Positions 1 through 64,000 of a stretch of DNA of 64,000 bases are shown one piece after another; the stretch's first letter is position 1, and each line of letters starts with the position of its first letter. The position numbers and the translations under genes were made by a program. This DNA comes from Rhodococcoides corynebacterioides (GTDB lineage Bacteria; Actinomycetota; Actinomycetes; Mycobacteriales; Mycobacteriaceae). The notes under the pieces were generated by a model, which ran no database searches, had not been told where the DNA came from, and saw only the letters and a program-made list of their open reading frames with translations. The DNA lies in contig NZ_JABUBU010000003.1 in assembly GCF_019834675.1 (NCBI RefSeq), forward strand, positions 1-64,000. The letters run 5' to 3'.

Positions 1-3
1 CCC

Positions 4-729
4 GTGTGCACCCCGCCCCGCCGCCCGCTCTCCGGCCCGCCGTTCGCGGCGGTGACGATGCTCGCGGTGCTCGTGTCCGTTCTGGCGGGGTGCTCGCTGA
101 TCGCGCCCGTGGAGCCCGCCCCCGGCAGTCCGCCGGCCTCCGCGCTCGATCAGCTGTTGGCGCAGGTCGCGGTGGTACCGGAGCGCCCGGACGTGCCGGG
201 GTATCAACGCAGCTGCAAGCAGGGCGACGCCTGCGTGTTCGGCCCGGCGTGGACCGACGATCACGACGGTCCCGGTGGTCACGACGGCTGCGGCACGCGG
301 GACAACGTGTTGGCCCTGTCCCTGACCGACCTGCAGTTCCGTCCCGGCACCAACGAGTGCGTGGTGGTGGCGGGGACGCTGGCCGATCCGTACAGCGGCG
401 AGGTGCTGCCGTTCACCAAGCAGAACGCGAACGACGTGCAGATCGATCACATCTACCCACTCGCGGCGGCCTGGGACATGGGCGCCGCGTCGTGGCCGCT
501 CGAGACGCGGATCCGCTTCGCGAACGATCTCGACGTCAACCTCATGGCGGTGTCCGGCGCGGAGAACCAGGCCAAGAGCGACAAGACCCCGTCGGACTGG
601 TTGCCGCCCGATCCCGCGTACCACTGCTTCTACGTGGGCCGGTACCTCACGGCGGCGGTGTCCTACGGGCTGCCCGTCACGGCCGCGGATCGGGACGCGA
701 TGGCGGCGGTGGCGCAGGGGTGTCCCTGA
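4..729 (+). CDS. Secreted HNH-type nuclease-like lipoprotein (DUF1524 family)
   Basis: The product (241 residues from the GTG at 4) is probably an exported nuclease. An internal ATG at 58 (residue 19) begins a short hydrophobic stretch ending in a lipobox L27-A-G-C30, so the mature protein would be a lipoprotein and the ATG at 58 is the likelier start. The C-terminal half carries the HNH/DUF1524 core: a D-H-I-Y-P-L block, then an N-D-L-x-V-N-L block and an N-Q-A-K-S-D-K block. Several cysteines suggest disulfides outside the membrane. The gene lies at the window edge, so a further upstream start cannot be excluded. Substrate unknown; the family includes secreted actinobacterial nucleases. Confidence 0.75.
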   Translation: MCTPPRRPLSGPPFAAVTMLAVLVSVLAGCSLIAPVEPAPGSPPASALDQLLAQVAVVPERPDVPGYQRSCKQGDACVFGPAWTDDHDGPGGHDGCGTRDNVLALSLTDLQFRPGTNECVVVAGTLADPYSGEVLPFTKQNANDVQIDHIYPLAAAWDMGAASWPLETRIRFANDLDVNLMAVSGAENQAKSDKTPSDWLPPDPAYHCFYVGRYLTAAVSYGLPVTAADRDAMAAVAQGCP

Positions 730-747
730 CCGTGCGGAGGATTATCG

Positions 748-1575
748 TTGCCGACCATGTCGCGGATGCTCACCAAGGACACCCAGCTCTGCATGTCGCT
801 CTCCGGTAGGCCGAGCAACATCGGGACCCGGTTCCACAACTACCTCTACGACGAGCTCGACCTCGACTTCGTCTACAAGGCGTTCACCACCGACGACCTG
901 CCGAGCGCCGTCGCGGGGATCCGCGCTCTCGGAATCCGCGGCTGCGGGGTGTCGATGCCGTTCAAGGAAGCGGTCATCGAGCACGTCGACGTCCTGCACC
1001 GGTCGGCCTCCGCCATCGACTCGGTCAACACCCTCGTCAACGAGGGCGGTGTCCTGCACGCCCACAACACCGACTACTCGGCCGTGGCGGACCTCGTCAC
1101 CGCAGCGGGCGTCGACACCGCCGCCCCGGTCACCGTGACCGGAAGCGGTGGCATGGCGAAAGCCGTCGTCGCGGCGCTGCGCGACAGCGGGTACACCGAC
1201 GGTGTCGTCGCCGCGCGCAACGAGCGCACGGGCCCGGCACTGGCCGACGCCTACGGCTACCGGTGGCAGTCCGCCCCCGACCCCGCGCCGGGGTCCTTCC
1301 TGGTGAACGTCACCCCGATCGGCATGGCCGGTGGCCCGGACGCGGACGCCTCGCCGTTCACCACCGAGGCCGTCGCCGCGGCGACGGCGGTGATGGACGT
1401 CGTGGCCGTGCCGAGCGAGACCCCCTTGATCCGCGCCGCCCGCGCAGCCGGCAGGCCGGTGATCACCGGTGCGGAGGTCATCGCCCTGCAGGCCGCGTCC
1501 CAGTTCACCCTGTACACCGGAATCACGCTGCGCCCGGAACAGATTCAACGCGCGTCGGAGTTCTCCCGCCGCTGA
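748..1575 (+). CDS. Shikimate 5-dehydrogenase-like oxidoreductase
   Basis: Predicted cytosolic NAD(P)-dependent dehydrogenase of the AroE/YdiB fold, 275 residues, normal length. The substrate-binding N-terminus has S-L-S-G-R-P-S-N (residues 17-24); the catalytic Lys is K73 in M-P-F-K-E, the catalytic Asp is D109 in H-N-T-D-Y, and the nucleotide loop is G-S-G-G-M-A-K (132-138). The TTG at 748 is supported by GGAGG at 736-740 with a 7-base gap; ATGs at 757 and 766 are alternatives. No other shikimate-pathway genes are nearby, and such stand-alone paralogues often act on quinate or other substrates, so an exact EC assignment is not warranted. Confidence 0.8.
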   Translation: MPTMSRMLTKDTQLCMSLSGRPSNIGTRFHNYLYDELDLDFVYKAFTTDDLPSAVAGIRALGIRGCGVSMPFKEAVIEHVDVLHRSASAIDSVNTLVNEGGVLHAHNTDYSAVADLVTAAGVDTAAPVTVTGSGGMAKAVVAALRDSGYTDGVVAARNERTGPALADAYGYRWQSAPDPAPGSFLVNVTPIGMAGGPDADASPFTTEAVAAATAVMDVVAVPSETPLIRAARAAGRPVITGAEVIALQAASQFTLYTGITLRPEQIQRASEFSRR

Positions 1576-1600
1576 CGTCGGGGTTCTCCGGCGAGAGGAG

Positions 1601-2392
1601 TCACCAGCCCTGCCACGACGGCTTGTGCTCCGCCGCGTAGCGGTAGTAGTCCGCCAGGCGGAGCCGAGCCGCGGCCGGCTCGTCCACCACGACGGTCACG
1701 CGCGGATGCATCTGGATCACCGACGCCGGACAGAACGCCGAGACCGGGCCCTCGACGGCCGCGGCCACCGCGTCGGCCTTGCCGTCGCCGAGTGCCAGCA
1801 GCACCAGGTGGCGGGCTTCGCGGATGGTCCCCAGTCCCTGGGTCATCACGTGGTGCGGCACGTCCTCGGCGGAGTCGAAGAACCGGGCGTTGTCCCGCCG
1901 GGTCTGTTCGGTCAGCGTCTTCACGCGCGTCCGGGAGACCAACGACGAGCCGGGCTCGTTGAAGCCGATGTGCCCGTCGGTCCCGATGCCGAGCAGCTGG
2001 ACGTCGATGCCCCCGGCGTCGGCGATCGCGGCGTCGTAGCGCGCCGACTCGGCGGGAATGTCGGCGGCCTCGCCGTTCGGACCGTCGATCGCGTCGAGGT
2101 CGATGTCCACCAGCGCCGCGAACTCGGTCCTGATCACCGACCGGTACGACTGGGGGTGCGCCGCCGGCAGGCCCACGTACTCGTCGAGCAGGAACGCCCG
2201 CGTCCGTGCGAAGGACAGCCCCTCCTCGCGGTGTCGCCGACCGAGCTCGCGGTACACCCCGAGCGGGGTCGACCCCGTCGCCAGACCCAGCACCGGCCGG
2301 TCCGCGTCCCGGCCGGTGCGCACGACCTTCTCCACGATGTCGGCGGCCAGCGCGTGCACCGCCGCGGCGTCGTCGCGAATGACGATCTCCAC
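1601..2392 (-). CDS. nagB: Glucosamine-6-phosphate deaminase
   Basis: Converts glucosamine-6-phosphate to fructose-6-phosphate and ammonia, the last step of N-acetylglucosamine use. The 263-residue protein has the family length. Visible motifs are G-L-A-T-G-S-T-P (phosphate binding, about residues 36-43), L-D-E-Y near 68-71, and [14 protein letters not shown] with the catalytic Asp/His cluster. The start is GTG at 2392, immediately after the nagA stop with no gap, so the two are certainly co-transcribed and probably translationally coupled. It is the distal gene of the EIIC-nagA-nagB operon. Confidence 0.95.
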
Positions 2393-3562
2393 TCAGGTCA
2401 CGTCCTCTCCTGCTCGGACCACGCGCACGGGCGCGAGGCGGTCGTCGGTGATCACCAGGTCCGCGCGCAATCCCGCTTCCAGCCGGCCGAGGGTGCCCGC
2501 CAGGGCGAGGAACGCCGCCGGGGTGGTCGACCCCATCCGCACCGCGGAGACGAGATCGATCCCGGACTCGTCCACCGCCCGACGGACGATGTCCAACACG
2601 GTCGACGTGCCACCGGCGATGGCACCGCCGGTCGTCAACCGCGCCACCCCGTCGGTGACGGTGACGTCGAGCGCGCCGAGGCGGTACGGGCCGTCGGCGG
2701 ACCCGGCCGCGGCCATGGCGTCGGAGACGAAGGCGATGCGGTCCGGTCCCACCAGGTCGACGACGGTGCGCACGGTGACGGGGTCGAGATGGACTCCGTC
2801 GCCGATCAGTTCGAGCATCATCTCCCCGCGCGCGGCCGCGGCGAGGCACGCCGCGACCGGGCCGGGAGCCCGGTGGTGGAACGGCGGCATGCCGTTGAAG
2901 AGGTGCGTCGCGGACACCGGTCCGGCGAGTCGCCGCACGATGTCGGTGACGGTCTCCGCGTCGGTGTCGGTGTGGCCCACCGACCCTCGGACGTCGTGGT
3001 CGGCGAGCGCGTCGATCAGGTGCTCGACGCCGTCGACCTCCGGTGCGAACGTCATCGACCGCACCGCCCCGTCACCGGCGGCGAGCACCCGGCCCAGCAT
3101 CGCCGTGTCCACCGGAACGATCGACGCGGGATCCTGTGCCCCGCACCGACTCGCGGCGAGAAACGGCCCCTCCAGATGGACGCCCGCGAGCTCGCCGGAC
3201 CGCCACAGCGCCGCCAGTGCGGCGGTCTGCCGCACCATCACGTCCTCCGGCGCGGAGACGAGGGAGGCGAGCATCGTCGTCGTTCCTCGTCGGCGGTGGA
3301 ACCGCACCGCGGTCGGGGCGGTCTCCGTCGACGCGTCGGGGAAGCCGACACCGCCGCCGCCGTGGCAGTGCACGTCGACCATGCCCGGCAGGACGGTGCG
3401 GGGGCCTGCCGGACCGGCCTCGTCGTCGAGGGCCGGACCGGTATCGGGGCACTCTGCTGCCGGGCCCACCCACTCGATCCGCTCGCCGCGGACCAGCACC
3501 ACGCCGTCGTCGATCACGGCGTCGGCGGTGACGACGCGCCCGCGAAAGATGCGCTCGGTCAC
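2393..3562 (-). CDS. nagA: N-acetylglucosamine-6-phosphate deacetylase
   Basis: Hydrolyses GlcNAc-6-phosphate to glucosamine-6-phosphate and acetate; amidohydrolase superfamily, cytosolic. Starting at GTG 3562 the product has 389 residues, the usual size. Family signatures occur in order: D-V-H-C-H-G near residue 55, metal ligand Glu in H-L-E-G-P-F, the His ligands in G-H-T-D-T-D and H-L-F-N-G-M, and the catalytic Asp in F-V-S-D-A-M. The GTGA start overlaps the TGA stop of the upstream EIIC gene by four bases. A much longer frame upstream is open only because of GC content and was not used. Confidence 0.95.
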   Translation of the reverse strand: MTERIFRGRVVTADAVIDDGVVLVRGERIEWVGPAAECPDTGPALDDEAGPAGPRTVLPGMVDVHCHGGGGVGFPDASTETAPTAVRFHRRRGTTTMLASLVSAPEDVMVRQTAALAALWRSGELAGVHLEGPFLAASRCGAQDPASIVPVDTAMLGRVLAAGDGAVRSMTFAPEVDGVEHLIDALADHDVRGSVGHTDTDAETVTDIVRRLAGPVSATHLFNGMPPFHHRAPGPVAACLAAAARGEMMLELIGDGVHLDPVTVRTVVDLVGPDRIAFVSDAMAAAGSADGPYRLGALDVTVTDGVARLTTGGAIAGGTSTVLDIVRRAVDESGIDLVSAVRMGSTTPAAFLALAGTLGRLEAGLRADLVITDDRLAPVRVVRAGEDVT

Positions 3563-4833
3563 GCCTTTCCGGACGCGTCGTCCAGCACGGCGTCGTCCTC
3601 CCGACCGGGCGTGCGCAGGTTCCACTTCTTGATCACGACACTGAACAGGACGTAGTAGACGACCGCGTAGACCAGCCCGATCGGGATGAGCATCCAGGCC
3701 TTGGTGGCGATGCCGAAGTTGAGCAGGTAGTCGATGCCGCCCGCGGAGAAGAAGAACCCGTCGTGGATGCCGAGGGCGTTCGTCAGGGCCATCGACGTGC
3801 CGGTGAGCACCGCGTGCACCACGTAGAGGGGCCACGCGACGAACATGAACGAGTACTCGAGCGGCTCGGTGATGCCGGTGACGAAGGCGGTGAGACCGGT
3901 GGAGAGCATGATGCCGCCCACGACCTTCTTCTGCGACGGCTTGGCGTTGCGGTAGATCGCGAACGCGGCCGCGGGGAGCGCGAACATCATGATGGGGAAG
4001 AAGCCCGTCATGAAGACCCCGGCCGAGGGGTCGCCGGCGAAGAATCGGTTGAGGTCGCCGCGCACGATCTGTCCGCTGGCATCGGTGTAGTCACCGACGA
4101 GGAACCAGACGACCGAGTTCAAAATGTGGTGCAGGCCCGTGGGAATCAGCATGCGGTTCGCGAAGCCGTAGATGCCGCTGCCGACCACGGAGTGATCCGC
4201 GACGGTGGTGCCGACCCAGTTCAACGCGCTGTAGAAGAGCGGGTAGAGGAACGACATGAGGACCGCGACGATCAGACCCGTGACGGCGGTGAGGATCGGA
4301 ACCAACCGGCGACCGCTGAAGAACCCCAGGTAGTCCGGCAGCTTCTGGCGGTAGAAGCGCTGCCAGAGCACGGCGGAGAGCAGGCCGATGACGATGCCCG
4401 CCAACACCCCGTAGTCGATGGTGGCGGGATCCCCGTTGGCGTCCACCTCACCGGCGAGGACCACGGGCGACATGGCCTCGAAGACGCCGTTCATCACCAT
4501 GTAGCCGACGACGGCGGCGAGGGCGGTGGAGCCGTCGGCCTTGCGCGCCCACCCGATGGCGATACCGACGGCGAAGATGAGGGGAAGCCAGGTGAAGACG
4601 GACTGACCGGCCGCGGAGATGACGGACGCGGCCGTCTCCAGCGGCGAGAATCGTCCGAGCAGGTCGGGCTGGCCGAGGCGGAGCAGAATGCCGGCCGCGG
4701 GCAGTACGGCGATGGGCAACATGAGCGACCGGCCGAAGCGCTGCAGTCCGGCCAACGACCGGGACTCCTTCGTGACCGTCGAATCCGCGTTCGGCGCGGG
4801 CGTTCCTGTGGAACCGTCGATGGGGGCAGCCAT
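3559..4833 (-). CDS. nagE: PTS EIIC permease, N-acetylglucosamine/glucose family
   Basis: Membrane channel of a phosphotransferase system, importing and phosphorylating an amino sugar, by context GlcNAc. 424 residues with about ten hydrophobic helices. The glucose-superfamily EIIC signature G-I-T-E-P-L-E is present, as is the N-A-L-G-I-H-D-G segment. No EIIB or EIIA domain is attached; these are encoded as separate small proteins by the divergent genes starting about 150 bases away. First gene of the EIIC-nagA-nagB operon, behind a TTGACA promoter element and a dre-like operator. GlcNAc specificity is inferred from nagA/nagB rather than from the sequence. Confidence 0.9.
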   Translation of the reverse strand: MAAPIDGSTGTPAPNADSTVTKESRSLAGLQRFGRSLMLPIAVLPAAGILLRLGQPDLLGRFSPLETAASVISAAGQSVFTWLPLIFAVGIAIGWARKADGSTALAAVVGYMVMNGVFEAMSPVVLAGEVDANGDPATIDYGVLAGIVIGLLSAVLWQRFYRQKLPDYLGFFSGRRLVPILTAVTGLIVAVLMSFLYPLFYSALNWVGTTVADHSVVGSGIYGFANRMLIPTGLHHILNSVVWFLVGDYTDASGQIVRGDLNRFFAGDPSAGVFMTGFFPIMMFALPAAAFAIYRNAKPSQKKVVGGIMLSTGLTAFVTGITEPLEYSFMFVAWPLYVVHAVLTGTSMALTNALGIHDGFFFSAGGIDYLLNFGIATKAWMLIPIGLVYAVVYYVLFSVVIKKWNLRTPGREDDAVLDDASGKA

Positions 4834-4886
4834 GGGGACCTTCTTCTCGAAGAGTGTTGTGGACCGGCGTCTCCCACGGGTACTGT

Positions 4887-4902
4887 CCGGTCATAACCAG
4901 TT
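4887..4902 (-). promoter_or_regulatory. dre-like GntR/DasR operator
   Basis: On the minus strand this reads ACTGGTTATGACCGGA, matching 11 of 16 positions of the DasR dre consensus ACTGGTCTAGACCAGT, including both half-site cores TGGT and GACC. It lies between the divergent EIIC and EIIB genes, just downstream of the predicted minus-strand promoter, where a bound repressor would block transcription. A second similar site precedes the regulator gene. Confidence 0.55.
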
Positions 4903-4904
4903 GT

Positions 4905-4933
4905 AGTTTGGCCAGGTCGGGCAATGATGTCAA
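4905..4933 (-). promoter_or_regulatory. Predicted promoter of the EIIC-nagA-nagB operon
   Basis: A perfect TTGACA -35 box reads on the minus strand at 4933-4928; 17 bases further is CAAACT (4910-4905), a weak -10 candidate. The dre-like operator follows immediately. Start point unproven. Confidence 0.4.
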
Positions 4934-4980
4934 CCGCCTTCTGTGACCGCGACTACACCGAGAGCGAGAGGACCCCATCC

Positions 4981-5211
4981 ATGGGCAAGGCGGAGCAGAT
5001 CGTGGCCGGCCTCGGCGGCGCGAACAACATCGTCGAGATCGAAGCGTGCATCACCCGGCTGCGCACCGAGGTGCGCGACGGGTCCCTCGTGAACGAGGCC
5101 GCGCTGAAATCCGCCGGGGCACACGGCGTCTTCGCCAAGGGCACGGCCGTCCAGGTCATCGTCGGCCCGGAGGCCGACACGCTCGCCGAGGACATCGAGG
5201 ACATTCTGTGA
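4981..5211 (+). CDS. PTS EIIB component (glucose/GlcNAc family)
   Basis: Small phosphocarrier that receives phosphate from EIIA on a cysteine and passes it to the sugar in EIIC. The 76-residue product has the phosphorylatable Cys at residue 23 in the family pattern E-A-C-I-T-R-L-R. The ATG at 4981 fits the domain start and is preceded by a GAGAGG ribosome site; an upstream ATG at 4924 would add 19 unconserved residues. Its stop overlaps the EIIA start (GTGA), so both are made from one message. Encoding EIIB as a free-standing protein, divergent from EIIC, keeps the two halves of the transporter under one shared control region. Confidence 0.92.
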   Translation: MGKAEQIVAGLGGANNIVEIEACITRLRTEVRDGSLVNEAALKSAGAHGVFAKGTAVQVIVGPEADTLAEDIEDIL

Positions 5212-5660
5212 CGACGGTCGCGGCACCTCTGGCCGGCACGGTGATCGCCCTGGCCGACGTGCCCGATCCGGTCTTCTCGGCCCAGATGGTGGGGGCCGGC
5301 GTCGCGATCCGACCGTCGGTGCGGACGGGCGTCGTCGACGTCGCAGCGCCCGTCGCCGGCCGCCTGCTCAAGCTGCACCACCACGCGTTCGTCGTCCTCA
5401 CCGACGACACGAAGGGCGTCCTGGTCCACATCGGCATCGACACGGTGCAGATGAAGGGCGAGGGCTTCGAGCTCGTCGCCACCGAGGGCGACACCGTCTC
5501 GGCGGGCGACGTGGTGGTCCGCTACTCCCCCGAGGCCGTCGCCGCCGCCGGGTACGACGACGTGTGCCCAGTGGTGCTGATGGATTCGGCGGCCGACTCG
5601 GTGGACGCGTCGACCGTCGGCACGGACGTCACCCCGGGCGACACCGTGTTCGAGATCTGA
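5208..5660 (+). CDS. PTS EIIA component (Crr-like, glucose family)
   Basis: Cytosolic phosphocarrier of 150 residues that takes phosphate from HPr and hands it to EIIB. The active-site His is H74 in L-V-H-I-G-I-D-T, equivalent to His90 of E. coli Crr, with a second active-site His in the H57-H-H59 cluster. The start is GTG 5208, overlapping the EIIB stop. Together with EIIB and the EIIC across the promoter it completes the transporter. HPr and enzyme I are not in this window. Confidence 0.93.
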   Translation: MTTVAAPLAGTVIALADVPDPVFSAQMVGAGVAIRPSVRTGVVDVAAPVAGRLLKLHHHAFVVLTDDTKGVLVHIGIDTVQMKGEGFELVATEGDTVSAGDVVVRYSPEAVAAAGYDDVCPVVLMDSAADSVDASTVGTDVTPGDTVFEI

Positions 5661-5690
5661 TCCGGCACACCCCGATTCGCGGGGGGTCAG
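5661..5690. terminator. Possible short bidirectional terminator between EIIA and gntR
   Basis: The 26 bases between the two convergent stop codons hold a small hairpin, ACCCC (about 5668-5672) pairing with GGGGT (about 5683-5687), with no T-run. Weak evidence. Confidence 0.3.
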
Positions 5691-6430
5691 GGCCGGCGAC
5701 CCGGACGTCGCTGGCCCTGCACCTCCATCGACAGCTGGTAGCGGTCGCACCGGTACCAGCTCTCGCAGTGCTCGATCGGCTGATCGCCGTGGAAGGACAC
5801 GCGATCGAAGTACAGCACCGGAGCCCCGCGCTTGGTGCCCAGGAGCGTCGCGACCTCGGAGTCCGCGGCGGTCGCACTGACGGTCTGCTCGGCGCGGTCG
5901 ATGGTGCGGTCGTAGTGCACCGAGACCGCCTCGTAGATCGAGGCGCTGAGATCGAGGTCGATCAGACCCGGCAGCACCTCGGCGTCGTACCACCCGTCGT
6001 CCACGCTGACCGGCTCGCCGTCGGCGAGGCGAAGTCGCTTGATGTGGTACGCCTTTCGGCCCCCGTCGATGCCCAGGGCGGCCACCGTCGCCGCGGAGGG
6101 CTCCTCGAGCCGCGCGAACAGCACCACCGTGGTGGGCCGCAGGCCCTGCGCTCGCATCTCCTCCGAGAAGGACGCCAGATGCAGGCGCGACTGCACCGGC
6201 CGGCTGGCGACGAACGTCCCCTTGCCACGCACCCGCACCAGATGGCCCTCGTTGACCAGCTGCCCGATCGCCTCGCGCACGGTGATGCGACTGACCCCGT
6301 AGTCCTCCATGAGCCGCCGCTCGCTGGGCATGAGGTCCCCGGGCTGCAGTTCCTTGGTGCAGCGGTGCAGCAGGATCGCCCGCAGCTGTTCGTGTTTGGG
6401 GACCGCACTGTCCCGAAGATGGACGGGCAT
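5687..6430 (-). CDS. GntR/HutC-family (DasR/NagR-like) repressor with UTRA domain
   Basis: Probable repressor of the neighbouring GlcNAc genes. From the ATG at 6430 it has 247 residues: an N-terminal winged helix-turn-helix (about 10-75; the motif M-P-S-E-R-R-L-M and the R-I-T-V-R-E-A-I recognition helix are clear) and a C-terminal UTRA ligand-binding domain (about 95-240). HutC-subfamily members such as DasR and NagR respond to glucosamine-6-phosphate or GlcNAc-6-phosphate. A dre-like palindrome sits about 85 bases upstream of its start, suggesting autoregulation, and another lies in the EIIC/EIIB promoter region. Ligand and targets are inferred. Confidence 0.88.
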   Translation of the reverse strand: MPVHLRDSAVPKHEQLRAILLHRCTKELQPGDLMPSERRLMEDYGVSRITVREAIGQLVNEGHLVRVRGKGTFVASRPVQSRLHLASFSEEMRAQGLRPTTVVLFARLEEPSAATVAALGIDGGRKAYHIKRLRLADGEPVSVDDGWYDAEVLPGLIDLDLSASIYEAVSVHYDRTIDRAEQTVSATAADSEVATLLGTKRGAPVLYFDRVSFHGDQPIEHCESWYRCDRYQLSMEVQGQRRPGRRP

Positions 6431-6513
6431 CACCACGAGCGTCTCCGGGGGTCTCGGCCGAGTAGGGCGGGGCTGGGCGGGGCGACGATGTCCACCCCGC
6501 CGCAGCGGTACGG

Positions 6514-6529
6514 ACTGGTCCCGACCGAT
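6514..6529 (+). promoter_or_regulatory. dre-like operator upstream of the GntR gene
   Basis: ACTGGTCCCGACCGAT matches 12 of 16 dre consensus positions (ACTGGTCTAGACCAGT). It lies in the region between the gntR start (6430) and the divergent thioesterase start (6640). An overlapping perfect 7-bp inverted repeat, TCCCGAC...GTCGGGA, spans 6519-6540. Likely the autoregulatory site. Confidence 0.5.
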
Positions 6530-6639
6530 CGTAGTCGGGACGTCGTTCCTGCGCGCGCGCTTTCGGTCCGTCCCGCCGCATGATCCCGGGCGGACCGGAG
6601 GCCGGTCGCAGATTCCCGGGTGTGGCATTCTCCTGTGCC

Positions 6640-7074
6640 ATGACCACTGCTCCCGAGGCCACCGACTACCCCGTGCTGTGGCCGGTGCCGACGCGGTGGG
6701 CGGACAACGATCACTACGGGCACGTGAACAACGTCGCCTACTACTCGTTCTTCGACACCGCGGTCAACGGCTGGCTCATGTCGGCCACGGGCACCGACAT
6801 TCGCGAGCTGGACGCTGTCGGGGTCGTCGCCGAGACGTCGTGCCGCTTTCTCGCCCAGCTCAGCTTCCCCGACGAGCTGCGTGTCGGCATCGCGGTCGAG
6901 AAGCTGGGGACGTCGTCGATCGTGTACTCCCTGGCCGTGTTCCGGGTGCACCAGGACCAGCTCGTGGCGGCGGCGACGGGTCGATTCGTGCACGTGTACG
7001 TCGACTCCGCGACCCGCCGACCGGTTCCGATTCCCCCCGACATTCGCGCCGTCGTCGAGCCGCTCACGGCATGA
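6640..7074 (+). CDS. Acyl-CoA thioesterase (hotdog fold, 4-hydroxybenzoyl-CoA thioesterase family)
   Basis: Small hotdog-fold thioesterase that probably cleaves a short-chain or aromatic acyl-CoA in the cytosol. From the ATG at 6640 it has 144 residues, normal for the family. The active-site region T-R-W-A-D-N-D-H-Y-G-H-V-N-N (about residues 18-31) shows the family's catalytic Asp and the following Y/H-G-H-V-N pattern. Its stop overlaps the start of the BenE-type transporter (ATGA), so the two are one operon. The pairing with a benzoate-type transporter makes an aromatic acyl-CoA a reasonable but untested substrate. Confidence 0.85.
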   Translation: MTTAPEATDYPVLWPVPTRWADNDHYGHVNNVAYYSFFDTAVNGWLMSATGTDIRELDAVGVVAETSCRFLAQLSFPDELRVGIAVEKLGTSSIVYSLAVFRVHQDQLVAAATGRFVHVYVDSATRRPVPIPPDIRAVVEPLTA

Positions 7075-8252
7075 CGGAGCCCGCGGCGCGGCCGGTGAGC
7101 CTCGCGGTGCCGATCGGCGCCGGCGCGGTCACCGCGCTGGTGGGCTTCACGTCGTCGTTCGCCGTGGTCCTGACGGGGCTGCGCGCGGCGGGCGCAACGG
7201 ACACCCAGGCCGCCTCCGGGCTGTTCGCCCTCAGCCTCATCATGGGCGTCGGCATCGTGGGTCTCGCTCTGCGCTATCGCATTCCACTGACCCTGGCGTG
7301 GTCGACGCCCGGCGCCGCGCTGCTCGCCGGCACCGGAGCGATCGTCGGCGGGTGGCCGGCCGCGGTGGGCGCGTTCGTCGTGGTGGGTCTCGCCATCGTG
7401 CTGACGGGCGCGTGGCCGCGGCTGGGTGCGCTGATCGCGTCGATTCCGGTCTCGCTCGCCCAGGCCATGCTGGCCGGCGTCATCCTGCCGCTGTGCCTGG
7501 AGCCCGTCCGGGCGCTGGCGGCGTCGCCGGTGGCGGTGGCGCCCGTGGTGCTGACCTGGCTGGTCCTGCAACGCTTCTCGCCGCGGTGGGCGGTCCCCGC
7601 GGCCTTCGGAGTCGCGGCGGTGGTCATCGGGGTGTCCCTCCTGCGCTCCGGCACCGCGGTCCCGGCCGACGCGCTGGTCCCGACGCTCTCGCCCGTCGCC
7701 CCGATCTGGACCTGGCAGGCCGCCGTCGGGGTCGCCCTGCCGCTCTACATCGTGACGATGGCGTCCCAGAACATTCCGGGTACCGCCGTCATGGCGTCCT
7801 TCGGCTACACCGTTCCGTGGCGGGCCTCGATGACGGTCACGGGGGCCGCGACCGCCGCGGCGGCCCCGGTGGGTGCCTTCGCCGTCAACCTCGCCGCCAT
7901 CAGCGCCGCCCTCGCCGCCTCCCCCGACGCCGAGCCGGACCGGGACCGTCGCTGGATCGCCGCCGTCGCCGCGGGCGTCGCCTACCTGCTGCTCGCGGTG
8001 TCGTCCGCGGCTCTGGCCACCCTGGTCACCCTGGCCCCCGCCGGCATCGTCGAGACCGTCGCGGGGCTGGCTCTGCTGGGCACCCTCGCCTCGGCGCTTG
8101 CGGCGAGCACCCAGCATCCGGCCGACCGGGTGCCCGCCGCCATCACGTTCGTCGTGGCGGCGTCGGGCGTCGCGGTCGCCGGCATCGGCTCGGCCTTCTG
8201 GGCCCTCGTCGCCGGTCTGGCGGTGAGCGCCGTGACCGCCGACCGGACCTAG
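7071..8252 (+). CDS. benE: BenE-family benzoate/H+ symporter
   Basis: Inner-membrane transporter of 393 residues with about 11-12 hydrophobic helices covering nearly the whole protein. The early segment P-L-T-L-A-W-S-T-P-G-A-A-L and the mid-protein N-I-P-G-T-A-V-M stretch are typical of BenE proteins. The ATG at 7071 overlaps the thioesterase stop by four bases. Its 3' end overlaps the convergent kinase gene by four bases (8249-8252). No benzoate dioxygenase genes are in the window, so the physiological substrate is uncertain. Confidence 0.85.
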   Translation: MTEPAARPVSLAVPIGAGAVTALVGFTSSFAVVLTGLRAAGATDTQAASGLFALSLIMGVGIVGLALRYRIPLTLAWSTPGAALLAGTGAIVGGWPAAVGAFVVVGLAIVLTGAWPRLGALIASIPVSLAQAMLAGVILPLCLEPVRALAASPVAVAPVVLTWLVLQRFSPRWAVPAAFGVAAVVIGVSLLRSGTAVPADALVPTLSPVAPIWTWQAAVGVALPLYIVTMASQNIPGTAVMASFGYTVPWRASMTVTGAATAAAAPVGAFAVNLAAISAALAASPDAEPDRDRRWIAAVAAGVAYLLLAVSSAALATLVTLAPAGIVETVAGLALLGTLASALAASTQHPADRVPAAITFVVAASGVAVAGIGSAFWALVAGLAVSAVTADRT

Positions 8253-9283
8253 AGAATCCCTGCGTCCTCCGCGGTGGCGACGGCGCGCGCGACGATCCCG
8301 TCGATGAGCGACGTCGTCGGCCCCCCGTCCCGCGCACGGTTGCGCTCGTCCGTCATCGCGCGGCGCAGGACACCCTCGGCGATGATGGACAGCTTCCACA
8401 ACGCCAGGGCGTGCCAGTACGGCACGGTGGCGGTGTCGCGACCCGTCGAGCGGGCGTAGGTCTCCACGAGGTCGTCCCGACGCGGGAAGCCCGGCAGGGT
8501 CGACGCCTGGAAGAAGCCCGGGGTGTCGTCCGACGCCTCGGACCAATAGGCCAGCAGCGCACCGACGTCCGCGAGCGGATCGCCCAGGGTGCACAGCTCC
8601 CAGTCGACGACGGCGACGATGGTGCCGTCGCCCCCGGTGATGACGTTGCTCAGATGGAAGTCGCCGTGGACCAGCGACAGCTCCGTCTGCTCCGGCGCGT
8701 GGTCGGTCAGCGCCGCGGCCAGCCGCTCGAGCACGGGGACCTCACGGGTCTTGGACTGCTCCCACTGGGCGGACCAGCGCTTGATCTGCCGCGCGGCGTA
8801 GGGCTTGTGGCTCGCCAGGTCGGTCAGACCCGTCGCGTCCAGGTCGACGTCGTGGATGCGGCCGAGGGTGGTCGGCATCTCCACCCCGATGGTGCGACGA
8901 CGGTCCTCGGAGAGTCCGGCCGCCACCGACGGATCGTCCAGGACGACGCCGTCGACGTGGCTCATGAGGACCAGCGGCGCGTCGGTCACCGCGGGATCGT
9001 CGGTCAGGGCGATCGTGCGCGGCACCGGAACCGCGGTGTCCTGCAACGCCGACAGGATGCGGAACTCGCGGGCGACGTCGTGCGCGGACGCGAGCAACGT
9101 CCCCAGCGGGGGTCGGCGCAGCACCCACCGGTGACCGGCGTCGTCCGACACCAGGTACGTCAGGTTGGACTTGCCGTTGCCGATGCGCTCGTAGGCGAGA
9201 GCGCCCTGCGCGCCGACGTCCAACCCCGCGATCCACGACGCAATGCCGTCGGGATTCAGTCCGGCGGGAGTCGGGTCGGTCAC
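8249..9283 (-). CDS. APH-type phosphotransferase (ACAD10/11 N-domain / LvaA-like kinase)
   Basis: Kinase-fold protein of 344 residues related to aminoglycoside phosphotransferases but of the acyl-CoA-associated branch. Visible motifs are the glycine-rich G-N-G-K-S-N-L-T-Y (36-43), W-V-L-R-R-P-P-L (53-60), the catalytic H-G-D-F-H-L-S-N (206-213) and the metal-binding D227 in V-V-D-W-E. Starts at GTG 9283, overlapping the upstream acyl-CoA dehydrogenase stop by GTGA. In human ACAD10/11 this domain is fused to an acyl-CoA dehydrogenase, and in the Pseudomonas levulinate operon LvaA phosphorylates 4-hydroxyacyl-CoA; the juxtaposition here suggests the same role. Antibiotic resistance is unlikely. 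Confidence 0.82.
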
Positions 9284-10497
9284 GACGACACCTTCCGGTA
9301 CGGCGCGAGTTCGGTCCGCGCGATGGTGCGCTTGTGCACCTCGTCGGGGCCGTCGGCGAGCCGCAGGGTCCGCAGGTGGGCGTACATCGACGCGAGCGGG
9401 AAATCGTCGGACACTCCGCCGCCGCCGTGCACCTGGATGGCGCGATCGACGATCTTCAGCGCCATGGCGGGAGCGGCGACCTTGATGGCGGCGATCTCGA
9501 CCCGCGCCTCCTTGTTGGAGAACTCGTCCATCATCCAGGCGGCCTTGAGCGTGAGCAGCCGGGCCATCTCGATCTCGATGCGCGCCTCCGCGATCCAGTC
9601 CTGGATGTTGGCCTGCGCCGCAATGGGTTTGCCGAACGCGACGCGGGACGACGCCCGCTCGCACATCAGCTCCAGCGCCCGCTCCGCCATCCCGATCGCG
9701 CGCATGCAGTGGTGGATCCGTCCCGGGCCCAGGCGGGCCTGGCCGATCATGAACCCGGCCCCCGGACCGGCGAGGACGTCCTTACCGGGAACGCGCACGT
9801 TCTCGAACAGCACCTCGGCGTGGCCCTCGCGGTCCTGGTAGCCGAACACCGGCAGCCCGCGGAGCACCGTGACGCCGGGGGCGTCCACGGGCACCACCAT
9901 CATCGACTGCTGCTCGTACGTCGCCGCCTCGGGCGCGGTCTTGCCCATGACGATCATGACCTTGCAGTTCGCGTGCAGCGCGTTCGAGGTCCACCACTTG
10001 CGCCCGTTCAGGATCCAGTCGTCCCCGTCGGCCGTCATCGACATGGCGATGTTGGTGGCGTCCGAACTTGCGACGGCCGGCTCGGTCATGGCGAACGCGG
10101 ATCGGATCTCCCCGTTCAGCAGCGGGGTGAGCCACATCCGCTTGTGCTCGTCGGAGCCGAACCGGGTGAACACCTCCATGTTTCCGGTGTCCGGCGCCGA
10201 GCAGTTGCAGGCCTCCGGCGCGATGGCCGGGCTGCGGCCCATGATCTCCGCGAGGGGCGCGTACTCGGCGTTGGTCAGACCGGGGCCGAACTCGGGATCC
10301 GGGTGGAACAGGTTCCACAGTCCGCGGGCACGGGCCTCGGACTTGAGTTCCTCGAGGATCGCCGGCTGGTGGTGCGGGTCGCCGGACTCGCGAATCTGCT
10401 GCTCGTACACCGCTTCCGCGGGATACACGCGCTCGTCCATGAAGGCGAGGAGTCGCTCACGGTAGTCGAGACAGCGGTCGGTGAAGGAGAAGTCCAT
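9280..10497 (-). CDS. Acyl-CoA dehydrogenase, ACAD11/LvaC-like subfamily
   Basis: FAD-dependent acyl-CoA dehydrogenase family protein of 405 residues starting at ATG 10497. The C-terminal region carries Q-V-H-G-G-G-G-V-S followed by [11 protein letters not shown] (near residue 385), the pattern of ACAD10/11, in place of the Y-E-G-T motif that holds the catalytic Glu of classical medium-chain enzymes. The central F-A-M-T-E-P segment is present. It is five bases downstream of an SDR gene and overlaps the kinase gene, forming a three-gene operon. Likely role: eliminating phosphate from, or isomerising, a 4-phosphoacyl-CoA; ordinary beta-oxidation is the alternative. Confidence 0.85.
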
Positions 10498-10502
10498 GCG
10501 GG

Positions 10503-11336
10503 TCAGCCCTGTCTGGTGTCGGCGGCGGGGTCGGGGGTGCTGTGTTCGAGAGTGCTTCGGTAGCGGCGCATTCCGGCGATCCACCGGTCGTAGTCGGCGC
10601 TCTTGTGCGAGTACATCGTCAGCACCTGCGGGTGCGGGAGAATCAGGAACCGTTCGGCCTCCATGGCCTCGAGCGTCGTCCGCGCGACGTCCTCGGGTTC
10701 GAGGACGTCGCCGGCGCTCGTCACCGCCGCGGCGGCCACGGACGCGCCCTCGCGGTCGCTGTCGAAGCCGGAGTTCAGCAGGGCCGTGTTCACTCCCATC
10801 GGGCACAGGCAGCTGACGGCGACGCCCCGATCGCCGTAGGTGACCGACAGCCACTCGGCGAACCCGACCGCCGCGTGCTTGGACACCGAGTAGGTGGCCG
10901 AGCCGATCTGGGTCAGCAGGCCGGCCGCCGACGCCGTCGTCAGGAAGTACCCGGGCGTCCCGCGCTCGAGCCACCGCGGAATCACCAGGCGCGCGGCACG
11001 CACGTGGGCGAGCACGTTGACGTTCAGCGCCGTCGACCACGCCGCGTCGGTGCTGTCGAGGCCCATCCCCGCCGTGGTGCCCGCGTTGGCGACGAACACG
11101 TCGAGCGGACCGAAGGTCGACTCCGCCAGATCCACCGCCGCGGCGATGACGGCGTCGTCGGCCACGTCGCCGCCGAGCGCCCGCGCTCGCTCACCGAGCC
11201 GATCCGCGACCGCCTGCGCCGCATCACCGTCGAGATCGACGACCACCACCCGATTACCCGCGTCGACCAGCGCCGACGCCAGTGCGGCACCGATGCCGGC
11301 GCCACCTCCGGTGACGACCGCGACCCTGTCCGTCAT
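10503..11336 (-). CDS. Short-chain dehydrogenase/reductase (SDR)
   Basis: NAD(P)-dependent oxidoreductase of classical SDR length (277 residues from ATG 11336; ATGs at 11342 and 11360 are also possible). Rossmann motif T-G-G-G-A-G-I-G near the N-terminus, N-A-G in the middle, and catalytic S with Y-S-V-S-K. First gene of the SDR-ACAD-kinase operon; five bases separate it from the dehydrogenase. A hydroxyacyl-CoA or alcohol dehydrogenase function would fit the operon, for example oxidising the 3-hydroxy product, but substrate cannot be read from the sequence. Confidence 0.87.
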
Positions 11337-11412
11337 TCGCATCGTTCCGATAGTAGGCACGGGTGAGCCAGGTCACGACAGGAGGGGCGTGGTCCGACCG
11401 GAGGCGGCCGGG

Positions 11413-12897
11413 TCAGAACGAGGTGCGCTTCTTCTCCTGCTCGAGCACGGCGTCGAGATCCTTCAGCCGATCCATCGAACTGACCGCCCGGCGGGTGCGC
11501 ATGTTCGAGGCCAGCAGATCCCGGTGGCGGTGGGTGAAGGCCCAGTACCCGGCGGTGAAGGGGCACGCGTCCTCGCCCAGCCGCTTCTTGGGGTCGTACG
11601 CACATCCCTTGCAGTAGTCCGTCATTCGGTCGATGTAGGCACCGCCCGAGGCGTACGGCTTGGTGGCGATGATGCCGCCGTCGGCGTGCTGGCTCATGCC
11701 GACCACGTTGACCGGCATCACCCACTCGTACCCGTCGACGAAGTGTTCGGTGAACCACCGCGTGAGTGCGCGCGGATCGTAACCCTGTTGCAGCGCATGG
11801 TTTCCCAGGATCATCAACCGCGGGATGTGGTGCACCCACCCGCGGTCGTGGACACCGGCGAGGGAGTCCGACAGGCAGGCCGCGGTGACCTCCTCCGCGT
11901 CGAGACTCGCGAACCACGGCGGCAGCGGCGTGTCCGCGCCCATCTCGTTCTTGTCGATGTAGCTGTCGTCGAGGTGCCAGTAGAGGTGCCAGACGTACTC
12001 GCGCCACCCGAGAATCTGTCGGACGAATCCCTCGACGCTGGCCAGGGGGGCGTCGCCGTCCCGGTAGGCCTTCTCCGCGGCGCGCGCCGCCTCGAGCGGG
12101 TGCAGCACCCCGAGGTTGAACGGCACGCTGAGCAGCGAGTGCGACATCGTCCAGTCCGCGGCCATGACGGCGTCCTCGTACGGACCGAACGTCGACAGCC
12201 GCGTGTCGACGAACGTCGTGAGCGCCTGGCGCGCTTCGGCGGCCGTCACCGCGAAGCGACGGGGGCCGTCCGTGCCGGACCATTGCACGTCCATCCCGTC
12301 GAGATCGCTCCGAACCTGCTCGTCGATCTCGTCCTCGGTGGGCCACCACGGTTCCGGGACGCCCAGCGTCGCCTGCTTCTTCGGCGGCTTCTCGCGGTTC
12401 TCGGCGTCGAGGTTCCACGTTCCGCCCTCGGGATCCTTGCCGTCCATGAGCACCCCGAACCGTCGCCGCTGATCGCGGTAGAAGTTCTCCATGACGAACG
12501 ACGTGCGATTGCCCGCCCACTCGGCGAAGTCCTCGCGCGAGAGCGCGAAGGTGGGAGTGGGCAGAACCTCCTCGACCAGGCCCTCCTCCGCCAGGGCCGC
12601 GACGAACGCCTCGGCCCGGCGCGACGTCGGCTGATGGACCACCACGGGCCGGCCGACGTTCTCGAGCGCCTCGCGGTAGGTGTCGGTGCGCAGGTGGATC
12701 GCGCGGTCCCCGAGCTCGTCGGCGAGGTGCCGCATCCCCGACAGCAGCAGGTGCGCCTTCTGCCGATGCCCGCGCCGGCGCCCCAGCGCACGAGCGGATT
12801 CGACGATCACCACCTCGCGGTCCTTCGTCTCGTCGGACGAGTGCACGTGGGGTCCGAGCTGGTCCGCGAAGACCCAGAGCGGTGCGGGTGTGGCCAT
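11413..12897 (-). CDS. FeS-containing cryptochrome/photolyase-family protein (PhrB-like)
   Basis: Flavoprotein of 494 residues that probably repairs UV (6-4) photoproducts using light. It belongs to the iron-sulfur bacterial cryptochrome/photolyase class: an N-terminal alpha/beta domain, a long helical FAD domain (Y-V-W-H-L-Y-W, W-V-H-H-I-P-R-L-M-I-L-G-N-H segments), and the C-terminal cluster cysteines in Y-C-K-G-C and D-A-C-P-F plus an upstream Cys in A-A-C-L-S. Four cysteines are expected to hold a [4Fe-4S] cluster. Start ATG 12897. Monocistronic, divergent from the small DUF2945 gene. PhrB of Agrobacterium is the characterised relative. Confidence 0.9.
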   Translation of the reverse strand: MATPAPLWVFADQLGPHVHSSDETKDREVVIVESARALGRRRGHRQKAHLLLSGMRHLADELGDRAIHLRTDTYREALENVGRPVVVHQPTSRRAEAFVAALAEEGLVEEVLPTPTFALSREDFAEWAGNRTSFVMENFYRDQRRRFGVLMDGKDPEGGTWNLDAENREKPPKKQATLGVPEPWWPTEDEIDEQVRSDLDGMDVQWSGTDGPRRFAVTAAEARQALTTFVDTRLSTFGPYEDAVMAADWTMSHSLLSVPFNLGVLHPLEAARAAEKAYRDGDAPLASVEGFVRQILGWREYVWHLYWHLDDSYIDKNEMGADTPLPPWFASLDAEEVTAACLSDSLAGVHDRGWVHHIPRLMILGNHALQQGYDPRALTRWFTEHFVDGYEWVMPVNVVGMSQHADGGIIATKPYASGGAYIDRMTDYCKGCAYDPKKRLGEDACPFTAGYWAFTHRHRDLLASNMRTRRAVSSMDRLKDLDAVLEQEKKRTSF

Positions 12898-12993
12898 GGG
12901 TGATCATTCCCCGCCGCGTCCGTACCCAATCGAGGCCCGATCGCGGCCGGACCGGGGCCGGTGAAACGAGAGCGGAGGGGGTACGTACCAGCC

Positions 12994-13206
12994 ATGACGT
13001 ACAAGAAGGGCACCAAGGTTCAGTGGAAGTGGGGAGACAACACCGCCGAGGGCAAGGTGGTGGAGGTCCACAAGGAGAAGGTGAGCAAGAAGATCAAGGG
13101 GTCGGACATCACCCGCAACGGCACCGACGACAATCCGGCGTACCTGCTCGAGCAGGAGGACGGCACCCAACTGCTCAAACTGGACAGCGAGCTGGAGAAG
13201 GACTGA
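12994..13206 (+). CDS. DUF2945 (hypervirulence-associated, Tudor-like) small protein
   Basis: A 70-residue basic protein starting at ATG 12994. The sequence T-K-V-Q-W-K-W-G near the N-terminus, a V-x-E-V-H-K-E-K strand and the D-N-P-A-Y-L-L-E-Q-E-D-G segment are hallmark DUF2945 features, predicted as a small beta-barrel. Function is not known in the family; members are common in soil bacteria. It is followed by a strong hairpin terminator. The longer frame from 12961 adds only eleven low-quality residues. Confidence 0.8.
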   Translation: MTYKKGTKVQWKWGDNTAEGKVVEVHKEKVSKKIKGSDITRNGTDDNPAYLLEQEDGTQLLKLDSELEKD

Positions 13207-13210
13207 CCGT

Positions 13211-13256
13211 GCACAGTGGCCGGTCGGCGCAGATGCCGACCGGCCCTACTGCGCAC
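13211..13256 (+). terminator. Hairpin terminator after the DUF2945 gene
   Basis: A perfect 11-bp stem GGCCGGTCGGC (13218-13228) pairs with GCCGACCGGCC (13235-13245) around a six-base loop; AGT/ACT and GTGC/GCAC flanks can extend it. No T-run, as is common in GC-rich actinobacteria. Confidence 0.65.
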
Positions 13257-13302
13257 TCTGCCCTGTCGACGAAGTTTCTCTTGCGCATCCGGCTGTGAGG
13301 GG

Positions 13303-13343
13303 CATGCTGTGAAGCACGCCACAGGCGGCACGACCACAGCATG
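13303..13343. promoter_or_regulatory. Widely spaced inverted repeat upstream of E1 alpha
   Basis: CATGCTGTG (13303-13311) and CACAGCATG (13335-13343) form a 9-bp perfect inverted repeat with a 23-base spacer, 50 bases before the E1-alpha start. Possible operator; no regulator gene is adjacent. Confidence 0.35.
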
Positions 13344-13393
13344 TCCTCGGCCGTTCACGAGACGGCCCGGGCCGGCGCAGGAGGGACACGATC

Positions 13394-14521
13394 ATGACCC
13401 CGTCGCATCAGCGGCTCACCGACCTCGTCGGCGAGCCCACGACACCGCACGACCGCCGGTCACGACCGGTGGACCGCATCGCCCACCCCGTCCAGTTGGT
13501 GCAGCCCGACGGACGCCGCGTTCACGATCGGGAGTACTGGGACCTCGTCGCCGATGTGAGCGCCGCCGACATGCTCGCCCTCTACACCGACATGGTGGTC
13601 GCGCGTCGTATCGACACCGAGGCCACGGCCCTGCAACGACAGGGTGAACTGGGGCTCTGGGCACCGCTCCTCGGCCAGGAGGCCGCACAGGTCGGGTCCG
13701 CCCGCGCCCTCGCCCGCGAGGACTACGTCTTCACCAGCTACCGCGAACACGCTGTCGCCTACTGCCGCGGCGTTCCCGTCGAGAAGCTGACGGCGCTCTG
13801 GCGCGGGACCGCCCACGCGGGCTGGGACCCCACCGAGTACGGCATCACCAACCCGGCGATCATCGTCGGCGCGCAGGGACTGCACGCCACCGGCTATGCG
13901 ATGGGGACGCGATTCGACGGCGTCGACGCCGCGACCGTCGCCTACTTCGGCGACGGCGCCACCAGCGAGGGCGACATCTCGGAAGCGCTGTCCTTCTCCG
14001 TCGCCTTCGGCGCCGGCGTGGTCTTCTTCTGCCAGAACAACCACTGGGCCATCAGCGAGCCCGTCTCCCTCCAGACCCCGGTCCCGTTGGCGACACGCGC
14101 CACCGGATTCGGCATGCCCGCCCTGCGGGTCGACGGCAACGACGTGCTCGCGGTCCTGGCGGTGACGCGGGCGGCCGCCCAGCGCGCCCGGACCGGCGGT
14201 GGGCCCACGTTCGTCGAGGCCATGACCTACCGCATGGGCCCGCACACCACCTCCGACGACCCGACGCGCTACCGCCCCGGCGCCGAGCGCGACGTCTGGG
14301 CCGCCCGCGACCCGCTCCAGCGGCTCGAACGGCTGCTCGAGCGTGAGAACGTCCTCACCGACGAGGCGCGCGCCGCAGTGGCGGCGACCGCCGACGACGT
14401 CGCGGCGCGTCTGCGCGCGGCCACCGTGGCGGCCCCGGATCCCGACCCCGCCACCCTGCTCGACCACGTCTACGCCGAACCTCACGCACTCGTCGACAGC
14501 CAGAAGGAGGCACTGCGATGA
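13394..14521 (+). CDS. 2-oxoacid dehydrogenase E1 component, alpha subunit
   Basis: TPP-dependent decarboxylase subunit (375 residues) of a pyruvate or branched-chain 2-oxoacid dehydrogenase complex. The TPP/Mg motif G-D-G-A-T-S-E-G-D begins at residue 186 and closes with Q-N-N (214-216). The ATG at 13394 follows AGGAGGGA at proper distance. Its stop overlaps the E1-beta start (ATGA). The N-terminus with the R-V-D-R-I-A-H-P-V-Q-L segment resembles actinobacterial BkdA/PdhA. Substrate (pyruvate or branched-chain 2-oxoacids) is uncertain; annotated actinobacterial pdhA/pdhB of this type often proved to be branched-chain enzymes. Confidence 0.9.
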   Translation: MTPSHQRLTDLVGEPTTPHDRRSRPVDRIAHPVQLVQPDGRRVHDREYWDLVADVSAADMLALYTDMVVARRIDTEATALQRQGELGLWAPLLGQEAAQVGSARALAREDYVFTSYREHAVAYCRGVPVEKLTALWRGTAHAGWDPTEYGITNPAIIVGAQGLHATGYAMGTRFDGVDAATVAYFGDGATSEGDISEALSFSVAFGAGVVFFCQNNHWAISEPVSLQTPVPLATRATGFGMPALRVDGNDVLAVLAVTRAAAQRARTGGGPTFVEAMTYRMGPHTTSDDPTRYRPGAERDVWAARDPLQRLERLLERENVLTDEARAAVAATADDVAARLRAATVAAPDPDPATLLDHVYAEPHALVDSQKEALR

Positions 14522-15546
14522 CCACCGCCACCCCCATCCGTCCCGAGGGGCCCTCCTCCGACCGACCGGCGGACCGCGTCACCGGCACCCTCGGCGGAGC
14601 GATCAACGCCGGACTGCGCGCGGCGCTGGACTCGGACCCGAGAGTGCTCCTCATGGGTCTCGACATCGGCAAGCTCGGCGGAGTCTTCCGCATCACCGAC
14701 GGACTGCAGAAGGACTTCGGCGAGCATCGCGTCCTGGACATGCCACTCGCCGAGTCCGGCATGGTCGGCACCGCCTTCGGCCTCGCCCTGCGCGGGTATC
14801 GGCCCGTCGTCGAGATCCAGTTCGACGGCTTTGTCTACCCGGCCTTCGACCAGATCGTTTCCCAGGTCGCCAAGATCCGATACCGCACCGCGGGCCGAGT
14901 CGGCGCCCCGATGGTGATCCGGATTCCGTACGGCGGCGGCATCGGCGCCGTCGAACACCACTCCGAGTCGCCGGAGGCGTACTTCGCCCACACCGCGGGC
15001 CTGCGCGTCGTCGCCCCCAGCACCCCGCACGACGCCTACTGGATGATCCAGCAGGCCGTCGCCTCCGACGATCCGGTGATCTTCTTCGAACCGAAGCGGC
15101 GGTACTGGGACAAGGGCGGCTGGTCTCCCGAATCCCCCGACCTGCCCCTCGATCGCGCCCGGATCATGCGCATGGGAACCGACGCCACCCTGGTCACCTA
15201 CGGGTCGACCGTCGGCACCGCGATCCTGGCGGCGGAGGTCGCCGAGAAGGAGGGACGCAGTCTCGAGGTCGTCGATCTGCGGTCGCTCTCGCCGCTGGAC
15301 ATGGACACCGTGTGCCGCTCGGTGCGGCGCACCGGACGCCTGGTCGTCGTGCACGAGGACACCGGATTCCTCGGGATGGCGTCGGAGATCGCCGCGCAGG
15401 TCTCGCGTGAGTGCTTCTACTCCCTCGAGGCACCGGTGGAACGCGTGACCGGATTCCACGTCCCGTATCCGGCAGCGCGGCTCGAGCGGCATCACCTGCC
15501 GGACGTCGATCGCATCCTCGCGGGAGTGGACACCGTCCTCGCCTGA
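14518..15546 (+). CDS. 2-oxoacid dehydrogenase E1 component, beta subunit
   Basis: Partner of the E1 alpha subunit, 342 residues, normal length. Typical beta-subunit stretches include D-I-G-K-L-G-G-V-F-R, M-P-L-A-E-S-G-M-V-G-T-A-F-G, E-I-Q-F-D-G-F and the C-terminal R-V-T-G-F-H-V-P-Y-P. Translationally coupled to the alpha subunit. Normally a lipoyl E2 acyltransferase gene follows; here the next gene, 63 bases on, encodes an unrelated membrane protein, so E2 and E3 must be elsewhere. Confidence 0.92.
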   Translation: MTTATPIRPEGPSSDRPADRVTGTLGGAINAGLRAALDSDPRVLLMGLDIGKLGGVFRITDGLQKDFGEHRVLDMPLAESGMVGTAFGLALRGYRPVVEIQFDGFVYPAFDQIVSQVAKIRYRTAGRVGAPMVIRIPYGGGIGAVEHHSESPEAYFAHTAGLRVVAPSTPHDAYWMIQQAVASDDPVIFFEPKRRYWDKGGWSPESPDLPLDRARIMRMGTDATLVTYGSTVGTAILAAEVAEKEGRSLEVVDLRSLSPLDMDTVCRSVRRTGRLVVVHEDTGFLGMASEIAAQVSRECFYSLEAPVERVTGFHVPYPAARLERHHLPDVDRILAGVDTVLA

Positions 15547-15609
15547 CCCCAGCGGGGTGATCGAGCTCTCACAGACGGTTGCCAGGATGACAGTCCATCA
15601 TGGTGTGCC

Positions 15610-16260
15610 GTGAGCACCTCGACCACCGAGCAGATCGTCCTGTCCGTGCAGCGGTCCACGCCGCGGCTGTGGCTGGCCGCGGCCGCCGGCGCGCTGATCC
15701 TCGCCGTTCTCTACGCCGTCCTGCCCCTGGCCGGGGTGGAGTATCCGGCAGCCCGGCCCGTCCCGGGTCCGGTGGCCGGCGGGGCGTCGCGGCTGCTGTC
15801 CGTCATCGACGTGACCTCAGTCCTCGTGGTGGTCGCCGCGCTGACGGTGGTGTCGATCGTGCGCACGCTCCCCTACGGCATCGGGGCCGTGCTGATGCTC
15901 TGTCCCGGCGCCCCGCTCACCGCCGCGGCCGCACGCTCGTGGTTGCCGGACTCCGTGCTCGCGTCCGCCCACCCCGACGGTCGGATCGTGGCGGTCGCCT
16001 CGCTGGTCGCGGCGGCGTCGCTGGTGGTGTCGCCGCGCGTCCGTCCGGCCGTTCTGGGACTGGGGCTCGCCGCCACGGTCGCCGTCGCCGCGGCGGCCGT
16101 CGTCACGGCCGCCGCGTCGGTCGTCGGCGTGCTCGGTGCGCTGGCGGTCACCGGAACCTGGTGGGCACTGGCCGCCGTGGTCATGGCGCACTCGCCGATC
16201 GCGGCCCGCCGCGAACACAAGAACCCTCTCGACACCGCAGCCCTGAAGCTCCGCCGCTGA
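15610..16260 (+). CDS. Hypothetical membrane protein, about six TM segments
   Basis: 216 residues from GTG 15610; not recognised as a named family. Hydrophobic segments cover roughly residues 20-45, 65-85, 88-105, 125-140, 145-170 and 172-192, rich in Ala and Val, with a basic C-terminal tail. It follows the E1 genes in the same direction but no functional link is evident. The region between it and the convergent pntB is 54 bases. Confidence 0.65.
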   Translation: MSTSTTEQIVLSVQRSTPRLWLAAAAGALILAVLYAVLPLAGVEYPAARPVPGPVAGGASRLLSVIDVTSVLVVVAALTVVSIVRTLPYGIGAVLMLCPGAPLTAAAARSWLPDSVLASAHPDGRIVAVASLVAAASLVVSPRVRPAVLGLGLAATVAVAAAAVVTAAASVVGVLGALAVTGTWWALAAVVMAHSPIAARREHKNPLDTAALKLRR

Positions 16261-16314
16261 GGGCGGGACTCCAGGGCTGCCGAGTGGTCGGGACGTGTCG
16301 CGGGCCGGAGGAAC

Positions 16315-17757
16315 TCAGAGCGCCTTGAGCTCCTCGATGACCGAGTTGACGGACTTCTTCGCATCGCCGAACAGCATCGACGTGCGGTCCGCGGTGAACA
16401 GCGGATTCTCGATGCCCGCGTAGCCGGAGCTCATCGACCGCTTGAGCACGATCACCGACCGCGACTCGTCGACGTTGAGAATCGGCATCCCGTGGATGGG
16501 CGAGCTCGGATCGTTGCGGGCCGCGGGGTTGGTGACGTCGTTCGCGCCGATGACGAGGGTGACATCGGTGCGGGAGAACTCCCCGTTGATGTCGTCCATC
16601 TCCTTCATCGAGTCGTATTCCACGTCCGCCTCGGCCAGCAGCACGTTCATGTGCCCGGGCATGCGACCGGCCACCGGGTGGATCGCGTACTTCACCTCGA
16701 CGCCCTTCGACTCGAGGATCGACGCCATGTCCTTGACCGCGTGCTGCGCCTGCGCGACGGCCAACCCGTAGCCGGGCACCACGATCACCTGCGAGGCGTA
16801 GGCCATCTGGATGGCCGCGTCCGCCGCGGAGGTGGACTTGACCGTTCCCCCGCCTTCGCCGGCGACACCCGCCGCGGCCGCACCGCCGCCACCGAACGAC
16901 CCGAAGACGATCGCCGGGATGGACCGGTTCATCGCCGTCGCCATGAGGTTGGTGAGGATGGTGCCGGACGCGCCGACGATCATGCCCGCCACGATCATCG
17001 CGGTGTTGTTCAGCGCCAGACCCGCCGCTGCGGCCGACAGACCGGTCAGCGCGTTGAGCAGCGAGATGACCACCGGCATGTCCGCGCCGCCGATCGGGAA
17101 CACCACGAACAGACCCATCAGGCCCGCCGCGACCAGCACGATGACGATCCACCAGACCGCCGTGCCCTCACCGGGAGTGGCGTGGATGCCGATCCCCACC
17201 GACGCGGCCACCGCCACGAGCAGCAGCACCATGTTGAGCAGCTGGAACGTGCGGGCACTGGCGACGAACGCCTTCTCCACCTTCTTGTTCAGCAACTCCT
17301 GCAGCTTGGCGAACGCCACCAGCGAACCCCAGAAGGACACCGACCCGATCACCGCGGCGAACAGCGACCCGACCACGATGTGGACCGTCGGCTCCTCCCC
17401 GTGCTGGAAGGCGGAGAACCCGTCGGTCTCGAGGAACTCCGACCACGCGATCAGCGCCACGGTGCCACCGCCGACGCCGTTGAACAGGGCGACCAGCTGC
17501 GGCATCGCCGTCATCTTCGTGCGCTTGGCCGGCGGCACACCCAGGATCACACCGATCGCCAGACCCGCGGCGATGAGGATCCAGTTGATCGCGGCGGTGT
17601 CGCGCACCTCGATCAGCGTGGCCACCACGGCCACCCCCATACCGACGGCGGCGATCCAGTTGCCGCGCACGGCGGTCTTGGGACCGGTCAGGCCCATCAG
17701 GCCGTAGATGAACAGGGCGAAGGCGGCGATGTAGAGCACCGCGACGAGGTTGTTCAC
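16315..17757 (-). CDS. pntB: NAD(P) transhydrogenase subunit beta
   Basis: Membrane beta subunit of proton-translocating transhydrogenase, which transfers hydride between NADH and NADP+ using the proton gradient. 480 residues: about eight or nine N-terminal TM helices and a C-terminal NADP(H)-binding domain III (about 300-480) with V-P-G-Y-G-L-A-V-A-Q-A-Q, H-P-V-A-G-R-M-P-G-H-M-N-V and the G-A-N-D-V-T-N-P motif. Its start overlaps the pntA2 stop by four bases, placing it last in pntA1-pntA2-pntB. Confidence 0.96.
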   Translation of the reverse strand: MNNLVAVLYIAAFALFIYGLMGLTGPKTAVRGNWIAAVGMGVAVVATLIEVRDTAAINWILIAAGLAIGVILGVPPAKRTKMTAMPQLVALFNGVGGGTVALIAWSEFLETDGFSAFQHGEEPTVHIVVGSLFAAVIGSVSFWGSLVAFAKLQELLNKKVEKAFVASARTFQLLNMVLLLVAVAASVGIGIHATPGEGTAVWWIVIVLVAAGLMGLFVVFPIGGADMPVVISLLNALTGLSAAAAGLALNNTAMIVAGMIVGASGTILTNLMATAMNRSIPAIVFGSFGGGGAAAAGVAGEGGGTVKSTSAADAAIQMAYASQVIVVPGYGLAVAQAQHAVKDMASILESKGVEVKYAIHPVAGRMPGHMNVLLAEADVEYDSMKEMDDINGEFSRTDVTLVIGANDVTNPAARNDPSSPIHGMPILNVDESRSVIVLKRSMSSGYAGIENPLFTADRTSMLFGDAKKSVNSVIEELKAL

Positions 17758-18071
17758 TGCTCCGCCCCCTCACGCGCGACGGGCTTGGACTTGAACATGC
17801 CCAGCATGCGGTCGGTCACCAGGAAGCCGCCGACGACGTTGAGGGTGCCGAAGATCAGGGCGACGAACGCGATGATCCGCACGCCCCACGACGCGTCCTC
17901 GGGCAACCGCCCCAGGACGATCAGCGCGCCGAGCACGACGATGCCGTGGATGGCGTTGGTGCCCGACATCAGCGGCGTGTGCAGCGTGTTGGGCACCTTG
18001 GAGATCACGGCGAACCCCACGAACCCGGCGAGAACCAGGATCGCGATGTTCGCGAGCAGGGACAGGTACAT
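17754..18071 (-). CDS. pntA2: NAD(P) transhydrogenase subunit alpha 2 (membrane part)
   Basis: 105 residues with three hydrophobic helices, corresponding to the membrane portion of the alpha subunit that is a separate polypeptide in three-gene transhydrogenases. The segment G-F-x-V-I-S-K-V-P-N-T-L-H-T-P-L-M-S-G-T is characteristic. Start ATG 18071 overlaps the pntA1 stop by one base (TGATG) and its stop overlaps pntB. Confidence 0.95.
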   Translation of the reverse strand: MYLSLLANIAILVLAGFVGFAVISKVPNTLHTPLMSGTNAIHGIVVLGALIVLGRLPEDASWGVRIIAFVALIFGTLNVVGGFLVTDRMLGMFKSKPVAREGAEQ

Positions 18072-19195
18072 CAGGCGTCCGCCTTCTCGGTGGTGGTGAC
18101 GTTCCGGGTCACGCAGGACTTCTCGAGAACCTCGTCGGAGAAGTCGGGTGCGAACGTCCCGGAGTCGTCGAGCATGAGTTCGAGCAGCGCGGACACGTTC
18201 TTCGAGTACAGCTCGCTGGCGTGCTCGGGCATCGTGGCCGGCAGGTTGAGCGGCGAGCAGATGGTGACGTCGTTCTTCACCACGGTGCGGCCGGGCTCGG
18301 TGAGCTCGCAGTTGCCGCCCGTCTCCCCGGCGAGGTCGACGATCACGCTGCCCGGCTTCATCGCCGACGCCGCCGCGGCCGTGACGAGCCGCGGCGCGGG
18401 CCGGCCCGGCACCAGTGCGGTGGTGATGACGACGTCGAACGTCGCGATCGCTTTCTCGAGCGCCGCCTGCTGCTGCGCGCGTTCGTCCTCGGTGAGCTCG
18501 CGGGCGTACCCGCCCTCGCCCGCCGCGTCGATGCCCAGATCGAGCCACTGGGCACCGACCGACCGGACCTGATCGGCCACCTCCGGCCGCACGTCGTACC
18601 CGGTGGGCCGCGCACCGAGGCGCTTGGCCGTGGCGAGGGCCTGCAGTCCGGCGACACCGACACCGAGCACCAGCACCGTCGCCGGCTTCACCGTGCCCGC
18701 GGCGGTGGTGAGCATGGGGAAGAAGCGTGTCGACTCCGACGCGGCGAGCAGCACGGCCTTGTAGCCGGCCACGTTGGCCTGCGAGGACAGCGCGTCCATC
18801 ACCTGCGCGCGGGAGATGCGGGGAATCGCCTCCACCGCGAACGCCTGGACGCCGGCCGCGGCGAGCGCCGGGATGACGGTGTCGGCGTTGCGGGGCGCGA
18901 GGAACCCGATGAGGGTGGTGCCCGACGCGAGCCGGCCCACCTCGGACTCCGACGGCGGCGCGACCTTGACCACCACGTCCGCCGACCACGGGTCGCCGAT
19001 CTCGGCTCCCGCGTCGACGTACAGCTGGTCCGGGATGAGGGCGCCGAGGCCGGCACCGGCCTCCACGACCACCCGCACACCCTTGTTCACCAACGACGAC
19101 ACGACCTTGGGCACCAACGCCACCCGCCGCTCGCCCTCCGCGCTCTCGCGCACGACACCGACGAGCGGCCCGGCGCCCGGAGAGTTCTCCACCAC
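18071..19195 (-). CDS. pntA1: NAD(P) transhydrogenase subunit alpha 1 (NAD-binding)
   Basis: Peripheral NAD(H)-binding domain I subunit, 374 residues, related to alanine dehydrogenase. Motifs include R-E-S-A-E-G-E-R-R-V-A-L-V-P near the N-terminus and the Rossmann loop V-L-G-V-G-V-A-G-L-Q-A. I chose the GTG at 19195 (the next codon, also GTG at 19192, is equivalent) because AGGAAG lies at the right distance upstream; the open frame further upstream has shadow composition. First gene of the pnt operon. Confidence 0.93.
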   Translation of the reverse strand: MVENSPGAGPLVGVVRESAEGERRVALVPKVVSSLVNKGVRVVVEAGAGLGALIPDQLYVDAGAEIGDPWSADVVVKVAPPSESEVGRLASGTTLIGFLAPRNADTVIPALAAAGVQAFAVEAIPRISRAQVMDALSSQANVAGYKAVLLAASESTRFFPMLTTAAGTVKPATVLVLGVGVAGLQALATAKRLGARPTGYDVRPEVADQVRSVGAQWLDLGIDAAGEGGYARELTEDERAQQQAALEKAIATFDVVITTALVPGRPAPRLVTAAAASAMKPGSVIVDLAGETGGNCELTEPGRTVVKNDVTICSPLNLPATMPEHASELYSKNVSALLELMLDDSGTFAPDFSDEVLEKSCVTRNVTTTEKADA

Positions 19196-19501
19196 TGACG
19201 ACTTCCTCACGAACGACAATCGGGGTCCCGACGTACGACGAGACGTCGGGGGAACGGCCTGCGCATCGCCGACGCAGCCCGTGGTGGGGCCCGGTCGGCA
19301 GGGCCGTGGCCATGCGAGAAGGAACGACGGAGGACGGGGGCGGTTCGCTCGCGCCACGTCACCGATCGGTTCCGCATCACGGCCGGATACGGCCGACCAG
19401 AAACGTAACGCACACCACAGACACACAGAGCCATACCGGACACCGATTGTGAGAGAACTCATAACACCCGCCGGGTCCGGTCACCGGGCACACTCGACGG
19501 C
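19196..19501. promoter_or_regulatory. Divergent control region between pntA1 and the sirtuin gene
   Basis: About 300 bases without a credible gene. The sirtuin-proximal 120 bases are the least GC-rich part, for example TTGTGAGAGAACTCATAAC around 19447-19465, and probably hold both promoters. I could not pair -35 and -10 boxes with confidence. Confidence 0.4.
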
Positions 19502-20353
19502 GTGACCGCTTCCCTTCCCGACGACGTCCTCGCCGCCCTGGCTCGCGCCGACTCCATCACCGTGCTGACCGGAGCCGGCATGTCCGCGCAGTCGGGTATC
19601 CCGACGTTCCGCGACGCGCAGACCGGCCTGTGGTCCCGCTTCGATCCCGCCGACCTGGCCAGTCACGCCGCCTTCGTGCGTGACCCGGACCTGGTCTGGG
19701 GGTGGTATCGCCGGCGCGCGGCGCTGGCGGCCCGCGCGGAGCCGAACGCCGGGCACCTCGCGGTGGCCCGGTGGCAGCGGCACGCCGAGGACCGCGGCGC
19801 CCGGCTGACCATCGCCACCCAGAACGTCGACGATCTGCACGAGCGGGCGGGCGCCGTGGTCGCCGCGCACGTGCACGGGTCGCTCACCGCCGTGCGCTGT
19901 TCGATCTGCGAGGCGCCGTATCACGGGCCGCTCGACGACGTCGACGTCGACGACGCCGACGCCGACGCCGACGCGACCATCACCGCCGGCGAGGCCGGCA
20001 CTGCCGACACCGAGGACGACATTCGGGTGCCGCCCCCGTCGTGCGCGGAGTGCGGCAGCCCGGTGCGGCCGGACATCGTCTGGTTCGGCGAGGAACTGCC
20101 CGAGGACGCGTGGCGCGCCGCCGAGAGTGCGGCCGAGGACGCCGACGTCGTGCTGGTGATCGGCACGTCCGGGGTGGTCTACCCCTTCGCCGGGCTGCCG
20201 GCGCTGGCCCGCAGTGCCGGTGCGCTGGTCGTCGAGATCGACCCCGCGGAGACGGCCGTCTCCGACATGGCCCACCACCACCTGCGCGGCGGCGCCGCCG
20301 ACGTGCTTCCCGCGCTGCTGCAGAGCGTCCTGGACCAGGGAGACCCGCGATGA
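19502..20353 (+). CDS. Sirtuin NAD-dependent deacylase (class III-like) with acidic insertion
   Basis: NAD-dependent protein deacylase of 283 residues. Motifs: T-G-A-G-M-S-A-Q-S-G-I-P (23-34), Q-N-V-D-D-L-H (107-113), catalytic H125 in V-H-G-S, and zinc cysteines C133/C136 and a later C-A-E-C pair. Tyr69 and Arg72 in W-Y-R-R-R occupy the Y-x-x-R positions that in SIRT5, CobB and M. tuberculosis Rv1151c favour succinyl/malonyl substrates. Between the two zinc Cys pairs is an unusual Asp/Ala-rich insertion encoded by a GAC-rich repeat. Stop overlaps the HIT gene start. Confidence 0.9.
   Translation: MTASLPDDVLAALARADSITVLTGAGMSAQSGIPTFRDAQTGLWSRFDPADLASHAAFVRDPDLVWGWYRRRAALAARAEPNAGHLAVARWQRHAEDRGARLTIATQNVDDLHERAGAVVAAHVHGSLTAVRCSICEAPYHGPLDDVDVDDADADADATITAGEAGTADTEDDIRVPPPSCAECGSPVRPDIVWFGEELPEDAWRAAESAAEDADVVLVIGTSGVVYPFAGLPALARSAGALVVEIDPAETAVSDMAHHHLRGGAADVLPALLQSVLDQGDPR
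19933..19976 (+). repeat. GAC-rich short-period repeat inside the sirtuin gene
   Basis: Runs of GACGTC and then GACGCC hexamers encode an Asp-Val/Asp-Ala acidic tract between the zinc-binding cysteine pairs. In-frame (6-bp period), so length changes by slippage would keep the frame. Confidence 0.7.
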
Positions 20354-20772
20354 CCCCCGAGTGCGTCTTCTGCGACATCGTCGCCGGTCGCGCCCCCGCC
20401 ACCGTCGTCCACGAGACCGACACGACGCTCGCGTTCCTCGACATCCGACCCGTCACCACCGGGCACACCCTCGTGATCCCCAAGGTGCACTCGTCCGGCC
20501 TCGCCGACCTCGACCCCGCGGTCGCGGGCGAGGTCTTCCGGACCGGGCAACTACTGGCCCGGGCCGTGCGGCGCGGCCTCGACGCGGACGGGGTCAACCT
20601 GGTGATGAACGACGGTCGGGCGGCGTTCCAGACGGTGTTCCACTCGCATCTGCACGTCGTCCCGCGGCACGACGGCGATCGCATCCGATTCGTCGCGGGG
20701 TTCGTCACCCGGCGACCGGGGGATCTGGCCCGCACCGGTGACGCCATCCGGGCCGCTGCGGCGGCGGACTGA
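20350..20772 (+). CDS. HIT-family hydrolase/transferase
   Basis: Histidine-triad nucleotide-binding protein of 140 residues acting on purine nucleotide phosphoramidates or dinucleotides. The triad is H98-S-H100-L-H102-V-V-P, and the N-terminal C-V-F-C-D-I-V-A-G motif is typical. ATG 20350 overlaps the sirtuin stop, so the two are co-translated. A rho-independent-type terminator follows immediately. Precise substrate unknown. Confidence 0.92.
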   Translation: MTPECVFCDIVAGRAPATVVHETDTTLAFLDIRPVTTGHTLVIPKVHSSGLADLDPAVAGEVFRTGQLLARAVRRGLDADGVNLVMNDGRAAFQTVFHSHLHVVPRHDGDRIRFVAGFVTRRPGDLARTGDAIRAAAAAD

Positions 20773-20775
20773 GTC

Positions 20776-20801
20776 GAGCCCGGCCGCGGGCTCTTGTTTG
20801 T
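20776..20801 (+). terminator. Rho-independent terminator after the HIT gene
   Basis: Stem GAGCCCG (20776-20782) pairs with CGGGCTC (20787-20793) around a 4-base loop, followed by TTGTTTGT. Ends the sirtuin-HIT operon opposite the convergent dihydroxyacetone kinase gene. Confidence 0.75.
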
Positions 20802-20827
20802 CGATGTCGACCCCCGCCGCGGCCGAG

Positions 20828-22537
20828 TCAGCCCGCCGCTGCCTCCGCACCGGCCGCGAAGAACCACGCCACCGCCAGCGCGCCGGGGTCGACCACGTCG
20901 CGGGCCGCGTCGCCGACGTAGCTGGCGCGGCCCCGTCGTGCGGTCATGGTGGCCGTCGCCTCGGCTCCTCGCGCGGCGGCGTCCGCGGCCGCGGCGAGCG
21001 CCGCCGCGACGGATTCGCCGCGTGCGCCGTCGAGGGCGTCGGCCGCGGGCGCGAGGGCGTCGACCATCGTGCGGTCACCCGCCGACGCCCCACCCAACTG
21101 CACGACGATCTCCAGCGCCCCGCGGACGGCATCGGCGAGGACCTCGGCGGTGAGGTCGCGTCCGGCCGTCGCGTCGGCCATTCGGTGGAAGATCGCCCCG
21201 AACAGTGCGCCCGACGTGCCGCCCGCGTTCTCGAGGAAGCTGCGGGACAGCCGCGAGAACGTCGCGGCGGGCGAGAGCGGCGTCGACGGATCCGGGGCGT
21301 CCCGCAGTCCGGCGTCCATGGTGACGCCGAAGTCGCCGTCACCGGCGCGGCGGTCGAGGTCGGTGAGCTCGTCGACCGCGCCGCGCACCCGCTCGGTGAA
21401 CCGGGCGACCCAGGCGGTCACCGTCGCATCCGCCTCCGCGGCGTCGTCCTCGCGACCGCCGTCCGCGTCGGACTCCCCGTCGACCACCGCGTCCTCGGCC
21501 GGCTCGCCGGCCGGTCGGCCGGGCCACGCGGGTGCCGCGGTGGGCGCGTCCCAGAGCGCGAGGACGTCGTCGATCGGGAGCTCGTCGCCGCACCGCACCA
21601 CCGTCAGCGACACCCCTGCCATGTCGAACGCGGTCACGAACGTGCCCACCAGGTGCCGGCGCACCCGGATTCCGCGCGCGGCCAGCAGCTCGAGGGCGTC
21701 GCCGAACACCACGGCGATCTCCAGCGCATGCGTGCCGCCCAGACCGTTGACGACGAGGATCACGTCGTCGCCCTCGCCGGCGTCCAGCGCGTCGAGCACC
21801 GGACCGAGCAGCGCCTCGACCACCTCCCGGGCCGACAGGGTCCCGGTCCGCCCGGTCCCGCGTTCGCCGTGGATGCCGACGCCCAACTCCACCTCGTCGT
21901 CACCGAGGTCGAACGACGGGGCGGACGCGCCGGGCACCGTGCACGCCCGGAAGGCGACGGCCATGCTGCGCGCGGCGGCCGCCACCCGTCGGCCGAGCGC
22001 GGCGACGGCGGCGAGGTCGTCACCACGGGCGGCGGCGGCACCGCAGAGCTTCTCGACGACGACGGTCGCCGCCGTGCCGCGGCGACCCGGCCCGTCGGGG
22101 TCGGACGAGTCGGTGGCGACGTCGTCGTCGACCAGGACGGTCTCGACGTCGATACCGTCCGCGCGGCACAGGTCGGCCGCGACCCCGAAGTTGATGACGT
22201 CGCCGGTGTAGTTCTTCACCACGTGCACCACGCCGGCGCCGCCGTCCACCGCTCGGGTGGCGGCCGCGACGGCCAGGCTGTTCGGCGAGGTGAAGACCGC
22301 GCCGGGAACCGCCGCGTCGAGCATGCCCGCGCCGACGAAACCGGAGTGCATCGGCTCGTGGCCGGACCCGCCGCCGGACACCACGGCGACTCGGCCGGCG
22401 CGAGCGTCGTCGGCGGGAACCCGGCGGGTGAAGTACCCGGGCCGCTCGACCCAGCGCAGGCCCGCGGACGCACGCGCGGTGGCTCGGCAGGCGTCGGAGA
22501 CCACGGAGCCGGGATCGACGATCTTCGAGGACGACAT
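20828..22537 (-). CDS. Dihydroxyacetone kinase, fused K and L domains
   Basis: ATP-dependent kinase phosphorylating dihydroxyacetone (or a related triose), 569 residues. The N-terminal DhaK domain has [11 protein letters not shown] and the substrate His in G-V-G-I-H-G-E. An acidic linker (near 345-370) joins the DhaL domain with [26 protein letters not shown] and A-S-Y-V-G-D. It lacks a PTS DhaM partner, consistent with ATP use. Start ATG 22537 after an AGG-type site; longer upstream frame rejected. Monocistronic. Confidence 0.92.
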
Positions 22538-22594
22538 GGCCTCGACCCTACGGCCGACGGCCGTCCCGGACAGGTGGATGCGAGGCTGGACCCC

Positions 22595-23242
22595 ATGCGA
22601 CTGTTCCTGGCGTCCTACCGATTCGGCGCACACCGTTACCGCCTGCTCGACCTGGTGGGCACACCGGGCCGGATCGGCGTGATCGCCGCGGCCGCCGACG
22701 CGTGGCCGGCGACCGCGCGGGAGTCGGCGGTCACCAGTGAGTTCGCGATTCTCACCGCGGCGGGGTTCGACCCCGTCGAGGTCGATCTCCGGTCGGTGAC
22801 ACCGGCGACGGCGGACGCCGCCCTGCGCACCCTGCCGGCGGTCTGGGTCCGCGGCGGCAACACGTTCGTCCTCCGCCACCGGTTGGCGGCGTCGGGTGTC
22901 GATCGGGTTCTGCGCGAGCGGCTTCGGCGCGACGATCTGGTCTACGCGGGGTACAGCGCGGGCGCCTGCGTCATGGGCCCCTCGCTCACCGGCGTCGACG
23001 CCGCCGATCCGCCCGCCGAACTCGCGGAGATCACCGACGATCCGGTGCCGCGGGACGGACTGGGGCTGATCGACGACGTCCTGGTCCCGCACTGGCCGAC
23101 GGCGACGGCGCCGTCGGAGCTCGATCCCGACGGCGCGGTCCGGGCCATGGCGGCGGCCTGCCGGGCGGCGGGCGTTCCGTATCGGACCCTGACCGACGAC
23201 CAGGTGTTCGTGCGCACCGACGCCGACGACCGGGTGTACTGA
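22595..23242 (+). CDS. Peptidase E-like serine peptidase (S51 family)
   Basis: Cytosolic peptidase of 215 residues of the class I glutamine amidotransferase-like fold. The nucleophile is S121 in G-Y-S-A-G-A-C, following W-V-R-G-G-N-T-F (84-91), both typical of PepE/cyanophycinase relatives; a conserved P-H-W segment supplies the candidate His. Known PepE cleaves Asp-X dipeptides; Asp specificity here is not proven. Divergent from the dihydroxyacetone kinase gene with a 57-base gap. Confidence 0.85.
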   Translation: MRLFLASYRFGAHRYRLLDLVGTPGRIGVIAAAADAWPATARESAVTSEFAILTAAGFDPVEVDLRSVTPATADAALRTLPAVWVRGGNTFVLRHRLAASGVDRVLRERLRRDDLVYAGYSAGACVMGPSLTGVDAADPPAELAEITDDPVPRDGLGLIDDVLVPHWPTATAPSELDPDGAVRAMAAACRAAGVPYRTLTDDQVFVRTDADDRVY

Positions 23243-23277
23243 CGCCGTTCCACCGCGAAGGGCCTACCCGGCGGCTC

Positions 23278-23649
23278 TCACCCGATGTGCGCGATGGGGA
23301 AGGTGAAGGGGGCCAGTCGATCCATCGCGGCCCAGGCCAGTCGGCAGCGTCGGACCGTCATCTCGTCGGCGTCCGTGAGCAGCGCGTCGAGAAGCAGTGA
23401 CGGCCGCTCGGACCACTCGCGGGCCACCGCGGCGACCTCGTCCGCACCGAGCAGGCCCGAGTGGGCGAGGGCTTCGATCCACGGGGTGATCTCCCCGCGG
23501 TGGAGGGCCTCGAGGGTGTCGTAGTCGACCCCGTCCTCGACGAAGTCGTAGGAGAACATCGCCGCGGCGACGGCCGTCGCACCGGAGCCGGACGTGCTGC
23601 GCACAGGCGCCGATGTCGGTGATCGTCGCGTGCTGTGAGACCTGGCCAT
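23278..23649 (-). CDS. Hypothetical protein
   Basis: A 123-residue protein with no family I recognise. The N-terminal 30 residues are Ser/Thr/Arg-rich and disordered-looking; residues 32-120 look alpha-helical and acidic (Y-D-F-V-E-D-G-V-D-Y-D-T-L-E-A-L). The ribosome site AGGAGGG precedes ATG 23649 at an ideal distance, supporting a real gene. Divergent from the GlcD-type oxidase. Confidence 0.6.
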   Translation of the reverse strand: MARSHSTRRSPTSAPVRSTSGSGATAVAAAMFSYDFVEDGVDYDTLEALHRGEITPWIEALAHSGLLGADEVAAVAREWSERPSLLLDALLTDADEMTVRRCRLAWAAMDRLAPFTFPIAHIG

Positions 23650-23930
23650 GAGAACCCTCCTTACTCGCCCCCTCGGTGTCGGCGGAGGTGCCGAGTTGCC
23701 GTGGTCCCGACGCTAATCCCACGTCGCATCGTTGTCGGCAGCTCGCGAGGCACGATCTGGTAACAGAGTGAACACTGTGACTGTTGTGGACTGATGTGAC
23801 TCGGCCCGTTCCGTGACCGCACCGCCGCCGACCGAGCACCTCAGCAACTTTCCTCGTCGCCCGGACGGGCGCGGGTAGCGTCGGTCGTCGGGCGCCCACG
23901 CAGGGGTGCCGCGCGTGGAGGGGACCGTAG

Positions 23931-25298
23931 ATGACCGACGCACGAGTGCAGGAACTCATCGGGCTGCTGGACGAGAAGGTCGTGGTGACCGACCCCGACA
24001 TCCTCGTCGGCTACCGGCAGGACTGGGCCCGCGATCCCGACGCCGGCACACCGCTGGCCGTGGTCCGCGCGCGCAACACCGACGACGTCGCGGCCGTGAT
24101 GCGCTGGGCCACCGCGCATTCCGTCCCGGTGGTCCCGCGCGGAGCCGGCTCCGGCCTGTCGGGCGGAGCGACCGCCGTGGACGGCGGCATCGTCCTGTCC
24201 ACGGAGAACATGCGGGCCATCACCGTCGACCCGATCACCCGGACCGCGGTGGTGCAGCCCGGTCTGCTCAACGCCGAGGTCAAGGCGGCCGCGGCGGAAC
24301 ACGGGCTCTGGTACCCGCCGGACCCGTCGTCGTTCGAGATGTGCTCCATCGGGGGCAACGCGGCCACCAACGCCGGCGGTCTGTGCTGCGTCAAGTACGG
24401 CGTGACCACCGACTACGTCCTCGGCCTCGAGGTGGTGCTCGCGGACGGCGTCGTCGTGCGGCTCGGGGGCGCTCGGCTCAAGGACTCGGCCGGTCTGTCG
24501 CTCACCAAGCTCTTCGTCGGCAGCGAGGGCGTCCTGGGCGTCATCACCGAGGTGACACTGCGCCTCATTCCGGCGCAGCCCCCCGCCAGCACCGTCGTGG
24601 CGACGTTCGCCGACCTGTCCGACGCCACCGACGCCATTCTGGCGATCACGCGGTCACTGCGCCCGGCAATGCTCGAGTTCATGGACCGCACCTCGGTGAA
24701 CGCCGTCGAGGACGCGATGAACATGGGCCTCGACCGCGACGCCGCCGCCATGCTCGTCGCGCGCTCGGACTCCCCCGGCGCCCACCGCACCGAGGAAACC
24801 GAGATCATGGCCGCCGCGTGCACCGAGGCGGGCGCGGCCGAGGTGTTCGTCACCGACGATCCCGACGAGGGCGAAGCCTTCGCCGCCGCACGCCGTTTCG
24901 CCATCCCCGCCGTGGAGCGAACGGGATCGCTGTTGCTCGAGGACGTCGGCGTTCCACTGCCGGCGCTCGCCGATCTGGTGCAGGGCATCGAGAAGATCGC
25001 CGACGCGCGGCAGGTGACGGTGGCCGTGATCGCGCACGCCGGGGACGGCAACACCCACCCGCTGATCGTCTTCGACCCCGACGACCGGGAGATGGAGCAG
25101 CGGGCGCACCAGGCGTTCGGCGAGATCATGACGCTCGCGATCTCCCTCGGCGGCACCATCACCGGTGAGCACGGGGTGGGCCGACTGAAGAAGGCGTGGT
25201 TGCCCGACCAGGTCGGCGACGACGTCATGGAGCTCACCCGGCGAATCAAGAATGCGCTCGATCCGGCGGGAATTCTCAATCCCGGCGCCGTGCTCTGA
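23931..25298 (+). CDS. FAD-linked oxidase (glycolate oxidase GlcD / D-2-hydroxyacid dehydrogenase family)
   Basis: Flavoprotein oxidising a D-2-hydroxyacid such as glycolate or D-lactate, 455 residues. N-terminal FAD-binding PCMH-type domain with V-P-R-G-A-G-S-G-L-S-G-G-A (near residues 65-77) and F-E-M-C-S-I-G-G-N; C-terminal FAD-oxidase_C domain with I-A-H-A-G-D-G-N-T-H-P and G-E-H-G-V-G-R-L-K. No FeS or GlcE/GlcF partner is adjacent, so it acts as a single-subunit member. ATG 23931 follows a GGAGGGG site. Confidence 0.9.
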   Translation: MTDARVQELIGLLDEKVVVTDPDILVGYRQDWARDPDAGTPLAVVRARNTDDVAAVMRWATAHSVPVVPRGAGSGLSGGATAVDGGIVLSTENMRAITVDPITRTAVVQPGLLNAEVKAAAAEHGLWYPPDPSSFEMCSIGGNAATNAGGLCCVKYGVTTDYVLGLEVVLADGVVVRLGGARLKDSAGLSLTKLFVGSEGVLGVITEVTLRLIPAQPPASTVVATFADLSDATDAILAITRSLRPAMLEFMDRTSVNAVEDAMNMGLDRDAAAMLVARSDSPGAHRTEETEIMAAACTEAGAAEVFVTDDPDEGEAFAAARRFAIPAVERTGSLLLEDVGVPLPALADLVQGIEKIADARQVTVAVIAHAGDGNTHPLIVFDPDDREMEQRAHQAFGEIMTLAISLGGTITGEHGVGRLKKAWLPDQVGDDVMELTRRIKNALDPAGILNPGAVL

Positions 25299-25348
25299 TC
25301 GCCTCGAATCATTTCGTCACGGACGCGTTGCTGAAAGGCAGCCCATAC

Positions 25349-25367
25349 TCAGGTCAGCCTGACCTTG
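25349..25367. promoter_or_regulatory. IdeR/DtxR-like iron box before the DUF1540 gene
   Basis: TCAGGTCAGCCTGACCTTG contains a perfect palindrome AGGTCAG-C-CTGACCT (25351-25365) and matches 15 of 19 positions of the DtxR/IdeR consensus TWAGGTWAGSCTWACCTWA. It lies 74 bases before the start codon, in the likely promoter. Suggests metal-responsive control. Confidence 0.55.
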
Positions 25368-25440
25368 CTGGTGAGAGGCCTTTTTCTTCGTTACGGTCGT
25401 TCCACGACGACCGACCGCGTCACTCGAAACGGAGAATGTC

Positions 25441-25740
25441 ATGGCCACTCTGGAAATGCCCGAAGTCACCGACTGTTCGGTGAGCAGCTGCTCCTACAAC
25501 CACGACGGTTGCCACGCCTTCGCCATCAGCGTCGGCGGCTCCAACGGCACGGCGGACTGCGCCACGTTCATCCCCCTCTCCACCAAGGGCGGACTCGACG
25601 TGGTGTCCCCGCAGGTCGGCGCCTGCCAGCGCGCGGACTGCGCCCACAACAAGGACCTCGAGTGCACGGCCGCCGCGGTCCGCATCGGCGCCGGCGAGTC
25701 CTCCGACACCGCCAACTGCCTCACCTACAGCAAGGCCTGA
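25441..25740 (+). CDS. DUF1540 duplicated Cys-rich protein
   Basis: A 99-residue protein made of two DUF1540 units. Cysteines fall at 12, 17, 24, 40 and again at 62, 67, 75, 93, a tandem C-x4-C-x(6-7)-C-x(15-17)-C pattern that looks metal-binding (zinc, iron or an FeS cluster). Spacing and internal A-F-A-I-S / A-A-A-V-R strands match between repeats. ATG 25441 follows GGAGAATGTC. An IdeR-like palindrome lies upstream. Function unknown; metal handling or sensing is my inference. Confidence 0.85.
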   Translation: MATLEMPEVTDCSVSSCSYNHDGCHAFAISVGGSNGTADCATFIPLSTKGGLDVVSPQVGACQRADCAHNKDLECTAAAVRIGAGESSDTANCLTYSKA

Positions 25741-27318
25741 TCAGCTGAAGCCGAGGACCTCGTCGCCCCACACCTCGCGGAGTTCGCGATCGGGGTCCTC
25801 GACCAGCGAGTCGCGGGTGTCGATCAGCAGCGTCCGACGGCGAGAGTCGTACGGCGCCCAGTGTTTCGAGCCGTCCAGCGCGGCAGGTACCCCGTGCCAG
25901 GCGAAGGCGACCCAGCGTCGCTGGATCCGGCGGGAGACCTGCCGCGCTGCTCGTCGTCCCCCGAGCCAGAACGTCGGGTCGCGGTCGAAGGTCCCGAAGT
26001 TGCCGAAGACGTAGGGCAGTTCGGTGGCATGGCCCGCGCCGATCCGCGCGGCCCGCAGCACCGGCGTCGCGTGATCGAAGCGATAGACGAAGGTCGGTGA
26101 CCGTCGGCAGTGGGCGTCGGCGATCCACAGGCTCGGCATCCGGAAGCCCGCGTCACGGGCGAGTCCGGCGGCCCCCGCGCTCGCGTCGCGTGAGAACGCC
26201 TGCAGCGCAGCGTGTCCGGTCGGATCGGGGTACGCGGCCATGATCTCCGCGATGCGCTCGGGGCTCAGATCCGGATGATCGGCGGCGATGGCCTCGAACA
26301 TCGTCGCCACCGTGTCGGACGTGACCGGCATCAGCGGCGACTTCATCAGCCGGAACACCGAGGCCTCGTCCTTGTTGGACCCGATGATCAACGGAACGGG
26401 ATGCGAGTACCCCTTCCGGAACGCGGCCACCGGGTAGCGGGGCACCACGTCGCCGTCCACCACCGGCGCCAATCCCAGTGTGCCCGGCACCTTCTCGGGA
26501 ATTTCGTAGACCAACAGGTCGGACGCTTCCACGAGCCGCTCGACCGGCATGTCGCGCAGGTCCTCGACGTTCTCCGGACGCAGGTCCAGCAGCTCGAGAA
26601 AGCGTTCCGCCACCGTGCGCGCCCGGTCCGGCCCGTACACCGAGGTGGCCGGTGCGCTCTGCGCGATCGCCTTGTGGAACAGGCCCGCCGCGGGCGGCGA
26701 GGTCATCAACGTCGTCACCGAGGCACCGCCCGAGGACTCGCCGAAGATCGTGACGTTGCCCGGATCGCCCCCGAACGCGGCGATGGCCTCGCGCACCCAC
26801 GTCAGCGCGGCGATCTGGTCCCGCAGCCCGATGTTCGTGTCGAAGCGGTCCCCGCCGAGCGTCGGGTCCGACAGGTCGAGCCAGCCCAGTGCCCCGATGC
26901 GGTAGTTGACGGTCACCACGACCACCTCGCCGAGATGGGAGAGGTGATGCCCGTCGTAGATGCGCTGCGCGGACGACCCCAACGAGTACGCGCCGCCGTG
27001 GATCCACACCATCACCGGACGCAACACGCCGTCGGGCACCGGCGCCCACACGTTGAGCGTCAGGCAGTCCTCGTCGACGGGCAACGTCGCGTCCATCGGC
27101 ACCGGGCCGTCCCGGCCCTGCGGCGCCATCGCGCCGAACACCGAGCCATCGTGCTCGCCGTCCCACGAGACGGGCGGTCCGGGCCGACGGAACCGCCGCG
27201 GCCCCACGGGCGGCTCGGCGTAGGGCATGCCCTTGAAGGACACCACCTCGCCGCGCACCACCCCGCGCACACGGCCGAACGGACACTCGATCACCAGGGT
27301 GCTCTCGCTCTGCGGCAC
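25741..27318 (-). CDS. Type B carboxylesterase/lipase
   Basis: Alpha/beta-hydrolase ester hydrolase of 525 residues. N-terminal G-x-V-x-G and oxyanion H-G-G-A (107-110), E-D-C-L-T-L-N (83-89), nucleophile S195 in G-E-S-S-G-G, and the His in G-A-G-H-A-T-E-L-P-Y near residue 430. No signal peptide, so cytosolic. GTG start 27318. Its stop abuts the convergent DUF1540 gene. Confidence 0.92.
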   Translation of the reverse strand: MPQSESTLVIECPFGRVRGVVRGEVVSFKGMPYAEPPVGPRRFRRPGPPVSWDGEHDGSVFGAMAPQGRDGPVPMDATLPVDEDCLTLNVWAPVPDGVLRPVMVWIHGGAYSLGSSAQRIYDGHHLSHLGEVVVVTVNYRIGALGWLDLSDPTLGGDRFDTNIGLRDQIAALTWVREAIAAFGGDPGNVTIFGESSGGASVTTLMTSPPAAGLFHKAIAQSAPATSVYGPDRARTVAERFLELLDLRPENVEDLRDMPVERLVEASDLLVYEIPEKVPGTLGLAPVVDGDVVPRYPVAAFRKGYSHPVPLIIGSNKDEASVFRLMKSPLMPVTSDTVATMFEAIAADHPDLSPERIAEIMAAYPDPTGHAALQAFSRDASAGAAGLARDAGFRMPSLWIADAHCRRSPTFVYRFDHATPVLRAARIGAGHATELPYVFGNFGTFDRDPTFWLGGRRAARQVSRRIQRRWVAFAWHGVPAALDGSKHWAPYDSRRRTLLIDTRDSLVEDPDRELREVWGDEVLGFS

Positions 27319-27363
27319 CCGGCCGACGCTACCCGCCGGCCAACGACCCCGACGCGGTGGCGA

Positions 27364-27753
27364 TCACGGCCTGACCAGTCCCCCGAGCGCCAGGTAGGCG
27401 GCCGGGGCGTACGCCAGCACGATCGGCGCCAGACCGTCGACCGTGAGCCAGGTGGCGGACCCGCCGCCGCGCGCCTCCACCCCGTGTTCGAGGGTCAGGC
27501 CGGCACTACGGGCGCCGATCCACGCACGCCAGGTCCACGTCCGCGCGACCTCGTCGACGGCAAGGACCTCGAAGGACACGCGAACGCCCACCGGACCCTT
27601 CACCGTGCCCGTCGTCCCGGTCGTCAGACGATCGGTGGACGCGTCGACCCCCAGGATCTGCGGCGCCCACGTCGGCCACAACGAGATGTCCGCATAGCGC
27701 TCCCAGGCCGTGTCCGCCGAGGCCTGCCCGCGTCGTCGTAGCGTCGTTCTCAC
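27364..27753 (-). CDS. SRPBCC/polyketide cyclase-like protein
   Basis: A 129-residue START-like (SRPBCC) fold protein, predicted to bind a hydrophobic ligand. The W-E-R-Y-A-D-I-S-L-W-P-T-W-A-P start of the helix-grip domain is clear, with alternating strands after it and a hydrophobic C-terminal helix. GTG start 27753 inferred from alignment of the domain start. Probably in the same transcript as the esterase (45-base gap) but no shared role is evident. Confidence 0.75.
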   Translation of the reverse strand: MRTTLRRRGQASADTAWERYADISLWPTWAPQILGVDASTDRLTTGTTGTVKGPVGVRVSFEVLAVDEVARTWTWRAWIGARSAGLTLEHGVEARGGGSATWLTVDGLAPIVLAYAPAAYLALGGLVRP

Positions 27754-27885
27754 CGCGGGCGGATAGACCCGCCGGCGACCGTTCAAACCCGCGGCGACAC
27801 CCGTGGGGAGTCTCGGACCACGGGGTACGCCCGCGGCGTAGTGTCCGAGAACGGACCACGTCGCTTCGAGAAACCAGGTACGCAG

Positions 27886-29286
27886 ATGACCACTCAGGCT
27901 TCGGCCAACCACACCGCGAAAGTCATCGGCGTCACCGTCGCCGCGGCCGTGGGCGGCTTTCTCTTCGGCTTCGACTCGTCGGTGATCAACGGCGCGGTCG
28001 ACGCCATTCAGGGCCATTTCGTCCTCGGTGAGTTCCTCACCGGCTTCACCGTCGCCATCGCCCTGCTCGGCTGCGCCGCCGGTGCCTGGTTCGCGGGCGG
28101 GCTGGCCGATCGGTGGGGCCGCAAGAAGGTGATGCTGCTCGGCTCCTTCCTGTTCATCGTCTCCTCGATCGGATCGGGCCTGGCGTTCAGCGTCCCCGAC
28201 CTCATGGTGTGGCGCGTGCTCGGCGGACTCGGCATCGGCATCGCGTCGGTGATCGCCCCGGCCTACATCGCCGAGATCTCCCCGGCGCGCATGCGCGGCA
28301 GCCTCGCCTCGCTGCAGCAGCTGGCCATCACCGTCGGCATCTTCGCGGCGCTGCTGTCCGACGCCGTACTCGCCAACAGCGCCGGCGGCGCGTCCAACGA
28401 CTACTGGTTCGGCATCGAGGCGTGGCGGTGGATGTTCATCGTCGGCGTCGTGCCCGCGGTGGTGTACGGCGTTCTGGCCCTGCTCATTCCGGAGTCACCG
28501 CGCTACCTGGTGGGCAAGCACCTCGACGAGGAGGCCGCCCGCGTGCTCGCCGAGGTCACCGGTGAACTGCACCCCGACGAGCGCATCCACGAGATCCGGC
28601 TGACCCTGCGCAAGGAGAAGCAGTCCTCGTTCGCCGACATCCGCGGTCCCCGCTTCGGACTCCAGCCGCTGGTCTGGGTCGGCATCATCATGGCCGTCCT
28701 GCAGCAGTTCGTCGGCATCAACGCGATCTTCTACTACTCGACCACCCTGTGGAAGTCCGTGGGCTTCAGCGAATCCCAGTCGTTCACGACGTCGGTCATC
28801 ACCTCGGTGATCAACGTGGCCATGACGTTCGTCGCCATCCTCTTCGTCGACCGGGTCGGACGACGAAACCTGTTGATGGCCGGGTCCATCGGCATGTTCG
28901 TCGGGCTGTTGCTGGCCGCCGTCGCGTTCTCGCAGCAGATCGGCAGCGGCGACGACGTCTCGCTGCCCGAGCCGTGGGGCGTGGTCGCCCTGATCGGCGC
29001 CAACCTCTTCGTGGTCTTCTTCGCCGCCACCTGGGGACCGGTGATGTGGGTTCTGCTCGGCGAGATGTTCCCCAACCGGATGCGCGCCATGGCCCTCGGC
29101 ATCGGCACGGCCGCCAACTGGGTGGCGAACTTCGTCATCTCGCTGATGTTCCCGCAGCTGACGCAATGGGTGGGACTGTCGATCGTCTACGGCGGTTTCG
29201 CATTCTTCGCCGCCGTGTCCTTCTTCTTCGTCAAGGCCAAGATTCCCGAGACCAAGGGTCTCGAACTGGAGGACATGAAGTTCTGA
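27886..29286 (+). CDS. MFS sugar transporter (SP family)
   Basis: Sugar/H+ symporter of 466 residues with 12 TM helices. Family signatures: G-F-D-S-S-V-I-N-G near the N-terminus, D-R-W-G-R-K-K, P-E-S-P-R-Y-L (between TM6 and the central loop), Q-Q-F-V-G-I-N-A-I-F-Y-Y-S, D-R-V-G-R-R and P-E-T-K-G near the C-terminus. ATG 27886 chosen over upstream alternatives because the domain starts there. Substrate likely glucose or another hexose/pentose. Ends in a large hairpin. Confidence 0.92.
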   Translation: MTTQASANHTAKVIGVTVAAAVGGFLFGFDSSVINGAVDAIQGHFVLGEFLTGFTVAIALLGCAAGAWFAGGLADRWGRKKVMLLGSFLFIVSSIGSGLAFSVPDLMVWRVLGGLGIGIASVIAPAYIAEISPARMRGSLASLQQLAITVGIFAALLSDAVLANSAGGASNDYWFGIEAWRWMFIVGVVPAVVYGVLALLIPESPRYLVGKHLDEEAARVLAEVTGELHPDERIHEIRLTLRKEKQSSFADIRGPRFGLQPLVWVGIIMAVLQQFVGINAIFYYSTTLWKSVGFSESQSFTTSVITSVINVAMTFVAILFVDRVGRRNLLMAGSIGMFVGLLLAAVAFSQQIGSGDDVSLPEPWGVVALIGANLFVVFFAATWGPVMWVLLGEMFPNRMRAMALGIGTAANWVANFVISLMFPQLTQWVGLSIVYGGFAFFAAVSFFFVKAKIPETKGLELEDMKF

Positions 29287-29300
29287 CCGGTTCCCCACCG

Positions 29301-29364
29301 CGCACGACTCCGCCCGCGAATCCGCGGCCCCGCACCCGGGGGCCGCGGATTCGTGCGTCGTGCG
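29301..29364 (+). terminator. Long GC-rich hairpin after the sugar transporter
   Basis: A perfect 15-bp stem (29317-29331 with 29339-29353, CGAATCCGCGGCCCC and its complement) sits inside a second 8-bp complementary pair CGCACGAC (29301-29308) / GTCGTGCG (29357-29364). Probably terminates the transporter message ahead of the TPP riboswitch. Confidence 0.7.
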
Positions 29365-29449
29365 CCCGCCCGCGCCGGTGACGGGGCCGCCCGCCGGCGG
29401 CGGTGCTGACGGGGCCGCCGTCGGCGGCGGCGGTGCTACTGTCGCGGCG

Positions 29450-29533
29450 TACCGACACGGGGTGCTTCGCCGAGTACGGCGAGGCTGAGAAGACACCCGC
29501 GAACCTGATGCAGATAATTCTGACGAAGGGATG
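29450..29533 (+). ncRNA. TPP riboswitch (THI element)
   Basis: The conserved CTGAGA (29485-29490) and ACCTGAT (29503-29509) core elements are both present, with ACACGGGGTGC opening the element near 29455 and CGAAGGGA closing it near 29531. In TPP riboswitches thiamine pyrophosphate binding represses the downstream genes; here control is probably by masking the ribosome site, since GAAGGG lies 10 bases before the tenA ATG. A TACTGT -10-like box at 29437-29442 just precedes it. Confidence 0.92.
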
Positions 29534-29540
29534 TCCGGCG

Positions 29541-30272
29541 ATGCCGCACACCACGCTGCCCGAGAACGCGCCACCCGAGAGCGCGGCGCACCCGCGATTC
29601 ACCGACCACCTCTGGGACGTGACCGCCGATCTGCGCCAGGCGATCGACGATCTGGAGTTCCTGCGCCGACTCGGCGACGGCACCCTCCCCGTCGAGAGTT
29701 TCCGCACCTACATCGAGCAGGACGGTCTCTACCTCGAGGGCTACGCGAAGGCGCTCGCCCTGCTCGCGTCCCGCGCCCCGGACCCGGTCGACGGCGCCTT
29801 CTGGGCGACGTCCGCCGCCACCGCGGTGACCGTGGAGAAGTCGCTGCACGCCGACCTGCTCGACGATCCCCGCCTCGGCGTCGCCCCGTCCGCACCGGAA
29901 CACAGCCCCGCCTGCCTCGGGTACGTCTCGTTCCTCACCGCCACCGCCGCCACGGACAGCTACGCCGTCGGCGCCGCCGCCGCGCTGCCGTGCTTCTGGA
30001 TCTACGCCGAGGTCGGCCGCGCGCTCGCGGCGTCGGCCCGCGAGGTGCTCGCGGCGAATCCCGACCACCCCTACGCGCGGTGGGTGACCACCTACGACGC
30101 CGAGGACTTCCAGACCTCCGCCGCCCGCGCCCGCGAGGTGGTCGACGCGGCCGCACTCGCCGCCGGACCGGAGGAGCGCGCGCGGATGACCCGCGCCTTC
30201 GTCGTCGCGCTGCGGTACGAGCTGCTCTTCTGGGACACCGCACTCCACGTCACCCCGTGGCCCGCCGCATGA
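29541..30272 (+). CDS. tenA: TenA-family thiaminase II / aminopyrimidine aminohydrolase
   Basis: Salvages the pyrimidine moiety of degraded thiamine (aminopyrimidine to HMP). 243 residues; catalytic Cys125 in S-P-A-C-L-G-Y marks the TenA_C subclass, with conserved L-P-C-F-W-I-Y-A-E-V-G (149-159) and a C-terminal Glu in R-Y-E-L-L-F-W. ATG 29541 is in frame with the protein; another ATG at 29531, inside the riboswitch tail, is out of frame. First gene of tenA-thiY-thiX-thiZ under the TPP riboswitch. Confidence 0.93.
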   Translation: MPHTTLPENAPPESAAHPRFTDHLWDVTADLRQAIDDLEFLRRLGDGTLPVESFRTYIEQDGLYLEGYAKALALLASRAPDPVDGAFWATSAATAVTVEKSLHADLLDDPRLGVAPSAPEHSPACLGYVSFLTATAATDSYAVGAAAALPCFWIYAEVGRALAASAREVLAANPDHPYARWVTTYDAEDFQTSAARAREVVDAAALAAGPEERARMTRAFVVALRYELLFWDTALHVTPWPAA

Positions 30273-31273
30273 GGGCGCGCGCGGTGGCGGCCGCCGTTCT
30301 GGTCCTGGCGTCGTCGCTGGCCGGGTGCGCCTCGTCGGACGCCTCCGACGGCACCGTCCGGTTCGCGTTGGACTGGACCCCCAACACCAACCACACCGGC
30401 TTCTTCGTCGCCCAGCAGGAGGGCTTCTTCGCCGACGCCGGTCTCGACGTCGAGGTGCTGCCGTACAACAGCACCTCCCCCGACACCCTCGTCGACTCGG
30501 GCAACGCCGAATTCGGCGTCAGCTTCCAGAGCTCGGCCACGCACGCGAAAGCCGCCGGGGCGAACATCGTGTCGGTGATGGCGCCGCTCCAGCACTGGGC
30601 CACCGGCATCGGGGTGCGCGCCGACCGCACCGACATCGCGTCGCCGCGCGACCTCGACGGCAAGACCTACGCCGGGTTCGGCGACGCCGGCGAATCGGCG
30701 TCGCTCGCCGAGGTCATCCGCAACGACGGCGGCACGGGCGATTTCGAGACCGTCGTGCTCGGCACCAGTGCGTACGAGGCCGTCTATTCCGGCGAGGCCG
30801 ACTTCACCGTGTCCTACTTCGCGTGGGAGGGGCTCGAGGCCGAGCGCGCCGGCACGCCGATGAAGTACTTCGACTACACCGACCACGGCTTCCCCGACGC
30901 GTACGCCATCGTGATCGACGGCAACGAGGACTGGCTGGCCGAGAACACGGACCGCGCACGGGCTTTCGTGCAGGCGCTGCAGCGGGGGTACGAGTTCGCG
31001 GCCGAGAACCCCGAGGCGGCGGCGCAGGATCTGATCGACGCGAATCCGGGCGCGTTCCCGGACGAGAACCTGGTGATCGAGAGCCAGCGCATCCTCTCCG
31101 AGCGGTACCTGCGCGACGCCGACGGCCGGGTGGGGACGCAGACCCTCGACACGTGGTCCGGCTTCTCCCGGTTCCTGTACGAGGCCGGTGTGCTCACCGG
31201 TCCCGACGGCGCACCGTTGAGCACCGAACCCGACTGGTCGACGTACTTCACCGATGAGTATCTCGCCGACTGA
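30269..31273 (+). CDS. thiY: ABC transporter substrate-binding lipoprotein (ThiY, pyrimidine precursor)
   Basis: Extracellular binding protein of 334 residues (NMT1/ThiY family) that captures HMP-type thiamine precursors such as formylaminopyrimidine. Signal peptide ends in lipobox L17-A-G-C20. The motif D-W-T-P-N-T-N-H-T-G-F near the mature N-terminus is diagnostic. Start overlaps tenA by four bases; end overlaps thiX by 20 bases. Confidence 0.92.
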   Translation: MRARAVAAAVLVLASSLAGCASSDASDGTVRFALDWTPNTNHTGFFVAQQEGFFADAGLDVEVLPYNSTSPDTLVDSGNAEFGVSFQSSATHAKAAGANIVSVMAPLQHWATGIGVRADRTDIASPRDLDGKTYAGFGDAGESASLAEVIRNDGGTGDFETVVLGTSAYEAVYSGEADFTVSYFAWEGLEAERAGTPMKYFDYTDHGFPDAYAIVIDGNEDWLAENTDRARAFVQALQRGYEFAAENPEAAAQDLIDANPGAFPDENLVIESQRILSERYLRDADGRVGTQTLDTWSGFSRFLYEAGVLTGPDGAPLSTEPDWSTYFTDEYLAD

Positions 31274-32081
31274 TCGGGTCGCCAACGATCGACCTGCGGC
31301 GCCCGCCTCGCGTCGTCCGGCAGGCGTGCGTCCGGCGCGGTGGGCCCCGTCGATGATCCTCGTGGCGATCCTGATCGCGGTGTGGGAGAGCTACGTTCGG
31401 CTGGCCGACGTCTCACCGCGGGTGTTGCCGGCGCCGAGCCGCGTCGTCGTCCAGGGGTGGGCGAACCGCGAGGTGATCGCCGGTCACGCCGCGTCCACCC
31501 TGCAGGTGACTCTGCTGGGTTTCGCACTGGCGCTGGCGGTCTCGTGGATCATCGCGACGTGCGTGGACTTCTCCCCCTGGCTCCGCCGCGCCGTCGTTCC
31601 GCTGCTGGTGATCTCGCAGACCCTCCCGATCGTCGCCCTCGCCCCGTTGATGATCATCTGGTTCGGCTTCGGCATCCTGCCGAAGCTGCTCGTGGTCGCG
31701 CTGGTGACGTTCTTCCCGATGACGGTGGGACTGGTCGAAGGGTTTGCCTCCGCCGACCGTGATTCCGACCGACTGCTGCGCAGCATGGGCGCGTCGCGGC
31801 GTCAGCAGTTCCGCTACGTCCGGTTGCCGTCGGCGATCCCCCGCTTCTTCACCTCCCTGCGCATCGGCATCACCTACGCCGTGGTGGGCGCCGTGTTCGC
31901 CGAGTACGTCGGAGCCAGCAGCGGTCTCGGCATCTACATGAGCCAGCAGAAGAACGCGTTCCGGACCGACCTGGTGCTCGCGGCCGTCGTGGTGACGGCC
32001 CTGTGCTCGGTGGTGCTGTTCCTCTCGACCTACCTCGTTCAGCGGATCGTGGCGCCGTGGGCCGCCGAGGACGAGCGATGA
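31254..32081 (+). CDS. thiX: ABC transporter permease (ThiX)
   Basis: Inner-membrane permease of 275 residues with about six TM helices and the EAA loop E-G-F-A-S-A-D-R-D-S-D-R-L-L-R-S-M-G-A-S. Works with ThiY and ThiZ. ATG 31254 lies within the thiY coding end (20-base overlap), and its stop overlaps thiZ by four bases. Confidence 0.92.
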   Translation: MSISPTDRVANDRPAAPASRRPAGVRPARWAPSMILVAILIAVWESYVRLADVSPRVLPAPSRVVVQGWANREVIAGHAASTLQVTLLGFALALAVSWIIATCVDFSPWLRRAVVPLLVISQTLPIVALAPLMIIWFGFGILPKLLVVALVTFFPMTVGLVEGFASADRDSDRLLRSMGASRRQQFRYVRLPSAIPRFFTSLRIGITYAVVGAVFAEYVGASSGLGIYMSQQKNAFRTDLVLAAVVVTALCSVVLFLSTYLVQRIVAPWAAEDER

Positions 32082-32869
32082 CGGCGCGGCCGGTGGTCGA
32101 TCTGCGGGGTGTGCGGAAGGCGTTCGACGGCCGATCGGTACTCGACGGTGTCGACCTCTCCGTCGAGGCGGGTCGCTTCGTGTCGCTGCTCGGTCCGAGC
32201 GGTTGCGGAAAGTCCACGCTGTTCTCGGTGATCGCCGGGTTGGACGACGCCGACGCCGGGTCGGTGACGGCTCCGCGCTGCGCCTACATGCCGCAGAAGG
32301 ACCTGCTGTTCCCGTGGCGCACCGTCCTGGCCAACACCACGTTGGGTCTCGAGGTGCAGGGCGTCCCGGCCGCGCAGGCACGCGCCGCCGCGAACGACCT
32401 GTTCCCGGTGTTCGGCCTGGACGGGTTCCAGGACGCGCGGCCGTCGGCCCTGTCGGGCGGCATGCGCCAACGCGCCGCGTTGCTGCGCACGGTGGTGCAG
32501 GGTCGGGAGGTGATCCTGCTCGACGAACCCTTCGGCGCGCTCGACTCCATCACCCGCGCGGCCATGCAGGACTGGCTCGAGGAGGTCTGGCAGCGCTACC
32601 GCTGGACGGTCCTGATGATCACGCACGACGTCCGCGAGGCGGTGCATCTGTCGGATCGCGTGGTCGTGCTGTCGCCGCGACCCGCCCGCGTCGTCGACGA
32701 CGTCACCGTCTCCCTGCCCCGTCCGCGCGGCGCGGACCGCGTCACGACGCCCGAGTTCGCCGAGTACGAGCGTCGACTCACCGCGGCGCTTCGCGCTGTT
32801 CCTGCGCCGTCCGAGTACTCGTCGAGCACTCACCCGGGCCGGACCGGCCCGAGTAGATTCGCCCCATGA
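32078..32869 (+). CDS. thiZ: ABC transporter ATP-binding protein (ThiZ)
   Basis: Cytosolic ATPase of the thiamine-precursor importer, 263 residues. Walker A G-P-S-G-C-G-K-S-T (39-47), Q-loop in Y-M-P-Q-K-D, signature L-S-G-G-M-R-Q-R, Walker B V-I-L-L-D-E-P, and switch H in I-T-H-D-V-R-E-A. Start overlaps thiX; its end overlaps the GNAT gene by four bases. Confidence 0.95.
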   Translation: MTARPVVDLRGVRKAFDGRSVLDGVDLSVEAGRFVSLLGPSGCGKSTLFSVIAGLDDADAGSVTAPRCAYMPQKDLLFPWRTVLANTTLGLEVQGVPAAQARAAANDLFPVFGLDGFQDARPSALSGGMRQRAALLRTVVQGREVILLDEPFGALDSITRAAMQDWLEEVWQRYRWTVLMITHDVREAVHLSDRVVVLSPRPARVVDDVTVSLPRPRGADRVTTPEFAEYERRLTAALRAVPAPSEYSSSTHPGRTGPSRFAP

Positions 32870-33165
32870 CCGAATCCGGAGAGACCACCCGCGTCGAGCA
32901 TCACACCGACCGGCAACGCTTCGAGATCCTCGTCGGCGACGAGGTCGCCGGCTACGCCGAGTACCGCCCGACCGCCGGGGAGCGCGACTTCGACCACACC
33001 GTCACGCTGCCGCAGTTCCGCGGACGGGGTCTGGCGGCGGTCCTCGTGCGCGAGGCGCTCGACGACACCCGCTCCGCCGGGTTGCGCGTGGTTCCCAGCT
33101 GCAGCTACGTGCGGCACTTCGTCGACACGAACCCCGAGTACCAGGATCTCGTCGCGGGCGCCTGA
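32866..33165 (+). CDS. Small GNAT-family N-acetyltransferase (YidJ-like)
   Basis: A 99-residue compact acetyltransferase-like protein (GCN5-related, YjdJ/COG2388 type). The acetyl-CoA loop Q-F-R-G-R-G-L-A is present and the C-terminal Y-V-R-H-F-V-D segment is typical. Overlaps the thiZ stop by four bases, so it is at the end of the riboswitch-controlled operon, although a role in thiamine metabolism is not known. Confidence 0.85.
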   Translation: MTESGETTRVEHHTDRQRFEILVGDEVAGYAEYRPTAGERDFDHTVTLPQFRGRGLAAVLVREALDDTRSAGLRVVPSCSYVRHFVDTNPEYQDLVAGA

Positions 33166-33218
33166 CCCACCGGTCCGCCACGGGCGATTCTGTCGGTGGT
33201 CACCGCTACGGTCGCGGC

Positions 33219-34556
33219 ATGAACGAGGTGGACACGCTCGACGGCGCGACCGACAGCGCCTGGGCGACCTTTCGCAGCCTGCTCGCCGACGGTCTGGCGT
33301 CGCTGGAATCGGGTGACACGCTGCTGATCTCCTGCCCGGAGACGCCGTCGGATTCGGCGCCGCCGTGCGTGCAGTTCCACGGCTGGGACGCCGACGTGGT
33401 CCGGTGCGAGGTGCTCGCCGACCCGTATCTCGCACCCCATCGCGCCTGGACTCCGGCGGGGGCGGCTCTCCTCACCGAGCTCGGTTTCCGTGCGCCGCCC
33501 GAGTCCGCGGGCGCGGCCCCGGAGGACCGGTCGGTGCCGGTCAACTGGTTCCTCGATCTCCCCCGCCGGTACGCGGACCGCGCCGCGGACGCGGCGGTGC
33601 GAGTCCTGCGGGACGGCTGGCAGGTGCTCCATCCGAGCTTCCTGACCGTGACCGGGCCCGCCGACGCGGCGGTGTGCGGGATCGGGGGGACGGTCGCCTC
33701 GAACGCGCCGGACGCGCCGCCCGTGCCGGCGTTCGACCCGTTCGTCGCCGTGCGCACCGCGGACGGTGCGGGCCGACGCGCCATGGTGGAGGCGACCCTC
33801 CGGCACCTGCTCGGCTTCCTGCCGGAGCCGGACGAGGACGGTGACTACCCGTTCCGGCTCGGCCCCGCGTGGCTGTACCTCTGCCCCACCGAGGACGCGC
33901 CGTTCGTGCAGATCCTGGCGCCGGTCGCCGCGGGCGTCGAGGACACCCGGCACGCGGCCGCGGTCGTCGCCGACGTCAACCGGCGGTGGCCGCACGTCAA
34001 ACTGGTGCTCGACGAGGATCGGGTGGTCGCCACCATCGACATCACCGTCGTGCCGTTCGTGCCCCAGCACGTACTCGACATGCTCGCGGTGATGGAGAAG
34101 TTCGTCGCCGAGGCCGCGGACGGCGTCGTGGCCGCCGTCGGTGCGCGGCCCTACCTCGACGGCACGGGCGCCGTCACTGCGGATCGAGACCTGCGGCTGC
34201 CCCAGCTCCCGGAATCGTTGTGCCGCGTGGCCGAGGCGGTGTGGGAGCGCGGTGCGGACGTGACGGTGGCCGACGTCATCGCCCTGTGCGGGCCCGACCG
34301 CGCTCGGATCGCCGACCTGCTCGCTCTCGCCCGCGGCTGCGAGACCGCCTCGCTCACCCGCACGGTGCGGGACGACGAGCGCGTCGCCGCCGCGGCGGGC
34401 CTCGACGCGCGGGTGTGGCGAGTGACGGCGACGCTGCTGACCGCCGCGCACCGCCGCCTCGTGGCGGACGAGCGGGACGGATCGTCCACCGTGCAGCTCG
34501 ACCTGTTCGGTGGGGTCGATCCGTCGGGCGGTGTCGGTGACACGCTGTTCGACTGA
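33219..34556 (+). CDS. YbjN/TY-Chap-like domain protein, function unknown
   Basis: 445 residues, no signal peptide or TM helix. Two halves resemble the T3SS-chaperone/YbjN-like (TY-Chap) fold: an N-terminal alpha/beta unit (about 1-150) beginning with A-W-A-T-F-R-S-L-L-A-D-G-L, and a central YbjN-like unit (about 205-305) containing V-A-A-G-V-E-D-T and L-V-L-D-E-D-R-V-V-A-T-I-D. The last 100 residues are helical. Such proteins are thought to bind peptides or act as chaperones in actinobacteria; the assignment rests on pattern resemblance only. Stands alone in its transcript. Confidence 0.6.
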   Translation: MNEVDTLDGATDSAWATFRSLLADGLASLESGDTLLISCPETPSDSAPPCVQFHGWDADVVRCEVLADPYLAPHRAWTPAGAALLTELGFRAPPESAGAAPEDRSVPVNWFLDLPRRYADRAADAAVRVLRDGWQVLHPSFLTVTGPADAAVCGIGGTVASNAPDAPPVPAFDPFVAVRTADGAGRRAMVEATLRHLLGFLPEPDEDGDYPFRLGPAWLYLCPTEDAPFVQILAPVAAGVEDTRHAAAVVADVNRRWPHVKLVLDEDRVVATIDITVVPFVPQHVLDMLAVMEKFVAEAADGVVAAVGARPYLDGTGAVTADRDLRLPQLPESLCRVAEAVWERGADVTVADVIALCGPDRARIADLLALARGCETASLTRTVRDDERVAAAAGLDARVWRVTATLLTAAHRRLVADERDGSSTVQLDLFGGVDPSGGVGDTLFD

Positions 34557-34602
34557 CCCTGGCCGGCCGGGTGATCCGGTTCGCCCGGGTAGCCTCGGAC
34601 CG

Positions 34603-35799
34603 ATGGCCTCCCCCCTGGTGTCGGTGCCCCGCTACGGGGAGAGCACGCTGTCCGATCTGCTGCCCGCCGTCCTCGCGGGGTTGACGGGCGGGGAGGACCC
34701 GCTGGGGCTCGGTCTCACCGGGGTCCGCCGCGTCTGTGTCCTGCTGATCGACGGGCTGGGCGCGCTGCAGCTCGCGGCGCGGGCGGAGTACGCGCCGATG
34801 CTGACGTCGATGCGGGCGGGGACCTTGACCTCGACGTTCCCGTCCACCACGGCCACCAGCCTCGCCTCGCTCGGGACGGGCAGCCCGCCGGGGCGTCACG
34901 GCATCGTCGGCTATCTGACGGCGGTCGAGGGGTACGACCGTCCGATGAATCCGCTGCACTGGCGGTTGCACGGGCAGGCCGGAGGCCGGTCGGGAGGGGA
35001 CGGGCAGGCCGGAGGCCGGTCGAAGAGTTCGCGGTCGGATCTGTTGTCCACCCTGGTGCCGGAGGAGTTCCAGCCGCAACCCACGGTGTTCGAGCGAGCC
35101 GCGGCGGCGGGCATCGCGGTGACGCGGGTGGCGCCGTCGTATCAGCAGGAGTCCGGTCTGACCCGAGCGGTGCTGCGCGGCGGGGAGTTCGCCGCGTCGG
35201 TGTCGGCGGGCGATCTGGTCGCGCGGACCGTGAGCGCGCTCGGCCGGGGCGACCGGTCGCTGGTGTACTCGTACTGGTCCGAGCTGGACCTCACGGGACA
35301 CGTCCGGGGTCCGTCGTCGGATGCCTGGAGTCACGAGCTGCGCCAGGTCGATTCGATCGTCGAGGCCGTCGCGGCCCGATTGTTGGCGGACGCCGCCCTG
35401 GTGGTCACAGCGGATCACGGGATGGTGGACGTGGCGGACCGCGTCGACGTGGACACGACGCCGGCGCTGTCGCAGGACGTGACGATGATCGCGGGTGAGC
35501 CCCGCGCCCGGCACGTGTTCGCCCGGTCGGGCGCGGCGTCCGACGTCGCCGACCGTTGGCAGGCGACGCTGGGCGAGGACTATCTGGTGATCGGCCGGGA
35601 CGACGCGATCGACCGCGGGTGGTTCGGGCCCGTCCGTCCGGCCGTCGCCCGCACCATCGGAGACGTCCTGGCGCTGGCACTGGGGTCCGGCGCCGTCGTG
35701 CGGTCCGGGGCGGAGCCGAATCAGTCCGCCCTGCTCGGTCATCACGGCTCACTCACCAAGGCGGAGGTGCGAATTCCGCTGCTGATCGCGCGGGGCTGA
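34603..35799 (+). CDS. Alkaline phosphatase superfamily phosphodiesterase/nucleotide pyrophosphatase
   Basis: 398-residue metal-dependent phosphodiesterase of the type I phosphodiesterase/nucleotide pyrophosphatase family. Metal Asp50 in L-L-I-D-G-L-G, Thr nucleophile in T-F-P-S-T-T-A-T-S (78-86), and D/H ligands in E-L-D-L-T-G-H and T-A-D-H-G-M. Residues 124-140 contain a duplicated G-Q-A-G-G-R-S unit produced by a 30-bp tandem repeat. No signal peptide. ATG 34603 begins the conserved domain. Confidence 0.88.
   Translation: MASPLVSVPRYGESTLSDLLPAVLAGLTGGEDPLGLGLTGVRRVCVLLIDGLGALQLAARAEYAPMLTSMRAGTLTSTFPSTTATSLASLGTGSPPGRHGIVGYLTAVEGYDRPMNPLHWRLHGQAGGRSGGDGQAGGRSKSSRSDLLSTLVPEEFQPQPTVFERAAAAGIAVTRVAPSYQQESGLTRAVLRGGEFAASVSAGDLVARTVSALGRGDRSLVYSYWSELDLTGHVRGPSSDAWSHELRQVDSIVEAVAARLLADAALVVTADHGMVDVADRVDVDTTPALSQDVTMIAGEPRARHVFARSGAASDVADRWQATLGEDYLVIGRDDAIDRGWFGPVRPAVARTIGDVLALALGSGAVVRSGAEPNQSALLGHHGSLTKAEVRIPLLIARG
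34971..35022 (+). repeat. 30-bp-period tandem duplication in the phosphodiesterase gene
   Basis: CGGGCAGGCCGGAGGCCGGT plus CG occurs at 34971-34992 and again, identical over 22 bases, at 35001-35022. The period is 30 bp (10 codons), so the frame is kept and a Gly/Arg-rich loop is duplicated. Confidence 0.85.
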
Positions 35800-35884
35800 C
35801 GTCCCAAAGCCGGTCGGGCGAGGGTTCGAATCGTGGCGAGCGCAATCGTGGTCGGGGTGTCCCACCGGTCCTAGCCTCGACCGA

Positions 35885-37081
35885 GTGACTGTCGACAGCG
35901 CGCCGCGCCTGCCCTCTCTGGCTCTGCACTGGTTCCTGCCCACCTACGGCGACAGCCGGTCCATCGTGGGCGGCGGTCACGGCAGCCGTGTGGGCGCCGC
36001 CGGTGGTGACCGACGCGCCACCATCGGGTACCTCTCCTCGATCGGGCGGGCCGCGGAGGAGTTCGGGTTCACCGGCGCGTTGACGCCGGCAGGAGCCTGG
36101 TGCGAGGACGCGTGGATCACCACCGCGATGCTCGCCCGGGAGACCGAGAAGCTGGCCTTCCTCGTCGCGTTCCGTCCCGGCCTGATCAGTCCGACACTGG
36201 CCGCGCAGATGGCGTCGACCTTCACCCGCCACGCCCCGGGCCGTCTGCTGCTCAACGTGGTGACGGGCGGCGAGGCGCACGAGCAGCGGCAGTACGGCGA
36301 CCATCTGAGCAAGGACGAACGGTACGCCCGCACCGACGAGTTCCTGTCGGTGGTGCGCGGGCTGTGGCGCGGCGAGTCCGTCACCCATCGCGGCACCCAC
36401 ATCCAGGTGGAGGACGCGTCGCTGCCGTTCCTGCCCGATCCGATTCCGCCGCTGTACTTCGGCGGATCGTCGCCGGCGGCGGGTCCCGTCGCGGCCGACC
36501 ACACCGACGTCTATCTCACCTGGGGTGAGCCCCCGGCGGCGGTGGCCGCCAAGATCGCGTGGATCCGCGACCTCGCCCGCGAGCGGGGACGGACGGTGCG
36601 CTTCGGTATCCGGCTGCACGTGATCACGCGCGACACGGCCGCGGACGCCTGGGCGCAGGCGGGCGCCCTGGTCGACGCCCTCGGTGAGGACACCGTGGCC
36701 ACGGCGCAGGCGAATCTGGCCCGCAGCGAGTCGGTCGGCCAGCGGTCCATGCTCGCCCTGCACGAGGAGAGCCGCCGCGACGGGTCCTGGAAGGACCCCC
36801 GCGCCCTGGAGATCGCGCCGAACCTGTGGTCCGGCGTCGGCCTGGTCCGCGGCGGGGCGGGCACCGCGCTCGTCGGCAGCCACACGGAGGTCGCCGACCG
36901 GATCGCCGAGTACGCGGCCCTGGGCATCGACGAGTTCGTGTTCTCCGGCTACCCGCACCTCGAGGAGCTCTACTGGTTCGGCGAGGGTGTGCTGCCGATC
37001 CTGCGGCGTCGCGGTCTGGTGCCCGCCGACACGCGCACGGACGGTGCCGGCCACACCCCGTTCCTCCCGGCCGCCCGGTGA
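35885..37081 (+). CDS. ssuD: FMNH2-dependent alkanesulfonate monooxygenase-like (LLM class)
   Basis: Luciferase-like monooxygenase of 398 residues that releases sulfite from alkanesulfonates using reduced FMN. SsuD-family motifs: W-F-L-P-T-Y-G-D, G-Y-L-S-S-I-G-R-A-A-E, A-F-R-P-G-L-I-S-P-T, N-V-V-T-G-G and Y-F-G-G-S-S-P-A-A. GTG start 35885. Its stop overlaps the SfnB-like gene (GTGA), tying both to sulfur scavenging. The flavin reductase and transporter are not here. Confidence 0.88.
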   Translation: MTVDSAPRLPSLALHWFLPTYGDSRSIVGGGHGSRVGAAGGDRRATIGYLSSIGRAAEEFGFTGALTPAGAWCEDAWITTAMLARETEKLAFLVAFRPGLISPTLAAQMASTFTRHAPGRLLLNVVTGGEAHEQRQYGDHLSKDERYARTDEFLSVVRGLWRGESVTHRGTHIQVEDASLPFLPDPIPPLYFGGSSPAAGPVAADHTDVYLTWGEPPAAVAAKIAWIRDLARERGRTVRFGIRLHVITRDTAADAWAQAGALVDALGEDTVATAQANLARSESVGQRSMLALHEESRRDGSWKDPRALEIAPNLWSGVGLVRGGAGTALVGSHTEVADRIAEYAALGIDEFVFSGYPHLEELYWFGEGVLPILRRRGLVPADTRTDGAGHTPFLPAAR

Positions 37082-38298
37082 CACCGCCCCTGCTCGACGA
37101 CGACGCCGCGATCGCCGCCGCGGAGTCGCTGCGGCCCGTGATCGCCGCGGGCGCCGCGGCACGGGACCGCGATCGCATTCTGCCGCGCGCGGAACTGGAC
37201 GCGCTGTCGCAGTCGGGGCTGCTCGGCATCACGGTCCCCGCCCGGTTCGGCGGCCGACCGGTCGCCACCGCCACCGTCGCGCGAGTGGTCGCGACGCTGG
37301 CGCGCGGCGACGCGAGCGTCGCCCAGATTCCCCAGAGCCACCTGACGTTCCTCGACGCGCTGCGCCGCACGGGTACCGACCTGCAGCAGAAGCGGTGGTT
37401 CGGCGAGGCGCTGAGCGGACGGCGATTCGCCAACGCGCAGAGCGAGCGAGGGACGCCGACGGTCGGCATCGACCACACGTCGTTCGTGCCGCGCTCCGAC
37501 GGGTCCTATCGGCTGAACGGGCGCAAGTACTACTGCACCGGCGCTCTGCTCGCGCACTGGCTCGTCGTGCGCGGCGTCGTCGGCGATCACCGTGCGTCGG
37601 ACGCACAGCGCCGAAAGGTGTTGGCCTACCTGCCCGTCGACACCCCCGGCATCGTCGTCGAGGACGACTGGGACGGGCTCGGTCAGCGAACCACCGCCTC
37701 TGGCACCGTCGTGCTGTCGGACGTCGACGTGCCCGCCGACGCGCTGATCCCGTACTCCGCCATCTTCACCGAGGCCTCCACCTACGGTGCTCGCGCGCAG
37801 CTCGTCCACGCCGCGATCGACGTCGGGATCGCCCGGGCCGCGATCGACGCGGCTCGGACCGCCGTGGCCGGCGCGCGTCCGCCGGTGGACGCCGGAGTCG
37901 AGACCGCCGATCGAGATCCGTTGCTGCTCCAGCAGTTCGGTGACCTCGAGATCACGGTGCGGTCCGCGGAGGCCCTGCTCGTCGAGGCGGGCCGGGCGAT
38001 CGACCGTGCCGAGGATCCCCGAGCCGAGGGGCCGGGGACCACCGATCCCGAGGTGGCCGCCGCCGCGTCGATCGCCGTGGCCGCGGCCAAGGTGGTCGCC
38101 ACCCGAGCCGCCCTGGACACCACCGCGTCACTGTTCGACGCGGGCGGAACGCGCAGTGCGGCAGCGTCGTCGGGCACGGACCGGTTGTGGCGGGACGCTC
38201 GAACGCACACCCTGCACGACCCGTCGCGGTGGAAGGTGCAACACGTCGGGCGTTACGCGCTCACCGGCGCGCACCCGCCGCGGCACGGCCTCGTCTGA
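37078..38298 (+). CDS. sfnB: SfnB-family sulfur-acquisition monooxygenase (acyl-CoA dehydrogenase fold)
   Basis: 406-residue flavoprotein of the ACAD-fold monooxygenase group (SfnB/DszC-like) implicated in using dimethyl sulfone and similar organosulfur compounds. Features: G-L-L-G-I-T-V-P-A-R-F-G-G (N-terminal helix/loop), I-P-Q-S-H (substrate region), N-G-R-K-Y-Y-C-T-G-A and the C-terminal W-R-D-A-R-T-H-T-L-H-D-P motif typical of this family. GTG start 37078 overlaps ssuD by four bases. Expected to need reduced flavin from elsewhere. Confidence 0.88.
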   Translation: MTPPLLDDDAAIAAAESLRPVIAAGAAARDRDRILPRAELDALSQSGLLGITVPARFGGRPVATATVARVVATLARGDASVAQIPQSHLTFLDALRRTGTDLQQKRWFGEALSGRRFANAQSERGTPTVGIDHTSFVPRSDGSYRLNGRKYYCTGALLAHWLVVRGVVGDHRASDAQRRKVLAYLPVDTPGIVVEDDWDGLGQRTTASGTVVLSDVDVPADALIPYSAIFTEASTYGARAQLVHAAIDVGIARAAIDAARTAVAGARPPVDAGVETADRDPLLLQQFGDLEITVRSAEALLVEAGRAIDRAEDPRAEGPGTTDPEVAAAASIAVAAAKVVATRAALDTTASLFDAGGTRSAAASSGTDRLWRDARTHTLHDPSRWKVQHVGRYALTGAHPPRHGLV

Positions 38299-38300
38299 CC

Positions 38301-38400
38301 CGGAGCGGCGCAGCCGCAAGTCGAGTCACAGCGGCGCAGCCGCGGGTCGGGGCTCAGCGGCGCGGCCGCGGGTCAGGGCTCAGCGACGCGGCCGCGGTCA
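38301..38400. repeat. 26-bp tandem repeat in a convergent intergenic gap
   Basis: The core AGCGGCGC(A/G)GCCGC recurs at 38304, 38330, 38356 and 38382, exactly 26 bases apart, with diverging spacers such as GGGTCGGGGCTC. It fills the whole gap between the convergent sfnB and DUF2071 stops. It can fold into GC-rich hairpins and might serve as a terminator. Confidence 0.85.
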
Positions 38401-39150
38401 GGCCGGAGTGACACCGAACGGCCGCCCGAACTGCGTCCGCACCCCGGGCGACCACAGCACCGAGTCCGGCGCCCGGTCCGTGATGCCGGGCAGACCCGCC
38501 GCGGCGACCAGATCGTCCCGTAGCCGCACCACCTCGGCGTCGTACAGCGGCCACCGCCGGTGCGTGTTCGGGACGTGGAGCGGCCGACCCGCGACCGCGG
38601 TGTGCATCCCCCACCGGGCGGTGAGGAAGACCGCCAGCGGGTCGTTGCTGCGGTCGTCGGATCCACGTCGGACGGCGAAGTCGGTGGCGGCGCCGCGATG
38701 CGGCGGGGCGATCCGCGTACTCGCGTACCCGAACACGACGCCGTCGTCGGCGATTCCGATGCGCGAGAACCGATACGGCACACCCGCGAGATTGGTGCCG
38801 AGCACGACGGCGAGTCGCGTCGCCTCCAGCGACCGGAACACCACGCCGCGCCGACCGTCGCCGTCGCGACTGTAGAGACGGACGTTGATCTCGCCGAACG
38901 TGCCCAGGTACGGCACCGGCAGACCGTAGCCCGGCCCGGCCCCCACCATGTGGAACCCGATCAGGCCGACCCAGCTGGACCCGTCGTACTCGTCGGGTAA
39001 CACTCCCGGCGGGAGCAGCGGCGCGACGTCGGCGGCGTCGACTCGCCAGTGCAAAAACAGCAGTCGTTCCCAGCGCTGGTCGAGCAGAACGGGTCTCGGC
39101 AGGATCGGAGGACGCGGCCAGAGCCGCGGGCCGTCCGACCGGTCACCCAC
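38398..39150 (-). CDS. DUF2071 / YqjF family protein (acetoacetate decarboxylase-like fold)
   Basis: 250 residues. Typical family segments are R-W-E-R-L-L-F-L-H-W-R-V, P-L-L-P-P-G, W-V-G-L-I-G-F, T-F-G-E-I-N-V-R-L-Y and F-R-S-L-E-A-T-R. Predicted cytosolic beta-barrel of unknown function. GTG start 39150 overlaps the end of the small MFS-partner gene by eight bases, placing it last in the OFA-transporter operon. Confidence 0.85.
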   Translation of the reverse strand: MGDRSDGPRLWPRPPILPRPVLLDQRWERLLFLHWRVDAADVAPLLPPGVLPDEYDGSSWVGLIGFHMVGAGPGYGLPVPYLGTFGEINVRLYSRDGDGRRGVVFRSLEATRLAVVLGTNLAGVPYRFSRIGIADDGVVFGYASTRIAPPHRGAATDFAVRRGSDDRSNDPLAVFLTARWGMHTAVAGRPLHVPNTHRRWPLYDAEVVRLRDDLVAAAGLPGITDRAPDSVLWSPGVRTQFGRPFGVTPA

Positions 39151-39283
39151 CGAACAGGTTCTTCGCCTTGAGGATCAGCTCGTAGAGGCCCCAGGCGAAG
39201 GGCACGCCGACCCACAGCCAGGACAGGACGATCACCGGGGTGGCGACGGCCGACGGCGGCGACGCCTGACGATCGGTGCTCAT
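39143..39283 (-). CDS. Small single-TM MFS-associated protein
   Basis: A 46-residue protein with one hydrophobic helix (about residues 14-36, V-I-V-L-S-W-L-W-V-G-V-P-F-A-W-G-L-Y) and a short Lys-containing tail. It overlaps the upstream OFA transporter by four bases (ATGA). Small proteins of this kind accompany oxalate/formate-type MFS proteins in many actinobacteria (annotated as MFS transporter small subunit); its exact role is unproven. Confidence 0.8.
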   Translation of the reverse strand: MSTDRQASPPSAVATPVIVLSWLWVGVPFAWGLYELILKAKNLFGG

Positions 39284-40629
39284 GCGCGGACACCTTCCTC
39301 CCGCGTCGGGGCGGCTTCGGAGTACTTCGGATCGACCGGCTTGATCAGCTCGTTGGCGACGAACCCGATCGAGAGCAGGACGATCATGGTGACGAACGCC
39401 GGCACGTAACGGCCGGTGGTCCCCGCCTCGCCCAGGTCGGCGATGGCGTTGACGATCAGCGGTCCGAGCACCCCGGCGACGGACCACGCGGTGAGCAGGC
39501 GGCCGTGGATGGCGCCGACCTGGTAGGTCCCGAAGAGGTCGCGCAGGTAGGCGGGCACCGTCGCGAAGCCGGCGCCGTAGAACGAGAGGATGACCATGGC
39601 GCTGACCAGGAAGAGAACCTTGTTGCTGTTGGTGAACAGCGAGATGTACAGGTAGAGCAGCGCTCCCACCCCCAGGTACATCCGGTAGATGTTCTTGCGG
39701 CCCACCAGATCCGAGACCGACGACCACACGAAGCGGCCGAGCATGTTGGTCAGGGAGAGGAACGCCACGAACCCGGCCGCGGCCGTCGCGACGGACTCGG
39801 GGGCGACCGGATCCGGGAAGAAGTCGGTGTAGATGCCGGCGGCGCGCTCGAGGATGCCGATGCCCGCGGTCACGTTGAAGCACAGCACGATCCACAGCAG
39901 CCAGAACTGCGGCGTCTTCACGGCGTTGGCCGCGGACACGCGCTGGGTGTGCTCGCCCTCCTTCGGTTCCGGCGGGGTCCAGCCGGCGGGCCGCCAGTCG
40001 TCGGCGGGTACGCGGATGAGGACCACCCCGAGGGCCATGAAGATCGCGTAGCCGATCCCGAGGGTGAGGAACGTGGTGGCGATCGACGACGTCGTGTTGC
40101 CGCCGTAGGCGGACAGCAGCTTCGTCGTCAACGGGGACGCCACGAGGGCGCCGCCGCCGAAGCCCATGATGGCGATTCCGGTGGCCATTCCGGGCCGGTC
40201 GGGGAACCATTTGATGAGCGTCGACACCGGGGAGATGTAACCGATTCCGAGGCCGATGCCGCCGATCACGCCGTAGCCGACCACGACGAGCCAGAACTGC
40301 CCGATCGACATGCCGAACGCCGAGACCAGCAGGCCGGAGCAGAAGAACAGCAACGACATCGTCATGGCCCACCGAGGACCGTGTACCTCGACCTTGGTGC
40401 CGAGCACGGCGGCCGACAGGCCCAGCATGACGATGGCGAGCTGGAACGGCAGCGCCGTGGCGGTGCCGCTCAGACCCAGTGCGGTGTCGGACGAGATGGC
40501 GGCCTTGAACACGCTCCACGCGTAGGCCTGGCCGATGGCCAGGTGGATCGCGAGGGCGGCCGGCGGGATCAGCCATCGGCTCCACCCGGGTCGGGCGACG
40601 ATGCGGGCACGTTCCAGAACAGCGGGCAT
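39280..40629 (-). CDS. OFA-family (oxalate/formate antiporter-type) MFS transporter
   Basis: 449-residue transporter with 12 TM helices. OFA-like segments: N-terminal I-G-Q-A-Y-A-W-S-V-F, G-I-G-L-G-I-G-Y-I-S-P-V-S-T-L-I-K-W-F-P-D-R (TM4-5), and G-R-L-L-T-A-W-S-V-A-G (TM11). Start ATG 40629 with GAGAGGAAG upstream. Substrate unknown: the family carries oxalate, formate, lactate or pyruvate. Heads the operon with the 46-residue protein and the DUF2071 protein. Confidence 0.88.
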   Translation of the reverse strand: MPAVLERARIVARPGWSRWLIPPAALAIHLAIGQAYAWSVFKAAISSDTALGLSGTATALPFQLAIVMLGLSAAVLGTKVEVHGPRWAMTMSLLFFCSGLLVSAFGMSIGQFWLVVVGYGVIGGIGLGIGYISPVSTLIKWFPDRPGMATGIAIMGFGGGALVASPLTTKLLSAYGGNTTSSIATTFLTLGIGYAIFMALGVVLIRVPADDWRPAGWTPPEPKEGEHTQRVSAANAVKTPQFWLLWIVLCFNVTAGIGILERAAGIYTDFFPDPVAPESVATAAAGFVAFLSLTNMLGRFVWSSVSDLVGRKNIYRMYLGVGALLYLYISLFTNSNKVLFLVSAMVILSFYGAGFATVPAYLRDLFGTYQVGAIHGRLLTAWSVAGVLGPLIVNAIADLGEAGTTGRYVPAFVTMIVLLSIGFVANELIKPVDPKYSEAAPTREEGVRA

Positions 40630-40733
40630 GGGGCGACGCTTCCTCTCCGACCGTCGCCTCGTGGATCGGCGGCGACGCACCTATCCGATCATTCGGAGGG
40701 GGGGCTCATGTCGGATTCGCTCGGATCCACCGC

Positions 40734-41819
40734 TCACCATTGGTCGCGGGAGATCTGATCGGACACCGAATGGGTGTTGTCGGCCGAGATCTCGCGATCG
40801 CCGGACCGGCCCAGCAGATCCTCGATGCGCCGATCCAGCCCCTCCGTCTGCGCCAGCACGTCGAGCGAGCGGTGCTCGACCTCGGCGACGGCGATCTCGT
40901 CGACGACGCGCGACAGCGCGGCCACCCGGTCGATCACCTGATCCCACACCGGGATGAGATCGCCGCGGCGGCGCAGGATCTCGCGGCGACCCTCGTCGTC
41001 GATCGCGTCGCCCTGCGCCTCGAACGCCGCCGTCAGGTCGGCGTCGAGCTGCGCCAACGCCACCACGTCGACCGCGATGCCGACCAGTTCCAGTCCGGGG
41101 TCGAGCTGGGCCCTCGCCACCGCGAAGAGGTCGGTGTGCCAGATGCGCGCACCGAGAATGCGGTCGTGGTACGTCCCGGCGAGGAACCCGATCGTCTCGT
41201 AGCGGTCCGGGAAACGATCGACGTCGGTGCCGGCCACGGACCGGGCGAGCGCCGCGCCGCGCTCGTGCACGGGGTCGAGGCGCTCGGCCGCGAGTCCGCC
41301 GAGGATCTCGCGCGCCCGCCCCACGGGCCCCGGGCCCGCGCGGAGCGGAGCGGGCGTGTGACACAGCGCGTCGAACAGCGCGGTGCGTTGATCGACGTCG
41401 AGGTGCAGCCCGTCGCGCCGATCCCGCCGGATCGCCCGCACCCCCGTCGCGTAGTGGTCCGAGCTCATGACGAAACGCGTCCGCAGACCCCCGAGGCGCC
41501 GCGACAGCAGCGCCTTCCGCTGCATCAACGCCACCCGCGTCGGACCCGAACGGCCATGGGTCAGTCGCTCCTCGATCCAGTCGAGCTCGCGCACCAGCGG
41601 CCGCAACGCCGCGAACCCCCCGATGGCCGGAAACCGTCGCCCGGCGCGCAGGCGCGCGAGAGCCACGGTTCGCACCGTCTCGTCTACCCGGCCCATCGCG
41701 TAGAGCAGGGCGGCGCGGTCCGACAGCGGCTCGTGCACGGCGTCGATGCGGGCCGACTCCGCGATGCGGCGCACCGAATCCGCGCGACGCGCGCGGTCGT
41801 CGGTGGGATCACCGGGCAT
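40734..41819 (-). CDS. Hypothetical helical protein
   Basis: 361 residues from ATG 41819 (ATG at 41855 possible). Rich in Arg, Ala, Asp and Leu, no TM helix or signal; mostly predicted alpha-helical. Regularly placed D/E-R pairs suggest a soluble coiled region. I do not recognise a domain. Divergent from malQ; 104 bases separate its stop from the OFA transporter start. Confidence 0.6.
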   Translation of the reverse strand: MPGDPTDDRARRADSVRRIAESARIDAVHEPLSDRAALLYAMGRVDETVRTVALARLRAGRRFPAIGGFAALRPLVRELDWIEERLTHGRSGPTRVALMQRKALLSRRLGGLRTRFVMSSDHYATGVRAIRRDRRDGLHLDVDQRTALFDALCHTPAPLRAGPGPVGRAREILGGLAAERLDPVHERGAALARSVAGTDVDRFPDRYETIGFLAGTYHDRILGARIWHTDLFAVARAQLDPGLELVGIAVDVVALAQLDADLTAAFEAQGDAIDDEGRREILRRRGDLIPVWDQVIDRVAALSRVVDEIAVAEVEHRSLDVLAQTEGLDRRIEDLLGRSGDREISADNTHSVSDQISRDQW

Positions 41820-41952
41820 TCGTCTCACCTCGCAGCTGGATCGGGCCGGTCGCACCGGACATCACCATCGTTCCAGACCCGCGCCCCGGACCCCGGTCGT
41901 CCCCGTTCCCGCGATGCCGCCGTCGTCGGTACCCACCTCTACGATCGGTCGG

Positions 41953-44055
41953 GTGACCGACATCGACCGCCTCCGCACGCTCGCCGACCTCCACGGCGTC
42001 GCGACGTCGTACGAAGGGTGGGACAAGACCCGTCGCGACGTCGCCGAATCCACCCTCCGCGCGGTTCTCGGCGCGCTCGACGTCGACGCGAGCACCGACT
42101 CCGCGGCCGACGCCGCCATCGCCGCGCACGACGAGGCGCCGTGGCGACGCACGCTGCCCCCGTCCGTCGTCACCGTGGCGGGCGCGGACCGGGACGTGCC
42201 CGTGCACGTCCCGCACGGCGCGTCGGTGACGCTGTCGATCGAGACCGAGAGCGGCGGCCGCCGCGAGACGCAGCAGCGCGACGTGTGGGTCGATCCCCGG
42301 GAGATCGACGGCGCCCTCGTCGGCCGGGCGACGTTCGCCCTGCCCACCGACCTGGAACCCGGGTGGCACACGCTCGTCGCGGAGGTCGACGGTGCCGACG
42401 CGCCGTCGTCGTGCACCCTCGTGGTGACCCCGCCGGTGCTCTCGACCACCGCGGGCCTGGCCGACCGTCAGCGGTGGGGCGTTCTGGCTCAGCTCTACTC
42501 CGTGCGGTCCCCGCAGTCCTGGGGCGTGGGCGATTTCGCGGACCTGGCCGACATGGCGTCGATCCTCGGCGAGGACCACGGCGCGGACTACGTACTGGTC
42601 AACCCCCTCCACGCCGCGGCGCCGCGCCCGCCGATCGAGGCCTCGCCCTACCTGCCCACCACCCGACGGTTCGTCAACCCGCTCTACATCCGGGTCGAGA
42701 ACATCCGGGAGACGGCGATGCTCCCGCGCGACAAGTACGCGCGCATTCGTGACGCCGCCCGGCGCCTGCACCGCGCGAACACGCGGACCGACACGATCGA
42801 CCGGGACAAGTCCTTCCGCGCGAAGCTGCGCGCCCTCGAGGCCGTGTTCCTGGTGCCGCGCAGTCCGGCCCGTGAGGCGGCGTTCGCCGCGTTCCGCCGC
42901 GAGGAGGGCGAGGGGCTCTACAACTTCGCCACCTGGTGCGCGCTGACGGAGAAGTTGTCGCCGTCCGACGAGCGGTGGCGGACCAAGGCCGCCGGCCCCC
43001 GCACGCCGTGGGTCGAGCGGCAGCAGGTGAAGCTGGCGCACCGCATCGACTTCCACTGCTGGCTGCAGTGGATCTGCGACGAGCAGCTGGCCGACGCGCA
43101 GGCGGCCGCACACACCGCCGGCATGGACATCGGGGTCGTGCACGACCTCGCCGTCGGCGTCGCGCAGGGCGGCGCCGACGCCTGGTCGCTGGGCTCCGCG
43201 CTGGCGGAGGGAGTCACGGTCGGAGCCCCGCCCGACGACTTCAACCAGCAGGGGCAGCAGTGGAATCAGCCGCCGTGGCGTCCCGACCGCCTGGCCGAGC
43301 TGGGCTACGCGCCCTACCGCGACATGCTGCGCACCGTCCTCAAGCACGCCGGCGGACTGCGGGTCGATCACATCCTGGGGTTGTTCCGACTCTGGTGGAT
43401 CCCCACCGACGCGGCGTCGCCGGCGGAGGGCACGTACGTCACCTACGACCACGAGGCGCTGATCGGCATCCTCGTCCTCGAGGCCGACCGGGCGGGCGCC
43501 GTGGTGGTCGGCGAGGACCTCGGCGTGTTCGAGCCCGTGGTGCAGGAGTACCTGGCGTCGAGAGGCGTTCTGGGAACGTCGATTCTGTGGTTCGAGCGGG
43601 ACGAGGACGGTCCGATCGACCCGGCCGACTACCGCGAACTCTGCCTCACCTCGGTCACCACCCACGATCTCCCGCCCACCGCCGGATACCTGGCGGGCGA
43701 GCACATCGACCTGCGGGCACGCCTGGGACTGCTCGAACGCGACGTCGACTCCGAACGCGAGCAGGACGAGGCGCAGCGGGAGTCGGTGCTGGACCTCGCC
43801 CGTCGGCACGGACTGCTCGCCGACGACGCGTCGCCCGACGACACCGTCGCCGCGCTGCACCGCCTGATCCAGCGCAGCCCGTCGCGCCTGCTGGGCGTCG
43901 CGTTGGTGGACATGGTCGGCGAACACCGCATCCAGAATCAGCCGGGGACGGACGAGACGCAGTACCAGAACTGGCGGATTCCGTTGGCGGACAGCGCCGG
44001 CCGAGCGGTATCCGTGGAGGACCTGCGCCGTGTGCCGTCGCTGATCGAGGACTGA
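41953..44055 (+). CDS. malQ: 4-alpha-glucanotransferase (amylomaltase)
   Basis: GH77 disproportionating enzyme that transfers malto-oligosaccharide units, part of glycogen/maltodextrin metabolism. 700 residues from GTG 41953: an N-terminal extension (about 1-160) typical of actinobacterial MalQ, then the catalytic domain with G-V-G-D-F-A-D-L, R-V-D-H-I-L-G-L-F-R (nucleophile region), V-V-G-E-D-L-G (acid/base) and T-T-H-D-L-P-P-T-A-G-Y (third acidic residue). Monocistronic. Confidence 0.93.
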   Translation: MTDIDRLRTLADLHGVATSYEGWDKTRRDVAESTLRAVLGALDVDASTDSAADAAIAAHDEAPWRRTLPPSVVTVAGADRDVPVHVPHGASVTLSIETESGGRRETQQRDVWVDPREIDGALVGRATFALPTDLEPGWHTLVAEVDGADAPSSCTLVVTPPVLSTTAGLADRQRWGVLAQLYSVRSPQSWGVGDFADLADMASILGEDHGADYVLVNPLHAAAPRPPIEASPYLPTTRRFVNPLYIRVENIRETAMLPRDKYARIRDAARRLHRANTRTDTIDRDKSFRAKLRALEAVFLVPRSPAREAAFAAFRREEGEGLYNFATWCALTEKLSPSDERWRTKAAGPRTPWVERQQVKLAHRIDFHCWLQWICDEQLADAQAAAHTAGMDIGVVHDLAVGVAQGGADAWSLGSALAEGVTVGAPPDDFNQQGQQWNQPPWRPDRLAELGYAPYRDMLRTVLKHAGGLRVDHILGLFRLWWIPTDAASPAEGTYVTYDHEALIGILVLEADRAGAVVVGEDLGVFEPVVQEYLASRGVLGTSILWFERDEDGPIDPADYRELCLTSVTTHDLPPTAGYLAGEHIDLRARLGLLERDVDSEREQDEAQRESVLDLARRHGLLADDASPDDTVAALHRLIQRSPSRLLGVALVDMVGEHRIQNQPGTDETQYQNWRIPLADSAGRAVSVEDLRRVPSLIED

Positions 44056-44095
44056 GCACGGCGCGGGTGCGGCGCTGCGCCGCACCCGGCCGGGG

Positions 44096-45277
44096 TCACA
44101 GGGCGCCGACGAGGTCCTCGCGGGAGCGCGGGGCGTCGGACTTCAGCATCTCCTTGGCCTCGTCGAGGCCTTCCCAGACGTTCCACATCAGCACCCCACG
44201 CAGCACCGAGTTCTCGTCCAGGTAGTAGACGACGCCTTCCTTGCCCGGCGTCTTCCAGTCCTCGACGGTGGTCAGCTCGGTGCTCATCGTCCCGACGGCC
44301 TGGTAGCCGTTGTCGTAGACGTCCGAGTAGAAGTACGGCGTGTACGTGTAGGGGTCGGTCGAGCCCGCCATGATGCGGCCCGCGGTCTTCCCCATCTCGT
44401 TGGCGTTGTCGACGTGCTCGATGCGGCGACGGCCGAGGATCGCGTCCGGGTAGTTGGCGACGTCGCCGGCCGCGTAGACGTCGGGATCCGCGGTCCGGAG
44501 GTGCTCGTCGACGACGATGCCGTTGTCGACCTCGAGACCGGCCTGCTCGGCGAGGTCGACGTTGGGCTTCACACCGAGACCGAAGACGACGGCGTCCGCG
44601 TCCAGCGTCGACCCGTCGTCGAGCGTCAGGGAGACCGACGAGCCCGACTGCTGTCCGGAGGACACCTTCACGCCCATGCGGATCGTGACGTCGTGGTCGA
44701 CGAAGGTCCGGTGGAACTCGCGCGCGAGGGTCTCGGGGAACATGTGGCCGCCGACGACGTCGTCGCTGGTGACGAGGGTGACGGTGACGCCGTTCTGGGA
44801 CAGCGCGGCCGCGATCTCGGTGCCGATGTAGCCCCCGCCGACGACGGCGACGTGCGTGCCCTCGGACGCGAGCGCCCGCAACCGGCGGTAGTCGGCGAAG
44901 GTGCGGAAATAGACGACGCGCTCCGACGGCGGCAGGTCGAGCTGCGTCGGCGAGGCACCGGTGGCGAGCAGGAGCGACCGGTAGGTGTGGGTGTCGCCCG
45001 CGTCGGTGGTGATCGTGTGCGCCTCACGGTCGAGGCCGGTCACCGTGGTGCCCGTGACCACCGTGGCGCCCGTCTCCTCGGTACCGAGGGGCACCTTGTC
45101 GGTGGTGAACTCCTCGTCGGTCCACAGCTTCTTGCTCAGCGCGGGACGGGTGTACGGCGCGTCGACGTCGTTGCCGACGACGAGGATCGAGCCCGTCGGG
45201 TCCTGCTCGCGAATCCCCTTCGCGGCATTGTCGGCGACCATGCCGCCCCCGACGATGATGTAGTCGTACTCGGACAC
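44096..45277 (-). CDS. NAD(P)/FAD-dependent oxidoreductase (ferredoxin reductase-like)
   Basis: Two-dinucleotide-binding flavoprotein, 393 residues, GTG start 45277. FAD motif I-V-G-G-G-M-V-A (8-15), NAD(P) motif V-V-G-G-G-Y-I-G-T-E-I, and Y-A-A-G-D-V-A-N. Resembles rubredoxin/ferredoxin reductases that feed electrons to monooxygenases, but no ferredoxin gene is adjacent. Divergent from the DrrAB-type ABC exporter. Confidence 0.87.
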   Translation of the reverse strand: MSEYDYIIVGGGMVADNAAKGIREQDPTGSILVVGNDVDAPYTRPALSKKLWTDEEFTTDKVPLGTEETGATVVTGTTVTGLDREAHTITTDAGDTHTYRSLLLATGASPTQLDLPPSERVVYFRTFADYRRLRALASEGTHVAVVGGGYIGTEIAAALSQNGVTVTLVTSDDVVGGHMFPETLAREFHRTFVDHDVTIRMGVKVSSGQQSGSSVSLTLDDGSTLDADAVVFGLGVKPNVDLAEQAGLEVDNGIVVDEHLRTADPDVYAAGDVANYPDAILGRRRIEHVDNANEMGKTAGRIMAGSTDPYTYTPYFYSDVYDNGYQAVGTMSTELTTVEDWKTPGKEGVVYYLDENSVLRGVLMWNVWEGLDEAKEMLKSDAPRSREDLVGAL

Positions 45278-45555
45278 CGCGAACCCCGTTCTGTCGTCTA
45301 CCTGCGAACGCCGAGGGCGGAGTCGTCAGACCACCGCGCCCGGCCGTGACGGTCGAATAGCCGCACGCGTTCCTTCTTCAAACCCCCGGCCCTCCGAACC
45401 CCCGTCTCGCGACGTGACCGTGTCGGTGGCCTGTGGTGCGATGAGTTTCGAGGGCGGCGGCGGTCCATTCGGAGGTCGGCTCGGATTCGAGGATCGTCGA
45501 GCAGGGTCGAGCAGAGCAGGGACGCCGGGTCCCACCGGTACCGAGAAGGGGAGTC
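45278..45555. promoter_or_regulatory. Divergent intergenic region, flavoprotein / ABC exporter
   Basis: 278 bases with no credible gene on either strand. Contains the AAGGGGAG ribosome site for the ABC gene at its right end and presumably both promoters; I see no clear -35/-10 pair or palindrome. Confidence 0.4.
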
Positions 45556-46593
45556 ATGGGTACACGCGGAGAGGCCGAGACGGCCATCAGAGCCACGGGC
45601 CTGGTCAAACACTACAAGGACGTTCACGCCCTCGACGGGCTGGATCTCGAGGTCCAGCAGGGCACCGTCATGGCCCTGCTCGGGCCCAACGGGGCGGGCA
45701 AGACCACCACCATCCGCGTGCTGACCACTCTCCTGCGGGCGGACAGCGGCGCGGCCACCGTCGCCGGGCTCGACGTGGTGAAGGACGCGGCCGAGCTGCG
45801 CTCGCGCATCGGGGTGTCGGGGCAGTACTCGGCGGTGGACGAGTACCTCACCGGGTTCGAGAACCTCGACATGGTCGGTCGGCTGTATCACCTGGGCGCC
45901 AAGCGCAGCCGAGCGCGGGCACGGGAGCTGCTCGAGCGGTTCGACCTGGTCGACGCCGGGGATCGGCCCGTCAAGGGCTATTCCGGCGGCATGCGTCGGC
46001 GGCTCGATCTGGCGGGCGCGCTGGTCGCGGATCCGCCCGTCCTCTTCCTCGACGAGCCGACCACCGGACTCGACCCGCGGGCTCGCATCGATCTGTGGGC
46101 GGTCATCGACGAGCTCGTGGCGGCCGGCACCACCCTGCTGCTCACCACGCAGTACCTCGAGGAGGCGGACCGACTCGCGGATCGCATCGCGGTGATCGAC
46201 CGCGGCGTGGTGATCGAGCGGGGTACGGCGGACGATCTCAAGTCCCGCGTGGGTGGCTCGCGCATCGACCTGACCCTCGCGACGGCGGAGGACCTGAGCG
46301 CAGCGGTGGAGATCCTCGGCCGACCGGCCGGTGAGGTCACGGCCGACGAGTCGTCGCGGCGACTCACGCTGCCCGCGTCCGACGGGGCCATCACCCTGTC
46401 CGACGCGTTGCTCGCCCTGCGGGAGCGAGGAATCGTGCCCACCGACGCCTCGCTGGCCAAGCCCAGCCTCGACGACGTGTTCCTCACGCTGACCGGTCGC
46501 GCCACGGCCGACAGCGCCGATGCCACCCCTGCCACCGACGCCACCCCTGCCACCGACGCCGGCGCGTCCGCCTCGACAGGATCCACCCGATGA
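45556..46593 (+). CDS. ABC transporter ATP-binding protein, daunorubicin-resistance (DrrA) family
   Basis: 345 residues. Walker A G-P-N-G-A-G-K-T (43-50), signature Y-S-G-G-M-R-R-R-L-D-L-A, Walker B L-F-L-D-E-P-T-T-G-L-D-P, and the DrrA-type C-terminal region with P-S-L-D-D-V-F-L-T-L-T-G. The C-terminal tail carries an 18-bp tandem duplication (D-A-T-P-A-T twice). Overlaps the permease gene by four bases. Likely exports a lipid or drug. Confidence 0.9.
   Translation: MGTRGEAETAIRATGLVKHYKDVHALDGLDLEVQQGTVMALLGPNGAGKTTTIRVLTTLLRADSGAATVAGLDVVKDAAELRSRIGVSGQYSAVDEYLTGFENLDMVGRLYHLGAKRSRARARELLERFDLVDAGDRPVKGYSGGMRRRLDLAGALVADPPVLFLDEPTTGLDPRARIDLWAVIDELVAAGTTLLLTTQYLEEADRLADRIAVIDRGVVIERGTADDLKSRVGGSRIDLTLATAEDLSAAVEILGRPAGEVTADESSRRLTLPASDGAITLSDALLALRERGIVPTDASLAKPSLDDVFLTLTGRATADSADATPATDATPATDAGASASTGSTR
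46519..46560 (+). repeat. 18-bp tandem repeat in the ABC ATPase tail
   Basis: GA(T/C)GCCACCCCTGCCACC occurs at 46519-46536 and 46537-46554, followed by a third partial GACGCC. Encodes Asp-Ala-Thr-Pro-Ala-Thr twice, in frame. Confidence 0.8.
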
Positions 46594-47393
46594 CCACTCC
46601 CCTGCTCGCCCTGTCCGACGGCGCCACCATCGCCCGCCGCAATCTCATCAAGCTGAAGCGCGTACCGGACCTGATCGTGTTCACGCTGCTCTCGCCGATC
46701 ATGTTCGTGCTGGTGTTCGCCTACATCTTCGGTTCGGCCATCGACGTCCCCGGAACGTCGTACCGCGAGTTCCTCATCGCGGGCATCTTCGTCCAGACCG
46801 TGATCTTCGGGTCGACGTGGACCGGCCTCGGGCTGGCCGAGGACATGCAGAAGGGCATCATCGATCGGTTCCGCACCCTGCCGATGGCGCCGTCCGCCGT
46901 GCTGGTCGGACGGACCAGCAGTGACATCGTGATCAACGTGATCTCGCTGGTGGTCATGTCGCTGACCGGGCTGGTGGTCGGCTGGCGGATTCGCTCGTCG
47001 TTCCTCGAGGCCCTCGCCGGGTTCGCGTTGCTGCTGCTCTTCGCCTACGCGCTGTCGTGGGTCATGGCGGTCATCGGGCTGTGGATCCGGACACCGGAGG
47101 TGTTCAACAACGCCACCTTCATCGTCATCTTCCCGTTGACGTTCATCGCGAACACCTTCGTTCAGAGCTCGGACCTGCCGGGTCCCCTCCAGACGGTGGC
47201 CGAGTGGAACCCCATCTCCGCGATCACCCAGGCGTGCCGCGAACTGTTCGGCAACACCAGCGCGCAGGTACCGGTTCCGGAGGCGTGGCCGCTGCAACAC
47301 CCCGTCCTCGCCACCCTGGGGTGGTCCCTGTTGATCCTGGTGGTGTTCGTGCCGCTCGCCATCCGTCGTTACGCCAAGGCGGTCAGCCGCTGA
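46590..47393 (+). CDS. ABC-2 type exporter permease (DrrB family)
   Basis: Membrane partner of the upstream ATPase, 267 residues with six TM helices. DrrB features: R-N-L-I-K-L-K-R-V-P-D near the N-terminus, G-S-T-W-T-G-L-G-L-A-E-D-M-Q-K-G-I-I-D-R-F-R-T-L-P-M coupling region. ATG 46590 overlaps the ATPase stop. Exported substrate unknown. Confidence 0.9.
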   Translation: MTTPLLALSDGATIARRNLIKLKRVPDLIVFTLLSPIMFVLVFAYIFGSAIDVPGTSYREFLIAGIFVQTVIFGSTWTGLGLAEDMQKGIIDRFRTLPMAPSAVLVGRTSSDIVINVISLVVMSLTGLVVGWRIRSSFLEALAGFALLLLFAYALSWVMAVIGLWIRTPEVFNNATFIVIFPLTFIANTFVQSSDLPGPLQTVAEWNPISAITQACRELFGNTSAQVPVPEAWPLQHPVLATLGWSLLILVVFVPLAIRRYAKAVSR

Positions 47394-47451
47394 CCCTGCC
47401 CGGGGTCGTTCACAATCGCGTCTCACGAATGTCGTGTAAACACTGAGGGCT

Positions 47452-48942
47452 GTGACGGCCATCGAGAACGCGTCGACCTCTGCTGCCGCATCGGCACCCG
47501 CCCGTGCCGGTGCGGCAGCCCGTGCGCGGGCGTCGGGGTCCACCGCAGCGCGAGTGGGACGCTCGCGGTTCGGGCGTGCCGAGGTCCTGCTCCCGGCCGT
47601 GGCGTTCCTTCTGCTGGCGCCGCTCTACGCCGCCCTATCGGTGACGGGCCACTACCAGGGCCGCACGTCCGGGTTCGACCTCGGCATCTTCGTCCAGCAG
47701 ATCTCGTCCTACGCGGACGGGCGTGCCCCCACCTCGGATCTGCTCGGTACCGGCTGGAACACGCTCGGTGACCACTTCTCGCCGATCACGGTGCTCCTCG
47801 CCCCGCTGTACGCGGTGGCTCCCGCTCCGGACACGCTGCTGGTGGCGCAGGCCGTGCTGTTCGCCGTCGGTGTCGTCCCGCTGACCCGATGGGCGCATCG
47901 CACGCTCGGCGTCGTTCCCGCGGTGGTGGTCGCCGTGGGGTACGGACTGTCGTGGGGACTGCAGTCCGCCCTGAACTTCGACTTCCACGAGATCGCGTTC
48001 GCCGTCCCCCTCCTCGCGTTCGCGATGTCCGCCCTGGGCCAGGGGCACTGGCGCAGCGCAGCCCTGTGGACGCTGCCCCTGGTCTGGGTGAAGGAGGACA
48101 TGGGCCTCACGGTCGTCGTCATCGGAGCGCTGATCGCCGTGTGGACCGGCGGGCGCGACCGGCTGATCGGCGTGCTGACCGCGGCGTGGGGCGTCCTGTG
48201 GACCGTGCTCGCGGTGGCGGTGATCGTGCCGGCGCTCAGCCCGGACGACGCCTACGGACAGGGATCCAAGCTGCCGCCGCTCTCGGAAGGCATCGCCGAC
48301 ACCACCCACGGTCTGGTCAGCGGCGACCCCCGCGCCGCGACCATCCTGCTGCTGCTCGCGATCACCGGCTTCGCCGCCCTGCGGTCCCCACTCACGCTCG
48401 TCGCGGTCCCCACGGTCGCGTGGCGCTTCCTCAGCGACAACACCAACTTCTGGAAGCCGATCTTCCACTACAACGCGGTGCTCATGCCGATCCTCTTCGC
48501 CGCCCTGATCGACGCGCTGGTCCGCGGTCGGACGCGGCGCGAGCTGTCGCCGCGCGCGGAACGCATCGTGCTCAGTGCGGTCGCGGCGGTCACTCTCATC
48601 GCGCTGCCGTTCCAACCGTTGGCGCGGCTCGCCTCCGCGGACGGATGGCGGATGGACCCGCGCATCGACACGGTGCGCGACGTGAGCGCGGACATCCCCC
48701 GTGACGCGCGCGTCGCTGCGTCGAACGATCTGGTTCCGCACCTCGTCGCCACCCACCCGACGACGGTCTTCCCGCAGCGGCCGTCGGACTCCACGACCCC
48801 GGAGTGGATTCTCGTCGATGAGGCGAATCCGCCCGGGTGGCCGCAGAATGCGGAGGGTGACCGGAAGGCCGTGAGCGAGGCCCTCGCCGACGGCTACCGC
48901 GTGGTCGACGACGTCAACGGCATCCTGGTCCTGCGGCGCTGA
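47452..48942 (+). CDS. DUF2079 multi-pass membrane protein
   Basis: 496 residues, GTG start 47452. A 40-residue Ala-rich cytosolic N-terminus, then about ten TM helices. G-F-D-L-G-I-F-V-Q-Q early, H-F-S-P-I-T after TM2 and F-D-F-H-E-I-A-F are the DUF2079 hallmarks; the fold resembles GT-C glycosyltransferase-like membrane proteins, and function is unknown. The soluble C-terminal part (about 390-496) lies after the last helix. Confidence 0.85.
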   Translation: MTAIENASTSAAASAPARAGAAARARASGSTAARVGRSRFGRAEVLLPAVAFLLLAPLYAALSVTGHYQGRTSGFDLGIFVQQISSYADGRAPTSDLLGTGWNTLGDHFSPITVLLAPLYAVAPAPDTLLVAQAVLFAVGVVPLTRWAHRTLGVVPAVVVAVGYGLSWGLQSALNFDFHEIAFAVPLLAFAMSALGQGHWRSAALWTLPLVWVKEDMGLTVVVIGALIAVWTGGRDRLIGVLTAAWGVLWTVLAVAVIVPALSPDDAYGQGSKLPPLSEGIADTTHGLVSGDPRAATILLLLAITGFAALRSPLTLVAVPTVAWRFLSDNTNFWKPIFHYNAVLMPILFAALIDALVRGRTRRELSPRAERIVLSAVAAVTLIALPFQPLARLASADGWRMDPRIDTVRDVSADIPRDARVAASNDLVPHLVATHPTTVFPQRPSDSTTPEWILVDEANPPGWPQNAEGDRKAVSEALADGYRVVDDVNGILVLRR

Positions 48943-48997
48943 CCTCGCTGCGGGGCCGGCAGGTGGCCTCGGCGCCGAAACGGGGTATCAGGCGCGT

Positions 48998-49384
48998 ATG
49001 GCAACGACGACGTCCTCCCTGTTGACCCGTGCACCGCGCGTGCTCGGCGCCCTCACCGTGGCGTACAGCGCCGTGGTCCTCGCGTCCCCGCGCACCCTGG
49101 CCGTCCCGGCCGGTCTCACCTCCGACTCCGGGTTCGTCTCCCCGTCCGTCGCCACGGCGGTCCGGGGCATCGCGCTGCGGGACATCGCAAGCGGCGCGGC
49201 GATGGTGGTCGCACGGCGGGGCGGTCCGTTGCGCACCGCGATCGGCGTTCGGGTCGCCTCGGACGTCGGCGACGCGGCGTTGTTCGCGCTCGCCGCTCCC
49301 GACGCGACGACGCGGGCCAAGGCCGTCGGCGTCGCTCTCGGCTGGGGTGCGCTGTGCGCGGCGTCGTCACGCGTCGCGGGCTGA
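48998..49384 (+). CDS. Small membrane protein (DUF4267-like)
   Basis: 128 residues with three or four short hydrophobic segments. The G-I-A-L-R-D-I-A-S-G pattern (about 58-67) and D-V-G-D-A-A-L-F near the third helix resemble DUF4267. Function unknown. Stand-alone, convergent with the secreted proline-rich protein. Confidence 0.7.
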   Translation: MATTTSSLLTRAPRVLGALTVAYSAVVLASPRTLAVPAGLTSDSGFVSPSVATAVRGIALRDIASGAAMVVARRGGPLRTAIGVRVASDVGDAALFALAAPDATTRAKAVGVALGWGALCAASSRVAG

Positions 49385-49423
49385 CACCGGCCGCGCTGTT
49401 CGGATTCGCGCCCGGCGCGGCGG

Positions 49424-50476
49424 TCAGCGGGGCGACGGGTTGATCCACCCCGTGTCGCCGGGACGGCCGCTGTCCCCGGTGTCCGGGGGTGCCGGATTGG
49501 CCCACGACGACGTCTCCGACGCGTCGCCCCCGTGACGACCGCTGTGACGATCGGCGTGACCGTTGCCGGCGGAGCGGTCGGGCCCGTCGGGGCCGTCGAG
49601 ATCGCGACCGTCGTGAGTGTCGTCGGGCGTTCCGGGATCGGACCGGTCGGGATCGGGCCCTCCGGTGTCGGGATCGGGGCCGGGCGCACCGCCGCCGTGC
49701 GGTCCGGTCCCGCCGCTCGGCGCCGTCGGCGCCGACTGGACCTGCGGAGTGGCCGGCAGCGGTGCCGGGCCGGGCGCCGGAGCGCGCTGCGGTTCGGGGG
49801 CGGGTGCGTCGCCGGGCGCGCCGGGCACGCCGGGCCCGGCCGACGCGGCAGGATCCGGGGACTCCGTGGGTGGAGCGGGCGCCGGCAGCTCGGGGGGCGC
49901 CGGCAGCTCGGTGCCGGTCGACCAGGACTGCTCGGCCGCCGGGTCGACGGGCGTATCGACGGCCGGGGGTGCAGGCGCCTCGGTGACGGCCGGGTCGGGC
50001 ACCGGCGCTGCGGGCGGTGGCGGCGGGGTCAGGCCCGGCACGGCGAACGGCAGAGTCGGGAGAGGTGGCAGCGGCAGAACCCACGGCGCGGGCGCCCCCG
50101 GGTCCGCTTCCGCGTCGGCCGCGACGGCGTCGGCGAGTGCGTCCCGCTCCACCCGCGCCTCGTCCTCGCGCCGCTCCTCCTCGGCGCGATCGTCCGCGGC
50201 TCGGTCTCGTGCGATGTCCTCGCTGACCCGTTCCTGGAAGGTCATGTGCGAGCGCCGCTCGTCGTCCGCCTTCTGCTCCGACAGCGACATCGCGTCGCGG
50301 TCGGCCGTGGACGGATCCTCCTCGTCGGAGGACGACGGGGCGGCCACGGCCGAGCTCGGTGCCGCGACCGCCGTGGCCAGCACGCCGCCGGTCACCAGTC
50401 CGGCGGCGGCGAGCACCGGCATCACGCCTCGGGTCAGTCGCGGCCATCGGGCTCCGCGCAGCGACGTCATGGTCAT
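49424..50476 (-). CDS. Secreted proline-rich protein, function unknown
   Basis: 350 residues. N-terminal signal-like stretch (about residues 17-45, V-L-A-A-A-G-L-V-T-G-G-V-L-A-T-A-V-A-A-P), then a highly charged Arg/Asp/Glu region (about 50-120) with coiled-coil character, then a long Pro/Ala/Gly/Asp-rich low-complexity region to the C-terminus. Start ATG 50476 overlaps the upstream stop (ATGA); ATG 50470 has a better-spaced AGGAAG. Looks like a cell-wall-spanning spacer. Composition is unlike all neighbours. Confidence 0.7.
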   Translation of the reverse strand: MTMTSLRGARWPRLTRGVMPVLAAAGLVTGGVLATAVAAPSSAVAAPSSSDEEDPSTADRDAMSLSEQKADDERRSHMTFQERVSEDIARDRAADDRAEEERREDEARVERDALADAVAADAEADPGAPAPWVLPLPPLPTLPFAVPGLTPPPPPAAPVPDPAVTEAPAPPAVDTPVDPAAEQSWSTGTELPAPPELPAPAPPTESPDPAASAGPGVPGAPGDAPAPEPQRAPAPGPAPLPATPQVQSAPTAPSGGTGPHGGGAPGPDPDTGGPDPDRSDPGTPDDTHDGRDLDGPDGPDRSAGNGHADRHSGRHGGDASETSSWANPAPPDTGDSGRPGDTGWINPSPR

Positions 50477-51972
50477 CTTCCTGTCTCCCCGGTGGTGTCG
50501 GTGGTCGCGGAACACGGTGCGCTGCACTCGATCTTGCGGACGATCGTGTACCCGTCGGCGCCGCGGCGGACGGTGAACTGCTGGTCGTAGTCGAACCGTC
50601 GACCGTCCGGCGTGGTGAGGGTGAGCAGGGCGTCGTAGACGTCCGGCGTCACGGTCGGGCGCAGGTCGAGCCGGTGGGTGGTGCCGCGTTCCACGGCGTC
50701 GATGGACGCCTCGAGGTCGGCGACCATGCTCGCCCGGTCGACCCCCGCGGGCAGCTCCCACAACGCCGCGGCGGCCGCGGCGTCCCGGTCGCGGTAGTAG
50801 AGGTCGTCGAAGCGGGCGATGACTCCCGGACCGTCGAGCGACTCGACACCCGACGTCGCGCTCGCCGCATCCGTCCGGGCCGAGACGGGCGGCCCGTCCC
50901 CGCGTGCCGTGGATACCGCGACGGCGGCACCGAGGCCCACCACCAGGGCGACGATGGCCGCCGCGGCCGTGACCCCGACCGGTCGGCGCCGATGCTCGTC
51001 GCGGCCGACCCGTCGCCGGTCGCCGGTCGACCGCGCCCGCAGGGTGGCCGTGGTGTCCTCGAAGGACGTGGCGGGGTCCACCGGCGCGTCGGTCCCGGCA
51101 GTCGGTCGCGGTCGCAGTATCACGGACGCGGCGCGGGACCACTCGGCGGCGACGTCGTCCGAGCGCTCGGCGGTGTCGTCGGCCGAGCGCTCGGCGGTGT
51201 CGTCAGTCGTGGCACCACGGCCGACGTCGAGGACGGTGCCGATGCCGGCTTCGCCGAGACGGCGACGCACGTCGGTGGAGCGGTCGGCCGACCCCGTGGG
51301 CCGGATCACCGTGATCCGCCGGGCGGCGACGACGGCCGTCAGCGCGATCGCACGGGACACCGCGTCCTCGTCGAGGACCGGAACCACCACCGCATCCGCG
51401 TCGTCCGCGAGGACACCGAACCACGGCTCGTCCGGGCACGCCCGGACGACCACGGTCTGGCGAATCGCGGACAGCGTCGCGGCCGCCGCCGCGACGTCGG
51501 CGCTGGTGAGCGGGCGCGCCGCCCGCCCCGCCACCACCTCGTCGACACCCGAGCGTCGGGGGCGGAGGACCTCGCGCGAGGGCGCGACCACAGCGGAGCC
51601 GTCCGGAGCCACCACGGCGAAGCCATCCGAACCCAGCGCGAGAGTGGCAGACACGTCGTCGGCGGGATGCCAGAGAACGACACTGCCCGGCCGGTGCCGC
51701 GCGATCGCGTCCGCGAGGCCGACCGCGACGCGGCACGCCGCGTCGGGGTCGGCGACGCTGCGCGCCGCGTCGGAGGCGTGGGCGCGGCACGCCGCGTCGG
51801 GGGCGTGGCCCGGGTCGACGATCACCACGCGCTGACGCAGTGGCAGCGGTCCTGCGAGCACGCGCTCGACGCCGCGGTCGGCGCGATCGCCGCGGGCACT
51901 GCGCGTCGAGGCGCCGTCACCGCGCCCGCTGCGACCCGCGGAACCGAGCCCCGCGACCACCGACGACCTCAT
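50473..51972 (-). CDS. Single-pass membrane protein with extracytoplasmic domain, unknown
   Basis: 499 residues from ATG 51972. About 340 residues of soluble N-terminal domain (V-V-I-V-D-P-G-H-A-P, V-V-L-W-H-P, I-T-V-I-R-P-T-G patterns), one TM helix (about 360-385, A-A-A-I-V-A-L-V-V-G-L-G-A-A-V-A-V), then an outside domain of about 110 residues that looks NTF2-like (R-F-D-D-L-Y-Y-R-D-R-D-A-A) and ends with two cysteines. Contains a 24-bp duplicated D-D-T-A-E-R-S-A segment. Translationally coupled to the secreted proline-rich gene. Confidence 0.65.
   Translation of the reverse strand: MRSSVVAGLGSAGRSGRGDGASTRSARGDRADRGVERVLAGPLPLRQRVVIVDPGHAPDAACRAHASDAARSVADPDAACRVAVGLADAIARHRPGSVVLWHPADDVSATLALGSDGFAVVAPDGSAVVAPSREVLRPRRSGVDEVVAGRAARPLTSADVAAAAATLSAIRQTVVVRACPDEPWFGVLADDADAVVVPVLDEDAVSRAIALTAVVAARRITVIRPTGSADRSTDVRRRLGEAGIGTVLDVGRGATTDDTAERSADDTAERSDDVAAEWSRAASVILRPRPTAGTDAPVDPATSFEDTTATLRARSTGDRRRVGRDEHRRRPVGVTAAAAIVALVVGLGAAVAVSTARGDGPPVSARTDAASATSGVESLDGPGVIARFDDLYYRDRDAAAAAALWELPAGVDRASMVADLEASIDAVERGTTHRLDLRPTVTPDVYDALLTLTTPDGRRFDYDQQFTVRRGADGYTIVRKIECSAPCSATTDTTGETGR
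51160..51204 (-). repeat. 24-bp-period duplication in the membrane protein gene
   Basis: CGAGCGCTCGGCGGTGTCGT plus C occurs at 51160-51180 and 51184-51204 (plus-strand reading). Encodes a duplicated Asp-Asp-Thr-Ala-Glu-Arg-Ser unit just before the membrane helix. Confidence 0.75.
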
Positions 51973-52033
51973 CAACCGCCCCCCGCCGCCGTTCGCGGCA
52001 TCAGTGCAGTCCCCCCGACTGCGAACGCCGGTG

Positions 52034-52039
52034 AATATA
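52034..52039 (-). promoter_or_regulatory. Candidate -10 box for the membrane/secreted protein pair
   Basis: Minus-strand TATATT, about 62 bases upstream of the start at 51972, in an otherwise very GC-rich stretch. No clear -35 box. Confidence 0.4.
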
Positions 52040-52086
52040 GCGCACACGCACGACACCCGCCGGGCGTCGCGCGCGGCCCGCGGCCG

Positions 52087-53967
52087 CTAGGAGCCGTGCC
52101 CCACGGGAGTCCCCACCTCGCGGCGAAGCCCGCTGGCGCGCAGGACCCGACGCCCGACCCCGCTGCGGACGGCGTCCTCCGACCCGAGCACGCGAACCAC
52201 CGTCTTCGCCCGGGTCACCGCCGTGTAGAGCAGTTCGCGGGTGAGCAACGACGACGTGTCGTCCGGAAGCACCACCGAGACGGTGTCGTACTGACTGCCC
52301 TGTGATCGGTGGATGGTCATGGCGTGCACGCTCACGACACCCGACAGGCGACTCGGGTGCACGGTGAGCGGGCTCTCGCCGCGGGCGAAGGCGGCCAGTA
52401 CACCACCGGCCCCGTCGCTCACCACCACCCCGGTATCGCCGTTGTAGACCCGGTTGTCGTGGTCGTTCACGGTGACCAGCAACGGGCGTCCGACGTACCA
52501 GGACTCCTCGTCGAGGAACGATCCGCGGTCCGCTCCGATGCGCTCGGCCGCGCGAGCCGACCACTGTCGGACCCCGTGCGGGCCCTCGCGATGCGCGCAC
52601 AGAATGCGGTGCTGCTCGAGGGCCGCCAATGCCCCGGCGGCGTCCCCTGCATCGGCGGCGGTGAAGACCGCCCGCGCCGTGGCCACCACGTCCCTATCGA
52701 CGGCGTCCGTCGCCGCGTCGGGGTGGAACTCGATCCCCGGCGGCCCGGCGCGCAACAGGTCGATCGCGGCGTCGGCGTCCCCGTCGCGCACCGCCACGGC
52801 GAGGTCGGCGATGGCGCCACCGAAACGCCGGCCGCGACTGAGCCGCACGATGCCCGCGGCCAGCCGGTCGCGCTCGCGGGTGCCGAGCGCCCGTTCCGGT
52901 CCGTCCCCCGGGAAGTCGTCGGCGAGGTCCCGCCCGGCCAGGCGCGCCACCGCGTCCGGTATCGGACCGGTCACCGGCCGCGCCACCAGGTCGGCGAGCA
53001 CGGCACCGGCGTCGACCGACGTGAGCTGGTCGGGGTCGCCCACCAGAATCAGGCGGGCATCGCTGCGCATCGCCGCGAGCAGTCGGCTCATCATCGTCGA
53101 GGACACCATCGACGTCTCGTCGACCACGACGACGTCGTAAGGCAGGCGGTTGTGCGCGTCGTGTCGGAACCGGCTGCGGCCCGGCCGCCACCCCAGCAGG
53201 CGGTGCACCGTCATGGCACCGGGGACGTTCTGCAACCCCAGTTCGTCGCTCTGGTCCTCGACCGATTCCCGCAGCCGCGCGGCGGCCTTACCGGTCGGTG
53301 CGGCGAGACCGATCCGGAGCCGGGGCCCGTGCATCGACTGCAGCAGCGCGAGGATGCGCGCCACGGTGTGCGTCTTGCCGGTGCCGGGACCGCCGGCGAT
53401 CACCGTGGTCCACGCGGTGGCGGCCACGGCCGCGGCGAGTCGTTGCCGGTCGGGCGGCGCGCTGCCCGGGAAGTACCGGTCGAGCGCGGCGGACACCGCC
53501 TCGACGTCTACCTCGGGCGCACTGCGCGCCCGCTCGGCGAGAACGTCGCGGATGATGCGTTCCTGCAGGTAGTAGCGCTGAAGGTAGAGCAGGGGGCCGT
53601 CGGCGGTGTCGATCAGCAGGATGGGGCGCAGCGGTCCGGCCTCGCTCCCGAGCACCAGCGGACTGCGTCGAACGGCGTCCAGCACGGCGGCGTCGTCCGG
53701 CCAGGGCAGTGCGTCGAGGTCGACGTCCTCGTCCGCCGTGACGTCCCGCATTCGCGTCATGTCGAGACACACCGAGCCGGCGCGGACGGCCCGGACGGCG
53801 AGCGCCACCGCGAACAGGGCGACCTGGTCGTCCTCGCCGCCGAGCTTGCCCAGCCGGAGGGCGACGTGGACGTCCGCGGCCGTGAGCACCCCCGCCTCGT
53901 CGAAGGCGCGGAGCAGACCCTTGCCGCGTTGCGCGACCGACACCGGGTACCGATCGTGGTCGGTCAT
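52087..53967 (-). CDS. recD: Exodeoxyribonuclease V subunit alpha (RecD)
   Basis: 5'-to-3' helicase subunit of RecBCD, 626 residues. Walker A G-G-P-G-T-G-K-T (192-199), D-E-T-S-M-V (motif II), G-D-P-D-Q-L (motif III) and the C-terminal H-R-S-Q-G-S and Y-T-A-V-T-R-A motifs of SF1 helicases are all visible. ATG 53967 overlaps the recB stop by four bases. Last gene of recC-recB-recD. Confidence 0.95.
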   Translation of the reverse strand: MTDHDRYPVSVAQRGKGLLRAFDEAGVLTAADVHVALRLGKLGGEDDQVALFAVALAVRAVRAGSVCLDMTRMRDVTADEDVDLDALPWPDDAAVLDAVRRSPLVLGSEAGPLRPILLIDTADGPLLYLQRYYLQERIIRDVLAERARSAPEVDVEAVSAALDRYFPGSAPPDRQRLAAAVAATAWTTVIAGGPGTGKTHTVARILALLQSMHGPRLRIGLAAPTGKAAARLRESVEDQSDELGLQNVPGAMTVHRLLGWRPGRSRFRHDAHNRLPYDVVVVDETSMVSSTMMSRLLAAMRSDARLILVGDPDQLTSVDAGAVLADLVARPVTGPIPDAVARLAGRDLADDFPGDGPERALGTRERDRLAAGIVRLSRGRRFGGAIADLAVAVRDGDADAAIDLLRAGPPGIEFHPDAATDAVDRDVVATARAVFTAADAGDAAGALAALEQHRILCAHREGPHGVRQWSARAAERIGADRGSFLDEESWYVGRPLLVTVNDHDNRVYNGDTGVVVSDGAGGVLAAFARGESPLTVHPSRLSGVVSVHAMTIHRSQGSQYDTVSVVLPDDTSSLLTRELLYTAVTRAKTVVRVLGSEDAVRSGVGRRVLRASGLRREVGTPVGHGS

Positions 53968-56900
53968 CCCACCCCTCCCGCCACGAGATCCGACAGGTCC
54001 GTCACCAGAGCGGGCGAGGGCTGCCAGGCGAACACGCCCCGACCCGGTGGGGTGCGGGGCCCGGCCATCCCCCGGACGAAGTGGTACTGCACTCCGCCCA
54101 GATGCACCTCGGGCCGGTATCCGGGCAGCCGCCAGCGCAGGAACCGATGCAGCGCCACCGAATACAGCAGCGCCTGGAGCGGATAGTGCGCCGCGATCAT
54201 CTCTCCCGCCATGGCATCGGTGGTGAAGTGATCGACGGTGAGGTCGCCCGCCACGATGCGATTGGTCTTGTAGTCGACGACGACGAACCGCGGCTCGCCT
54301 CCGCCCTGTCCCCCACGCACCCGGATCACGGAATCGATACTGCCGGTGAGGTACCCGCGCAACTCGCGGTCGTCCAGGCGACGGAGTCGAGTCGAGTACG
54401 CGCCCAGGACGTCGTGGGTCGGCACGTGACGGTCCAGCAATTCGGCGATGTCGTGGACCGAGGCACAGCGGCGTCCCGCCCGGTCCCCGCCGGCGAGCGG
54501 AAGCTCGAAGTCGAGCTCCGACAGCCTGTCCGCGGGGGCGACGTCGGCCAGCGTCCCGAAGCCGAGCGGAGTCCGGAGCACCGCGCCGAGCGCGTGGGCG
54601 AGATGGGCCGGATCGAGGTCGGCCCCGTACCGCGTCACCGCGTCCCGACAGCGAGCGTCGAGCTCGGCATCGAGGTCGGGTGCGGCGGTGTCGACGAACT
54701 CGAGGACGTCGTGCACCAACGTGCCGAACGCCGCGCCCGCCGGCAATCCGTTCATCGGCGACGCCAGGGCGGCCTCGGCCGGGGCCACGCGCTCGCCGCC
54801 GGCGACGAGCACGCTCTCCGGCTCGTCGACGACGCCGGGAACCTCCGACTCGTCGACCGCGTCCTCGGCGTCCGCGCCGTGATCGTCGTGCGCGCCGGCG
54901 GTCAGTGCCGTGTACGAGGTGCGATGCCAGGCGTGATCGAGTCGGCGGTCGAACACCGCGGCAGCGAGGGGCGCGGGGCTACCCGCGGCGCCCCGTCGAG
55001 TCAGGCGTGCACCCGTCGGAGCGCCCACGGCCTCGACGGTCGTGCTGTCACCGGCCCGCGCGACGAGAGCCGACAGCGCGGCCTCGTCCGCCGGCAGCCG
55101 AATCGACCGCTCCGGAGCCGGCACCCCGTCGACCCGACCGAACAGCAGACGATGCAGCGGGCCGTTCTTGGTGGTGTACGAGGGCGCCCACCACACCACG
55201 ACCTGGCTGCGGGCGCGGGTGAGCGCGACGTACAGAAGGCGGAGTTCCTCCCCCGCCGCCTCGTCGTCGTGCAGCACACGCCGCGCGGCGTATCCCCGGG
55301 CGGTGGGGCCGCCGACGTCGAGGATGCGGCGGCCGTCCTCGTGATACAGCAGGGTCGGCTGATCGAATCCCCCGCTCGCGGCCCACGCGAACGGCACGAA
55401 GACCACGGGGTACTCGAGGCCCTTCGCCGAGTGCACCGTGGCCACCTGCACCGCATCGGCGTCGCTGTCGAGGCGGCGACTGCGGTCCGACGCCGACCCG
55501 AGCGACGGGTCGGCCACCCGATCGGCCAACCACCGGCACAGCGACGCGACACCGTGTCCGGCTTCCTGGAACTCGCGGTCGAGCAGCTGAGCGACGTGGG
55601 TCAGATCGGTGGCGTCGCGCTCACCGCGATCGCGGGCCAGCAGGCGGGCCTGCAGGTCGGTCGCGCCCGTGAGCACCTCGACCATGGCCGCGAAGCCGAC
55701 CCGCTCGACCACCCCGGCCAACTCACGGAAGCGGGCACTGAGCTCGGAAGTGGCGGCGTCCCCCGCCGCGTCGAGACGATCGGCCGTCCACCCCAGCAGC
55801 GGCGTCAGCGCCGCCCGGCGCACCACGTCGGCCCGGTGCGGTTGCTCCACGGCTTCGAGCACCCGGAGCCACTCCGCGGCCGCGGGCGTCGAGAACACGT
55901 CGGCCCCGCCCGTCAGCACGGACGGCACCGCCGCGTCGTCGAGCGCCGTGCGCACCAGTTCCGCCTGCACCTTCGTCCGTACCAGGACGGCCACGTCGCC
56001 CGGCCCCACGGGAGTGCCGTCGACCGCGGCGCCGCTGGTCAGCAGCGCGACGATCTGGTCCGCCACGTCCGTCGCGATGCGCTGCCGGATACGCGGCGCC
56101 GAGGGGAACCCCGACTTGTTGAGCGGCCCGCACCCGGTTCTCGGGAGCACCCGCAGACGCATCGGATCCGTCGTTCCCGCCGGTCCCGTCAGCCGACGGC
56201 TCCGGTGGGACGCCGACACACTCGTCACCACGATCTGGTCGGCACCGAGGGCGGCGCCCTCGTACAGGTGGGCGAGCGAGCGCACCACGGCCTCGTCGCT
56301 GCGCCGGTTCGTCGTCAACGCCAGGCGGTGGTCGGCCACCGCGACGGCGTCGAGGTAGCTGGTCACCTCCGCCCCGCGGAAGGCGTAGATGGCCTGCTTG
56401 GGGTCGCCCACCAGTACCAGGACTCCGCCGTGGCCGTGGAACGTACGCCGCAGGATCTCCCACTGCAGGGGGTCGGTGTCCTGGAACTCGTCGACCAACA
56501 CCACGCGGAACCGGTCGCGGATGCGCCGGCACGCCGCCGCACCGTGGTCGGGATGGGTCAGGACGTCGTGCAGCAGACCGAGGAGGTCGTCGTAGTCGCG
56601 AATGCCGGCCAGTCGCTTGCGTCGCTCCGTCTCGACGCGGACGTCCCGCGCGAACGCCACACGGTCCCCCGCCTCGGTCCCCTCCGGAACGTCCGGACCG
56701 AGCACGGCACGCCGATCGGACACCGCCGCCCGACCGACGGTCCGCGCGTCCTGCGGCGTCACCGGCGGCTCGGAGGCGAGCCTGCTGTACCGCTGCAGAT
56801 AGAGGTCGTCCACGACGTCGACGACGATGTCGTCCACGGATTCGACGAACGTCGACCCCGGCTCCGGCTCGCCGGCGATGCCGAGCCCGTCCAGCATGCG

Positions 56901-57305
56901 TTGGCAGAAGCTGTGGGTGGTCGCGATGGTGCCCGCGTCGAACTCGGACAACGCCCGCAGCAGTCGGCCCCGCCGCGCCGCGACGTCCGGGTCGGGCACC
57001 CCCGCGAGGTGGACCGTCAGCTCGTCGTCGGAGTCCCGCGCGGCCGCCGGATCACGCAGCGCGGCGGCGAGTTCGGTGAACCGCGCACGGGTGCGCTCGC
57101 GGAGTTCCCTCGTGGCCGCCTTGCTGAAGGTGACGAGGAGGATGTCGGCGATGTCGGCAATGCCCTCCGCGACGTACCGCGCCGCGAGTCCGACGATCGC
57201 GTAGGTCTTTCCCGTTCCCGCACTGGCCTCGAGCACCGTCGTGCCCCGGGGCAGGGGTCCGGTCAGGTCGAACGAACTCACGGCTGCTCCTGCACCGTCG
57301 GTCAC
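53964..57305 (-). CDS. recB: Exodeoxyribonuclease V subunit beta (RecB)
   Basis: Helicase-nuclease subunit, 1113 residues from GTG 57305 (overlaps recC stop). UvrD-type helicase with E-A-S-A-G-T-G-K-T (26-34), V-D-E-F-Q-D-T-D (motif II), G-D-P-K-Q-A-I-Y (motif III) and A-L-T-R-A; the C-terminal nuclease has V-V-D-Y-K-T-N near residue 1045. Unwinds and degrades double-strand ends for recombination repair. Confidence 0.95.
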   Translation of the reverse strand: MTDGAGAAVSSFDLTGPLPRGTTVLEASAGTGKTYAIVGLAARYVAEGIADIADILLVTFSKAATRELRERTRARFTELAAALRDPAAARDSDDELTVHLAGVPDPDVAARRGRLLRALSEFDAGTIATTHSFCQRMLDGLGIAGEPEPGSTFVESVDDIVVDVVDDLYLQRYSRLASEPPVTPQDARTVGRAAVSDRRAVLGPDVPEGTEAGDRVAFARDVRVETERRKRLAGIRDYDDLLGLLHDVLTHPDHGAAACRRIRDRFRVVLVDEFQDTDPLQWEILRRTFHGHGGVLVLVGDPKQAIYAFRGAEVTSYLDAVAVADHRLALTTNRRSDEAVVRSLAHLYEGAALGADQIVVTSVSASHRSRRLTGPAGTTDPMRLRVLPRTGCGPLNKSGFPSAPRIRQRIATDVADQIVALLTSGAAVDGTPVGPGDVAVLVRTKVQAELVRTALDDAAVPSVLTGGADVFSTPAAAEWLRVLEAVEQPHRADVVRRAALTPLLGWTADRLDAAGDAATSELSARFRELAGVVERVGFAAMVEVLTGATDLQARLLARDRGERDATDLTHVAQLLDREFQEAGHGVASLCRWLADRVADPSLGSASDRSRRLDSDADAVQVATVHSAKGLEYPVVFVPFAWAASGGFDQPTLLYHEDGRRILDVGGPTARGYAARRVLHDDEAAGEELRLLYVALTRARSQVVVWWAPSYTTKNGPLHRLLFGRVDGVPAPERSIRLPADEAALSALVARAGDSTTVEAVGAPTGARLTRRGAAGSPAPLAAAVFDRRLDHAWHRTSYTALTAGAHDDHGADAEDAVDESEVPGVVDEPESVLVAGGERVAPAEAALASPMNGLPAGAAFGTLVHDVLEFVDTAAPDLDAELDARCRDAVTRYGADLDPAHLAHALGAVLRTPLGFGTLADVAPADRLSELDFELPLAGGDRAGRRCASVHDIAELLDRHVPTHDVLGAYSTRLRRLDDRELRGYLTGSIDSVIRVRGGQGGGEPRFVVVDYKTNRIVAGDLTVDHFTTDAMAGEMIAAHYPLQALLYSVALHRFLRWRLPGYRPEVHLGGVQYHFVRGMAGPRTPPGRGVFAWQPSPALVTDLSDLVAGGVG

Positions 57306-60300
57306 GGCACCTCCAGGGTCTCGACGGCCAGCAGTGGGGCCCACAAGCGACGGGCCAGCACCCCGAACCGCGTGCTGTCGTCCGACCAGACGCGCTCGTC
57401 GTCCCGCGGGGTGTCGGCGGTGATGTCCGCGAAGGTCACCGCCGGCCCGTGGACCAGTCGCACGGCGGCGTCGGACCCGTCGCCGAAGCCACCGAACTCC
57501 CGCTCGGCCGCGGCCAGCGCCGCGTCCTCGCGCACCCCTCTGGTCACCCGGTCGGCATAGAGGCCGCCGGCCCTGGTGGTGAGCGGCAGCGGCTCGCGCA
57601 GGCCGCGGTCACGCAGGTCGACCAGGTTCCGGAGCACGTCCGCGGCGCTGTCCGGTGGCCGGAGGACCTGGCGAGTCGCTCGGTTCTCGGTGCGGCCGGT
57701 CGTGACGGCCGTCCACCCGGGCGACGGATCGTGGGCGGTGAGGACCACCAGGTACAGCCACGCCTCGAGGCGGTGCGCGGCGCTCAGCGTGGAGTAGCGG
57801 GCGCGCGCGACGGTGGTGCCGTGGATGCCGGGAACACTGCCCGTCAGCCGTCGCCCGTCGCCGAGATCGACCAGGACGTCCACGGTCTCCGGCGCCCCCA
57901 CGTGCACCGGAGCCGCGGCGCGGAACAGCTCCCCCACCACGTACTCGATGCCCTGGAGTTCCCGGGCTCCCTGGTGGTGCGGCGGAAGCGACCCTCGTCG
58001 CCATTCCGCCGCACGGATGCGGCCGGCGTCGACGCCCGCCAGCATCTGCGCGAGCATGCGGTCCCCCAGCGCCCACTTGGCGAGCGGTGGCAGGCGGACC
58101 GACAAGGCGTCCTCGATCTCGTCCTCGGTGATGTCCGCCCGCACCTGGAGCCGCTGCCGGAGAAAGGCCCCGATCGGGTTGCGGACGAACGCGAGGAGCT
58201 CGGTGAGGTCGACGTCCTCGACCGGGGTCGGCGCCAACGCTCCACTCAGGAACGGCGGGGCGGGTGCGGACGGTCGCTGCAGGGCCCGCGCACCGTCGAG
58301 CGCGGCGGGATCGAAACTGCGCGGCGCCGCCGCCGCGAACGACGCGGGGTCGAACGGCTGCAGGGGGTGCCGGATCACCGGCGACCGCCCGGCCGTCGCC
58401 GTGACCGCGTCGATCACGTCGGCGAGCGGAATGGCGGGCGGCTCGACGACCCCCGTGATCGGGTTCGCTCCGGTGTGGAACAGCAGCAGTCGGTCGGTGG
58501 CCGCCATGACCGCGTCCAACAGCAACTGTCGGTCCTCGCTGCGCACGTCGCGTTCGCCGACGAGCGGATCGCGCGCGAGCACGTCGTCGCCGTCGACGTG
58601 GCCCGCGCGGGGGAAGACGTCGTCGTCCAGGCCGAGGAGCACCACCACACGGTGGGGTACGGACCGCATCGGCACCATGGTGCAGACGGTCAACTCACCG
58701 GTGCGGAAGTTCGATCGTGTCGGTCGCCCGGCCAGCCGGGCACCGAGCAGCGCCCGCACGTCCGCGGACCGGAGCGGAACCGTTCCCGCGCCGTCGAACG
58801 CGGCGGCCAGCTCGCGGCGAGCGTCCGCTCGGATCCACTCGTCGACCGGACGAACGTCGCACAGCAGGTCCGTGGTCAGCAGGAGGTGGTCGCGCCACTG
58901 GTCGGCGGGCCGCGCCCCACGCAGGCCGTGCAGCACCTTCGACACCCGGTCGACCAGTTCCGCGAACCGGCCGACCAACTCGATGTCCCCGCCGTCGACG
59001 TCGTCGACCGGCAGTGCGAGACCCAGCCACTCACCGGTCGACTCGTCGGCGGCGGCCCCCAGCAACAGCCGGTCGAGCGCGGCCGTGAAGGTGTTCTGCT
59101 CGAAATCGCGCAGGCCGAAGGCCGAGCGTTGCACGCTGTCGATGCCCCAGCGGGCGCCGGACTCCCGGACCCAGTCCCGCACACGTTCGAGATCGTCGTC
59201 GGTGAACCGGAACCGCGCCCGCACCGCCGACAACGCCGCGACGTCGAGCATCTGGCCGGCCGTGACCCGCGCGGTGCCCAGCTCGATCATGGTCGCGACC
59301 ACCTCGAGGACCGGGTTGGTCCGTCGCAGCCCCCGATCGGCCAGCCGGACACGCAGCGAGTGTGCCGGATGCTCCGAGGCTCGCCCCGCGACCACCGCAC
59401 CGCCGAACGCCGCCCGGACGAGCGGCGCGAACGACTCGACGTCGGGACACATGATCAGCACGTCCCGTGGCTCCAGCGTCGGATCGTCCTGGAACGCACG
59501 CAGCAACACGTCCCGCAGGACGTCGACCTGACGGGCCGGACCGTGACACGCGTGCACCTCGACGCTGCCGTCCGGGAGTGCGGCCCCCGCGGGGGTCGGC
59601 GCGCGATCGGCGACCAGGTCGCGCTGCAGCCGCCGCAACACGGTGTCGGCGCCCGCCTCGTCGACGCTCGGCAGGTAGTGGTCGCGATCGGCCAGAGGCG
59701 CGACGAGCGGACGCAGTTCCCGCACGTCACGGGCGAGGCCGACGAGCAACGGGTGACCGCCGGCCGCCGCGGCCGGTGCGTCCCGACGGCGTGACCCGGG
59801 CACGATCGACGACGCCGCGTCCCACAGTGCGGGCGACGGATGCGGGAGCCAGAGGTGAACCGTGCGATGCCCCGCGAGCGCGTGCAGGAGCTCGCGCTGG
59901 GTGGTGGTCAGGCGGGTCGGGCCGAAGACCGACAGTCGCTCGGGCAGCGTGACGAGCGACGGGTCTCGGCGCACCTGCTCGCAGACCGCCTGCAGTCGTT
60001 CCGCGGGATGCGCCCCGAGGTCCGACCGCACCCGGCGGAAGATCTCGGCCTGCCATCGCAGATCGTCGGGCAGCGCGCCGCCGGCGCCGTCGGTGTCCAC
60101 GCCCGCCGCCCAGTCGCGCAGCATGGCGGGACGCTGCGCGGCGTAGGTCCGCAGCAGCCCCGCGACGTGCGCGGCCACCGACCACCGACGTCCGCGGCGG
60201 TGATCGTCGGGGTCGGCGGCGGCGCCGATGCTCGCGGCGAGGACCGCGCACCACGGCTCGGCGGTGCAGTCGTCGATCGCGCGCAGAACCGACCAGGTCG

Positions 60301-60595
60301 ATCGGTCGGCGGACCAGGGATCCTCGGCGGGGTCGATCCCGCCGACGGTGGACACGACGTCGTCCACCAGCCGACTCGGCGAGGGGAACTCGATACCGGC
60401 GGCGACACCGTCGCCGGACCCCTCCGAGCCGACGCCCAGCACCCCGGAGAGGCGTTGGTGCAGCCAGCGTTCGACGCCCTTGGCCGGAACGGCGACGACC
60501 TCGGTGGTGAACGGATCCGCGAGCGGCGTGCGCAGCACCTGCGCGAGGGCGTCGGCCAGGGTGTCGGCCCGCTCGGCGCGGTGGATCTCGAGCAC
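57302..60595 (-). CDS. recC: Exodeoxyribonuclease V subunit gamma (RecC)
   Basis: Chi-recognition/scaffold subunit, 1097 residues. Starts at GTG 60595, preceded by GGGAG at ideal spacing, with V-L-E-I-H-R-A-E-R-A-D-T-L matching the RecC N-terminus. Inactive-helicase motifs such as F-P-S-P-S-R-L-V-D-D-V and the I-M-C-P-D-V-E-S-F segment are typical. First gene of the recC-recB-recD operon. Confidence 0.92.
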   Translation of the reverse strand: MLEIHRAERADTLADALAQVLRTPLADPFTTEVVAVPAKGVERWLHQRLSGVLGVGSEGSGDGVAAGIEFPSPSRLVDDVVSTVGGIDPAEDPWSADRSTWSVLRAIDDCTAEPWCAVLAASIGAAADPDDHRRGRRWSVAAHVAGLLRTYAAQRPAMLRDWAAGVDTDGAGGALPDDLRWQAEIFRRVRSDLGAHPAERLQAVCEQVRRDPSLVTLPERLSVFGPTRLTTTQRELLHALAGHRTVHLWLPHPSPALWDAASSIVPGSRRRDAPAAAAGGHPLLVGLARDVRELRPLVAPLADRDHYLPSVDEAGADTVLRRLQRDLVADRAPTPAGAALPDGSVEVHACHGPARQVDVLRDVLLRAFQDDPTLEPRDVLIMCPDVESFAPLVRAAFGGAVVAGRASEHPAHSLRVRLADRGLRRTNPVLEVVATMIELGTARVTAGQMLDVAALSAVRARFRFTDDDLERVRDWVRESGARWGIDSVQRSAFGLRDFEQNTFTAALDRLLLGAAADESTGEWLGLALPVDDVDGGDIELVGRFAELVDRVSKVLHGLRGARPADQWRDHLLLTTDLLCDVRPVDEWIRADARRELAAAFDGAGTVPLRSADVRALLGARLAGRPTRSNFRTGELTVCTMVPMRSVPHRVVVLLGLDDDVFPRAGHVDGDDVLARDPLVGERDVRSEDRQLLLDAVMAATDRLLLFHTGANPITGVVEPPAIPLADVIDAVTATAGRSPVIRHPLQPFDPASFAAAAPRSFDPAALDGARALQRPSAPAPPFLSGALAPTPVEDVDLTELLAFVRNPIGAFLRQRLQVRADITEDEIEDALSVRLPPLAKWALGDRMLAQMLAGVDAGRIRAAEWRRGSLPPHHQGARELQGIEYVVGELFRAAAPVHVGAPETVDVLVDLGDGRRLTGSVPGIHGTTVARARYSTLSAAHRLEAWLYLVVLTAHDPSPGWTAVTTGRTENRATRQVLRPPDSAADVLRNLVDLRDRGLREPLPLTTRAGGLYADRVTRGVREDAALAAAEREFGGFGDGSDAAVRLVHGPAVTFADITADTPRDDERVWSDDSTRFGVLARRLWAPLLAVETLEVP

Positions 60596-60738
60596 GCGGA
60601 TCTCCCGTCGGACGTGTCGCGAGCGACCCGAGGGGGCCGCACCGACCGGCCCGTCTCGGGCCGATGTCCGCGACGGTAACCCGAGCCCCCGACACGGCGG
60701 ACCGAACCGACCCGTTTCCACGGTGGCGCAGTCGACCG

Positions 60739-60789
60739 TTGACATCGCCTGTGTGGTGCGCCACACTCAACCTGTCAGACAGCCTGACA
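60739..60789 (+). promoter_or_regulatory. aspA promoter region with two inverted repeats
   Basis: A TTGACA -35 box (60739-60744) is followed by two perfect inverted repeats: GTGTGG-TGCG-CCACAC (60751-60766) and TGTCAG-ACAGC-CTGACA (60773-60789). The second resembles FadR-subfamily GntR operators (GTC...GAC). Both lie between the -35 box and the aspA start at 60837. No regulator gene is adjacent. Confidence 0.5.
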
Positions 60790-60836
60790 TCCGATCGAAC
60801 TCGACGCGATCACCCCCCGACCCGAGGAGAACCGAC

Positions 60837-62234
<1,398 letters not shown>

Positions 62235-62284
62235 ACGGCTCCCCCCACTCACCCGAGCTCCCCCGCACCCACCGAGGACGCACC

Positions 62285-63751
62285 ATGACCACTCCCACCA
62301 CCGACCATCGGGGCGCCGACGCCGCGCTCCACGAGGTCGAGAACCAGGGCTACCACAAGGGCCTGAAGACCCGGCAGGTCCAGATGATCGCCATCGGCGG
62401 CGCCATCGGCACCGGCCTGTTCATGGGCGCCGGCGGGCGCCTCGCCGGAGCCGGACCGGCCCTGGTGTTCTCCTACGCCATCTGCGGCTTCTTCGCCTTC
62501 CTCATCCTGCGGGCGCTGGGCGAACTGGTCCTGCACCGTCCCACGTCCGGCTCGTTCGTCTCCTACGCCCGCGAGTTCTTCGGCGAGAAGGCGGCCTTCG
62601 TCACCGGCTGGCTCTACTGGCTCAACTGGTCGATGACCGCGGTGGTCGACGTGACCGCCGTCGCCCTCTACATGGAGTTCTTCGGCAAGTACTCCGCGCC
62701 GATCGCCGCCGTCCCCCAGTGGGTCTGGGCGCTGATCGCGCTGGTGGTCGTGCTGTCGCTGAACCTGGTGTCGGTCAAGGTCTTCGGTGAGCTGGAGTTC
62801 TGGTTCGCACTGATCAAGGTGCTCGCGCTGGCCGCGTTCCTCGTCGTCGGCCTCTACCTGCTGATCGCCGGCACACCGAACCAGGAGCAGGGCCTGTCGA
62901 TGATCGCCGACAACGGCGGTCTCATCCCCAACGGTCTGCTGCCCGCCGTGGTCATCATCCAGGGCGTCGTGTTCGCCTACGCCTCCATCGAACTGGTCGG
63001 CACCGCCGCGGGCGAGACGCCGAACCCGGAGAAGGTGATCCCCAAGGCCATCAACACCGTCATCGTCCGCATCGCGGTGTTCTACATCGGCTCGGTCACC
63101 CTGCTCGCCCTGCTCCTCCCGTACACCGCCTACCGCGCCGGCGAGAGCCCCTTCGTGACCTTCTTCGGCTCCATCGGCGTCGAGGGCGCCGACACCGCGA
63201 TGAACCTCATCGTGCTCACCGCCGCGCTGTCGTCGCTCAACGCCGGCCTCTACTCCACCGGCCGCATCCTGCGCTCCATGGCCGCCGCCGGCAGCGCCCC
63301 GCAGTTCGCCATGCGCATGACCAAATCGGGCGTCCCCTACGGTGGGATCCTGCTGACGTCCGTCGTGACGCTCCTCGGCGTCGCCCTCAACGCGGTGGTC
63401 CCGGAGCAGGCGTTCGAGATCGTGCTCAACCTCGCCGCTCTCGGCATCGTCAGCGCGTGGGCCATGATCGTGCTCTGCCAGCTCAAGCTGTGGCACCTGT
63501 CCAAGGAGGGCATCCTGACGCGACCGTCGTTCCGCCTCTTCGGCGCCCCCTACACGGGCATCGCCACGCTCGTCTTCCTCGCCGTCGTCGTCGTCCTCAT
63601 GGGCTTCGACTACCCGGTCGGCACGTACACCCTGGCCTCGCTGCTGCTCATCGTTCCCGCCCTCGCCGTCGGATGGCGCGTGGCCAAGCCGCGTATCGAG
63701 CGGCTCGCCCGCGAGCGTGCCGACGGCCGCGGCGGCGCGGTCGCTCGATGA
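62285..63751 (+). CDS. ansP: Amino acid permease (asparagine permease, AnsP-like)
   Basis: APC-family H+ symporter of 488 residues and 12 TM helices. Hallmarks: [21 protein letters not shown] at the first helix and G-E-T[12 protein letters not shown]. Asparagine specificity rests on its position between aspA and an asparaginase. Stop overlaps the asparaginase start (ATGA). Confidence 0.88.
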
Positions 63752-64000
63752 CCGGATCGCCACTCGCGTCCGTCCCGTCGGTGGTCGTCCTGACCACCGG
63801 CGGGACCATCGCGAGCCGGGTCGGATCCGACGGAGTGAGCACCCCCGGCAAGGTCGCCGTGGATCTCGACGCCATCGGCGCCCGCCTCGGCGTGCACGTC
63901 ACGGTCGTCGACGTTCTCCGCGTCGACTCCGCCGCGATGTCGAACGCCGATCTCGACACCGTCTCGGCCGCCGTCGCGCAGCACCTGCGGTCGGATGTCG
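63748..64000 (+). CDS. ansA: L-asparaginase, N-terminal part (cut by window edge)
   Basis: Only 84 codons lie in the window. [12 protein letters not shown] near residue 12 is the asparaginase/glutaminase signature with the first catalytic Thr. Continues beyond 64000. Completes an Asn to Asp to fumarate route with the permease and AspA. Confidence 0.88.

Follow-up and report, generated by a model that had tools for sequence, protein, structure and literature searches.

Beside recD in Rhodococcoides corynebacterioides lies a pair of coupled genes whose products an earlier note, made from the sequence alone, could assign to no known system. This raises the question of where the two proteins come from and what they may do together. 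The DNA analysed (the window) is a stretch of 64,000 nucleotides, on which the pair and its upstream elements are as follows:

50473..51972, minus strand: gene A, 499 aa, ATG start; MinD/ParA-like domain that lacks the ATPase motifs (aa ~43-290), followed by a linker, a transmembrane segment (335-353) and an NTF2-like outer domain (~376-489)
49424..50476, minus strand: gene B, 350 aa, ATG start; signal-type segment, charged region, Pro-rich rod and C-terminal SWANPAP and GWINPSP motifs
50473..50476, minus strand: ATGA stop-start overlap of A and B, 4 nt
52034..52039, minus strand: -10-like box TATATT upstream of gene A, kept at L014-L017
52006..52022, minus strand: palindrome GCAGTC-GGGGG-GACTGC, located after the promoter and before the start; either an operator or a hairpin in the 5'-UTR

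The overlap of the two genes and a -10-like box of their own, both claimed in the earlier note, were found at these positions. A 4-nt overlap also occurs at two orthologous loci (L014 and L015), while at two others (L016 and L017) the genes are separated by a gap of ~50 nt. A consensus promoter scan did not find a -35/-10 pair. On the minus strand upstream of the pair are recD and recB (both by Pfam) and recC (by reading), and on the downstream side a DUF2079 gene and a convergent gene that belongs to no family were found, with ABC genes, again by reading, among the neighbours. Between 40 and 64 kb of the window, no gene of a type IV secretion system (T4SS) was recognised.

A profile of the C-terminal part of gene A found the fused gene in 7 of 37 Rhodococcoides genomes (E below 1e-80; next best in the family 9e-33), and a profile search with gene B found the identical seven (E below 1e-80) with one additional weak match (G024, 5e-4, 36 positions). 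An earlier search of 41 genomes with a single B protein gave the six pair genomes then sampled and a weak match at 7e-4 (G017). Each locus was read, and the pair adjoins recD in all seven; in three congeners without it, other reading frames occupy the space after recD. The earlier note had made its proposal depend on co-occurrence in other genomes, and all seven keep both genes together. A scan of 84,980 species (one genome per species), which was built on two peptide patterns and may have missed relatives, gave five loci with a relative of gene A, each labelled Rhodococcoides or Rhodococcus. Judged by gene A, the genome belongs with Rhodococcoides, its nearest named relatives being R. kroppenstedtii DSM 44908 and R. 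corynebacterioides NBRC 14404. In comparisons of the window with its two nearest relatives (Nei-Gojobori), A has a dN/dS of 0.33-0.38 and B one of 0.34-0.37, two to four times the value of the neighbours (recD 0.09-0.11, DUF2079 gene 0.10), and the outer domain is the most constrained part of A (0.23-0.24); these are rough values, since synonymous differences amount to ~0.5 per site or more. Against more distant orthologues, for which synonymous sites are near-saturated, A gives 0.46-0.68 and recD 0.22-0.27. The presence of both orthologues together beside recD in 7/37 genomes, along with the dN/dS values, shows that the pair is not a chance arrangement, and the same values indicate genes that are retained under purifying selection, yet fast-evolving.

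The product of gene A had been described as a cytosolic domain, one transmembrane helix and a small outer domain, and the predictions bear this layout out. The protein has a single hydrophobic segment (residues 335-353) that follows an Arg-rich stretch, which by the positive-inside rule places the N-terminal half inside and the NTF2-like part outside:

51067..51972, minus strand: MinD-like domain of gene A on the cytosolic side, which has lost its P-loop and DTG motif (alignment, tree, hhalign)
50476..50850, minus strand: NTF2-like domain of gene A on the outer side, formed by the last 125 codons before the stop (AlphaFold2 and homology)

An AlphaFold2 model of full-length A, built with five orthologues, has a pLDDT of 57 overall with both the cytosolic and the outer parts ordered; in the cytosolic part the pLDDT is 69-89 at residues 151-250 and weaker before. 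Residues 46-290 of the model have the alpha-beta fold of MinD/ParA proteins, with ParF as the best match (Z 14.4, rmsd 3.3, 173 aligned) and Soj, MinD and FleN also matched. The deviant Walker A motif of MinD/ParA ATPases is K-G-G-x-x-G-K-T/S. It is absent from the window protein, which has VDPGHAPDAAC at the P-loop position, and, counting this protein, from six of the seven orthologues in the alignment. The seventh, from R. trifolii, reads TEGGMGKT, so that the P-loop is kept and Glu replaces the signature lysine. Loss of the P-loop explains why window A matches no Pfam family at E<=1; the R. trifolii orthologue matches the CbiA model of Pfam at E 7e-5, just under the cut-off, and is 35-42% identical to plasmid MinD-like proteins (among the 25 matches listed). 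By hhalign, the gene A set matches the MinD-like set of conjugation modules at E 1.7e-30 and another chromosomal MinD-like set of the genus at E 1.7e-10. Gene A rows form one group in the tree (100/98), and the position of the P-loop-less clade is unsure because the tree flags long branches meeting. A sequence search of the PDB gave a single chance-level match for alignment A2 (E 0.3), and the R. trifolii orthologue had none. By the profile, alignment and fold comparisons, the cytosolic half is a MinD/ParA domain in degenerate form, and its closest relatives are the MinD-like ATPases encoded in conjugation modules of Mycobacteriales plasmids. The verdict of no known system stands to the extent that no Pfam or NCBIfam model names A or B, and fails in that the ancestry can be recognised, in a degenerate MinD/ParA domain, an NTF2-like domain and relatives from plasmid conjugation.

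Modelled alone, the outer domain has a pLDDT of 87.1 (AlphaFold2), and its three helices precede its four strands (aaa-bbbb). The fold is NTF2-like, with varied NTF2-like proteins as top matches (best Z 12.9), and Foldseek and VIA-align place it in the broad NTF2-like superfamily without a specific VirB8 placement. The VirB8-like OrfG (6zgn) stands at rank 38 of the Foldseek list for the whole A model, and neither 6zgn nor another VirB8-type chain is among the best 50 matches for the outer domain alone, which was not counted as evidence against a relationship. A single sequence comparison gave 39% identity over 103 aa (E 1e-12) between the domain and the bitopic protein encoded in a conjugation cluster (L075) whose contig also bears a TraG-type gene; with the L091-type plasmid protein the identity is 37%. 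The homologues of A include ICE proteins as well as plasmid proteins. Matches to the outer-domain family occur in 256 plasmid records and, by profile, in 170 of 401 genomes of the taxonomic family, representing 18 of 31 genera. Judged by these alignments, the outer half is homologous to a small single-pass protein of plasmid conjugation modules, annotated as 'hypothetical', which in topology and predicted fold resembles VirB8; A has the same predicted topology, with one transmembrane segment and a C-terminal NTF2-like outer domain.

The plasmid relatives of the two halves of A are found in one and the same type of module. R. ruber pmega_3 and three other plasmids (L093-L095) carry, in this order, genes for a secreted 'insoluble domain protein', an NTF2-like bitopic protein, a cutinase, an M23-type peptidoglycan hydrolase, two small proteins and a MinD-like protein; in pmega_3, AAA_10 (VirB4-type), TraG-type and MobF proteins come next. 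The TraG-D_C and AAA_10 (VirB4-type) proteins of the R. ruber module (L089) exceed the Pfam cut-offs, and the module also holds a MobF relaxase. Gene order varies in the other modules read. The small NTF2-like protein of pmega_3 (L089:8094-8711), which lies within the conjugation module, has one transmembrane segment and a homologous outer domain like A, and so has an NTF2-like protein of Rhodococcus sp. RDE2 pRDE01 (L091:8446-9360), near which no T4SS gene was recognised. Unlike A, the small plasmid protein is the product of a separate gene and has no MinD-like domain; often its neighbour is a secreted protein that bears a motif of the G-[WVI]-[TSN] type. The module proteins annotated 'AAA family ATPase' or 'ParA family protein' (e.g. 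L089:13770-15284) contain the MinD/ParA domain related to that of A. The plasmid MinD-like proteins in the conjugation set keep both Walker A lysines, whereas in window A the motif is gone and the domain is joined to a transmembrane segment and outer domain. Among eight further modules there are four in which the NTF2-like gene and a ParA-like gene overlap by 4-8 nt, an arrangement that speaks for a functional link between the two. The ParA-like proteins of these four have GSGGAxxTTT or GACGGAGSTTT and lack the Walker A lysines. The coupling of an NTF2-like bitopic protein with a lysine-less ParA-like protein therefore recurs, and the fusion in A is its extreme form. The loss of the lysines in A was probably a separate event, because its domain is nearer to the lysine-bearing set by profile. 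The alignments and profiles show that A unites, as a single polypeptide, relatives of a MinD-like ATPase and of a single-pass NTF2-like protein, which the modules encode separately, and derivation of the pair from conjugation parts is well supported by them. Neither protein belongs to a known family as such; the pair appears to be assembled from parts already known from conjugation.

A search with the window's own outer domain found the nearest subtype in seven plasmid records. No VirB4-, TraG- or MinD-like gene was recognised in the stretches read at five nearest-subtype loci, three of them from these records (L091, L092 and L097) and two from genomes (L160 and L161), so this subtype may itself sit outside a working transfer machine. 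These loci have a cutinase and a secreted protein (the latter at four of the five, the neighbour at L097 being outside the stretch read). According to PMC6794481, a cutinase and a murein hydrolase of an R. equi conjugative plasmid may aid passage of DNA through the envelope, and a cutinase promotes conjugation of pFiD188.

Protein B has a single N-terminal hydrophobic segment followed by AxA-type residues resembling a signal peptide, then a stretch (residues 50-125) in which 53% of the residues are charged, and a tail composed of 27% Pro, 13% Gly and 10% Asp, in line with the signal-like segment, charged region and Pro/Gly/Asp tail reported earlier. It has no relative in Pfam or NCBIfam, the R. 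trifolii B protein gave no match against the plasmids, and BLAST found no similarity between B and the 'insoluble domain protein' of L089. The Gly/Ala-rich hydrophobic domain that follows the N-terminal motif repeats in the plasmid 'insoluble domain protein' is absent from B, which has the Pro-rich tail. What the B orthologues have in common is LPxLPFxxPG, PQVxx and a C-terminal motif, present in window B as GWINPSP and SWANPAP. In a loose form ([GS][WVIM].NP.P) this motif occurs 12 times within the last 120 residues of six of the seven B orthologues (shuffle mean 0.026) and is found in two of eight plasmid secreted proteins. The choice of motif was post hoc, both sets having been seen beforehand. 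In its strict form (G[WVI][TSN].P.P), the motif occurs in 5/7 B orthologues (not in window B or R. trifolii B), in 6/8 of a first set of plasmid secreted proteins and in 3/8 of a second, against 3 of 262 gene-finder proteins from 21 control loci. In the second plasmid set, looser Q-x-G-[VIT] repeats can be seen by eye in 7/8. The motif is C-terminal in B and N-terminal in the plasmid secreted proteins, where tandem motifs of similar type come directly after the signal peptide. GWSNPxP is found twice in the secreted neighbour at four of the five nearest-subtype loci, again excepting L097, these loci being close relatives and not independent cases. Taken together, the shared motif is a good lead for a receptor-ligand contact, short of proof, and the NTF2-like domain probably binds it. 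A genome-wide DNA pattern for GW[TS]NPxP in 37 genomes was rejected, as it also allows GWW and other residues and yields mostly noise. It gave 30 loci, five of them gene B; ten of the other 25 were read in frame, and of these six have GW[TS]NPxP (in frames of <=46 aa), one has a frame that stops within the motif, and three have none.

The explanation that we favour, with slightly better than even confidence, is that the chromosome has retained, in this pair, a derivative of that part of a Mycobacteriales plasmid conjugation (type IV secretion) module which spans the envelope, and that the pair works as a nucleotide-independent trans-envelope tether. Against it weigh the nearest-subtype loci without a recognised transfer gene, the lack of a recognised T4SS gene near the pair, the raised dN/dS of A and B, the absence of overall homology between B and a plasmid secreted protein, the C-terminal place of the motif in B and its uneven occurrence, and the unspecific fold match to VirB8. 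Protein A would cross the membrane, its dead MinD domain retaining a binding surface in the cytosol, and the NTF2-like domain outside would dock the GW-x-NP-x-P motif at the tip of B, so that the Pro-rich rod of B, held by this motif, could span the wall. The earlier note had proposed a transenvelope device that possibly links a cytosolic sensor to the wall; the layout fits the findings, and the sensor role is supported by nothing that was found. To our knowledge, the way in which conjugation machines of mycolate-walled bacteria traverse the wall and the mycomembrane is poorly understood. The occurrence of two module proteins in one gene points to a MinD-like ATPase that acts directly with an NTF2-like envelope subunit, the common short motif offers a testable receptor-ligand pair for a family matched in 256 plasmid records, and a retained copy with a dead ATPase is a candidate means for the host to control plasmid transfer. 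The titles and abstract openings of the literature surveyed contain no description of the pair or of a MinD-VirB8 fusion and nothing on an 'insoluble domain protein', and in the part consulted of a T4SS review (PMC12857230) the words 'rhodococcus' and 'mind' each occur 0 times.

Retention could also serve to keep plasmids out, which we consider unlikely. Fused, ATPase-dead A might enter cognate conjugation machines, or the junction on the recipient side, as a dud subunit and so block related plasmids. With equally low probability, the whole pair might be a chromosomal anti-conjugation device, in which the pseudo-MinD/NTF2-like fusion and a decoy rod with the GWxNPxP ligand motif poison the assembly or docking of related plasmid transfer machines. 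If so, it would reveal that conjugation modules throughout the Mycobacteriales share a general receptor-ligand pair, with an NTF2-like bitopic protein as one member and a secreted protein bearing G-[WVI]-[TSN]-x-P-x-P as the other. A dominant-negative might be expected to consist of just such a dead subunit joined to an envelope subunit, and related module proteins occur in none of the seven pair genomes compared to 18 of 30 other congeners (hypergeometric 0.005, from lists compiled by hand). TraG-type proteins are present in 6/7 pair genomes, with scores that separate them from those beside related modules. However, the seven pair genomes represent few lineages that are not independent, and all except R. 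trifolii are 4.0-4.8 Mb in size with similar loci, so that plasmid poverty by descent explains the 0/7 pattern equally well. A dud subunit also leaves the secreted B as an unexplained extra.

That the pair is a decaying remnant of a conjugation module without present function is more doubtful still. The ATPase motifs are gone, and A and B evolve faster than their neighbours, as a remnant would. Yet the frames of both genes are open in 7/7 genomes, the promoter box is kept, and within clades dN/dS is 0.24-0.38, with 0.11-0.24 for the outer domain (the near-identical pair L016/L082 excluded). A sensor or signalling receptor of the envelope, with the NTF2-like domain binding a wall ligand and the cytosolic half signalling, is to be doubted to much the same degree. 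The topology would suit it, and the NTF2 domain of RsgI9 is a distant fold match of the outer domain, but only one among hundreds, and neither a signalling domain in A (Pfam, NCBIfam) nor a regulator beside the pair was recognised. EspI is a Pro-rich and MinD-like ESX-1 protein, and A has distant relatives in the chromosomal MinD-like set of the genus (at the hhalign E of 1.7e-10 given above), but a type VII secretion accessory resembling Rv3446c or EspI, the kind of assignment that the earlier note had named as fatal to its proposal, is very improbable, being disfavoured by the NCBIfam result (the window protein does not match TIGR03931, the Rv3446c family, at E<=1) and by profile distance (the conjugation set is far closer to A, at E 1.7e-30), while no ESX gene was noticed by reading among the neighbours and the outer-domain relatives sit on plasmids and in conjugation clusters.

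In PMC8012802 and PMC11753425, OrfG of ICESt3, a VirB8-like protein of a Gram-positive T4SS, has one transmembrane segment and an outer NTF2-like domain of the order aaa-bbbb. A has this layout in common with OrfG, but no sequence match was found between them and the fold match is unspecific. A VirB8-like component would be expected within a T4SS module; no T4SS was recognised around the window locus, although many plasmid homologues are inside such modules. VirC1 and StbB are soluble ParA-type helpers of conjugation with the MinD/ParA fold, used in DNA transfer; A is likewise of the MinD/ParA type, but is predicted to be membrane-anchored and lacks the Walker A motif.

The upstream region was compared at five orthologous loci (L014-L018, with L082 left out). 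Four of them (L014-L017) keep both the TATATT box and the palindrome, and L018 has a merely related AT-rich box. A regulon defined by the palindrome was rejected, as its exact sequence is single-copy in the genome and a genome-wide scan gave one additional site alone, with one mismatch. At L016 and L017 the two arms of the palindrome show a paired change, to CGGTC/GACCG.

Plasmid-borne genes for the NTF2-like bitopic protein, the homologue of the outer domain of gene A, overlap genes for ParA-like proteins in further conjugation modules (L165:4293, L166:4309, L167:4294 and L168:4291). The Walker A motif of these overlapping ParA-like proteins is without its lysines, and they possibly constitute a family of conjugation-module ParA partners that are ATPase-dead. 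Plasmids also encode a secreted 'insoluble domain protein', of which two examples are:

L091:6854-8152, on plasmid pRDE01 of Rhodococcus sp. RDE2
L094:8440-9627, on another plasmid

Similar loci encode it as well. In this protein a signal peptide is followed by a tandem motif, and there is also a hydrophobic domain rich in Gly and Ala. Pfam gives no match for it at E<=0.01, and NCBIfam none that convinces; it is a candidate component of an envelope pore or pilus. The R. ruber plasmid pmega_3 carries, next to mobF, a nucleotide cyclase gene together with one for a Pycsar effector (L089:24361-25586).

Upstream of gene A in the window lies one further feature:

52006-52022, palindrome GCAGTC-GGGGG-GACTGC, shortly after the gene A promoter box

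It shows a paired change in two relatives (L016 and L017), and is possibly an operator or a leader hairpin. The tRNA-Val placed by ARAGORN within the recB reading frame (window 55760-55841, minus strand) is probably a false call. The window's own genome contains one TraG-type coupling protein (G000:C39:85818-86186), which belongs to another score class, and the genome may therefore harbour another conjugative element.
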